This document shows positions 1 through 42,211 of a stretch of 42,211 bases of DNA, piece by piece; positions within the stretch are counted from its first letter, which is position 1, and each line of letters starts with the position of its first letter. The notes under the pieces were generated by a model that was not told where the DNA came from, made no database searches, and worked only from the letters and a program-made list of their open reading frames with translations. Both the position numbers and the translations under genes were made by a program. Location of the stretch: assembly GCA_002728255.1 (NCBI GenBank), contig PBWV01000043.1, positions 29,532 through 71,742 of the forward strand, in the 5' to 3' direction. The stretch is from Rhodospirillaceae bacterium. GTDB taxonomy: Bacteria > Pseudomonadota > Alphaproteobacteria > UBA7887.

Positions 1-942
1 GCTCGGGGCCGTTATCCCGCTGTCGTCCTATTTCTTGAGGTGAATACCTCAGATGTAGACGTCAATGTTCACCCAAGTAAGGCCGAAGTGCGGTTTCGTG
101 ATCCCAGAGAAGTAAGAGGATTGATTATTGGTGCCTTGGGGCACGCTCTTGATTCGGAGGGCATCAGATCTTCATCAGAAATTTCCAATGCTGCTTTAAG
201 CGCAATGCATTCGGACACGATGGGGGTCCCAAGAACACTGGGTGTAACGTCTAACAGGGAGGGCTTGCCGAATCTTGTAGATGCTGCCAATAATTTTCTT
301 GCCCGCCCCTCATCCAGGGATATGGTGGAAACCCAAGGGCCCAGTCTGGAAGAGGTAAGGAGCTTTCCCTTAGGTGCTGCCTTGGGCCAGGTCAACGATA
401 CATACATAATTGCACAGACAGAGAGTGGTTTAATAATCGTTGACCAGCATGCGGCCCACGAAAGGTTGGTGTATGAACAAATGAAGATGGAACTGGAGGA
501 TAGCGGCGTAGCACGGCAGTTGCTTTTAATTCCGGAGGTTGTGGAACTTGGGCCGGAACGTGCCACCCAATTGTGCTCGCGTGCCTCTCAGTTGGCAGAA
601 TTGGGACTTGTCATAGAGCCATTTGGGGAAGGCGCTATATTAGTTAGGGAGACGCCTGCAATACTGGGGGAGACTGACAGTAGCGGGTTAGTGCATCAAT
701 TATCAGAGGCCTTAGAAAACTTCATGGATACCGTTTCTCTAAGGGCGCGGCTCGATGAAGTATGCAGTACTATGGCATGCCATGGCAGTGTTCGGGCTGG
801 TCGGAGACTTAATATTGCTGAGATGAATGCGCTGCTGCGCGAGATGGAGCGTACTCCCCGGTCCGGTCAATGTAACCATGGGCGTCCAACATATATTGAT
901 TTGAAACTGACAGATATAGATCGTCTTTTTGGTCGTCGATAG
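1..942 (+). CDS. mutL: DNA mismatch repair protein MutL, C-terminal part
   Basis: The reading frame is open from base 1, so the gene begins outside the window; about 313 C-terminal residues are visible. MutL couples MutS mismatch recognition to strand processing. The first visible residues include VNVHPSKAEVRF, the end of the N-terminal ATPase/transducer domain. A variable linker follows, then the C-terminal dimerisation domain starting near LGAALGQVNDTYII. That domain carries DQHAAHERLVYE, which fits the metal-binding endonuclease pattern DQHAxxExxxxE, plus ACHGSVRAG and CNHGRPT near the end. The last is the usual C-P-H-G-R-P motif with N instead of P. The endonuclease motif suggests a nicking MutL, as in bacteria without MutH (family knowledge). 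It converges with rsmD, with 9 bases between the stops. Confidence 0.96.
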   Translation, partial: ARGRYPAVVLFLEVNTSDVDVNVHPSKAEVRFRDPREVRGLIIGALGHALDSEGIRSSSEISNAALSAMHSDTMGVPRTLGVTSNREGLPNLVDAANNFLARPSSRDMVETQGPSLEEVRSFPLGAALGQVNDTYIIAQTESGLIIVDQHAAHERLVYEQMKMELEDSGVARQLLLIPEVVELGPERATQLCSRASQLAELGLVIEPFGEGAILVRETPAILGETDSSGLVHQLSEALENFMDTVSLRARLDEVCSTMACHGSVRAGRRLNIAEMNALLREMERTPRSGQCNHGRPTYIDLKLTDIDRLFGRR

Positions 943-951
943 GTGTTAGTT

Positions 952-1515
952 CTATGAGTTCTCGTTGGTAAGAAACCAGAACCCGCTATTCCCATACTCT
1001 CTATACTCTAGTTGTTGAAGGTGATGCGGGATGTGGAGTTTCTTCTTTGAAGGTGTTTCCACGATGACTAAAGCGTGGAGTGGAACCCATCCACTATAAA
1101 GCAACGCCCTGAGCGCGGTTTCAGCTAAGTTGGTGTTATAGGGCGGGTCCAGAAAGATAAGGGTTGGGTTGATTAACGGAGATCCAGGCTTTGTCGCGTC
1201 TTTGTGGAGAACTCTAGTGGTTGTCTGAGCGCCGAGCAATTTAATGTTGTTCTGGAGTAGAGCTATTGATTCGCAATCATTGTCGATGAAGAGTACGCTT
1301 GCGGCGCCGCGTGATAAACACTCTAGGCCTAGAGCGCCTGTACCGGCGAAAGTATCTAGAACTGTGCTATCCAAGATAGGCCATTTAGTATAAATTGGAG
1401 AGTGAGACAATATGTCAAAAAGGGCAGATTTTGCTCTATCCCCTGTCGGCCTAATGGGCAAGCGTTTTAATGGATGTAGCTTTCTCCCGCGCCACTTGCC
1501 ACCGACAATTTTCAT
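952..1515 (-). CDS. rsmD: 16S rRNA (guanine(966)-N(2))-methyltransferase RsmD
   Basis: A 187-residue class I SAM-dependent methyltransferase that methylates G966 of 16S rRNA during 30S assembly. It starts MKIVGGKWRGRKL, typical of the family. SAM motif I is LDTFAGTGALGLE near residue 50. The catalytic motif LDPPYNTN sits near residue 120, the DPPY form expected for N2-guanine methylation. Length matches the family. Its ATG overlaps the stop of the upstream pseudouridine synthase in an ATGA arrangement, so the two are probably translated together from one minus-strand transcript. I see no defects. Confidence 0.95.
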   Translation of the reverse strand: MKIVGGKWRGRKLHPLKRLPIRPTGDRAKSALFDILSHSPIYTKWPILDSTVLDTFAGTGALGLECLSRGAASVLFIDNDCESIALLQNNIKLLGAQTTTRVLHKDATKPGSPLINPTLIFLDPPYNTNLAETALRALLYSGWVPLHALVIVETPSKKKLHIPHHLQQLEYREYGNSGFWFLTNENS

Positions 1516-2222
1516 TGTGAACCATATGGTAACTTTTTATCCATGCCTATAACTTCATGTAAAGTGCCGGGAGCTAGAGAGCCAAGAGAGAACTGTCCAT
1601 AGCTCACTCGGATTAGACGATTTACCCGAAGGTTGATTGTTGCAAGGGCATGGCGAATTTCGCGGTTTTTACCTTCCTTGAGGGCAATCGAGAGCCAGGC
1701 ATTCGCGCCCACCTGCCGATCTAGGTGTGCGTGGATTGGCCCATAGTGCACCTTGCCCACGGTAATGCCCCGTTTTAGCTCTGCTAAGGCGCTTTTTTTT
1801 ACTAGTCCATACACTCTCGCCTTGTAGGTTCTGGTTAAGCCTGTACGCGGGAGTTCCATCTTTCGAGCTAATTCGCCGTCATTGGTTAGTAGTAAGAGGC
1901 CTTCGGAATTTATGTCTAGGCGGCCGATTGATATCACTCGGGGTAAGGTGGTGGGCAAGGTTTGAAAAATATTGGGGCGTCCTTGGGGATCGTTATGGGT
2001 TGTTAAAAACCCTACACGCTTGTGATAGCGCCACAACCGGGTGCCTTCTGGTTCGCCAAGAAGTTTCCCATCAACTTTAATTTTACATGAGTCGGAAACA
2101 TTGGTCGCGGGGCTAGTTAATTTGGTTCCATTTACGATGACCCGGCCTTGGCTAATCCATTTTTCTGCATCTCTTCGTGAGCAGAGGCCGCTCCGGGCCA
2201 TTCGTTTTGCTATACGTTCCAT
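1512..2222 (-). CDS. RsuA/RluB-family rRNA pseudouridine synthase
   Basis: A 236-residue pseudouridine synthase acting on rRNA. The N-terminal S4 RNA-binding domain reads ERIAKRMARSGLCSRRDAEKW. The catalytic domain has GRLDINSEGLLLLTNDGELA, whose Asp in GRLD is the expected nucleophile, and later GKNREIRHAL. I chose the ATG at 2222 because it begins directly at the S4 domain, is preceded by a GGTAAGGG Shine-Dalgarno-like stretch, and lies just after the upstream gene's stop. A longer frame reaching 2318 would overlap that gene heavily and adds 32 non-homologous residues. RluB (23S U2605) is the most likely assignment, but RsuA, RluE and RluF share these motifs, so no symbol is given. Confidence 0.92.
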   Translation of the reverse strand: MERIAKRMARSGLCSRRDAEKWISQGRVIVNGTKLTSPATNVSDSCKIKVDGKLLGEPEGTRLWRYHKRVGFLTTHNDPQGRPNIFQTLPTTLPRVISIGRLDINSEGLLLLTNDGELARKMELPRTGLTRTYKARVYGLVKKSALAELKRGITVGKVHYGPIHAHLDRQVGANAWLSIALKEGKNREIRHALATINLRVNRLIRVSYGQFSLGSLAPGTLHEVIGMDKKLPYGSQ

Positions 2223-2226
2223 GCCC

Positions 2227-2958
2227 TTACCGTCTTGGAGTGCAGGCTGAGACAAAGGCTTTGAATAGCTTCCTATCACCCTCTGAGATGTGAAATTCGG
2301 GATGCCATTGGACCCCAAGACAGAAGGGGTGGAGAGGCGATTCTATCCCCTCAATTATTCCGTCTGGAGCGTAAGCATTTTGTTTTGCGGTGGGCCCGGG
2401 ATAGGCAACAGCCTGATGATGGGCACTGTTTACGCTCATCTCAGTTACGCCCACTATTTTATGGAGCAATGTTCCTTCTATAATTTTTATTCCGTGACCT
2501 GCTTCATTTCTTGGGTTTTCCTGTTCATGTTGAAGGGTCTGAAATGGACAGTCTGGTATATGCTGAATTAATTGTCCTCCAAGGGCAACAGCAAGGAGTT
2601 GCTCGCCGCCGCAGATGCCAAATATGGGGAGTTCGTGTTTTAGGCATTGCCTAGTTATGCTGAGCTCGAAGTCTGTGCGTTCCTTTTTTGTGGTTGTATA
2701 AGGTGAGAGTGCATTATCACCAAATAGTTTTGGATCAATATCAAAGGCTCCGCCTGTTATGAGGAGGCCATCTATGAGCTCTGAGCAGTAGTGGACAAGT
2801 TCCAAGTTATTAGGCAATCCCAGGGGGATGCCGCCAGCTGCGGCAATTGCCTGCATATAGTTCTCACGGATCGCGTACCATGGGAATTTGGAGTACGTCG
2901 GGTCAGTTTCTCGGTCGAGAGTGACACCGATCAAGGGTTTGTGACTGCGGTTTAGCAT
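2227..2958 (-). CDS. Peptidase C26 / gamma-glutamyl-gamma-aminobutyrate hydrolase-like amidohydrolase
   Basis: A 243-residue class I glutamine-amidotransferase-fold hydrolase related to PuuD, which cleaves gamma-glutamyl-GABA in putrescine breakdown. It starts with HKPLIGVTLDRE. LLITGGAFDIDP precedes the nucleophile elbow FGICGGEQLLAVALGG (Cys nucleophile). The His-Glu pair is in WHPEFH near the C terminus. PuuD proper has GICRG at the elbow and this one has GICGG, so the substrate may differ. Its stop lies 4 bases before the pseudouridine synthase start, placing an amidohydrolase at the head of an rRNA-modification operon. No putrescine genes are adjacent. The fold is certain; the substrate is inference. 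Confidence 0.85.
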   Translation of the reverse strand: MLNRSHKPLIGVTLDRETDPTYSKFPWYAIRENYMQAIAAAGGIPLGLPNNLELVHYCSELIDGLLITGGAFDIDPKLFGDNALSPYTTTKKERTDFELSITRQCLKHELPIFGICGGEQLLAVALGGQLIQHIPDCPFQTLQHEQENPRNEAGHGIKIIEGTLLHKIVGVTEMSVNSAHHQAVAYPGPTAKQNAYAPDGIIEGIESPLHPFCLGVQWHPEFHISEGDRKLFKAFVSACTPRR

Positions 2959-3041
2959 AGCCGCTAGGATATTATTCTATGGCCTCCTTCGCAATGACAT
3001 AGGGCTTGACCCAGTCTACTTTTGATATACATGCTGGTTTA

Positions 3042-3488
3042 ATGGAGATGGATTTCATGGAATATGCACTAGCGCAGGCAAGCGCCGCAGCTGAAAGGGG
3101 CGAGGTCCCGGTGGGCGCAGTTGTAGTTGACCCGGCGGGTAGCTTAGTAGCCGCTTCGGGCAATAGGGTTGAGGAGTTGAATGATCCTACAGCACATGCG
3201 GAAGTGCTTGCTATCCGCAAGGCTGCCGGGATGAGCGGAAGCCCGCGTCTAGTTGGGTATTCTCTTTATGTCACTTTGGAGCCTTGTGCGATGTGTGCTC
3301 AGGCTATTTCTCTTGCCCGAATTAAGCGTGTGTATTTTGGTGCTTCGGATGAAAAGTCGGGCGCAGTTGAGAATGGGGTGAGGTTGTATAATGACCCAAG
3401 TTGCCATCACATACCCGAAGTATACGGCGGGATAAACGCCGCAAAGGCCAAAGTCTTACTAAGAGATTTTTTTCGTGTAAGACGGTAA
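3042..3488 (+). CDS. tadA: tRNA-specific adenosine deaminase TadA
   Basis: A 148-residue cytidine/deoxycytidylate-deaminase-fold enzyme that converts A34 to inosine in tRNA-Arg(ACG). Zinc and catalytic motifs are HAEVLAIRKAA (His ligand plus catalytic Glu) and PCAMCAQAI (two Cys ligands). The N-terminal MEYALAQASAAAERGEVPVGAVVV is characteristic. Translation likely starts at the ATG at 3042 or at 3051; the frame can be extended to a TTG at 3006, but that TTG lies in a possible promoter -35 sequence. It diverges from the peptidase C26 gene. A cytosine/guanine deaminase is the only reasonable alternative, and the TadA-like spacing argues against it. Confidence 0.93.
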   Translation: MEMDFMEYALAQASAAAERGEVPVGAVVVDPAGSLVAASGNRVEELNDPTAHAEVLAIRKAAGMSGSPRLVGYSLYVTLEPCAMCAQAISLARIKRVYFGASDEKSGAVENGVRLYNDPSCHHIPEVYGGINAAKAKVLLRDFFRVRR

Positions 3489-3531
3489 TCAATTAACCTC
3501 ATGCAGAATGGAGGGTGATATGCTTGCCCGA

Positions 3532-4764
3532 TTAGGCATATGTCCTTACATCGTCAATAACCTTTCCGTCGTTCTGCAGAGATTCCAACTGCTCTAGGAT
3601 GACCTCACCTTTTATTTTACAGATTGCTTGCAAGCTTTTGGCAATTTCGCTTTTGAGGTCTTCGCTCGGCTGAGGGACCTCACAATGAAGGGTCATGAAG
3701 TCAACGTGGTCTTGATTGTCCACAACGAGCCGTGCCCGACTGATTTCCACATGTCGTTCTACAACTTGTGCGATTTGCTTAGGGTGAATAAACATCCCTT
3801 TAACCTTCGTTGTTTGATCCGCCCTTCCCATCCATCCCTTAATACGAGAATTAGTTCTGCCGCATGGACTTAGACCAGGCAACAGAGTAGAAAGATCCCC
3901 CGTTGCGAATCGGATTAGGGGATAATCAGGGTTTAAAGATGTTACTACTATTTCGCCTACCTCCCCTTCTGGTACTGGGGTTCCGGTCCCCGGCCGGACT
4001 ATTTCTAGTATTATGTCTTCATCGACTATCATCCCGTCAATGGCAGATGATTCGTAAGCGATAAGTCCAATATCTGCGGTTCCATAGGACTGAAGCACCT
4101 GGATATCTTTTTGCTGGAAGTATTTTCTGAGACTAGGCGGGAGTGCTTCGCCACCGACTGCGCCATGGGTGATAGATGAGACGTCGAGGTCCATAGACCC
4201 AGCCTTCTCCAGCAAGATTCGCAAAAATGAAGGGGTGCCAACATATTTTGTTGGTCTAACTTTGCTAATTACCTCAACTTGTTGCTCGGTGTTTCCAATC
4301 CCAGCAGGTATTACTGTGCAGCCACACGCATGTGCTCCAGCCTCCATCATATGTCCCGCAGGTGTGAGGTGATAAGCGAAAGTATTATGAACTAGGTCAC
4401 CTTTCCGAAAACCGGCGGCATGCAGGGCGCGGCCCATCCGCCAAAAATCCCCTCTTTTTTTACCGGGTTCAAAAATTGGGCCAGGGGAACAAAAAACCCA
4501 GCTCAATTCGCCATATTGTGCAGAAGATAAGCCTCCGAAAGGAGGGTTTTTTGTCTGTCGGGCGGTTAATTCAGATTTCCGGATGATAGGCAATGTGGCC
4601 AAGGTTTCCCTCGAACTAATTTCCACAGGATCGATTTCAGAGAGAAGTTTTGCCCACCCGGGTGCGTTATTTTTAACGAAGTTTATGTGATTAGGAAGCG
4701 CGCTGAAAAGGGCTGTCTCGCGTTCTTGCGGGTTACGCCTTTCCAGTTTATCGTAATATTCCAT
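3532..4764 (-). CDS. PaaK-like phenylacetate/benzoate-type CoA ligase with divergent ATP loop
   Basis: A 410-residue member of the PaaK branch of adenylate-forming CoA ligases. It starts MEYYDKLERRNPQERE, a typical PaaK N terminus, so the ATG at 4764 is preferred over one 15 bases upstream. Conserved late motifs are SYGTADIGLIAYES, FATGDLS, GWMGRADQTTKVKGMFIHPKQI, and the C-terminal NDGKVIDDVR with the adenylation lysine. The canonical phosphate loop SSGTTGKP is missing; FCSPGPIFEPGKKRGD occupies its place. The gene diverges from boxC-boxB, which need an aryl-CoA substrate, so activation of benzoate or a related acid is the natural inference. It is not a standard benzoate-CoA ligase, and the substrate cannot be read from sequence. 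Confidence 0.82.
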   Translation of the reverse strand: MEYYDKLERRNPQERETALFSALPNHINFVKNNAPGWAKLLSEIDPVEISSRETLATLPIIRKSELTARQTKNPPFGGLSSAQYGELSWVFCSPGPIFEPGKKRGDFWRMGRALHAAGFRKGDLVHNTFAYHLTPAGHMMEAGAHACGCTVIPAGIGNTEQQVEVISKVRPTKYVGTPSFLRILLEKAGSMDLDVSSITHGAVGGEALPPSLRKYFQQKDIQVLQSYGTADIGLIAYESSAIDGMIVDEDIILEIVRPGTGTPVPEGEVGEIVVTSLNPDYPLIRFATGDLSTLLPGLSPCGRTNSRIKGWMGRADQTTKVKGMFIHPKQIAQVVERHVEISRARLVVDNQDHVDFMTLHCEVPQPSEDLKSEIAKSLQAICKIKGEVILEQLESLQNDGKVIDDVRTYA

Positions 4765-4911
4765 GATAAGTCCTTCCATACATTAGTTCCGCAAGTTATT
4801 AAACCAACCATAACACTTCTTTTTAGCTTATCGTAGCTCCTGGGTTATGGTATTTCCTCAACTAACTTACCTCGTGCATAGGTATAGCATGCGAAAAGTT
4901 TTAGCATCGGG

Positions 4912-4919
4912 AAAGGAGG
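4912..4919 (+). promoter_or_regulatory. Strong Shine-Dalgarno sequence that fixes the boxC start
   Basis: AAAGGAGG lies 8 bases before the GTG at 4928. It is a near-perfect anti-16S match, whereas the upstream in-frame start candidates at 4847 and 4889 have none, so it decides the boxC start and suggests high expression. Confidence 0.7.
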
Positions 4920-4927
4920 ACTTACTA

Positions 4928-6568
4928 GTGGAAGATTCCGTGGTCGACTTTCAGACAGCGCCAGAGGATTATCAACATTGGCAGCTTTTGGTTGAACCTC
5001 CCCTTGCAACTCTATTCATGAATGTTAAGGAGGATGGCGGCCTGGGGTCAGGTTATGAACTAAAACTGAATTCTTATGATTTAGGGGTGGATATTGAACT
5101 TCATGATGCCATACAGAGGTTGCGATTCGAACATCCAAATGTTGGCGCAATAATCATAACTTCAGCGAAGCCGCGGGTATTTTCATCCGGGGCAAATATA
5201 AAAATGCTGGCCTCTGCTACCCACGCTGCGAAGGTCAATTTCTGCAAATTTACGAATGAGACGCGATGCGCGATGGAACAAGCGACGGCGCTCTCGGGCC
5301 AGTCGTATATTGCGGCGCTGAATGGAGCTGCATCAGGAGGCGGATATGAACTCGCGTTGTCCTGTGAGCATATAATTTTGATAGATGATGGTTCGTCGCG
5401 AGTAGCATTACCGGAACTTCCATTGCTTGGGGTCCTTCCGGCGACGGGTGGTCTAACCCGACTTGTGGATAAGCGTAAAATAAGACGTGATTACGCTGAC
5501 ATTCTTTGCACTACGGCGGAGGGCATAGGTGGAAAAAGGGCAGTCGATTGGGGTCTTGTTGATGAATTGACGGTGCCCTCCAAACTTGAGGAGGCAGCAG
5601 TATCCCGGGCGCGTTTGTTGGTTGGGGATGAGGACCGAACAAACCGGAAAGGGGTAGGATTGACCCCCTTATCTAGAAAATTTGGCGAGGACAAGTTAGA
5701 ATATAGCCATTTGAGTATAGAACTTAATTCTACGACGTCTGTAGCTACCTTCACCATTTGTGGTCCAGAGAACCCATGTCCTGTTGAGTGGGAAGAGGCT
5801 CTTACGCAAGGACCTCTATTTTGGCCTCTTCAACTGGTCCGGGAACTCGACGATGCCATCCTTCATTTAAGAACAAACCGGCCCGATATTAGTTGCTGGG
5901 TTTTTAAGGTTTCTGGGACAGCGGAACTACTCAATAGCTACGACTCTTTCCTATTAGCCGAGCCTGACAATTGGTTCAGTAGGGAGATCAGACTATTCTG
6001 GGTTCGCACACTAAAACGGCTCGATGTAACTTCTCGGAGTTTAATATCCGTCATTGATAGTAGTTCCGGTTTTTCTGGCACTCTGTTTGATCTGGCACTT
6101 GCTTGCGACCGTATATACATGTTGGATGAAAAGGATGTCTGTTCTATTGGGGTGAATGAAATGAACTTTGGTGGGCTTCCGATGGCAAATGGCCTGAGTC
6201 GGTTAGAGAACCGATTTATGCAGGACCAGGAGTCTTTGGGGAAGGTACGTCGACGGGTGGGTGAAAAAATCTGGGCCGGTGACGCTAGCCAATTGGGGTT
6301 AGTTACTAGCTGTCCAGATGAAATAGACTGGGACGAAGAGTTAAGGTTAGCAATCGAGGAGCGGTCCAGTTTTTCTGGTGATGCTTTGACTGGCCTTGAA
6401 GCAAATTTGCGCTTTTCAGGCCCGGAAACAATAGAGACGAAAATATTTGGAAGACTCTCGGCGTGGCAAAACTGGGTTTTTCAGCGGCCAAATGCCGCAG
6501 GGGATGAGGGGGCGCTTCGTAGATATGGAACCGGGAAACGGCCGATTTTTGATCGAAAACGGGTATAG
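4928..6568 (+). CDS. boxC: 2,3-epoxybenzoyl-CoA dihydrolase (benzoyl-CoA-dihydrodiol lyase) BoxC
   Basis: A 546-residue double-crotonase enzyme that hydrolytically opens the ring of 2,3-epoxybenzoyl-CoA in the aerobic benzoyl-CoA pathway. The N-terminal crotonase domain has VFSSGANIKMLA and NGAASGGGYELALSC (oxyanion hole and active-site region), and a second crotonase-like half follows with FSGTLFDLALACDRIYM. Length fits the family. The frame extends upstream to 4847, but the GTG at 4928 is preceded by AAAGGAGG at ideal spacing, the best ribosome binding site in the neighbourhood, and yields the family-like start EDSVVDFQTAPEDYQHW. boxB starts 6 bases after its stop. No boxA reductase is adjacent. 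Confidence 0.95.
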   Translation: MEDSVVDFQTAPEDYQHWQLLVEPPLATLFMNVKEDGGLGSGYELKLNSYDLGVDIELHDAIQRLRFEHPNVGAIIITSAKPRVFSSGANIKMLASATHAAKVNFCKFTNETRCAMEQATALSGQSYIAALNGAASGGGYELALSCEHIILIDDGSSRVALPELPLLGVLPATGGLTRLVDKRKIRRDYADILCTTAEGIGGKRAVDWGLVDELTVPSKLEEAAVSRARLLVGDEDRTNRKGVGLTPLSRKFGEDKLEYSHLSIELNSTTSVATFTICGPENPCPVEWEEALTQGPLFWPLQLVRELDDAILHLRTNRPDISCWVFKVSGTAELLNSYDSFLLAEPDNWFSREIRLFWVRTLKRLDVTSRSLISVIDSSSGFSGTLFDLALACDRIYMLDEKDVCSIGVNEMNFGGLPMANGLSRLENRFMQDQESLGKVRRRVGEKIWAGDASQLGLVTSCPDEIDWDEELRLAIEERSSFSGDALTGLEANLRFSGPETIETKIFGRLSAWQNWVFQRPNAAGDEGALRRYGTGKRPIFDRKRV

Positions 6569-6574
6569 AAAGCA

Positions 6575-7987
6575 GTGACGATAGACTACAACGAGAAAAT
6601 CCCGAATAACGTTGATTTGGCTAGCGATCGGCGCCTGCAAAGAGCTCTGGAAGGCTGGCAACCAAGTTTTTTGGATTGGTGGAGGGAGCGGGGGCCTAAG
6701 GGCTTTCATGATAATGAAGTGTATCTCCGTACGGCCATTAGCATTGAACCCGGTGGATGGGCTCATTTTGATCATGTTCGAATGCCAGAGTACAGATGGG
6801 GCATTTTTCTTGCTCCACCAGAGGATAATAGGGTCATCGGTTTTGGAGCAAATAAGGGTGAAGCCGTTTGGACGCAAATTCCTGGAGAATATAGGGCAGA
6901 TCTCCGTAGGCTGATTGTTACACAGGCAGATACAGAACCGGCTTCAGTCGAGCAGCAATGCTTGCTTGGGCACAGCGCTCCCTCCCTATATGATTTACGC
7001 AACCTGTTTCAGGTTAATGTTGAAGAGGGGCGACATCTGTGGGCAATGGTTTATTTGCTTCATGCTTATTTTGGTAGAGATGGAAGAGATGAGGCGGCTT
7101 TGGCTTTGGAGCGTCATTCTGGCAATGCGGATCGTCCCCGCATTCTTGGGGCCTTTAATGAAGCTACGGCAGACTGGCTGGCATTTTTCATGTTTACGTA
7201 TTTTACTGATAGGGATGGAAAATACCAGTTGGCCTCATTGGCGGAATCAGCCTTTGACCCATTAGCTAGGACTTGCCGCTTTATGCTGACGGAAGAAGCT
7301 CACCATATGTTTGTTGGTGAAAGTGGAGTAAAGAGGGTGATAGCGCGGACAGCGGAAGTGATGAGAAGTCATGACACAGAGGATGTTCGCGAGCTTGGTG
7401 TGATTGATCTAACTACAATCCAGAAATACATTAATTTTCACTATTCTGTATCCTTAGATTTATTTGGTGGGGAGATGTCTACTAACGCTGCGGCGTATTT
7501 TGAGTCGGGGCTGAAAGGGCGGTTTAATGAGAAAAAAATAGATGATGATCACAGTCTAAAACAAGATGTAGTGCGAGTGCCTAAATGGGTCGATGGCGGG
7601 CCTGGCTCGGTTGAAGTGCCAGCAATTAATGGGCTTAATGAGCGTTTACGTAGGGATTTTATCTCTGACTGTAACCGTGGTCTAGATCGGTGGAACAAAG
7701 TTTTGGAAGAACATGGGATTGCAAAGAAACTGTGTCTTCCCCACCATGCGTTTAATCGAAAGATTGGAGAGTTTTCCAGCTACAGTGTTGCGCCTGACGG
7801 AACGCCTGTTAGCGAGGAGGAGTGGAGCTCTCGTCATGCGGAGTGGCTCCCAACGATTGAGGATGAAAGCTTTGTGGCTAGCTTGATGAAGCCTTGTTTT
7901 GAAATCGGGAAAGTAGCGTCATGGATTACGCCACCGCATCGTGGAATAAATGGGCGTCCTGGGGATTATGAATATGTCAGGTTATGA
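6575..7987 (+). CDS. boxB: Benzoyl-CoA 2,3-epoxidase oxygenase component BoxB
   Basis: A 470-residue ferritin-like di-iron oxygenase that, with electrons from reductase BoxA, converts benzoyl-CoA to its 2,3-epoxide. The N terminus NEKIPNNVDLASDRRLQRALE and LDWWRERGP are diagnostic. Di-iron ligand motifs are present: NVEEGRHLWAM (ExxH) in one helix and LTEEAHHMFVGE (ExxHH) in a later one, with an Asp in ATADWLAFF between. The enzyme therefore looks catalytically intact. It starts with GTG 6 bases after boxC and is clearly co-transcribed. The gene pair ends without boxA or a box regulator; accA converges from the other side 41 bases later. The electron donor must be encoded elsewhere or replaced. 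Confidence 0.96.
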   Translation: MTIDYNEKIPNNVDLASDRRLQRALEGWQPSFLDWWRERGPKGFHDNEVYLRTAISIEPGGWAHFDHVRMPEYRWGIFLAPPEDNRVIGFGANKGEAVWTQIPGEYRADLRRLIVTQADTEPASVEQQCLLGHSAPSLYDLRNLFQVNVEEGRHLWAMVYLLHAYFGRDGRDEAALALERHSGNADRPRILGAFNEATADWLAFFMFTYFTDRDGKYQLASLAESAFDPLARTCRFMLTEEAHHMFVGESGVKRVIARTAEVMRSHDTEDVRELGVIDLTTIQKYINFHYSVSLDLFGGEMSTNAAAYFESGLKGRFNEKKIDDDHSLKQDVVRVPKWVDGGPGSVEVPAINGLNERLRRDFISDCNRGLDRWNKVLEEHGIAKKLCLPHHAFNRKIGEFSSYSVAPDGTPVSEEEWSSRHAEWLPTIEDESFVASLMKPCFEIGKVASWITPPHRGINGRPGDYEYVRL

Positions 7988-8028
7988 CCCTATCTGGTAG
8001 CAAAGATTACAAGTGCTCAAATACGAAT

Positions 8029-8985
8029 TTAAAGTGACACGTTAGTGCCGGCCTGGGCGAATTTTTCCTGTCTTGCTCTCCTTAGCTCGTTAGGGTTGAC
8101 CCTTTTTAGGTTGTTAAGAGCTAGTTTTAGGCTCGAACCTACGGATTCTATGGTCTGTTGTGGAGCGCGGTGTGCACCTCCTATGGGCTCATTAACAATT
8201 TCGTCTATTAAGTTCAGTTTCTGAAGATCTTGGGCTGTTAGACGAAGAGCGGAAGCGGCTTCAGCTGCTTTTCCTGAATCTCTCCACAATATTGATGCGC
8301 ACCCTTCGGGAGAAATCACCGAGTAGATCGAGTTTTCCAACATGATCACATGGTTTGCAGCCGCTAACGCGATCGCTCCACCTGATCCTCCTTCTCCAAT
8401 GACAACACTTACAAGTGGCACCGTTAAGCTTAGGCAGGTAGATGTGGATTGGGCGATTGCTTCAGCTTGACCTCTTTCTTCCGCTCCAATTCCTGGGTAT
8501 GCACCAGGAGTGTCAACAAAAGTAACCACTGGGATACCATGATGTGCAGCTAATTTCATCAGGCGCGCCGCTTTACGGTAACCCTCTGGTTTTGCCATTC
8601 CGAAATTATACTCTACTCTTTCCTCGGTATTGCCACCTTTCTCAAGTCCAATTGCCATTACAGAGAGTCCCTCGAAACGGCCAATCCCTGACAACACTGC
8701 CTTGTCCTCACCAAAGCTACGGTCACCTGCGAGTGGGACAAAGTCACTAAATAGCGTTCTTACATAGTCGCTAGCATGGGGTCGATTTGGATGGCGGGCC
8801 ACCTGAGCTTTTTGCCAAGGAGTTAGTTCCGAGTATGTTTGCTTTAAGAGTTTTTCTACTTTTGACTGAAGGGTAGACACTTCATCAACTATATTAATAT
8901 GGTCGCTGTCACTGAGGTGACGTAGCTCTTTTATTTTGCCTTCAATCTCGGCGATTGGCTTCTCAAAATCAAAAAAGGTACTCAT
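8029..8985 (-). CDS. accA: Acetyl-CoA carboxylase carboxyltransferase subunit alpha
   Basis: A 318-residue alpha subunit of the carboxyltransferase half of acetyl-CoA carboxylase, which makes malonyl-CoA with AccD. The N terminus TFFDFEKPIAEIEGKIKEL is family-typical, which favours the ATG at 8985 (close to the usual 319 residues) over one 36 bases upstream. The crotonase-fold core includes MAKPEGYRKAARLMKLA, FVDTPGAYPG, GEGGSGGAIALAAANHVIMLENSIYSVISPEGCASILW, all strongly conserved. It follows xerD on the minus strand after about 54 bases. Cytosolic and essential. Confidence 0.97.
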   Translation of the reverse strand: MSTFFDFEKPIAEIEGKIKELRHLSDSDHINIVDEVSTLQSKVEKLLKQTYSELTPWQKAQVARHPNRPHASDYVRTLFSDFVPLAGDRSFGEDKAVLSGIGRFEGLSVMAIGLEKGGNTEERVEYNFGMAKPEGYRKAARLMKLAAHHGIPVVTFVDTPGAYPGIGAEERGQAEAIAQSTSTCLSLTVPLVSVVIGEGGSGGAIALAAANHVIMLENSIYSVISPEGCASILWRDSGKAAEAASALRLTAQDLQKLNLIDEIVNEPIGGAHRAPQQTIESVGSSLKLALNNLKRVNPNELRRARQEKFAQAGTNVSL

Positions 8986-9039
8986 AGAGGCCAATTTATC
9001 AGTTTCGGATGCTTTATGCATCCATAAAGATTGGAGGCC

Positions 9040-9966
9040 TTATCTTCCGTCCAAAGGTGCATTGGCTAGGGGATGATGTTTTGCCACAAAACTATTAAGG
9101 CGGCTCTGCAAAACATGTGTGTAGATCTCGGTAGTAGAAATATCAGCATGGCCAAGGAGCAGTTGGACGCTTCGGAGATCTGCACCATTAGCAAGGAGGT
9201 GGCTTGCGAAAGCATGTCGTAACACATGGGGGGACACCTTGCCCGGCGCGATATTTGCGGCGATCGCCAATTCCTTAAGGATTTGGGCAATGCGTCGCCG
9301 GGTCAAATGGCCGCTGGCGCCTCGCGAGGGGAATAGCCAGTCTGTGTTCTCATTATTTTGAATAAAATACTGACGTACATCGAGGTAGCTTTTTAGAGCT
9401 GCGGTGGCTGGTTCTCCTATAGGCACCATCCTTTCTTTACCTCCTTTACCAAGTACCCGCAGTACCTGCTGGTTTTCGTCAAGATTGTTGAGTTTTAGAC
9501 CGGCTAACTCGGAAATGCGCAGTCCAGTTGAGTATAGAAGTTCGACGATGCAGGCTATGCGAAGGCCTCCGGGTTTGGAGCTTGACTGAGAGGCATTTAT
9601 GAGCTGAGTAACTTCCGCCTCTGAAAGCACTTTAGGTAAAGCCTTTCGTGCTTTGGGGCTATTAATGTTTTGACACGGATTGTCCAGGCGCTGCTCATCT
9701 GACTGTAAGAACCTATAAAATTGACGTAAAGTAGATAAGTTCCTAGCTTGAGTACTGCTGCTCCGGCCAGTCGCGGCGAGTCTTTCCAGATAGCCTTTAA
9801 TTGTATTTGCGTTGGTGTTGAGCAGTGTTTCGTTTGTGCTTTCTAGGTATTGTGCAAATGTAGAAAGGTCGCGGGAATAAGCGTTAATCGTATTTTTTGT
9901 AGCCCCTCGCTCTGCAATCATCATTTCAAGATAACTTTCTATAGATGAATCGAAATCATTGCCCAT
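9040..9966 (-). CDS. xerD: Site-specific tyrosine recombinase XerD
   Basis: A 308-residue tyrosine recombinase that resolves chromosome dimers at dif with XerC and FtsK. An N-terminal SAM-like DNA-binding domain (IESYLEMMIAERGATKNTINAYSRDL) precedes the catalytic domain. Catalytic residues are visible: Arg in STGLRISELAGL, Lys in GKGGKERMVP, His-Arg in SPHVLRHAFASHLL, His in LLGHADISTTEIYTHV and its nucleophilic Tyr. Housekeeping context (accA, aroKB) and full length argue for XerD rather than a phage integrase. Its ATG directly abuts the TAG stop of the 655-residue upstream gene, so it is probably translationally coupled to it. Confidence 0.94.
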   Translation of the reverse strand: MGNDFDSSIESYLEMMIAERGATKNTINAYSRDLSTFAQYLESTNETLLNTNANTIKGYLERLAATGRSSSTQARNLSTLRQFYRFLQSDEQRLDNPCQNINSPKARKALPKVLSEAEVTQLINASQSSSKPGGLRIACIVELLYSTGLRISELAGLKLNNLDENQQVLRVLGKGGKERMVPIGEPATAALKSYLDVRQYFIQNNENTDWLFPSRGASGHLTRRRIAQILKELAIAANIAPGKVSPHVLRHAFASHLLANGADLRSVQLLLGHADISTTEIYTHVLQSRLNSFVAKHHPLANAPLDGR

Positions 9967-11934
9967 CTAGAGGCCGTTATTTAGAAGAAATTCTAAAGCC
10001 AGAGTCTTAGCCTCGCTAACGAGGCCAACATGCTTGAGATGTCGGAGAGCAGATCCTATCGTAACGGGACCCGCTTCTGTAATGCCACTATGGCCTAAGG
10101 TCAAAAGAGCAAATAATAATGTATCGCCCACCCGATTAGAAAGAGCCGCATCGCGCATTCCAAAACGAACTCCAACATTCGGTACCTGCTCCACTTCTAT
10201 TATTGGGCCTTGGCGAAGAAGGCTCCAGTTCTGTGTGCCGATTTCGTAGCCCAAGGCATGAAGTACAACAAAAAGGCTATTGGCCATCGATACTTTATCT
10301 AGTGGTTCCATTTCGGGAGGGAAGCTGTTCCACCATTGATCGGCCATAATTGGTTGCCATGCTATCGAACTCGCCATATTGCTAATGGCAAGTATGGGCC
10401 TAAGGGATGCGAGTTGGAGGTCGTACTCTTGATCAGTCTCTGCGTTCTCCCTCATCAACTGTAACCATTGATCTAGTCTAAGAGTAATCATTTGTTTCAG
10501 TAGCCACGGATTTTGAGGGTCTAATTGTAGAGCCTGATTGAGCGCACTCGAGGCCGCAAGTTGATCGTTCCGTCTAATAGCCTTCACCAAGATGCCTTTT
10601 AAGCCTTCCAAGGCTGTATCAGGATCCTCAAGAAGAAGTTGATAATCTTGCTCATCAGTTACACTTTCGTCGTCCAACTCAATAGTACGAAATTGATTGC
10701 TCGCGTTGATGCTTAGGAGAGCACGTATAATGGTAGGGGCCGCAAATGCAATCTCGCGATGCACCGGTAGGCTTAGCCATGCTTCCATGTTTGTCACTGC
10801 TATCGCTATAGCATTGGAAGATTCTAGGGAGCTTTTCCAGGAGTATTCAAGTAATTTGGCCCTGTTTTGGGGCAATTGCTTTTTTCGGCTCGCTTGGTGC
10901 AGCAATGCTCTAGCCCAAGGTCCTTTGTTTTCGATAATGACTTCATGCACGGCTTCAAACTCGGCCTCCTCGAAGACTATTTTTTGATAGATTTCTGCTA
11001 ATGCCAATGGTGCCAAAGTGCCGGTAAGGGCTGCGTGCTCTGCTGCAATTAACCTGGTCATGAGTGGAATATTATCCGCCAAAGCAATAGACTTTTGGAT
11101 GGCAGGTCCAGATTCGGAAATCCATTGTTCTGGCATACCTAAACCATTTTCTGTTAGTAGAACTAGGTTAAGAACGTCCGCCTTGGGAACAATGGAAGTC
11201 TCAGGTATTTGGCCCAATAGAACGCTGGTAAGCTCATAAAAATCATCGTCTTCTGGGCCTAATAGTTCTCTCAGTAAGTTAAGACTGAAGAGGGCTTCTT
11301 CCACGTTTCCGTTAATAGCCTGGCAGATACAAAGGGCCTTTTGCCAGAACATACGACTGGTCTCTTGGACTTCAAGTTTGGCCATTGAGCAGGCGGCTTC
11401 TAAGTCTCGCTGTAGGAACCATACCTTGCCTTGCAATTCTTGCATGACTGGAGTTTTAGAGTCTTTAGGCACCACACTATACAGCTCCCCAAAACGCTTA
11501 AACTCTCCCAATGCCGCTAACTTTTCTAGCCTGATCTCAAGTAGGTTTGGTGAATTATCATTCTTTTTTGGGACGGGGGCTGGTGCAAGCAGGAGTCTCG
11601 TCATAAGGTTATGGCTGGCAGCAGATCTTTGGGAAGCAGGCAATGACTCCAGAAGAAATTCTAGATCGGAACGCTTGCTTCCCTTCCACAGGTTTTTGCC
11701 AAGATTATGATCTAAGTCATTGACGAGTCCAAGGGACTCCATGTTGATAGAATCGAGACTATCAATAGCTATTTCGGGCTCTGTGGCTTCATCTGGACCA
11801 CGCCGTTCCATGGTTTCTGGTAAGTTGGCAGCGGGGTCTTGGATCCCATCTTGGCCCCTGGTCGTCGCTCCCATCGAGATTATCAGTAGGAGTGAGACAG
11901 GTAGAATAAACCGTTTACTTAGAAAAGCGTTCAT
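9967..11934 (-). CDS. Exported protein of unknown function between xerD and aroK
   Basis: A 655-residue protein I cannot assign to a named family. The N terminus MNAFLSKRFILPVSLLLIISMGATTRG has a basic n-region and a hydrophobic core followed by a plausible signal-peptidase site, so export to the periplasm is likely. The rest is largely helical, with TPR-like stretches such as ALNQALQLDPQNPWLL and no obvious catalytic motif. I recall a poorly characterised large protein at this position, between xerD and aroK, in Rhodospirillales, so it may be a lineage-conserved envelope factor (recollection, not checked). Its start lies inside the last codons of a 46-residue membrane peptide gene, and its stop abuts xerD, so all three form one translational unit. 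Confidence 0.75.
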   Translation of the reverse strand: MNAFLSKRFILPVSLLLIISMGATTRGQDGIQDPAANLPETMERRGPDEATEPEIAIDSLDSINMESLGLVNDLDHNLGKNLWKGSKRSDLEFLLESLPASQRSAASHNLMTRLLLAPAPVPKKNDNSPNLLEIRLEKLAALGEFKRFGELYSVVPKDSKTPVMQELQGKVWFLQRDLEAACSMAKLEVQETSRMFWQKALCICQAINGNVEEALFSLNLLRELLGPEDDDFYELTSVLLGQIPETSIVPKADVLNLVLLTENGLGMPEQWISESGPAIQKSIALADNIPLMTRLIAAEHAALTGTLAPLALAEIYQKIVFEEAEFEAVHEVIIENKGPWARALLHQASRKKQLPQNRAKLLEYSWKSSLESSNAIAIAVTNMEAWLSLPVHREIAFAAPTIIRALLSINASNQFRTIELDDESVTDEQDYQLLLEDPDTALEGLKGILVKAIRRNDQLAASSALNQALQLDPQNPWLLKQMITLRLDQWLQLMRENAETDQEYDLQLASLRPILAISNMASSIAWQPIMADQWWNSFPPEMEPLDKVSMANSLFVVLHALGYEIGTQNWSLLRQGPIIEVEQVPNVGVRFGMRDAALSNRVGDTLLFALLTLGHSGITEAGPVTIGSALRHLKHVGLVSEAKTLALEFLLNNGL

Positions 11935-12055
11935 TGGCTATAACCTTCTCAATTTTTGCCGAAGGTGGTGGAATATCCCATGTGAATAAGAACATACAGC
12001 CACCAATTATAGAAAGTAGTAGCAGGGCCCCCAAAAGGCGGTATAAAAATCTCAT
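11915..12055 (-). CDS. 46-residue single-pass membrane peptide overlapping the exported-protein gene
   Basis: Reading the minus strand from the ATG at 12055 gives MRFLYRLLGALLLLSIIGGC, then a second part MFLFTWDIPPPSAKIEKVIA and NERFSK before a TAA at 11915. It has two basic residues, then a 20-residue hydrophobic helix, then a proline-rich and charged tail: a small membrane-anchored peptide, perhaps with its tail in the periplasm. The last 20 bases overlap the start of the 655-residue gene in another frame, which suggests translational coupling. A similar tiny protein ending in IPPPSxxxEKVIxxxRF is, to my recollection, present at this locus in Rhodospirillales. Function is unknown. Confidence 0.75.
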   Translation of the reverse strand: MRFLYRLLGALLLLSIIGGCMFLFTWDIPPPSAKIEKVIANERFSK

Positions 12056-12168
12056 GTTCAACCTCAGCAGTGAGTACTACTTTTTCTCTTCTGTGTTGTC
12101 TGAATGGCTAGCATCTAGGGCCATTAATTATTTAGGGTGTGGTCAACTTACCGGCTTGTAGGTTACGA

Positions 12169-12197
12169 TTCAATGCGTGAAGATATCTATGTATAAA
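12169..12197 (+). promoter_or_regulatory. Candidate promoter for aroK-aroB
   Basis: A TATAAA -10-like hexamer at 12192-12197 has a weak -35 (TTCAAT) 17 bases upstream. Transcription would begin near 12204, leaving only about 5 bases before the first aroK ATG (12209) but a normal short leader before the second (12230). Confidence 0.3.
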
Positions 12198-12208
12198 TCT
12201 AAGGCGTT

Positions 12209-12802
12209 ATGATCCGATTGGATGCTAATATGAAGGGAGAAACTCCCACCACTGTTGCCCTGGTTGGTTTGATGGGAGCCGGGAAAAGTGCGATTGGACG
12301 GCGCCTCGCATCACGTTTGACCGTTCCTTTCTTTGATTCTGATGCTGAAATCGAGGCTGAGACAGGGATGACTATTGCAGAAATGTTCGAGCAAGAGGGT
12401 GAGGCGGCGTTTCGCGTTGTAGAGCGGGCGGCAATTAAGCGATTATTATCTGGGCCGACACATGTTTTGGCTACAGGGGGGGGTGCATTTATCGAAACCG
12501 AAACACGAGCGGAATTGAGGGGGCGGGTCATTACGGTTTGGTTGCGGGCTGATCTAGAGGTTCTTTTTCGTCGTGTTTGCCGAAAAAATGACAGACCATT
12601 GTTAAAACAAAAGAACCCCAAGCAGGTTTTAGCGGATCTGGTTAAAGTACGTTATCCACTCTATGCCTTGGCTGATATCACCGTGGATAGTAATGATCGG
12701 CCCCATGAGGAGGTTGTAGATAGAATTATTGATCGACTGACAGTTGTTGGGTCGCCTCTAGTCGGTAGATTAGGGAAAAATCAACAGGGGGCGGAGCTAT
12801 GA
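12209..12802 (+). CDS. aroK: Shikimate kinase AroK
   Basis: A 197-residue P-loop kinase that phosphorylates shikimate at the 3-hydroxyl in aromatic amino acid biosynthesis. Walker A is GLMGAGKSAIGRRLA near residue 21. FFDSDAEIEAETG contains the shikimate-binding Asp. ATGGGAF is the conserved GGG loop, and the lid region holds RKNDRPLL. An ATG at 12230 is an equally plausible start, giving 190 residues. The stop overlaps the aroB ATG by four bases. The gene diverges from the 46-residue peptide gene across about 150 bases of non-coding DNA. Confidence 0.95.
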   Translation: MIRLDANMKGETPTTVALVGLMGAGKSAIGRRLASRLTVPFFDSDAEIEAETGMTIAEMFEQEGEAAFRVVERAAIKRLLSGPTHVLATGGGAFIETETRAELRGRVITVWLRADLEVLFRRVCRKNDRPLLKQKNPKQVLADLVKVRYPLYALADITVDSNDRPHEEVVDRIIDRLTVVGSPLVGRLGKNQQGAEL

Positions 12803-13917
12803 GCGGCTTTACCAAAGTTTCCGTTCATCCTGACGGAGGGGCTTATGAAATTCTCGTGGGCGCTGATATTATACGCGCCTCTGGTCAACAAATTGCCAAT
12901 GTGCTGGGTCAACGGCGGATTTTTGTCATCACTGATGAAAACATCGCCAACTTATATAAAACTCAGTTAGAAGGTAGCCTGACTGGGGCAGGCCATGAGG
13001 TGACAACTGTCGTGGTTGCTCCTGGGGAAGGTTCTAAAGATTTTAGTTCATTGGAACAGGTCCTAGGGGACCTGCTTAGGCAGGGGATAACTAGAAATTG
13101 CGTTATAGTTGCCTTTGGCGGGGGGGTCGTCGGCGATTTGGCAGGTTTTGCGGCGAGTATAATCCTACGCGGAATAGATTATGTGCAGATACCGACTACG
13201 CTGTTGTCGCAGGTAGATAGCTCTGTGGGAGGTAAAACTGCAGTTAATACTAATTTGGGCAAAAATTTAGTTGGGACTTTTTACCAGCCTAAACTTGTGC
13301 TTGTGGACCCGGGCCTCTTAAAGAGCCTTCCTTTGAGGGAGTTGAGAGCGGGTTATGGTGAGGTGATCAAATATGGCTTATTGAGTGACGCGCCTTTATT
13401 TGAATGGTTGGAAGTTAATGGTGGGGATGTACTCCGGGTGGATGCAGAGGCTTGTCGGTATGTGATAACAGAGTGTTGCCAAATTAAGGCGGAGATTGTG
13501 AGCAACGATGAACGGGAGAAGAACTCTAGAATGCTTCTGAATTTGGGGCATACTTTCGGGCATGCTATGGAGGCCGACCTTGGGTATGATAACAGGTTGC
13601 TCCATGGAGAGGCTGTGGCTATTGGGAGTATTATTGCTTTGGAGACCTCTGCTAGATTAGGGTTTTGTGAAGCAGCCGTTCCCGTCCGTGTTCGTCGACA
13701 TTTCCAATCGCTCGGTTTACCCGTGAGTCCGCCAAAGCTGAAGGATCATAGGTGGGTGCCTGAGAATTTGTTGAAACATATGGCGCGAGATAAAAAGGTG
13801 GTAGGGGGCAAGCAAATCTTGATCTTGGTGCGATCTATCGGAAATGCATTCGTTTATGAAGAAGCGACTAGGGAGATATTGGCTCAGTCTTGGGAAGAGC
13901 GCCTTGGAGGTGGATGA
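12799..13917 (+). CDS. aroB: 3-dehydroquinate synthase AroB
   Basis: A 372-residue NAD- and metal-dependent enzyme that cyclises DAHP to 3-dehydroquinate, the second shikimate step. NAD-binding and catalytic motifs are AFGGGVVGDLAGFAAS, IPTTLLSQVDSSVGGKTAVN and GYGEVIKYGLL. Metal ligands lie in LNLGHTFGHAME and the LLHGEAVAIG segment. The ATG overlaps the aroK stop (ATGA) with GGAG just upstream. Length is normal. About 108 bases without a recognisable gene or terminator separate it from the CorC-like gene. Confidence 0.96.
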   Translation: MSGFTKVSVHPDGGAYEILVGADIIRASGQQIANVLGQRRIFVITDENIANLYKTQLEGSLTGAGHEVTTVVVAPGEGSKDFSSLEQVLGDLLRQGITRNCVIVAFGGGVVGDLAGFAASIILRGIDYVQIPTTLLSQVDSSVGGKTAVNTNLGKNLVGTFYQPKLVLVDPGLLKSLPLRELRAGYGEVIKYGLLSDAPLFEWLEVNGGDVLRVDAEACRYVITECCQIKAEIVSNDEREKNSRMLLNLGHTFGHAMEADLGYDNRLLHGEAVAIGSIIALETSARLGFCEAAVPVRVRRHFQSLGLPVSPPKLKDHRWVPENLLKHMARDKKVVGGKQILILVRSIGNAFVYEEATREILAQSWEERLGGG

Positions 13918-14025
13918 GTGCATGTGTGGAAATATTCATGTGGAGACGGGCATGTCCTCCTCATTTGCTGAGATATTCGGAAGTATTAGGTGTCTTGTAG
14001 ACCCCTTCAACTTGAGATTTTTGGT

Positions 14026-15318
14026 ATGGATATTGTACTAACACTAGCCGCTATTATGGTCCTTGTGGTGTTGTCGGCCTTCTTTTCTGGCTCTGAGACG
14101 GCCCTGACTGCAGCAAGGAGGTCGCGAATCCATCAATTAGAGATGGAAGGGGATAGGCGGGCAAGTCTCGCGGCGCGACTAATTGCTCGGCGTGAGAGGC
14201 TAATTGGCGCCGTTTTGCTGGGTAATAACTTAGTGAACATCTTGGCTTCAGCTCTGGCTGCAGGAGTTATGATTCACTATGTGGGAGATGCTGGTATAGC
14301 CTATGCAACAATAGCAATGACAGTTGTCGTTGTTATTTTTGCGGAGGTCTTACCGAAGACTTACGCTATTCGGCGGGCAGACAAAACGGCCTTGCTGGTG
14401 GCGCCTTTTCTGCGGCCAATAGTTGCGGCTCTAGCCCCTATTACTCTTACAATTCAACTTTTGGTTTTGCAGTTGCTGCGTGTATTAGGGGCCCACAGGG
14501 AAGAGCCCTGGAACCAATCCCTAGCGGATGAAATTCGAGGCATGATAGACTATCAGTCTCGTGAGGGGACCATGCGTAAGCACTATAGAGATATGCTGAA
14601 AAGCGTACTTGATCTGGCTGAGGTGGAAGTGGGTGAGGTCATCGTCCATCGTCGAGATATGGTAGCTCTTAATGCTGATTCGCCACCGGAGGCTTTGGTA
14701 AAGGAGGTGCTTGATGGCAGTCATACTCGCTTTCCCGTGTGGAAGGGAAATCCAGACAACATACAGGGTATACTGCATGCAAAGAGTTTGTTACGGGAAG
14801 TTGATAAGCTGAAGGGAGACGTAGAAACTCTTAAAGTTTTAGAGCTTTGCGCTGAGCCATGGTTTGTCCCGGGAAAGACCAGTTTGGCGGACCAACTAGC
14901 GGCTTTCAGGGCGAAGCGTAGCCACTTTGCGCTGGTCGTTGATGAATATGGTGCATTGCTTGGTATGGTTACTCTCGATGACATTTTGGAGGAGATCGTT
15001 GGAGATATTGCAGATGAGAACTCCATTGGCTCACCTCACTTTGCGCCCCCCATTGCGCAGGTGGAGTCTGATTTGGACGGCTCCTTTATTTTGGATGGTG
15101 TTACCACAATAAGAAACTTGAACCGGGCAATGGAGTGGTCGCTACCTGATTCTGACGCGGCGACATTGGCTGGCCTAGTAATTCATGAGGCAAAGCGAAT
15201 CCCACGACCCGGCCAGGTATTTCTTTTCTTTGACTTTCGTTTTGAAATTCTTCAAAGAAAGGGGAACCGAATAACGAGGTTAAGGGTCTCCCCCAGTCCT
15301 CATAAGGTGGCAATATAG
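14026..15318 (+). CDS. CNNM/CorC-family membrane protein (DUF21, CBS pair, CorC_HlyC)
   Basis: About 430 residues from the ATG at 14026; a longer frame from 13990 adds 12 non-conserved residues. The N-terminal DUF21 domain has three or four membrane helices (VLTLAAIMVLVVLSAFFSGSE, the invariant SGSETALTAA, later helices to about residue 150). Two CBS domains follow at about 190-310 (PPEALVKEVLDGSHTRFPVW; KRSHFALVVDEYGALLGMVT), ending in TLDDILEEIVGDI and a C-terminal CorC/HlyC domain. Family members are linked to magnesium or cobalt efflux and resistance. Substrate here is inference. It sits downstream of aroB in the same direction and may be co-transcribed. Confidence 0.92.
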   Translation: MDIVLTLAAIMVLVVLSAFFSGSETALTAARRSRIHQLEMEGDRRASLAARLIARRERLIGAVLLGNNLVNILASALAAGVMIHYVGDAGIAYATIAMTVVVVIFAEVLPKTYAIRRADKTALLVAPFLRPIVAALAPITLTIQLLVLQLLRVLGAHREEPWNQSLADEIRGMIDYQSREGTMRKHYRDMLKSVLDLAEVEVGEVIVHRRDMVALNADSPPEALVKEVLDGSHTRFPVWKGNPDNIQGILHAKSLLREVDKLKGDVETLKVLELCAEPWFVPGKTSLADQLAAFRAKRSHFALVVDEYGALLGMVTLDDILEEIVGDIADENSIGSPHFAPPIAQVESDLDGSFILDGVTTIRNLNRAMEWSLPDSDAATLAGLVIHEAKRIPRPGQVFLFFDFRFEILQRKGNRITRLRVSPSPHKVAI

Positions 15319-15337
15319 AGGTCTCTTGGAAAAAAAC

Positions 15338-15619
15338 TTAGGTCTCGTCGGGTGCGGAGGCCGTAATTGATAGAGCGTGGATAGGCCCTTGCAAAAGCTC
15401 GTCAAGGGCCTCATGTACTGCTCGTTGACGGTCCAGTCTACTAAGGCTGGAAAATTCTTTTGCCTTAATGCTAATCCGAAAATGCGACTCACCCCCACTT
15501 GGTGCGCTCGCATGGCCTACATGCATATGGGATTCATCGTCAATGACTAGCTGAACGGGATTAAATCGTTTTTGAAGAATCTTTCTTATTTCTTTCCCTA
15601 CGGATCCCAAATTTTTCAC
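15338..15619 (-). CDS. BolA family protein
   Basis: A 93-residue BolA-like protein, a partner of monothiol glutaredoxins in iron-sulfur handling. IRKILQKRFNPVQLVIDDESHMHVGH, then GESHFRISIKAKEFSSLSRLDRQRAVHEAL and GPIHALSITA follow the family pattern, including the conserved His after the helix-turn-helix-like loop. Length is normal. It converges with the CorC gene and diverges from the J-domain gene, an order commonly seen with cobS-cobT in alphaproteobacteria (established synteny, from memory). Confidence 0.92.
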   Translation of the reverse strand: MKNLGSVGKEIRKILQKRFNPVQLVIDDESHMHVGHASAPSGGESHFRISIKAKEFSSLSRLDRQRAVHEALDELLQGPIHALSITASAPDET

Positions 15620-15730
15620 GAGACTGCTTCCTATTAATGCAAAATTAAACTGTGTTAGGTGGAATTTTTTAAGTGTATATCGTATGTGCGGTGGCTTGCT
15701 AGTATTTACTAACTAACGCATATTAGGGAG

Positions 15731-16276
15731 ATGGGAAGGACCGAGATCAATAATCGATTAGGTGTGCAGGAGAGAAGTGAGCCAGACCCGGGACGGCGGG
15801 TTTGTGAGTGGCCTGAGTGTCATTCGGAAGGCGAGTTTAGGGCACCCCGATCACGGACAGACCTAAGAAATTTCCGCTGGTTTTGCCTCGACCATGTGCG
15901 TGTTTACAATCAAAGTTGGGACTATTTTGCTGGGTTGGACCCAAAGGAGATAGAGGACGTTTTGAAGCGAGATACTGTTTGGGATAGGCCGACATGGCCA
16001 CTAGGAATAGGTCCCGGTCTCGCGGGGTTTGGGGATCCATTTGATCTACTTGGAGAGGGTCACGAGGCAAGGGTACGTCCCCATACTCCTCGTGATGCAG
16101 CACTGGCTGTCTTGGGCCTGGATTATTCGGCTTCGGCAGAGGACATCAAAATCCGCTATAAGTCTTTAGCAAAAAAACACCATCCAGATGCTAATAATGG
16201 TAGTAAAAATTCAGAGAAGAAGTTTATTGCTCTGAAAGAAGCTTACAATCTTTTGACCCGAAATCCGGAAAACTGA
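15731..16276 (+). CDS. J-domain protein with N-terminal Cys/His cluster
   Basis: A 181-residue protein. A C-terminal J domain covers about residues 122-178 with the essential HPD at 151-153 (KHHPDANN), so it should stimulate a DnaK-type Hsp70. The N-terminal half holds C25, C30, C52 and H55 within RVCEWPECHSEGEFRAPR and FRWFCLDHVRVYNQSWDYFAGL, a spacing suggestive of a zinc site. The central DnaJ glycine-rich and zinc-finger regions are absent, so this is a class III J protein. GGGAG directly abuts the ATG, too close for an ordinary ribosome binding site. It lies 36 bases upstream of cobS, possibly in one transcript; a role in the cobaltochelatase is speculation. Confidence 0.88.
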   Translation: MGRTEINNRLGVQERSEPDPGRRVCEWPECHSEGEFRAPRSRTDLRNFRWFCLDHVRVYNQSWDYFAGLDPKEIEDVLKRDTVWDRPTWPLGIGPGLAGFGDPFDLLGEGHEARVRPHTPRDAALAVLGLDYSASAEDIKIRYKSLAKKHHPDANNGSKNSEKKFIALKEAYNLLTRNPEN

Positions 16277-16312
16277 GTTAAATTTTCTCATTAACGATAG
16301 GATATTAGTTGT

Positions 16313-17317
16313 ATGGCCAACACTAAAAATTTTGACGTGTCAAAATCTGTACATTCGCGCCGGCCTGATATTGAGGTATCCGCACGTGAGGTGTTCGGTA
16401 TTGATAGTGACTTAAAAGTTCCAGGATTTTCCGAGGCAAACGAGTATGTACCTGTGCGGGATGAGACTTACAGGTTTGATAAGGAGACTACCTTGGCAAT
16501 TCTTGCGGGTTTTGCATTTAACCGGCGGGTCTTAATTCAGGGGTACCATGGAACAGGGAAATCAACCCACATAGAACAAGTCGCAGCTCGCTTAAATTGG
16601 CCTTGTGTTCGCATCAATTTAGATAGTCATATCAGCCGCATAGATTTGATAGGTAAAGATGCGATAGTGGTACGGGATGGGAAACAGGTGACTGAATTCC
16701 GAGAGGGTATGCTTCCTTGGGCATTACAATCCTCCACGGCTCTAGTTTTCGATGAATACGATGCCGGGAGACCTGATGTAATGTTTGTAATCCAACGTGT
16801 CTTGGAGGTGGACGGTAGAATGACATTACTGGATCAAAATCGTATTATTCATCCTGACCCTTCATTCCGTCTATTTGCCACTTCGAATACGATTGGTCTT
16901 GGGGACACCACAGGTCTTTACCATGGGACCCAGCAAATAAACCAAGGGCAAATGGATAGATGGAATATTGTCGCGACATTAAATTATCTGCCACATTCCC
17001 AGGAAGTAGAGATTGTTAAAGCCAAGATTGATTCCTATAACACAGCGGAGGGTGAGAAAATCGTTTCGGCTATGGTAGATGTTGCCAGTCTTACACGCTC
17101 TGGGTTTATGAATGGTGACATTTCGACAGTTATGTCCCCGAGAACGGTGATTACTTGGGCGGAAAATTCCCAGATATTTGGAGACGTAGCTTTTGGTTTT
17201 CGGGCTACCTTCCTTAACAAGTGTGATGAAATGGAAAGAGCGTTGATCGCTGAATATTATCAGCGGTGCATGGGTGAGGAGTTGCCAGAGTCAGCAGTTT
17301 CTGCTGCCCTAGCTTAG
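16313..17317 (+). CDS. cobS: Aerobic cobaltochelatase subunit CobS
   Basis: A 334-residue MoxR-type AAA+ ATPase that with CobT and CobN inserts cobalt into hydrogenobyrinate a,c-diamide in aerobic B12 synthesis. Walker A is [10 protein letters not shown] near residues 75-84. Walker B is in [16 protein letters not shown], and sensor-like residues are in [21 protein letters not shown]-terminal [17 protein letters not shown] is specific for CobS. It is followed after 9 bases by cobT. No cobN is in the window, and the 36-base leader is too short for a cobalamin riboswitch. Confidence 0.96.
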
Positions 17318-17326
17318 GTAGCTTCT

Positions 17327-19198
17327 GTGTCTGACAAGAGAGAAGAGAGGGCGGAGAATTTTAAGCGGGCAGTTGCCGGCGCTGTGCGAGCCATCGCTGG
17401 TGTGGAAGAATTAAATGTCGGTTTCAGTGCGAGTCCGGGGGGAAGTACTAATGAGAATGCGCAGTTGCCCATGCCGCCAAGAGAGCCAGCCGCGGAAGAC
17501 TTAACCCAAGTTCGGGGGGCAGGTGATTCGCTTGCTTTGCGGCTTAAATATCACGATGAAAAGCTACACTCAGCAAGAAGACCTCCGGGTCAAACAGCGC
17601 GCGCTTTATACGATGCTATTGAGCAAGTGCGATGTGAATCTTTGGGCTCTCGCCGACTAAAGGGTGTCGCAAAGAATCTAGAAGCTATGATTGATGCACA
17701 ATATCGTAAGAAAGGCTTTGATCAGGTTAGTGAGCGGGATCAGGCTCCGGTCGTTGAGGCAGTGCGAATGTTAGTGCGGGAAAAGCTTACTGGACAACGG
17801 CCACCTCCAGCGGCTGATAGCTTAGTGGCACTTTGGCGACCATGGGTGGAGTCAAAAGTGGGGTCTGATTTTGGGGATTTGGCTGATGCTGTAGAAACTC
17901 AGACGGACTTTTCTAAGCTCTCGAGGCGATTAATTTCCCATCTAGAGTTTGCTGAGGAAGATGAGAATGAGGCAGATATAGAGTCTGGTGCTGAGGATGA
18001 GTCAGACGAACAAGATACTTTGGAAAGTGAAGGCGAGGATGAAGGTTCTGACACTGAGGGATTGGAGAGTATGGAGAGTGATTCTTCAGAGACGTCTGAT
18101 TCGGATGGTATTGAGAGTGATGACCTGGATACAGATATGTCGGAGGATGGTGATCTCGTAGATGGTGATGACGCTGATAACTCTGAAGACCCTTGGTCAC
18201 CTTCCCATGATTTGGGACAGGGCGGGCCTAGGTATCATACCTATGCAGAGGAATATGATGAAATTGTGTCTGCCGCCGAACTATGCGCTGACGAAGAATT
18301 GTCCCGATTACGGACTCATTTAGATCAGCAACTCACAAGCTTGCAAGGTGTCATTACTCGTCTCGCCAACCGCCTGCAACGGCGCCTTTTGGCAAAGCAG
18401 ACGCGGTCTTGGTTATTTGACTTGGACGAGGGATTGTTGGATACAGCGAGACTGGCAAGGGTGGTTGCTAACCCAACCTATCCACTTTCATATAAGTTTG
18501 AGAAAGAGACCTCCTTTCGAGATACTGTTGTCACATTATTATTAGATAATTCAGGTTCGATGCGCGGGAGACCCATTACTGTCGCTGCGATGAGCGCGGA
18601 TATCTTGGCACGGACCCTGGAACGATGTGGTGTTAAAGTTGAGATATTAGGTTTCACCACTAGGGCGTGGAAGGGGGGGCGTGCCAGGGAGCAGTGGTTG
18701 GCGGACGGAAAGCCTTCGGGTCCGGGGCGGCTGAATGAACTTCGCCATATTATATACAAACCCGCAGATAGTCCCTATCGCAGGGCGCGAAAGAATCTCG
18801 GTCTTATGCTCAGAGAGGGTCTACTAAAAGAAAACATTGATGGGGAAGCCCTCCTATGGGCGCATGAGCGTCTGCTTGGGCGACCTGAGCAGCGCCGCAT
18901 ATTAATGGTGATTTCCGACGGTGCGCCCGTGGATGATTCAACATTGTCTGTGAATTCGGGTAATTATCTAGATCACCACTTGAGAAAAGTAATCGAATGG
19001 ATTGAAAGATCGTCTCCAGTTGAGCTTTTGGCTATTGGTATCGGCCATGACGTCACCCGCTATTATAAGCGCGCTGTAACCATTGTAGACGCAGAGCAGC
19101 TTGGGGGAACTATGACGGATAAGTTGGCAGAGCTTTTTGATGATGAAGAGCTTCTTCCTAGACGGAAGAGAAACGATCGAAGAAATGTGGCTGCCTAA
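17327..19198 (+). CDS. cobT: Aerobic cobaltochelatase subunit CobT
   Basis: A 623-residue partner of CobS in the cobaltochelatase chaperone-like complex. The N-terminal domain (about 1-205) is followed by a very acidic, serine-rich linker at about 210-291 made mostly of D, E, S and G. A C-terminal von Willebrand A domain follows, with the MIDAS signature [13 protein letters not shown] near residue 405 (DxSxS). This acidic-linker plus VWA layout is standard for CobT. It starts with GTG 9 bases after cobS. The final codons overlap the start region of the next gene. Confidence 0.96.
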
Positions 19199-20186
19199 CG
19201 CTCTCCCTGCGCTAAAAAAAAATCGGCCAACCGCATTTATCGTGGCTTGGACTCTTTCGAGTTTTTTTACATCGGGCGATATTTCCAGTTGGAGTGAGCC
19301 ATTGTCCGTGGAGGTGGTGCCATTAAATGTGGATGTTGGGGCCCGGATCGTTGGGCCCGCTGGGGCCTTGGTATACCGCGGTGGTGTGGAACTTACCTCA
19401 GAAGACCCCCGTTTTGGCGGTTGGTCTGGGCTGCTTGCGGGTGAGAAAGGGAGGCGAATGTTGGCTATTTCTGACAACGGTTGGTGGTTGCAGGGGAAAT
19501 TAATTTACAACGAACGGGGTGATTTGGCTGGTGTCCAGGAGGTATCCATTTTGCCAATGCGATCATTGGAGCCAAGTGTCAATTTCACATTAGATGCTGA
19601 AGCCTTAATTCAGACTGGCGATGGCGGCCTTATCGTAGCTTATGAGAGGCAACACCGGATTTGGTCATATAGAGATGTGTGGAGTAATCCAACACCCATA
19701 AGCATGGGGGGAATGCTCTCTAAATTACCCTTAAACTCAGGAATTGAAGCTCTTGTTTTGATCGCGCCGGGAGAGCTATTGGCTATCACGGAGACGGGAA
19801 CAGTGGAAAGTAATTTTGCAGCATTTCATAAAACGGAAGGTGGAATTTCTCGGGTTGAATATCCCTACCATAGTTATTTTCGCCCAAGTGATGCTGTGCG
19901 GATAGCGTCAAACAGTTTGCTGGTATTAGAGCGTGGCTATAATAAGCAAGCAGGAGTAGGCGCGCGTCTAGTGTTAGTCCAGGCGCGGGCACCTATTGGA
20001 AACTTTGAGATAACTGGAGATGTGGTGGTGGAGCTTGGCTCGCCCATACCGTTGGATAATTTTGAAGGTTTGGCAATCGTCTCACGTCCATCTTCGCCCG
20101 CCCAGATATATCTACTGTCAGATGATAATTATAGCAGTTCCCAACGAACTTTGTTGATGATGTTTGACTTGGAAATGTGGCGTTGA
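19185..20186 (+). CDS. Secreted esterase-like activity of phytase family protein
   Basis: About 333 residues from the ATG at 19185, which lies inside the last codons of cobT in a different frame (an ATG at 19137 is possible but gives a longer overlap). A hydrophobic stretch [13 protein letters not shown] near residue 20 looks like a signal peptide. The body resembles the esterase-like phytase family (PF13449): [73 protein letters not shown] and [12 protein letters not shown], the blades of a beta-propeller. This gene downstream of cobT is, from memory, common in Rhodospirillales. Its phosphatase or esterase activity is unproven. A run of nine A bases near codon 10 is noted under findings. Confidence 0.8.
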
Positions 20187-20205
20187 ATCAGTTCTCTCAA
20201 ACAGG

Positions 20206-20490
20206 CTAACTTGCTGCCGTCTTCATGATTTGCCGTTTTACCCTTCGTGCTTTCAGTGAAAGAAGATTATCCGAAGCTTTAGCAAGAAACGGGTCTAGGC
20301 CACCCCTATGTTCCACAGACCGAATGGCATAAGCGGTCGCTCGGAACTTAAAGGTCTTTTTCAGTGCGTCGCTGTAAAGTGATACGGATTGAAGGTTTGG
20401 TAGGAAGCGACGCCTAGTCCTATTGTTAGCGTGGCTTACATTGTTGCCACTCTGTACACCTTTTCCGGTCAGTTCACATTGCCGTGTCAT
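20206..20490 (-). CDS. rpmB: 50S ribosomal protein L28
   Basis: A 94-residue L28: [34 protein letters not shown] is highly typical, and the C-terminal extension ([12 protein letters not shown]... ) is the alphaproteobacterial form. It converges with the phytase-like gene (19 bases between stops). GGAAA about 9 bases before the ATG is a modest ribosome binding site. About 80 bases separate it from the end of meaB upstream. Confidence 0.97.
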
Positions 20491-20569
20491 TGTTGGGTTT
20501 CCAGCTGGTTAATCTATTAAAATCTGTTTAATTTAGGGTCCGGGCCAGAGTTCTAGGTGACTACCTGCG

Positions 20570-21571
20570 TTAGGTCAAGTTCTTCTTGATGAACGCATCT
20601 AAAATAAGCCTGGATCCCGCTCTGGCTGTAATCTTGCGGGTAGCCACGCGTTCTTCTAGGTCTCGGAAGATATCGGCTAACTCGGGGTGTGTTCGGATGT
20701 TCTGGCTTATAGTAGCCATGATGTCCGACCATAGCCACGAAACCGCTTGTTCATTTCGACGTTGGTTAATGGTGTCGTCCTCTAAAATAGTTCTGTGATA
20801 TTTTTTTATCAGCTCACAGATCTGATCTATATTAGTGTGTAACAGGGCGGAACATGTTGCCACAGGGGTAACCCAGTTTGGGTAAAGAGGTCTAGATAGT
20901 GCCAGGGCATTTTTATAGTCAGATTGAGCTTGGTGAGCAGATTCTAATAGTGGGCCATCAGCCTTAGTTACTATCAAGAGGTCAGCCATTTCGACCACGC
21001 CTCTCTTGATCCCTTGTAGGTCATCCCCACCAGCTGGTTGGACGAGAAGAATAAACATATCCACCATGTCTCTTACAGTAACCTCCGATTGTCCTACGCC
21101 AACCGTTTCTACAATTACCACGTCGAACCCAGATGCCTCGCAGAGAAGGATTGCTTCTCTTGTGTTGGGCGAAACTCCGCCAAGCATCCCCCTGCTAGGT
21201 GTGCTTCTTATGAAGGATTTAGGGTTCGTTGATAATTTTGGCATTCGAGTTTTGTCCCCAAGAATGGAGCCGCCACTTTTACTGCTGGAAGGGTCGATGG
21301 TCAGCACCGCGACACTATGCCCTTTCTCAATAAGAGCAGTGCCAGTGGTTTCAATAAAGGTAGACTTGCCGACGCCAGGTGTTCCTGTGATCCCTAATCG
21401 AATAGAATTTCCCGTAGCAGGAAATACCGATGTTATTAGTTGGTCTGCTAATTTCTGATGATCTTCTCTGGACGACTCCACCAGAGTTATTGCTTGTGCC
21501 AGCAATCTTCGGTCACTCTTCAGCACCCCAGCTTTGAGGGCACTTATATTTTTATTCATGTCATCGATCAT
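20570..21571 (-). CDS. meaB: Methylmalonyl-CoA mutase-associated GTPase MeaB
   Basis: A 333-residue G3E-family GTPase that gates B12 loading of, and protects, methylmalonyl-CoA mutase. Walker A is GITGTPGVGKSTFIE near residue 60. AVLTIDPSSSKSGGSILGDKTRM and FIRSTPSRGMLGGVS are diagnostic. The Walker B-like segment DVVIVETVGVGQSE and the base-recognition stretch LLIVTKADG follow. It lies 44 bases downstream of the mutase on the same strand, the classic pairing. Confidence 0.95.
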   Translation of the reverse strand: MIDDMNKNISALKAGVLKSDRRLLAQAITLVESSREDHQKLADQLITSVFPATGNSIRLGITGTPGVGKSTFIETTGTALIEKGHSVAVLTIDPSSSKSGGSILGDKTRMPKLSTNPKSFIRSTPSRGMLGGVSPNTREAILLCEASGFDVVIVETVGVGQSEVTVRDMVDMFILLVQPAGGDDLQGIKRGVVEMADLLIVTKADGPLLESAHQAQSDYKNALALSRPLYPNWVTPVATCSALLHTNIDQICELIKKYHRTILEDDTINQRRNEQAVSWLWSDIMATISQNIRTHPELADIFRDLEERVATRKITARAGSRLILDAFIKKNLT

Positions 21572-21615
21572 GAATTGCGACCTTCGCTGGGTGTATAATC
21601 ACGCTTTTGGATATT

Positions 21616-23769
21616 TTACTCTTGGTTGTTTAACTTAGGGGCCATTAATTCAAGAATTTCTACTGCTGCTTTGGGTATATTTGTTGCTGTCCCATAGATC
21701 GCGGCCACGCCAGTTGATTTCAGGAAGTCGTGATCCTGAATTGGTATTACTCCACCGCAAATTACTAGTACATTTTTGGCATTTAACTCGTGAAGGGCTG
21801 AGGTGAGGGCTGGTACTAGGGTATTGTGCCCACCTGCTTGGCTTGAAACACCTACGATGTGAACATCGGCCTCAATCGCCTGCACGGCGGCCTCTTCAGG
21901 AGTCTGAAATAAGGGGGCTATATCTACATCGAAGCCGATATCTGCAAAAGCTGTCGCGATTACTCTTGCGCCCCTGTCATGTCCGTCCTGGCCCAATTTC
22001 ACAACAAGCATCCGAGGTCTCCGTCCTTCTCTGTTGGCAAACTCTGTGACCTTTTCTTGGACGGTTCGGAACTCAGCATCTTTCTCGTACGCGGCTTTGT
22101 ATACCCCAGTCACACTATTAATCCTTGCTTCATGCCTAGTAAAACTCTTCTCTAACGCGGACGAAACCTCGCCTACTGTCGCCCGTTCTCTCATGGCAGT
22201 TATAGTCAATTCTAGGAGATTCTCATCTCCATTAGTTGCTGCATCGGTTAAGCGACTGAGTGCGTCATGGCATTTTTCTGAGTTTCTCTTCGACTTAACT
22301 CTGTTAAGGCGCTCTAACTGTGCGGCCAGAACCTCGCCATTATCGACTTCCAGAATATCTAAGGGGGTGGGTGAATCAGGTTGGTATTTGTTTACACCTA
22401 CCACAACTTGTTCGCCTCGCTCGATGCGTGTTTGTCGTAATGTTGCCGCTTCTTCGATTTTTTTCTTGGGAATGCCAGCCGCCACTGCTGCCGTCATTCC
22501 TCCCGCGTCCTCAATTTCTTTAATCAGTTGCCTCGCATGTTTGATCATACTAGCGGTTAGGGATTCTATAAAATAGCTTCCGCCTAGTGGATCGATCACA
22601 TCGGTCAGTCCTGCTTCCTCTTGCAAGATGAGTTGGGTATTTCTAGCTACTCGAGCAGAAAATGGTGTCGGTAAGGCGACAGCCTCATCAAATGAGTTTG
22701 TGTGCAGTGACTGCGTGCCTCCTAAGGCGCCGGCCATTGCCTCCACCGTAGTTCGGACGATATTGTTGTACGCATCCTGCTCGGTCAGGCTAACGCCAGA
22801 TGTCTGGCAATGTGTTCTTAAAGCATAGCTAAGCGGATTTTTAGGGGAGAACTCTTTCATTAATTCTGCCCAAAGGACTCGTGCGGCGCGTAGTTTAGCA
22901 ATTTCCATAAAAAAATTCATGCCCAAACAAAAAAAGAATGATAATCGTGGGGCAAACTCATCTATTTCAAGACCTCGGCCTAGGGCGGCGCGAACGTATT
23001 CGAGGCCATCTGCTAGAGTGAAGGCAAGTTCTTGAATTACAGTAGCTCCGGCCTCCTGCATATGATAGCCCGAAATGGAGATAGAGTTAAACCGTGGCAT
23101 TTTTTGTGAGGAGTATTGAATTATATCTGCGACGATTCTCATGCTCGGGTCTGGTGGATAGATATAGGTGTTTCGAACCATAAATTCTTTGAGAATATCA
23201 TTTTGTATAGTCCCTGTGAGTGCCGCTTGGTCAACTCCTTGTTCCTCGGCAGATACTATATAAGCCGCAAGGACCGGGAGGACGGCGCCATTCATGGTCA
23301 TGGAGACGCTCATCTGAGATAAGGGAATATCGGCAAACAAGATCTTCATGTCTTCCACTGTATCTATAGCCACGCCAGCTTTTCCGACATCACCAACGAC
23401 CCGGGGGTGGTCAGAGTCGTAGCCTCTGTGTGTTGCCAGATCAAATGCAACAGAAAGAGCTCTTTGACCAGCCTTTAGATTTTCACGATAAAACTTATTT
23501 GATTCTTCCGCGGTGGAAAAGCCGGCGTATTGACGCACAGTCCAGGGCCGCCCAGCATACATAGTAGCGCGTGGGCCTCTGAGGAACGGTGGCAGACCAG
23601 GTAGAGTGTTTAGGTGTTGAATCTTTTCTAAATCCTGGGCTGTGTACAGTGGCTTAAGCGAAATTCCCTCCGGTGTATGGCGGATCAGGTCCTCGTGAGA
23701 GCGACCTTTCAGATCTTTTTTCACCTGGGCTTCCCAGCTTTCCAGGTCGGATTTGTAGTTACTAGTCAT
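21616..23769 (-). CDS. Adenosylcobalamin-dependent methylmalonyl-CoA mutase (catalytic subunit)
   Basis: A 717-residue mutase interconverting methylmalonyl-CoA and succinyl-CoA, the last step of propionyl-CoA use. The N-terminal TIM-barrel domain has [20 protein letters not shown] and [21 protein letters not shown]. The C-terminal B12-binding domain carries [13 protein letters not shown] (DxHxxG, His about 597), then [15 protein letters not shown] and VICGGVIP. Length is that of ScpA/MutB-type subunits. No small subunit gene is present, so it is either homodimeric or has a partner elsewhere. It heads the mutase-meaB unit; no riboswitch-like structure is evident in the 113 bases upstream. Confidence 0.95.
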
Positions 23770-23881
23770 TCTGGCGTTGCATTCTCAAAGGTTCATCGCG
23801 ATATTTAGAACGGAGTTTTTGCATTGTAGCTCTTTTGAGTAAAGCAGCATAGTATGGGAAACACATAGTCCAGGAGAAGAA

Positions 23882-24814
23882 GTGTTGGATATACACCCCC
23901 AATTACAGTCCCTATTAGAACAATTAGGGTCGGCAGGCTACCCCGATCAAACGCAAGTTAGTCCAACTGAAGCCAGGAAAATAACCGATGATCGGGCTAG
24001 GAGATTCTATGGGCCTAGTGACGATGTAGGTTCGATAGCGGATATAATGATACCCTCATCTCCCCAAGATTTGTCAGCAAGGGTATACACTCCGAGCGGC
24101 AAGGGGCCGTTTCCCATTCTGGTATATTTCCATGGGGGTGGATGGGTTTTGGGGAGTCTGGATAGTGCGGATAGGGGCGCCCGAGGTGTCACGTGTTCGG
24201 CAGGTTGCATAACTGTTTCGGTAGATTATAGGCTTGCCCCTGAAAATCCATTTCCTGCTGCGGCTAATGATTGTGTGTCTGCTTTGAACTGGATTGTTAG
24301 AAATGCGGCTGATTTTGATGGTGATCCAAGTCGGGTTGCTGTAGGAGGTGACAGCGCCGGGGGTAATTTGGCAGCGGCGGTTGCGATAGAGGCCCGTGAG
24401 GCCGGACCGGACTTATTATTTCAGCTGTTAATTTATCCAGTAGTGGATTCCGATTTGACCAGAGAATCCTATAAAAAATTTGCTAATGCTCCTATGTTGC
24501 CTGGTCACAGGATGAAGTATTTTTGGGATCAATACGTTCCTAATGTAGGGGACAGAAGTGACTGGCGTTGTTCGCCACTTCGGGCCAGTGATCATTCAGG
24601 CTTGCCGCCGGCGCTGATAATAGCGGCAGGCCTTGACCCACTGTTGGACGAGGGTAAGGAATATGCAAAAAAACTTTTGAAAGCGGGTGTCGAGGTGAAT
24701 TATGAGGTTTTCCCTCGGATGACTCATGCTTTCTTTCAGGCTCCGGGATTGTTAGACGACGCGCGTGTGGCTTCTAATAAGGCGGGCTTCCATTTACGAA
24801 AGGCATTTAATTGA
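23882..24814 (+). CDS. Alpha/beta hydrolase, HSL (type IV) esterase family
   Basis: A 310-residue hormone-sensitive-lipase-like esterase. Oxyanion motif HGGGW is near residue 83, nucleophile elbow GGDSAGGN near 157, the Asp is in GLDPLLDEG (about 251) and the His in RMTHAFFQ (about 281), so the catalytic triad is complete. GTG start with AGGAG about 8 bases upstream. Probably cytosolic, acting on short acyl esters; substrate unknown. It diverges from the mutase. A second member of the family lies at 32722-33675. Confidence 0.92.
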   Translation: MLDIHPQLQSLLEQLGSAGYPDQTQVSPTEARKITDDRARRFYGPSDDVGSIADIMIPSSPQDLSARVYTPSGKGPFPILVYFHGGGWVLGSLDSADRGARGVTCSAGCITVSVDYRLAPENPFPAAANDCVSALNWIVRNAADFDGDPSRVAVGGDSAGGNLAAAVAIEAREAGPDLLFQLLIYPVVDSDLTRESYKKFANAPMLPGHRMKYFWDQYVPNVGDRSDWRCSPLRASDHSGLPPALIIAAGLDPLLDEGKEYAKKLLKAGVEVNYEVFPRMTHAFFQAPGLLDDARVASNKAGFHLRKAFN

Positions 24815-24928
24815 TCTGTCGAAAAAGATTTGGTTGAGATCAATCCGTCGAGCCGTGCGCCTTTGTAAGGGAGTGATAGAGGGACCTTCATCCTTACCTA
24901 AGACGTGTGTAAGCCATTAATTATGGCC

Positions 24929-24953
24929 GCTCCTGTGAGCTTTTCTATTTTTT
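24929..24953 (+). terminator. Weak rho-independent terminator after the first HSL esterase
   Basis: GCTC-CTGT-GAGC forms a four-base-pair stem followed by TTTTCTATTTTTT. A five-base-pair hairpin (GCCAT ... ATGGC, 24913-24927) precedes it. The stem is short, so this is tentative; it is oriented for the plus-strand esterase. Confidence 0.35.
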
Positions 24954-25827
24954 ACCAAATAAACAGGGGGACTGCATAGGTGGGGATAATGCCTGCCTCC
25001 CCACAATGGGTCCGGAATGCCTTAGGTATTGGCATATCCCCCTCTGAAATGCCAAACTTTGTGGCAGTGACGCCGCCTACTACCAGAGTAGTAGCTATAC
25101 CAAATTCGTTTGCACCTTTGATGTCCGTCTCTAGTGTATCTCCAATGGCCACGATACTATGCTTGGGAAGATTGCCTAATCGTTCGAAAAGGATGGAATA
25201 GATATCCTGGTGAGGTTTTCCAAAATATAGGATCTGCCCCCCGAGATTCTTATAATGGTCGGCTAATGCTCCGGCGCATAGGAGCTGCTCCCCAGTTTGC
25301 CGCACTACCACTTGGTCAGGATTTGTGCAGATCATGAGGAGTTTTTGTTCCAGAGCTTGATCAAAAAGTTTGTTATACATTTCAGGATGGTCAGTGCTTT
25401 CCCATGGTCCCGTAACAAGCAAAAAGTTGCTGGTTTTCAGGTTTGATGACTCGGTATAGTCCAGGCCCTCCAGCAATCCACGATCACGGTCTGGTCCAAT
25501 ATAGAAATACGTGTTTCCAAGCTTCGCGATATGTGGGTCGCTGCGCGCCGATAGGGCGAGACGGGTTGCTTCTCCTGACGAAAGAACATCGTCGTATAGC
25601 GTTGGGGGTATCCCAATCGAGTTCAATTTTTCGCCTACTAGATGGGCTTGCCGCGGGGCGTTGGAAAGCAGGATAATTTTCTTTCCGCAGTTTCGCAGGT
25701 TTTCTAAACAGTAAGCAGCCCCCGGGTAGGGGTCCAAGCCATCCATTAATACACCCCAGATATCAAGGATGAAAACTTCGTACGCTTTGGCAAGAGAGGC
25801 AATTCCCTCTATAAATTTTGTATTCAT
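24952..25827 (-). CDS. TIGR01459-type HAD-superfamily hydrolase
   Basis: About 291 residues from the ATG at 25827; the frame extends 17 residues upstream, but MNTKFIEGIASLAKAYEVFILDIWGVLMDG is the usual family start. HAD motif I is DIWGVLMDG (nucleophile Asp), motif II is in IILLSNAPR, and motif IV is GDTLETDIKGANEFGI. The layout resembles NagD/pNPPase-type class IIA HAD phosphatases, found widely in alphaproteobacteria. Physiological substrate unknown. It follows pyrD on the same strand, about 75 bases downstream. Confidence 0.88.
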   Translation of the reverse strand: MNTKFIEGIASLAKAYEVFILDIWGVLMDGLDPYPGAAYCLENLRNCGKKIILLSNAPRQAHLVGEKLNSIGIPPTLYDDVLSSGEATRLALSARSDPHIAKLGNTYFYIGPDRDRGLLEGLDYTESSNLKTSNFLLVTGPWESTDHPEMYNKLFDQALEQKLLMICTNPDQVVVRQTGEQLLCAGALADHYKNLGGQILYFGKPHQDIYSILFERLGNLPKHSIVAIGDTLETDIKGANEFGIATTLVVGGVTATKFGISEGDMPIPKAFRTHCGEAGIIPTYAVPLFIW

Positions 25828-25901
25828 TGATAGTCCTGACGCAGGTATTGCAATTGTGAAAGCGAACCATTTGGCCATGGCCTTATATTGATTGTTTCCT
25901 T

Positions 25902-26972
25902 TTAATACTTAGAGACGTCAACGCCAATGGCAGATGTAATGTTTGGGAACCCATCCCTTTTTATGTATGCAGAGAGTGTCGATTTTATCTCTTCTATTAG
26001 TTCAGGGCCTTTGTAAATAAGGGCCGTGTATAACTGAATGATGCTAGCTCCAGCGCGTATTTTTTTATAGGCATCCTGTCCGGAAGCCACACCACCTATT
26101 CCGATGAGTGCTATATCCCCGTTCACCCGCTTATACATATCTGCCAATATTTGGGTTGATCGTTCAAACAGCGGTTGTCCGCTCAATCCACCGCTTTCCG
26201 CACGATTTTTGCCTATTAGGGAAGCGGGACGATCTAGGGTTGTATTAGATATCAATAATCCATCTACCTTGCACTTTATCGCGACGGCTGCAATATCTGC
26301 GCGAGATTGCCGATCTAGATCAGGGGCCAGCTTAATTAATAGGGGCACATTTTGGCCGGCATTACTTGTTAGGCCTGCTCTTTTATCCTGCAGCGTAGAA
26401 ATTAATGTATGAAGGTTTTCTTTACTTTGCCATGCGCGTAATCCAGGTGTGTTTGGCGATGATATGTTCACAACCAGGTAATCGACTAATGGGGCAAGCT
26501 TTGTTAAGCAGGTGCGATAATCATCAAGTGGATTTTCGCTATTTCTGTTGGGACCTATATTAGCTCCAATTATCCCTTTGTAGGGACGGATTCGGGAAAG
26601 TCTTCGGGCAGCTATTTCGAGTCCTTCGTTATTGAATCCTAACCGGTTTATTACTGCGCCATCTTCGGGCAGACGAAACAAACGCGGTCGCGTGTTTCCT
26701 TTTTGGGCCTTCGGTGTAATAGTCCCAACTTCAACTGATCCAAAACCTTGTTTAAGGAGGGTGTTTACTCCCCTGGCGTTTTTATCAAAACCAGCAGCAA
26801 GACCCACTGGATTAGCGAAATGGAGACCAAAGCATGTTTGGGAAAGAGCGGCTGCGCTTGGCGATGGATTATTTGGACCCAGGCCAAATTCGAGAGCTTT
26901 AATAGCCAGAGCATGGGCGATCTCTGGAGGCAATCGTGATAGTATTGATCGGGCGAGATTTAGCTTTGTCAT
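25902..26972 (-). CDS. pyrD: Dihydroorotate dehydrogenase (quinone), class 2
   Basis: A 356-residue FMN enzyme oxidising dihydroorotate to orotate in pyrimidine synthesis, feeding electrons to the quinone pool at the inner membrane. The N-terminal helical extension (ILSRLPPEIAHALAIKALEFGLG) is the class 2 membrane-binding part. NPVGLAAGFDKNARGV and VNISSPNTPGLRAWQ carry FMN and catalytic residues, with the Ser of SSPNTPG as class 2 base. GIGGVASGQDAYKKIRAGAS is the phosphate-binding loop. Length is normal. Confidence 0.96.
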   Translation of the reverse strand: MTKLNLARSILSRLPPEIAHALAIKALEFGLGPNNPSPSAAALSQTCFGLHFANPVGLAAGFDKNARGVNTLLKQGFGSVEVGTITPKAQKGNTRPRLFRLPEDGAVINRLGFNNEGLEIAARRLSRIRPYKGIIGANIGPNRNSENPLDDYRTCLTKLAPLVDYLVVNISSPNTPGLRAWQSKENLHTLISTLQDKRAGLTSNAGQNVPLLIKLAPDLDRQSRADIAAVAIKCKVDGLLISNTTLDRPASLIGKNRAESGGLSGQPLFERSTQILADMYKRVNGDIALIGIGGVASGQDAYKKIRAGASIIQLYTALIYKGPELIEEIKSTLSAYIKRDGFPNITSAIGVDVSKY

Positions 26973-27078
26973 TGTTATCGATTATTTGTCCCACCTGAGT
27001 GAGCTATATTTTGTTTCAGCGACGGACTGGCTATTATGATCCACTTGGGTGGTAATTTCAAAAATTGATCGGAGTAAA

Positions 27079-28104
27079 ATGAGCACTACTGGTAATCGGA
27101 TAGGCTTGATTGTTGGTTTGTTTCTCGTCGGAGTGCTCTTGTATAGTGCTTACTGGTACCAATTAGCGCGTTCAGCAGCAAAATTCGTGCACGAATATAC
27201 AGAGGCTTTGCGTAGCGAGAGAATTGAAGCAAATTTTAGTCAAATTAATATCTCTGGTTATCCTTATCGTCTGGAAGTTAGTTTGGATGACATTAAAGCT
27301 CATTTTGCTACCGATCTAAATCATGTGGCTCTGGTTATACCAAACGTAAAGTTGACGGCACACCCTTGGGGTCTTGACCACTGGGTTGGGGTTGCTCGTG
27401 CTCCGTTCCAGACCATGATTAGGCGGGGGGAGGCAGGATTGGGAATGGAAGTAGGTGACAGTAGGGCTAGCCTAGTCGTTGGTGAGCAGAAGCGGACCAC
27501 GCGTTTTTCTTTGGAAATGAATGATGTAGTGTTCCGGCCTGTCTTGGGCCAGGCCTTCGCTGCATTGGATCAACTCCAGGTGCACTTCCGCAGTCCACCA
27601 CTAGGACATCTATCGCGTGATATTGGTGTTTTGGCAGATGACGTGAGTATCAGAAATATTGGCACCACTCAGCAATCTTTTGACATAGACGGCGTAGTAA
27701 TGGAGGCAAAATTGTCAGGCCCAACGTTTGTCGGGTGGGATGTCGCTTCGCTGGACAGGTGGCGCGCTAGCGGCGGCATAGTTGAAATTCATAATTTACA
27801 ACTATCGGCGGGTAACTTAGGAGTGGCGTTCTCTGGCACGATTTCCCTGGATGCCTTGTTTCGCCCAATCGGTGCAGGCACAGTTGTAATTGATGGTTAT
27901 AGAGAGGTTCTGGAAACTTTTTATAGCAGTGGATTAATTAATAATGTGGCTAAGGCAGCCGCCACTCTTACTCTAGACTTACTTTCGACTGCGTCAGACG
28001 AAACTGGTCAGAGGTCTGTGGAGGCACCCATTTCCCTACAGGAGGGTGTTTTAAGTGTAGGGCCCGTGCCTTTGATAGAAGTTAGGCCACTTATAATCCC
28101 TTAG
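27079..28104 (+). CDS. DUF2125 domain-containing protein
   Basis: About 341 residues from the ATG at 27079, preceded by CGGAG five bases upstream; a GTG at 27049 is an alternative. An N-terminal hydrophobic segment IGLIVGLFLVGVLLYSAYW is a signal anchor, so most of the protein is likely periplasmic. The segment INISGYPYRLEVSLDDIKAH is typical of DUF2125 (family recognised from memory). The predicted beta-rich body has repeated DAL/VVxM-type strands and no catalytic motif. Function unknown. It ends 5 bases before the convergent tyrC stop. Confidence 0.82.
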   Translation: MSTTGNRIGLIVGLFLVGVLLYSAYWYQLARSAAKFVHEYTEALRSERIEANFSQINISGYPYRLEVSLDDIKAHFATDLNHVALVIPNVKLTAHPWGLDHWVGVARAPFQTMIRRGEAGLGMEVGDSRASLVVGEQKRTTRFSLEMNDVVFRPVLGQAFAALDQLQVHFRSPPLGHLSRDIGVLADDVSIRNIGTTQQSFDIDGVVMEAKLSGPTFVGWDVASLDRWRASGGIVEIHNLQLSAGNLGVAFSGTISLDALFRPIGAGTVVIDGYREVLETFYSSGLINNVAKAAATLTLDLLSTASDETGQRSVEAPISLQEGVLSVGPVPLIEVRPLIIP

Positions 28105-28109
28105 GTAAA

Positions 28110-29000
28110 CTACGCTTGTTCTGCATCTATAACTCGTCTTCGAAGGTCGCGGGTTCTCGTAAATTTCGTTTCAAGACTATTGGCGTCTCCTCGCCGAATT
28201 GCGCGCTGCAGAGCGGACAGGTCCTCTGAGAAACGTCCAAGCATTTCCAGTACGGCTTCTCTGTTTTCCATGAAAACGTCGCGCCACATTTCTGGGTCAG
28301 ATGCCGCTATTCGGGTGAAATCTCTAAATCCGCCGGCTGCATACTTCACAGCTTCCATCTTAGTGTCATCTTCAAGATCTGCCACTGTGCCAACGATATT
28401 AAATGCTATTAAGTGGGGGATGTGTGAGGTTATGGCTAGCACCTTGTCGTGATGAGCTGCGCTCATTATATCGACCTTGCTGCCCATGCGTTGCCAGAGG
28501 TTTGTTACCTTGTCTATGGCACTTTGATTTGTGTCATTGGTTGGCGTTATCACGCACCACCTTCCCTCGAACAGAGATGCGAAACCCGCTTCGGGGCCAG
28601 AATTTTCTGTCCCAGCTATAGGATGGCCCGGCACAAAATTAGCACTGTTTGGCAAATGTGGTACTACAGCTCGAATCACAGCTTCTTTCACAGAACCAGT
28701 GTCTGTAACAATAGCGCCTGGTTTAATATGCGGTCCCAGTTTTTTTGCCACATCTTCTGATGCGCCAACTGGCACGCTGATGATAATGAGATCTGCGTCA
28801 TCCACCGCTTCCTTAATACTTTTCGCCACATTGTCTACAATTCCAAGATGGCTAAGGCGTTCCCTTGTATCGGATCGGCGGGAGTAGGCTGCGACGGACT
28901 TGGCCAGCTGCTCCTGACGAATTGCTCGTCCTAAGGAGCTTCCTATTAGTCCTGCTCCAATCAGCGCGACACGATCAAAAAGAATTTTCTCGGTAGTCAT
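28110..29000 (-). CDS. Prephenate/arogenate dehydrogenase (TyrA/TyrC)
   Basis: A 296-residue NAD(P)-dependent dehydrogenase for the last tyrosine branch. The Rossmann motif VALIGAGLIGSSLGRAIR is near residue 12. DTGSVKEAVI and GHPIAGTENSGPEAGF follow, with the catalytic His of SHIPHLIAFNIV. Length is that of the monofunctional enzyme. Its ATG overlaps the chorismate mutase stop by four bases, so the two are translationally coupled, turning chorismate to prephenate and on towards tyrosine. Prephenate versus arogenate preference cannot be read from the sequence. Confidence 0.92.
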   Translation of the reverse strand: MTTEKILFDRVALIGAGLIGSSLGRAIRQEQLAKSVAAYSRRSDTRERLSHLGIVDNVAKSIKEAVDDADLIIISVPVGASEDVAKKLGPHIKPGAIVTDTGSVKEAVIRAVVPHLPNSANFVPGHPIAGTENSGPEAGFASLFEGRWCVITPTNDTNQSAIDKVTNLWQRMGSKVDIMSAAHHDKVLAITSHIPHLIAFNIVGTVADLEDDTKMEAVKYAAGGFRDFTRIAASDPEMWRDVFMENREAVLEMLGRFSEDLSALQRAIRRGDANSLETKFTRTRDLRRRVIDAEQA

Positions 29001-29866
29001 GAGATCTCCAATGTCCTGCCGATGTCCAGCTGTTCCGGGTAACAGCCTATAGTTGCAAACCGAGTTACGACGTGCTGCAATGATGGGGGCAGGAGGGTTT
29101 TAACCTGATCTGGATGTTCAATAAATTTTTGCGTCGACACCAGAAGTGCGGTGGTTTTTCCTATGCCAGGTTGCCTGCCATTAAACGCTAGCTGGCCAAG
29201 TATCTTGTATGTTTCTGTTTGTTCTAAAAAGTCTACATTAGGTTCCCCCGTAACGTATTCCAGGACCACAAGCGAGGTGTCCCTTCCACTAGATTCAGGT
29301 CTTACTTCAGCAATGGAGAAGGCTTTTGAGGAGGGAGATGCATTTGAACGCAGAAAGGGTAGTAGTCCTATAATTTTAAGATTTTTGTGTTTCCCAAATG
29401 CCAATTCGTGCCACCAAGTACTTTCAGTGGATCGGTTTGGCACTGGTACTACTGCGACCATCGATTCACCAGATTGAACACTTTCTATCGTATTTTCAGG
29501 TGTGGCGAAAATATGGGTGGGTGCGTTGCTAAATTGGTCTCGTACCAGGCCTCTTGATTCGATCGGATCATCCCCCTCACAAAGGGCTACCGAGAAAGGT
29601 GTTTGCACCCGGACTGTACCACAAAGTAGTTCCCTCCATATTTTGATAAGTGAGTCGGCAGGGAAAGGCCCACGATGCTGATTTACGAGCCGCCGCATCA
29701 TGGAAGCTTCGCGCGCTGGTCTAAGAGAGAATCGGTAATCTCCGGCCGCTGCTTTCACTTTACCTACTTCTCCAACCAATTTTACCCGGCTCATCAATAA
29801 GTTATGAATTTTGTCATCGATGGCATCGATTTCCAACCGTAGTGTTTTGAGCGAGCGCTGTTTCAC
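28997..29866 (-). CDS. Chorismate mutase with prephenate-dehydratase-like C-terminal region
   Basis: About 289 residues from the GTG at 29866; a TTG at 29896 extends it by 10. Residues about 1-85 form an AroQ-type chorismate mutase: LRLEIDAIDDKIHNLLMSRVKLVGEVG and SLRPAREASMMRRL contain the expected Arg/Lys pattern. The rest (about 200 residues) looks like a degenerate prephenate dehydratase: VQTPFSVALCEGD, an altered VAVVPVPNR in place of the usual VVPIENS, and an ACT-like ending TRFATIGCYPEQ. Conventional dehydratase catalytic motifs are not evident, so phenylalanine-branch activity is doubtful. It precedes tyrC with a four-base overlap. I recall similar fusions in Rhodospirillales. Confidence 0.8.
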   Translation of the reverse strand: MKQRSLKTLRLEIDAIDDKIHNLLMSRVKLVGEVGKVKAAAGDYRFSLRPAREASMMRRLVNQHRGPFPADSLIKIWRELLCGTVRVQTPFSVALCEGDDPIESRGLVRDQFSNAPTHIFATPENTIESVQSGESMVAVVPVPNRSTESTWWHELAFGKHKNLKIIGLLPFLRSNASPSSKAFSIAEVRPESSGRDTSLVVLEYVTGEPNVDFLEQTETYKILGQLAFNGRQPGIGKTTALLVSTQKFIEHPDQVKTLLPPSLQHVVTRFATIGCYPEQLDIGRTLEIS

Positions 29867-29936
29867 ATTTCTGTCCAGTCTAAGGAAAGGCAACAAATAT
29901 TACTAACGTTGGAAAACATTAAAATCAAAGAAAACG

Positions 29937-29965
29937 TTGACAAACACTGCTTTTGATCCCTACCA
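29937..29965 (+). promoter_or_regulatory. Candidate promoter for metX-metW
   Basis: A perfect TTGACA -35 hexamer at 29937-29942 is followed 17 bases later by a poor -10 match (CTACCA). This suggests the TTG at 29938 is a promoter element and not a start codon; translation then begins at 30021. Confidence 0.3.
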
Positions 29966-30020
29966 CTTTATCATTCGATGCCTCAATACATTAGATTTGA
30001 CTGGGTCGATTAATAGCATA

Positions 30021-31184
30021 ATGGCGAACAAAGTGGAAAATACTGCAGGGTTGCTCGATCATCAGCCAAGAATTTTTATTGAGGTAGAACGGCCTTTAGC
30101 GTTGGAATCCGGTCTGTCTATTGCCCCGGTGCCCGTGTCATACCAGACGTATGGGAGACTCAATCATGATAAGTCAAACGCCATCCTGGTATGCCATGCA
30201 TTGACTGGTGATCAGTATGTGGCCGGCAAACATCCTGTTACAGGTAGATTAGGCTGGTGGGACCATCTGGTGGGACAAGGATTACCCCTGGACACTGACA
30301 ATTATTTTGTAATTTGTGTCAATGTATTAGGTGGGTGCATGGGCAGCTATGGGCCGGCAACGATAGATCCGAATACGGGTGATCAATATGGGTTAACGTT
30401 CCCTGTTGTAACAATCGGTGATATGGTTGAGGCTCAAGCCAGAGTCATAGACGCCTTAGGCATCGAAAAGCTTTTTTGTGTGGTAGGTGGATCTATGGGT
30501 GGTATGCAGGTTCTGGAGTGGGCATCACGTTTTCCTGATAGGGTGTTTTCTGCCATTCCTATTGCTGCGGCAGGCCGTCACACGGCCCAAAATATTGCTT
30601 TCCATGAGGGAGGTCGACAGGCGATTATGAGCGACCCTGATTGGTGCGACGGCAGTTATGCGAAATTGGACAAAAGACCACGACAGGGATTAGCTGTAGC
30701 TAGGATGACTGCTCATATAACATATTTATCCGAGGCGGCTTTTCATCGCAAGTTTGGCCGAATGCTCCAAGACTCGAGCCAAATCACATACGGGTTTGAT
30801 GCGGAGTTTCAAGTGGAGAGTTACTTGAGACACCAGGGTAGCACATTCGTAGACCGGTTTGATGCCAATTCTTACCTATATATAACTCGGGCCATGGACT
30901 ACTTTGATCTTGCTGCGGCGAATAATGGCTCGCTGGCAAAGGCATTTGAGAACACTGAAGTCCGTTTTTGCGTAATTGCGTTTACTAGTGACTGGCTCTT
31001 CCCTGTTTCTGAGAGTCAGGAGGTTGTGAAGGCGCTTAATGCTAATGCTGCGAACGTTAGTTTTTGCGAGATTGAAACTGACAAGGGTCACGACAGTTTT
31101 TTACTTAACGAGCCAGAATTTTTTGATGTCCTTAATGGTTTCTTGCGTGGGGCATCTAAGCATCGTGGGTTACCCAGCATCTAA
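30021..31184 (+). CDS. metX: Homoserine O-acyltransferase MetX
   Basis: About 387 residues from the ATG at 30021. An alpha/beta hydrolase-fold enzyme that acylates homoserine for methionine synthesis. Key segments are [30 protein letters not shown], and the nucleophile elbow [15 protein letters not shown]; the Asp is in FTSDWLFP and the His in DKGHDSFLL. The length and start segment fit MetX, and extension to 29937 would add residues outside the family. Acetyl versus succinyl donor cannot be settled from motifs alone. The stop overlaps the metW ATG by one base (TAATG). I found no SAM-II riboswitch-like sequence upstream. Confidence 0.94.
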
Positions 31185-31873
31185 TGGAAAATAAAATGAC
31201 GGAAGACGCCTCAACGCCGACAGTGCCGGTTCCCAGCAGCATTCGGGTTGATCTTCAATTAATAGCAAGCTTGATTAAGCCAGGGTCGCGGGTGTTGGAT
31301 GTTGGGTGTGGAGACGGGTCATTGCTGAGATATCTGGCGGATCGCAGAGATGTTGATTGCAGAGGGCTCGAGATAAGTCGAGGGGGGGTTCAGTCATGTC
31401 TTCGTCAAGGGTTGTCTGTTGTCCAAGGCGATGCTGAGGCGGATTTAGGCAATTATCCGTCGGGCGCTTTTGATTATGTTGTGCTCAGTGAAACAATACA
31501 GGCGACGCATAACCCGCTAGTGGTATTGCGAGAACTTGTTAGGATTGGGCATTATGCATTGGTGTCCTTTCCCAACTTTGGCCACTGGAGGTGTCGGCTT
31601 CAGCTTTTATTTAAGGGGCGTATGCCGGTGACTGGAAGTTTACCGTTACCATGGCACGCAACACCAAATATCCATTTCAGCACCATCACAGACTTTGTAA
31701 GCACTTGTAATGCAGAGGAAATTTCAGTAGTCCGACGCTATAGCCTGAATGAGCGGGGTCAACCTTTCCGATTCTGGGGTGGGCAGCCCTTTGATAATCT
31801 TTTGGGCGCACAGGGGTTATTTATGTTGTCAGCATCTGCGGAGAGGGTTGGAGAACTTATCGACCCACGGTAG
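31184..31873 (+). CDS. metW: Methionine biosynthesis protein MetW
   Basis: A 229-residue SAM-dependent methyltransferase-fold protein that usually accompanies MetX in alphaproteobacteria and is required with it for homoserine acylation. Motif I is VLDVGCGDGSLLRYL near residue 41. YVVLSETIQATHNPLVVL, SFPNFGHWRCRLQLLFKGRMP and PNIHFSTITDF are MetW hallmarks. Translation is coupled to metX by the TAATG overlap. Its 3' end overlaps the convergent methyltransferase gene by 17 bases. Confidence 0.94.
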   Translation: MENKMTEDASTPTVPVPSSIRVDLQLIASLIKPGSRVLDVGCGDGSLLRYLADRRDVDCRGLEISRGGVQSCLRQGLSVVQGDAEADLGNYPSGAFDYVVLSETIQATHNPLVVLRELVRIGHYALVSFPNFGHWRCRLQLLFKGRMPVTGSLPLPWHATPNIHFSTITDFVSTCNAEEISVVRRYSLNERGQPFRFWGGQPFDNLLGAQGLFMLSASAERVGELIDPR

Positions 31874-32585
31874 AGGGGTGTGCTCTCCATCCAGTGTCTC
31901 TTGTATCGGTGCCAATGGCAGTATTTGTTGGTGCGTACACTCGTTTTTCAGCCTCCACAATTATTACTCCAGAAAACAAACGGAGGTATTTAGGGATAAT
32001 TGTTTCCCAAGCCCTGGCGAGGCGTTGTAAAAACTTCCCTGTACTTGGCGGCATATACAAAGCTGAAGTCACTTGTTCGGGCAAGAACACGGATTCTTGT
32101 AGTAATTTGGTGAGTTGTCTTAGGCTGTAGGGTTGCCCGTGGCCAAATGGAGTATGCTCTAGCCTGGCCCACAGCCCCCTCCGATTGGGTACGATGACCA
32201 GTAGTTTTCCTCCGCCATCGAGGACGCGCCAGATGTCCCTAAGCATGGGGTGGGGGGGATTGGCAAATTCGAGAGCGTGGAGAAGAATGACTCGGTCTAA
32301 CGAATTGTCTGCAAAGGGAAGTTTGTTTTCATCCGACAACAAGGCAGAATTGGTTTCTTTGGATGGCAGGTGGATAATGCCCTGCTGGCACGGCATTAGG
32401 TGGAAGAGGTGTTGAGGATTAGGCCCAAAGATCGAAGCCAACGGGGCCCCAAAACCAATTGTCAGTGTGGACTGTCCATCCGTGTTGGGCCAAAGTTGCT
32501 CGATTTTGTTGCATAACGAATCTTGTGTAAGGCGACCTAGAGCCGTGTTGTAAAAGGTTTTTAGATAGGATACGTCAAGCCACAT
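31857..32585 (-). CDS. SAM-dependent class I methyltransferase of unknown substrate
   Basis: A 242-residue methyltransferase. Motif I is LTIGFGAPLASIFG, with alanine and proline replacing the later glycines, so SAM binding is likely but the loop is unusual. LPFADNSLDRVILLHALEFANPPHPMLRDIWRVL and GGGKLLVIVPNRRGLWAR are the methyltransferase_11 pattern. The family often sits beside glyoxalase genes in alphaproteobacteria (memory); none is adjacent here. Substrate unknown. The gene ends by overlapping metW tail to tail. Confidence 0.8.
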   Translation of the reverse strand: MWLDVSYLKTFYNTALGRLTQDSLCNKIEQLWPNTDGQSTLTIGFGAPLASIFGPNPQHLFHLMPCQQGIIHLPSKETNSALLSDENKLPFADNSLDRVILLHALEFANPPHPMLRDIWRVLDGGGKLLVIVPNRRGLWARLEHTPFGHGQPYSLRQLTKLLQESVFLPEQVTSALYMPPSTGKFLQRLARAWETIIPKYLRLFSGVIIVEAEKRVYAPTNTAIGTDTRDTGWRAHPSTVGR

Positions 32586-32721
32586 TGTATGGGCATTTTA
32601 GACGGATTCCCCTGTAGTTTACATGACAAATTCTTGTTTCTAAATACCTGCTTGCGTTTAAGTGGCTTTTTGGTAACCATCAGTGTGCCAAAACCTGAAT
32701 GATTTACGGAAGGACTTCCAA

Positions 32722-33675
32722 GTGTCTAAGGAACTTGATCCTCAGGCGGCTGCCCTAATTGAAAAAGCATTAGAGGCAGGGAACCCTGAGATGCATGAAC
32801 TGGAGCCCCCTGAGGCGCGGAGGTTTTTTGCTGAGACATCTAAGGCTGTCGCCGTCAAAAAGGTAGATGTAGAGTGGGTGTCCGAACATGATATCCCCGG
32901 GCCTAATGGAGAAATCGTGGTTCGGACCTATTGGCCGTCTGATGATACGGGACCGTTCCCAGTGCTGGTTTATTTCCATGGGGGGGGCTGGGTCATAGGG
33001 GGTCTAGAGACACATGATCCCGTGTGTCGTTGGCTGAGTGTCCGGGCCCAATGTGTGGTGGTCTCAGTTGATTATCGTATGGGTCCCGAAGACAAATTTC
33101 CTGCTGCTGTGGAGGATTGCGTGGCGGCGACGGAGTGGGTTGCTACCCCAGGGAACCTCAATAATATTGATCTAGCACGAATCGCGGTGGGCGGTGATAG
33201 TGCTGGCGGTAATTTAGCGGCGGTTGTAGCTCAGAAATGTGTTAATAATCCCCAGATTCAGCTTTGTTATCAGTTGCTGATATACCCGGCCACAGATCTC
33301 ACTCGGTCGGAGGCGTCACAAACCGAGCTCTCCGAGGGTTACCGGCTTACGGGCGTCCTGATGGAGTGGTTTATAGATCATTACTTGAATAACGATGAAG
33401 AACGAACAAATCCAGACGCTTCCCCACTGTTTGCAAAAGAAGTCTTTGGTTTGCCGCCGGCGTTAATAATCACGGCCGGATTTGATCCGTTGCGGGACGA
33501 AGGACTGCGGTATAGCGAAAAACTAACGGCGGCGAATGTTGAGGTAAAATACCTTTGCTATGAGGGAATGATACATGGTTTTGTGAGTATGGGTGGGTGG
33601 ATTGATAAAGGAAAAGAGGCGTTAGACCTTTCAGGAGACTGTTTGGCCGATGCATTCTCCAAGGTTGAAGTGTAG
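32722..33675 (+). CDS. Second alpha/beta hydrolase, HSL (type IV) esterase family
   Basis: About 317 residues from the GTG at 32722, preceded by GGAAGGA 7 bases upstream; a GTG at 32683 is a weaker alternative. The HGGGW oxyanion motif is near residue 86, GGDSAGGN near 157, GFDPLRDEG near 253 and MIHGFVS near 284, so the triad is complete. It closely parallels the first HSL esterase (same motifs and spacing). Probably a cytosolic carboxylesterase. It begins the right-hand catabolic stretch; whether it belongs to a pathway with the genes to its right is inference. Confidence 0.92.
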   Translation: MSKELDPQAAALIEKALEAGNPEMHELEPPEARRFFAETSKAVAVKKVDVEWVSEHDIPGPNGEIVVRTYWPSDDTGPFPVLVYFHGGGWVIGGLETHDPVCRWLSVRAQCVVVSVDYRMGPEDKFPAAVEDCVAATEWVATPGNLNNIDLARIAVGGDSAGGNLAAVVAQKCVNNPQIQLCYQLLIYPATDLTRSEASQTELSEGYRLTGVLMEWFIDHYLNNDEERTNPDASPLFAKEVFGLPPALIITAGFDPLRDEGLRYSEKLTAANVEVKYLCYEGMIHGFVSMGGWIDKGKEALDLSGDCLADAFSKVEV

Positions 33676-33710
33676 GATAAAAACAAACGTTGAGGTTTAG
33701 GGTATTTGGC

Positions 33711-34112
33711 CTACTCGACTTTCAGGTATTGTTCATCCACTTCTACCTGATAGCCGTTAGCTAAACGATTTGTTTGGTTGAACATTCCGACTACCGCCAT
33801 TAATTCACCCAGCATTTCATTATCCATTCCAAGTTTTCGGGCGGCTGCTGTATGCGAACGGATACAGTAGTCACAATTGTTTGTTGCGCTTACTGCAACA
33901 GCAATCATCTCCTTAGTCAATGGATCAAGTCGACCGGGGGCCATAACAGTTTTGATGCCCAGCCAAATGCGTTTAAGGGTGGGGGGATGGGATGCTAGTG
34001 TTTTCCATATATTTGGCACATAACTGATCCCACGGGTCTTCTTAATGTCTTCATAGACGGACTGGACCTCAGTTGTTGCAGTTCCGTCCTCAATCATTCT
34101 AACGCTTGCCAT
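33711..34112 (-). CDS. Carboxymuconolactone decarboxylase / AhpD-like protein
   Basis: About 133 residues from the ATG at 34112, preceded by AGAGG six bases upstream. An all-helical AhpD-like fold. The NCDYCIRSHTAAARKLG segment has the CxxCxxxH redox motif, so peroxidase or disulfide-reductase chemistry is more likely than muconolactone decarboxylation. Its start is 31 bases after the stop of the aminotransferase on the same strand, and the two are probably one transcription unit. A role in protecting an amine-degradation pathway is speculation. Confidence 0.85.
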   Translation of the reverse strand: MASVRMIEDGTATTEVQSVYEDIKKTRGISYVPNIWKTLASHPPTLKRIWLGIKTVMAPGRLDPLTKEMIAVAVSATNNCDYCIRSHTAAARKLGMDNEMLGELMAVVGMFNQTNRLANGYQVEVDEQYLKVE

Positions 34113-34142
34113 GTTAACCTCTAAGAATGGACGTTTGAGCAA

Positions 34143-35495
34143 TTACTCCACGGTTTCTAGGTGTTTGTTAATGGTGGAGATTAGTTGGTCTATTTGATGT
34201 TGTTCGATTATCAACGGGGGTGATAGGGCTATTGTGTCGCCAGTAGTGCGGAGCAAGACGCCATCTTCATAGCACTTAAGAAAGGTCTCGAAAGCCCGAG
34301 CAGTTGGTGAGCCCTCGCGTGGTTCTAACTCAATGCCGGCTACCAATCCCATATTACGAATGTCGATAACGTTCCGACAGTCTTTTAGGCTATGTACACC
34401 CTCTTCCCAGTAGCCCTCTAGGTCAGCAGCTCTCTGAAATAATTCCTCTTCTTTATAAAGGTCTAGAGTGGCAAGAGCCGCTGCACATGCCACGGGATGT
34501 CCAGAGTATGTGTATCCATGAAACAGTTCTATCTCCTGTGCAGCATTTTGGATGACAGTGTCATAAATCTCGTGACTTGTTACGACTGCTCCCATTGGAA
34601 TAGTTGCATTAGTCAAACCTTTAGCCAAGGTAACTATATCTGGTGTTACACCAAAGCGTTCACAGGCGAAGCTTGCCCCAAGCCGTCCGAAACCGGTAAT
34701 AACTTCATCAAAGATCAACAGTATATTATTTTTGTGGCAGATATCCCTAAGGCGTTCGAGATAGCCTACTGGTGGTATGAGGACCCCAGTTGAACCTGCC
34801 ATGGGCTCCACAATAACAGCAGCAATATTGTCGGCTCCGTGGAGAGCCACTAGCTCCTCCAGCTCAGCAGCTCGAACTGCTCCCCACTCCGGTTGGCCTC
34901 TGCTGAATGCATTGTGCTCAAGGGAGTGGGTATGGGGCAAGTGGTCAACATTTCCTAGAAGGTTGCCAAATTGTTTCTTGTTTGGTGCCATTCCGCCCAC
35001 TGACAGACCTCCAAAGCCGACGCCGTGATATCCGCGGGAACGTCCGATAAGTATCTTTTTACTGCTCTGGCCAGTCGAGTGGTGATAGGCAAGAGCGATC
35101 TTTAAGGCCGTATCTGCCGCCTCCGAACCAGAATTTGTGAAAAAAACATGATCGAGTGTTTCAGGGAGCATACTAGCTAACCGGGCGGCTAGCGCAAAAG
35201 ATAGAGGGTGCCCCATCTGGAAGCCAGGAGCGTAATCAAGAGTTGCGACCTGTTTTTGGACGGCCTCGATGATTGGTTGTCGAGAGTGCCCAGCATTTAC
35301 ACACCAGAGCCCAGCAGTGCCATCAAGTATCTGTTTTCCATCAGCATTGGTGTAATGCATGTCTTTTGCTTTGACGAGCAACCGCGGAGCGGCCTTAAAT
35401 TGGCGATTACCAGTAAAAGGCATCCAATGCGGTTCTAGGTCATTTGGGTTTGTTCCCAATTGAACGTCCGCTGAAGAAATGGCACTGGGACTCAT
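34143..35495 (-). CDS. Class III omega-amino acid:pyruvate aminotransferase
   Basis: A 450-residue PLP enzyme, the length of the Pseudomonas omega-amino acid:pyruvate aminotransferase it closely resembles (LEPHWMPFTGNRQF, LDYAPGFQMGHPLSFALA, HVFFTNSGSEAADTALK, GRSRGYHG, DHLPHTHSLEHNAFSRGQP). The PLP Asp is in IFDEVITGFGRLG and the Schiff-base Lys in DIVTLAKGLTNATIPMGAV. FHGYTYSGHPVACAA follows. Beta-alanine or another omega-amine is the likely donor. It leads the aminotransferase-AhpD unit, and diverges from the acyl-CoA ligase over about 220 bases that hold promoters and a small palindrome. Confidence 0.92.
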   Translation of the reverse strand: MSPSAISSADVQLGTNPNDLEPHWMPFTGNRQFKAAPRLLVKAKDMHYTNADGKQILDGTAGLWCVNAGHSRQPIIEAVQKQVATLDYAPGFQMGHPLSFALAARLASMLPETLDHVFFTNSGSEAADTALKIALAYHHSTGQSSKKILIGRSRGYHGVGFGGLSVGGMAPNKKQFGNLLGNVDHLPHTHSLEHNAFSRGQPEWGAVRAAELEELVALHGADNIAAVIVEPMAGSTGVLIPPVGYLERLRDICHKNNILLIFDEVITGFGRLGASFACERFGVTPDIVTLAKGLTNATIPMGAVVTSHEIYDTVIQNAAQEIELFHGYTYSGHPVACAAALATLDLYKEEELFQRAADLEGYWEEGVHSLKDCRNVIDIRNMGLVAGIELEPREGSPTARAFETFLKCYEDGVLLRTTGDTIALSPPLIIEQHQIDQLISTINKHLETVE

Positions 35496-35617
35496 ATCGT
35501 CTTCTCCTCGTGGTTGGTCGCTTTGTTAAATCGTAGTTTCAAGTGTGATAGTAACATTTGCGATATTATAGCCAAACAGGTTCTGCCATAGAAAGTGTGG
35601 CATAGGATGTGGCGAGC

Positions 35618-35627
35618 TTCAATTGAA
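35618..35627. promoter_or_regulatory. Small palindrome in a divergent promoter region
   Basis: TTCAATTGAA is a perfect 10-base palindrome between the divergent aminotransferase and acyl-CoA ligase genes. It could be an operator half-set but is too short to be convincing alone; no matching copy was noticed elsewhere in the window. Confidence 0.25.
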
Positions 35628-35660
35628 CTTATGCCATGTGGGGGTGAGATGTGAACAACA

Positions 35661-35693
35661 TTTAAGAGACTTCAGTTATTTAATCGTTATAAT
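35661..35693 (+). promoter_or_regulatory. Candidate promoter for acyl-CoA ligase and PanE-like gene
   Basis: A perfect TATAAT at 35688-35693 lies about 25 bases before the ATG at 35721. No convincing -35 is present at 17 bases; TTTAAG at 35661 is 21 bases away. Transcription would start near 35700. Confidence 0.4.
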
Positions 35694-35720
35694 ACTACGC
35701 TAAGAGATTTCTTGGCTATC

Positions 35721-37262
35721 ATGGGTAGGAGGGCCGGTACGCAAGTGGAAGATACGATTGTAGGATTAGTGGCCCGTGGGGAAGAAGCTGGCGCAGCACT
35801 AATAAGTTCAGATTGTAGGAGCCTGACCTATGGCCGGCTCTTAAAGCATATAGAGTTGAGCGTTGCCAGACTAAATGAACTTGGGTTGGGACGGCATGAT
35901 CGTGTGGCAGTTGTATTGCCTAATGGCCCCATCATGGCATCCGCTTTTGTGACTATTGGATCTGCGGCAACCATCGCTCCCCTAAATCCTGCATACCGAT
36001 ATGATGAATTTGAGTTCTATTTGAAGGATCTTGAGGCGAGGGCTGTCGTTTTGATGCAAGGAGAAGGCGGTGACGCCCGCCGCGCAGCACAAGATCTCTC
36101 GATTCCAACCCTGGATGTGTGTCCGGTTAACAATGGCCCTGGTTTGTTCGAACTAAACGGCGAGGGTATTTCGGGTGACGTAACTGAAGGGTTTTCTGAA
36201 TCAGATGATATAGCACTGATATTGCATACTTCGGGGACCACCTCCAGGCCTAAAATAGTGCCACTGACTCAGACTAATTTATGCGTCTCTGCTAGGAATA
36301 TTGCGGGTACGCTTCAACTTAATAAGGATGACTTGTGTCTAAACGTCATGCCGCTTTTTCACATTCACGGACTGATTGCCGCCGTATTATCATCACTAGC
36401 AGCTGGGGGGGCAGTTGCGTGCGCCAACGGGTTTAACGCCTTAAATTTCTTCGGTCTAGTTTCAGCCTTGAAACCTAGTTGGTATACAGCGGTTCCTACT
36501 ATGCATCAGGCCGTGTTAGGGCGGGCACAGAGAAACAAGCAGATCATTGGTGATAGCCGTCTTCGATTTATACGGTCCTCCTCGTCCTCGTTGCCGCCGC
36601 AGGTCATGCACGAACTGGAAGAAACTTTCGGCGTTCCAGTAATAGAATCGTACGGGATGACTGAGGCAGCACATCAAATGGCTAGCAATCCGTTGCCTCC
36701 TGCTCAACGAAAGCCCGGCTCTGTGGGTTTAGCCGCCGGCCCTGAAGTTGAGATATTGGGTGAGAACGGAGAGCTTCTGGGTCCTGGCGGCGGTATAGGA
36801 GAAATAGTTATTAGGGGAGCCAATGTTACCAAAGGCTATGATAGTAATCCGGAGGCCAATAGTGATGCGTTCAAGAATGGTTGGTTCCGTACCGGGGATC
36901 AGGGTTTTTTGGATGAGCAGTGTTATCTGACGATCACTGGCCGACTTAAAGAGATTATTAATCGAGGCGGGGAGAAAATCAGCCCTCGTGAGGTGGACGA
37001 CGTAATGATGGATCACCCGGCTGTATCCCAGGTGGTTACTTTTGCATGTCCACATGAGAAGTTGGGCGAAGAGGTTGCTGCTGCTATCGTTTTGAAAGAA
37101 GGCACAGAGGTGACGGAGAGAGAGTTAAGGACGTTTGTTGGGGAGCGATTGGCTTCGTTTAAGGTGCCTAGTAAAATGGTGTTTTTGGATGAAATCCCAA
37201 AAGGACAGACTGGCAAGTTGCAACGGATAGGCTTGGCGGAGAAATTGGGCATTAGCCCGTGA
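35721..37262 (+). CDS. Acyl-CoA synthetase of the oxalyl-CoA ligase-like group
   Basis: About 513 residues from the ATG at 35721 (a TTG at 35712 is possible). An ANL-superfamily adenylating ligase with a normal phosphate loop LHTSGTTSRPKIVPLT, A5 motif ESYGMTEAAHQM, hinge GRLKEIINRGGEKISPREV and C-terminal Lys in GQTGKLQR. The segment MPLFHIHGLIAAVLSSLAAGGAVAC and WYTAVPTMHQA resemble oxalyl-CoA synthetases (AAE3/Pcs60 type), so a short dicarboxylic or hydroxy acid may be the substrate. It is followed by a PanE-like reductase whose GTG overlaps its stop (GTGA), so the two are co-translated. No transporter neighbours it. Confidence 0.88.
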   Translation: MGRRAGTQVEDTIVGLVARGEEAGAALISSDCRSLTYGRLLKHIELSVARLNELGLGRHDRVAVVLPNGPIMASAFVTIGSAATIAPLNPAYRYDEFEFYLKDLEARAVVLMQGEGGDARRAAQDLSIPTLDVCPVNNGPGLFELNGEGISGDVTEGFSESDDIALILHTSGTTSRPKIVPLTQTNLCVSARNIAGTLQLNKDDLCLNVMPLFHIHGLIAAVLSSLAAGGAVACANGFNALNFFGLVSALKPSWYTAVPTMHQAVLGRAQRNKQIIGDSRLRFIRSSSSSLPPQVMHELEETFGVPVIESYGMTEAAHQMASNPLPPAQRKPGSVGLAAGPEVEILGENGELLGPGGGIGEIVIRGANVTKGYDSNPEANSDAFKNGWFRTGDQGFLDEQCYLTITGRLKEIINRGGEKISPREVDDVMMDHPAVSQVVTFACPHEKLGEEVAAAIVLKEGTEVTERELRTFVGERLASFKVPSKMVFLDEIPKGQTGKLQRIGLAEKLGISP

Positions 37263-38248
37263 GGATCTGCATTTATGGTGCCGGAGCGATAGGTGGTTAT
37301 TTGGCAATCCGTTTGGCGGCTACAGATAATGAAATTAGTGTTGTAGCTCGTGGCCCTCATTTAGAGGCGATCAAAAAAAAAGGTCTTACCCTGATTGCTA
37401 ATGGGGACAAAATTACAACCCATGTGGCCTGTAGTGACGATGCCAGCGATTTTCCAGTCCAGGACTGTGTCATTGTAGCTGTAAAGGCTCATTCTGGACC
37501 AGTAATTGCTCCTGTCCTAGCCCCATTACTTGGAGTGGACACAGTTGTCGTCCCTGCTGTCAATGGAATTCCTTGGTGGTATTTCTATAAATTAGGTGGC
37601 GCGTTCGACGGATTGCATATGCGGTCTGTTGACCCTGGCGGCGAACAGTGGAATTCAATTGGACCAGAACGTGTTATTGGTTGTGTGGTATACCCAGCGG
37701 CGGAAATTATTGAGCCAGGTGTTATTCGTCATATTTCAATCAACCGTTTCCCAATTGGGGAACCAGATGGTTCTCGGTCAGCTCGGGTCTTGGCCCTAAG
37801 TAAGGTATTTACAGATGCAGGCTTGAGGGCGCCAGTAAGGAAAAGAATACGGGATGATATATGGGTAAAATTTTGGGGTAATTTGTCTTTCAATCCGGTC
37901 AGTGTGTTGACAGGTGCTACTCTTGGCCAGATAGGAGGGAATGCAAGATTGCGTGAAGTGATTAAATCTATGATGTGTGAAGCGAAGGAGATTGGGGAAC
38001 GGCTTGGGGTTGCTTTTCCTGTCGACGCAGACAGAAGGATCAATGGCGCTACCGAGGTTGGTGACCACAAGACTTCTAGTTTGCAGGATTTAGAGTCAGG
38101 TAAGGCAATAGAGTTGGATGCATTGCTTGGTGTTGTGTGTGAGTTGGGAGAGTTGACTGGGGTCAAGACACCAACGTGTGATATCGTTTATTCCTTGGCG
38201 TGCCAAAGGGCTTCGTTGGCAGGGAGTTACCAGTTTCCTGGCTCCTAG
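37259..38248 (+). CDS. 2-dehydropantoate 2-reductase family (ApbA/PanE) oxidoreductase
   Basis: A 329-residue NADPH-dependent reductase with GTG start. The Rossmann motif is MRICIYGAGAIGGYLA. The catalytic Lys is in DDIWVKFWGNLSFNPVSVLTGATLGQ. Length and fold match PanE, but linkage to an acyl-CoA ligase and not to pantothenate genes suggests reduction of another 2-keto acid. A run of nine A bases at 37373-37381 encodes IKKK. It converges with the gamma-glutamyltransferase-like gene, overlapping by four bases at the stops. Confidence 0.85.
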   Translation: MRICIYGAGAIGGYLAIRLAATDNEISVVARGPHLEAIKKKGLTLIANGDKITTHVACSDDASDFPVQDCVIVAVKAHSGPVIAPVLAPLLGVDTVVVPAVNGIPWWYFYKLGGAFDGLHMRSVDPGGEQWNSIGPERVIGCVVYPAAEIIEPGVIRHISINRFPIGEPDGSRSARVLALSKVFTDAGLRAPVRKRIRDDIWVKFWGNLSFNPVSVLTGATLGQIGGNARLREVIKSMMCEAKEIGERLGVAFPVDADRRINGATEVGDHKTSSLQDLESGKAIELDALLGVVCELGELTGVKTPTCDIVYSLACQRASLAGSYQFPGS

Positions 38249-39831
38249 TAACCCAGCGCGCATCCATCTTTTCGAGGATCGGAGCCGCCGCTCAATACAC
38301 CACTCCCCCAATCTATCCAGATTGCTTGGCCCCCTCCGATTGGGGTTTCTGCCGTCCGCACATTATGGCCAAGTTTCCTTAATCCCTCAGCTACGTCCGT
38401 CCTTATACTACGTTCAACGCTCAACTCATTATCGAATGCAAAAACTCTTGGTGCATCGAGTGCTTCCTGGACGTCTAGGCCAAAGTCTAAAAAATTAGTT
38501 AAAAAATGGGCGTGGCCAACTGGTTGATAATGTCCCCCCATTACACCGAATGGCATTACGGTTCTTCCTTCTTTTCGGAGCAAGCCTGGTATGATCGTAT
38601 GCATAGGCCTCTTTCTTGGAGAAATCCTATTCGGATGAGTGGGGTCTATTACAAAACTTGCTCCGCGGTTATTAAAGAGAACCCCAGTTTCTCGATCCAC
38701 AAGTCCACTTCCAAAGGAATTAAAAATTGAGTTTATAAACGAAATTGCGTTTCGTTCTTCATCTACTATGGTGAGGTAGACTGTGTCAGCGTGGGGGGTC
38801 TCACCCGGAGCAGGAAGCTCGGGCATTGCTTTTTCTTTGCTTATGTTGGTCCTGAGTTTGTCGGCATAATCCATGGACAATAATTTTTCCACAGGCACGT
38901 GGGCTTGCGCTGGATCAGCTAAAAAAGCAGCCCTGTCTCTAAATGCCAGTCGGGTAGCCTCTGATTCAAGATGCAATCGGTCAATTCCAAGTGGCTCCAA
39001 CTTTTTCAAATCATAGCCACTTAAGATATTAAGTATTTCGAGGGCAATAATTCCTTGGCCATTTGGAGGACATTCCATAAATTCATAGCCACGATAACTT
39101 GTGCTGATCGGAGTTACATAGTCAGGCTTTGTTTCGGAAAAGTCCTGGATACTATGTAATCCACCTTTGCCAGATAAAAATTCCACCATTTGTTCAGCTA
39201 TCTTGCCACGATAAAATCCATCAGCTCCCTTTTCTCCTATCATCTGGAGTGTGCGAGCAAGGGCGGGTTGAGCATGCACATTACCGGCAGAAGGTGCTGC
39301 GCCAGATGGAAGAAAAATTTGGCGGCTGTTGTTATCTGCCGATAATTTATCAAAGTTTCGTGCCCATTCATCTGCAATGACCGAATGGACAACGTAACCA
39401 TCGCGTGCCGAAGCAATAGCTGGTTGTAAGCATTCGCCTAGTGATTTATTGCCGTAGTCGTCAGATAATTGTTGCCAGGCTGCCACGCATCCCGGGACAA
39501 CTACAGAGTGAGGGCTTTGATAGTCAATGGAGGTAATTCCTCGGCCCTGAAACCAATCAACTGTTGCGGATTCAGGAGCTTTCCCCGAGCCGTTAATTGC
39601 CACAACCTTGCCGTTTTGTGGAGCGTAGAGCGCGAAACAATCCCCTCCAATGCTGGTTGAATGGGGTTCTACGACCCCAAGAAGGGCAGCCGCCGTAATA
39701 GCAGCATCCACTGCGTTACCCCCATTGCGCAGCATATCAAGGGCGGCTAGAGTTGCTAATGGATGTGACGTAGCAGCCATTGCTCGCCGAGAATGGGCCG
39801 GGGATCGTCCTGGAAGTTGAATGTCGCGCAT
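38245..39831 (-). CDS. Gamma-glutamyltransferase-like N-terminal-nucleophile hydrolase
   Basis: About 528 residues from the ATG at 39831; a frame from 39858 adds nine. A self-processing Ntn hydrolase. The large subunit starts near AMAATSHPLATLAALDML with GGNAVDAAI and CFALYAP. The processing site is ADTVYLTIVDEE; the first Thr (about residue 350) aligns with the known GGT nucleophile (T391 of E. coli). SFINSIFNSFGSGLVDRETGVLFNNRGASF follows. The two residues after the nucleophile are VY where classical GGT has TH, as in the YwrD-like branch, so the substrate may not be glutathione. No classical signal peptide, so it is probably cytosolic. Confidence 0.85.
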   Translation of the reverse strand: MRDIQLPGRSPAHSRRAMAATSHPLATLAALDMLRNGGNAVDAAITAAALLGVVEPHSTSIGGDCFALYAPQNGKVVAINGSGKAPESATVDWFQGRGITSIDYQSPHSVVVPGCVAAWQQLSDDYGNKSLGECLQPAIASARDGYVVHSVIADEWARNFDKLSADNNSRQIFLPSGAAPSAGNVHAQPALARTLQMIGEKGADGFYRGKIAEQMVEFLSGKGGLHSIQDFSETKPDYVTPISTSYRGYEFMECPPNGQGIIALEILNILSGYDLKKLEPLGIDRLHLESEATRLAFRDRAAFLADPAQAHVPVEKLLSMDYADKLRTNISKEKAMPELPAPGETPHADTVYLTIVDEERNAISFINSIFNSFGSGLVDRETGVLFNNRGASFVIDPTHPNRISPRKRPMHTIIPGLLRKEGRTVMPFGVMGGHYQPVGHAHFLTNFLDFGLDVQEALDAPRVFAFDNELSVERSIRTDVAEGLRKLGHNVRTAETPIGGGQAIWIDWGSGVLSGGSDPRKDGCALGY

Positions 39832-39988
39832 GCGGCTCTCCAAAATTTTAATTAACACTAGTGGTGGTTTAATCCGGCGGCAAGGGTTGATATTTCGGAG
39901 GTAACACTGCGGTGCGCTATATATAATTAATTAGGCTATTAATGCCTCCGTAGACCGGTTGGAGGAAATTTTCCTGAGGGTCGAGCTT

Positions 39989-40927
39989 ATGGTGTTAAGC
40001 GATTGGCCCATTATAATGTGGGGCGATTTTAGCGAGAAATTGTTTATGGATGGGACCAAAGAGGTGAAGCATAGGAGAGAATTTGGTCACCAAGGAGGCG
40101 AGCTTTCTGAGCGGCGGGCCAGGGGTACAGTTGCGGGTTTATATTCAGAAATAAGGGATACCATGGGCCTTAGTATGGTCAACCTTATCTATAGGCGGAT
40201 GGCTACCGAGGAAGGGGTGCTCGAGTGGGTTTGGGCTTGGATCAACGGTGCCATAAATTCGCTTGATATCGAAGATGAGTTGGCCCAGCTCTCCGAGGGG
40301 GTGGCTTGGCCGGCAGTAAAGTCTGTTCAGCGTGCTAGTTTACCGTTATTAGGCATTGATGAAGTAGAAAAAATCAAATTGGCCTCGGTCCTTTCCCAAT
40401 ATAATCGTGGGAATAGTCTGAATTTACTTCTTCTGAATGCTTTCCTAGCGCATCTAAGAAAAGGAAAAGTCCTACAAGGCCCGCGGATGCAATCCCTGAA
40501 GGCTCGGAGGGTCCATGTAAAGGAGTTGCCCCCTATACTTGATCTGGGTCAAATGGGGCAGGATACGGCGGCTGTGGTGCGCGTTTTAGCAAAGTATGTT
40601 TCGCCTCCTGGAAGTTTGATGATACCTAGCCTATTTCGACACTTGGCTCATTGGCCAGGATTTCTGGCTCTAGTTGCTCCACATATTCTTCAGTCGATTG
40701 CTAAAGGGGAGGTTAGAAAAGTTTCTTCTTGCTTGAAGGAGCGTGCAATTTCCAAGGTATCAGCTCTTAGGTTGCAAGAGACTGATGTTATCACGGAGAA
40801 AGTTCCTAGCATCGATATACGTGACTATTGGGCGGAAGAAATCGACTCGCATTTGCAAAAGCCTATCCCCGAGATGATCGTAATCGGAAATATGATCGAA
40901 TCTATATTACCAGACGAAGAAAAGTAA
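39989..40927 (+). CDS. DehI-like protein with internal repeat, function uncertain
   Basis: About 312 residues from the ATG at 39989, which has GAGGG 8 bases upstream; a TTG at 39959 is possible but lacks a Shine-Dalgarno. Two similar alpha-helical segments occur: RGTVAGLYSEIRDTMGLSMV plus NLIYRRMATEEGVLEWVWAW, and later DTAAVVRVLAKYVSPPGSLM plus IPSLFRHLAHWPGFLALVAPH. This repeat resembles the pseudodimer of group I haloacid dehalogenases (DehI, PF10778). Homology is from memory and identity of catalytic residues is not checked, so a halo-acid substrate is only a hypothesis. It converges with the RraA-like gene. Confidence 0.6.
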   Translation: MVLSDWPIIMWGDFSEKLFMDGTKEVKHRREFGHQGGELSERRARGTVAGLYSEIRDTMGLSMVNLIYRRMATEEGVLEWVWAWINGAINSLDIEDELAQLSEGVAWPAVKSVQRASLPLLGIDEVEKIKLASVLSQYNRGNSLNLLLLNAFLAHLRKGKVLQGPRMQSLKARRVHVKELPPILDLGQMGQDTAAVVRVLAKYVSPPGSLMIPSLFRHLAHWPGFLALVAPHILQSIAKGEVRKVSSCLKERAISKVSALRLQETDVITEKVPSIDIRDYWAEEIDSHLQKPIPEMIVIGNMIESILPDEEK

Positions 40928-40954
40928 TTTGAAATCAAGCAGCTGTTCTTAGTA

Positions 40955-41674
40955 TTAGCCTTCCCAGTCTTGGTATCTCTTTCTCGACTCTTCGGTAGAA
41001 GGATACAATCCAGTGATAGAATCGCCAGCCTGGACCCGAGAGAGAACATAGCGTTCATAGCGTTCTTGTTCTGGTGCATCTTCAGCAATCTCTTCGGCAA
41101 GATTTCTGGGAATAACGATGACCCCATCCTTGTCTCCTGCAATAATGTCGCCCGGGAAAATAGCAACTCCACCGCAGCCGACGGGGACCTGCACTTCAAC
41201 CGCATATAGTTCGGCCACACTTGCTGGGGCTGCGCGAGATCCGCAGTACACAGGGAAATCTATAGTTTCAATATCTCCCGAATCACGAACAGCGCCATCA
41301 GTTATTGCTGCTGTCACTCCACGCACACGCAAGCGCTCGATTAAAATATCGCCCATTGTGCCTGCAATCAGGTTGCCGCCAGTGTCGTTTACCAGACAGT
41401 GGCTTATTGGTGTTTTTTCGACAGCATATCTTTGCGGATACTCCGGATTAGAAAGGATGGACATATCGCCCAGATCATCCCGCATTGGAATGTTGCGGAG
41501 CGTGTAGGCGGGAGCAACAAAACTTGGAGTACTGGTGTGCAGAGGTTTTACACCTCTAAGGTAACATTTTTTAAGGCCTCTTTTATAAAGTTGTGTTGCA
41601 ATGGTTGCGGTGGTGACCTGGGATAGTAGGTTTATGGTCTTCGGCTCTACTGATTCTACATTAGTGCTTGTCAT
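40955..41674 (-). CDS. RraA-family protein (HMG/CHA aldolase-like)
   Basis: A 239-residue RraA-fold protein; family members are either RNase E inhibitors or 4-hydroxy-4-methyl-2-oxoglutarate/4-carboxy-4-hydroxy-2-oxoadipate aldolases. GTMGDILIERLRVRGVTAAITDGAVRDSGDI contains the substrate-binding region with the Arg of GAVRD, and GDIIAGDKDGVIVIPRNLAEEIAEDA is the usual second signature. The long N terminus (about 90 residues with CYLRGVKPL) is more like the aldolases. In this catabolic setting an aldolase or oxaloacetate decarboxylase role is the better guess. The 127 bases upstream hold no recognisable gene. Confidence 0.85.
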   Translation of the reverse strand: MTSTNVESVEPKTINLLSQVTTATIATQLYKRGLKKCYLRGVKPLHTSTPSFVAPAYTLRNIPMRDDLGDMSILSNPEYPQRYAVEKTPISHCLVNDTGGNLIAGTMGDILIERLRVRGVTAAITDGAVRDSGDIETIDFPVYCGSRAAPASVAELYAVEVQVPVGCGGVAIFPGDIIAGDKDGVIVIPRNLAEEIAEDAPEQERYERYVLSRVQAGDSITGLYPSTEESRKRYQDWEG

Positions 41675-41800
41675 TATTACGACTCTGGTTTGTTTTTAGT
41701 CATATAGGGGGCTTTATGCTTCGTAGTGCAATCGAGGGGCCATGCAATGTAAAATAGCCTAAAATTTGGAACCCAGCTAGCCTATGCATCGCCTATCTAC

Positions 41801-42211
41801 TTAGTGTCCCCGAAATACTGGGCGGCGCTTCTCCATGAAGGCAGTGCGTCCCTCCTTATAATCTTCACTATCAAAGATTGAACGGATTTTTTGTTCTAGG
41901 TGGTGGAGATCTCTCTTTTCAGGGTCTTTGAGGGTCTCGTTGACTGCCAGTTTTGCTGCCGCGATAGTAAGCGGGGCATTCTCCGAAACTTTGCTGACGT
42001 ATTTTTCGACTGCGTCCTCAAGTTCGTTTTGCTTTGTAACTATGTTTACTAGCCCCATGTTGGCTGCTTCTTTTGCTTTTAACTTCCGCGCAGTAAACAT
42101 GATGTCCTTAGCTGAGGATGGGCCAACAAGGTCGCTTAGTGTTTTCATTCCATCGAAACCATAGCCTAGGCCAAGCCTTGCTGCCGGTATCGAAAATACC
42201 GAATTATCGCT
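41801..42211 (-). CDS. Enoyl-CoA hydratase/isomerase, C-terminal part
   Basis: The frame is open to the window edge; translation runs SDNSVFSIPAARLGLGYGFDG, then MKTLSDLVGPSSAKDIMFTARKLKAKEA and ends HLEQKIRSIFDSEDYKEGRTAFMEKRRPVFRGH. FSIPAARLGLGYGF is the crotonase substrate-channel motif and the C-terminal SEDYKEGRTAFMEKR/PxFxG is the family hallmark. About 136 residues are visible; the N-terminal oxyanion half lies outside the window. It adds another CoA-linked enzyme to the right-hand stretch. Confidence 0.93.
   Translation of the reverse strand, partial: SDNSVFSIPAARLGLGYGFDGMKTLSDLVGPSSAKDIMFTARKLKAKEAANMGLVNIVTKQNELEDAVEKYVSKVSENAPLTIAAAKLAVNETLKDPEKRDLHHLEQKIRSIFDSEDYKEGRTAFMEKRRPVFRGH

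Follow-up and report, generated by a model that had tools for sequence, protein, structure and literature searches.

A proline-containing SPGP loop in the ATP phosphate site marks a candidate subfamily of PaaK-like ligases

The ANL superfamily is recognized by several signature motifs, among them the phosphate-binding loop, or P-loop. In PaaK1 the ATP phosphates are bound by backbone amides of this loop together with the Ser94, Thr96 and Thr97 side chains (reviewed in PMC8388817). In 4-chlorobenzoate-CoA ligase, mutants at Thr161 and Gly163 cost 2,000-fold and 1,000-fold in activity, respectively, and at Pro168 the cost was total, while mutants at Gly166 and Lys169 were milder (14-fold and 4-fold, respectively; PMC8388817 Table 2). 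PaaK-like enzymes can also serve non-aromatic acids, as exemplified by the 2-hydroxyisobutyryl-CoA ligase Hcl (PMC8388817) and by the beta-valinyl-CoA ligase BvaA, a PaaK-like enzyme whose gene is clustered with leucine-type degradation genes (PMC4619459).

The gene described here lies in a 42,211-nucleotide stretch of contig PBWV01000043.1 from a Rhodospirillaceae bacterium, the whole of which is referred to as the window. A PaaK-like open reading frame on the minus strand (3532..4764) encodes a product of 410 residues. There is a further in-frame ATG upstream at 4779; the N-termini of the orthologues agree instead with the start at 4764. The description of this product as PaaK-like in the initial annotation was sound. 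The protein matched the Pfam AMP-binding family (PF00501) at 56.5 bits against a cut-off of 29.9, over residues 136-275 only, which places it in the ANL superfamily, and the closest PDB structures in a profile search were 4r1l (first, E 5e-62), 2y4o and 2y27, all of them PaaKs. The best curated NCBIfam matches were likewise PaaK models, at 142-150 bits against cut-offs of 646-700. The score on the PaaK equivalog TIGR02155 was 142.5 bits (cut-off 646.3), and the window protein exceeded the cut-off of none of the NCBIfam equivalogs. When 11 sequences were scanned against NCBIfam, the same four families were the only matches at 1e-20. An AlphaFold2 model built from an 11-sequence alignment had a mean pLDDT of 60.2 and a pTM of 0.40, with pLDDT <50 at residues 62-109 and 227-316, intervals that take in the loop and a large part of the core.

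The altered A3/P-loop region, FCSPGPIFEPGKKRGD (residues 91-106; 4447..4494, minus strand), has a core at S93-P100 (4465-4488, minus strand) that reads SPGPIFEP. Three alignment routes were used for this loop (MAFFT, hhalign against PaaK paralogues, and hmmsearch against the PDB PaaKs 4r1l, 2y4o and 2y27), and S93-P94-G95-P96-I97-F98-E99-P100 aligned gap-free on the PaaK P-loop S-S-G-T-T-G-K-P. Read against the ANL pattern (S/T)(S/T/G)G(S/T)TGxPK, the window's SPGPIFEPG fits at S93, G95 and P100 only. The initial annotation had regarded SSGTTGKP as replaced. SPGPIFEP does stand in its place, but the replacement is partial, because those three residues still match. A normal loop at another site had also been raised as a possibility; since a motif scan found no [ST]xG[ST]xG match anywhere in the window protein, a P-loop hidden elsewhere was ruled out.

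Among 79 orthologues the loop had the consensus SPGPI[YF][ED]P. S93, P94 and G95 were invariant (79/79), P96 and I97 were each conserved in 75/79, and residue 98 was tyrosine or phenylalanine in 71/79. Residue 99 was acidic (E or D) in every orthologue, while P100 was proline in 69/79 and so not invariant. A chance origin of the loop was excluded by the invariance of S93, P94 and G95 together with the constant acid at residue 99, and a sequencing or assembly quirk was ruled out by the presence of the same loop in 79 orthologues. PaaK-like paralogues in the same genome set retained SSGTTG in the MAFFT alignment. The SPGP proteins also had a short deletion after the loop relative to PaaK.

The counterparts of PaaK1 Ser94, Thr96 and Thr97 in the window protein are P94, P96 and I97, so all three side-chain contacts are gone, and two backbone NHs of the PaaK1-type loop are lost to proline. 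The suggestion in the initial annotation that the phosphate-contacting loop is altered, and that ATP handling may differ, was thus supported, as the PaaK1 contacts (PMC8388817) fall on exactly these residues. The conserved acid at residue 99 would also suit phosphate binding badly. Thr161, Gly163 and Pro168 of 4-chlorobenzoate-CoA ligase correspond to S93, G95 and P100, so the three most mutation-sensitive positions are kept in the window protein; the changed positions include the equivalents of Gly166 and Lys169.

The 79 orthologues were 46-100% identical and came from alpha- and betaproteobacteria. An SPGP gene was present in 67 of the 398 sampled genomes of the phylum (about one sixth), one copy each, in the window's class and in others. 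In plasmid records, identity fell abruptly from 46% within the subfamily to 32% for other PaaK-like proteins. In the tree, the 79 SPGP rows lay on one side of a branch with an SH-aLRT support of 100, opposite eight PaaK-like rows, which places the window protein outside the PaaK clade; the copies from the window's own family formed one clade (support 98). Comparison of the window gene with that of its sister species gave a dN of 0.013 and a dS of 0.081 (dN/dS ~0.16), and the ratio within genus g5 was ~0.18. Subfamily members are annotated merely as "AMP-binding protein" or as PaaK-like, and a literature search in which subscription journals were thinly covered found no paper on the subfamily or on the gene cassette described below. 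Because the loop is kept in some 80 relatives from many proteobacteria, usually beside a transporter of an acid-uptake type, these sequence comparisons indicate that it marks a distinct, so far undescribed enzyme subfamily, and that it is neither a mistake nor the mark of a benzoate-specific enzyme.

The other ANL motifs were largely retained. The A5 motif YGTAD (residues 227-231; 4072..4086, minus strand) has D231 for the usual E; 70 of the 79 orthologues share this D, and the other 9 have E. In the A7 motif TGD (residues 288-290; 3895..3903, minus strand), which contains D290, the G and D were invariant (79/79), as were G313, R314, A315, D316, Q317, K320 and G323 of the A8 motif GRADQTTKVKG (residues 313-323; 3796..3828, minus strand). 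The A10 lysine position was first assigned by MAFFT to D399; hhalign and hmmsearch both gave K401, in NDGKVIDD (3562..3564, minus strand), which we adopted. At this position 69 of the orthologues have K and 4 have R, while the remaining 6 have I, L or V. The claim that the later motifs and C-terminal lysine are kept was therefore correct for the window protein, which has the A5 acid, A7 Asp, A8 Arg and A10 Lys, but not for the lysine across the subfamily.

Gene neighborhoods were read at 70 loci. The SPGP gene was near livG at 60 of these, livM at 57, livH at 56 and livF at 55, and at 54 it was near a second ligase of ~640 residues, whose own loop was intact (TSGTTGxPK or TSGTTSxPK). The commonest orders were ligase-livF-livH-livM-livK-livG-(SPGP gene) and livF-ligase-livH-livM-livK-livG-(SPGP gene), and clustering of flanking open reading frames gave no recurrent partner other than the cassette genes. 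This combination of a second ligase and a livFHMKG-type transporter looks built for the import of carboxylic acids and their activation with CoA. We infer this substrate class from the liv-type neighbors and from the PaaK-like enzymes that act on non-aromatic acids (PMC8388817, PMC4619459). In Azospirillum and Peteryoungia some cassettes run on into leucine-type (liu-type) degradation genes, and in Xanthobacter the cassette adjoins a gene resembling methylmalonyl-CoA mutase. At two loci from two other families (L163 and L164), a lone SPGP ligase gene sat beside a 5'-nucleotidase-like gene and a ferrochelatase gene, both named by eye. On plasmid RPME01 of Methylibium petroleiphilum (L044), genes for a Rieske oxygenase and for a PDR/VanB-type reductase lie within ~9 kb of the cassette and may be part of the fuel-ether degradation region of that strain.

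Our preferred reading, to which we assign a probability of about one half, is that the SPGP proteins are PaaK-fold acid:CoA ligases, one per genome, whose ATP-phosphate site has been remodelled and then kept under selection and which are linked to carboxylic-acid uptake, the catalysis, substrate class and role of the loop each being drawn from sequence and context. A carboxylic acid would be activated via an acyl-adenylate and then passed to CoA, with metal and other residues holding the ATP phosphates, a task that normally falls to loop hydroxyls and amides, and the usual setting would be a cassette for acid import and CoA activation. An active but altered ligase is favored because the window protein keeps S93, G95, P100 and K401 and because the A5, A7 and A8 residues hardly vary, if at all, among the orthologues. 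Selection and the coherence of the subfamily add to this, given the dN/dS values in g1 (the window and its sister) and g5, the fully supported clade, and the recurrence of livG and the second ligase beside the gene. This reading is weakened by the lost PaaK1 side-chain contacts and the two lost NHs, the acid at residue 99, the variability of P100, the loss of the A10 lysine in six orthologues and the low confidence (pLDDT <50) of the model in the loop and much of its core.

Some of those weaknesses lend substance to the main rival, a possible explanation although we consider it short of even odds, in which ATP-dependent adenylation has been lost and the AMP/CoA side of the PaaK site is kept in a non-adenylating partner that could, for example, bind acyl-CoA or acyl-AMP, carry out the thioester half-reaction, or regulate the intact ligase of the cassette. 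An invariant P94, a near-invariant P96 and a loop acid where three phosphate contacts should be, with the A10 lysine gone in six orthologues, would suit such a protein, and the second ligase could supply the adenylation. However, the residues of A5, A7 and A8 that position ATP are invariant or nearly so, the window protein retains the three most mutation-sensitive loop positions, and the gene and the ligase of the cassette are unlinked in the window genome. A more specific proposal, which we regard as rather unlikely, is that a widespread branch of the PaaK family dropped the phosphate loop together with adenylation, and that its AMP/CoA site was reused either to transfer acyl groups or to sense acyl-CoA, in connection with acid uptake through the transporter.

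The initial annotation had proposed that a ligase beside box genes could define an aryl-CoA-forming branch. The neighboring genes are indeed those of the box pathway, with both products above curated cut-offs: boxC, for 2,3-epoxybenzoyl-CoA dihydrolase (4847..6568, plus strand), scored 785.6 bits on TIGR03222 (cut-off 712.3), and boxB, for a benzoyl-CoA 2,3-epoxidase subunit (6575..7987, plus strand), scored 809.7 bits on TIGR03225 (cut-off 499.1). No BoxA reductase scored above the cut-off in the window genome, which is rated 99% complete (best 25 vs 459 bits). The ligase gene and boxC diverge from an 82-bp intergenic region (4765..4846) that is near-identical in the sister genome, and the spacing in genus g5 is likewise short. 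Both g1 and g5 have the SPGP gene divergent from an adjacent boxC-boxB, g2 has a dcd-like gene between the SPGP gene and boxC/boxB, and in g3 the SPGP gene comes after livK-livG. The boxCB linkage was found solely in the window's own family, and these family-wide neighborhoods indicate that it is a local conserved trait rather than the general setting. The g1, g2 and g5 genomes retain the second-ligase-livFHMKG cassette at another locus, which in g2 and g5 ends without an SPGP gene; the corresponding contig of the window genome stops ~400 bp past livG, in a frame resembling the g5 regulator, and a search of that genome found no SPGP copy besides that of the window. In this family the gene has probably left the cassette for its divergent position beside boxCB, where the ligase may act on an acid that, once converted to its CoA ester, enters aromatic or acyl-CoA breakdown.

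The regulator, named by eye as MarR-type, follows livG of the cassettes that lack the SPGP gene (L199:10329-11105 in G005 and L200:9334-10161 in G002) and has a long Lys/Arg/Ala-rich, histone-H1-like N-terminal tail; the copy of the window genome (C17:1-about 250) is cut by the contig end.

A dedicated benzoate or aryl-acid CoA ligase feeding BoxB and BoxC would explain the divergent arrangement, the adjacency of boxC in g1 and g5 and its proximity with boxB in g2, yet we consider it improbable. The window genome has a canonical benzoate-CoA ligase on contig C10 (612 bits, cut-off 375), which rules out the window ligase as its sole route to benzoyl-CoA, and such a ligase was above the cut-off in five of the eight family members searched. 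The window protein itself scored 18.1 bits on the benzoate-CoA ligase model TIGR02262 (cut-off 375.25), seven relatives carry the SPGP ligase without boxB, and the g3 copy sits with livK-livG. With most orthologues near a liv-type transporter, the proposed aryl-CoA branch was not supported. Based on the C10 ligase, the five family members and the relatives that lack boxB, the box linkage hints that the ligase takes part in the metabolism of acyl- or aryl-CoA and does not point to a substrate. Elsewhere in the window genome (contig C42), a 2-hydroxyisobutyryl-CoA-ligase-like frame with a normal loop (L080:8150-9166, minus strand) ends at a TGA after 338 residues, beside an apparent thiamine-diphosphate enzyme (L080:9698-11434). 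Finally, a decaying pseudo-ligase without function would account for the lost motif residues, but it is scarcely credible for a gene with S-P-G in 79/79 orthologues, one copy in each of 67 genomes and a dN/dS of ~0.16.

A conserved subfamily in which an invariant proline-containing loop is combined with otherwise retained ATP motifs amounts to a natural experiment on the necessity of the P-loop, and, judging from its cassette, there may be a widespread, as yet unassigned route by which carboxylic acids are taken up and activated. SPGP proteins should not be annotated as phenylacetate-CoA or benzoate-CoA ligases.

Of the known systems, PaaK (PDB 2y27/2y4n and 2y4o; 4r1l from Bacteroides) is the closest, with homology over the full length (profile E 5e-62 to 2e-49), the same two-domain length and aligned A5, A7, A8 and A10 regions. 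It differs in having SSGTTGKP where the subfamily has SPGPI[YF][ED]P and a short deletion, and the window protein is set apart from it by its 142.5 of 646.3 bits, its separate clade and the liv-type context of its subfamily. Hcl (PDB 6hdw) is also PaaK-like and acts on a small acid, but it is distant in sequence and retains a normal HGTSGTTG loop. BvaA resembles the subfamily in that some SPGP cassettes also adjoin liu-type genes; however, its ATP pocket is reported to be present, and the only transporter in its cluster is one for amino acids, not a liv-type cassette (PMC4619459). Benzoate-CoA ligase (TIGR02262) belongs to the same superfamily and is the expected partner of BoxB and BoxC, whereas the window protein reached 18 of the 375 bits required and the true benzoate-CoA ligase is encoded elsewhere in the window genome.
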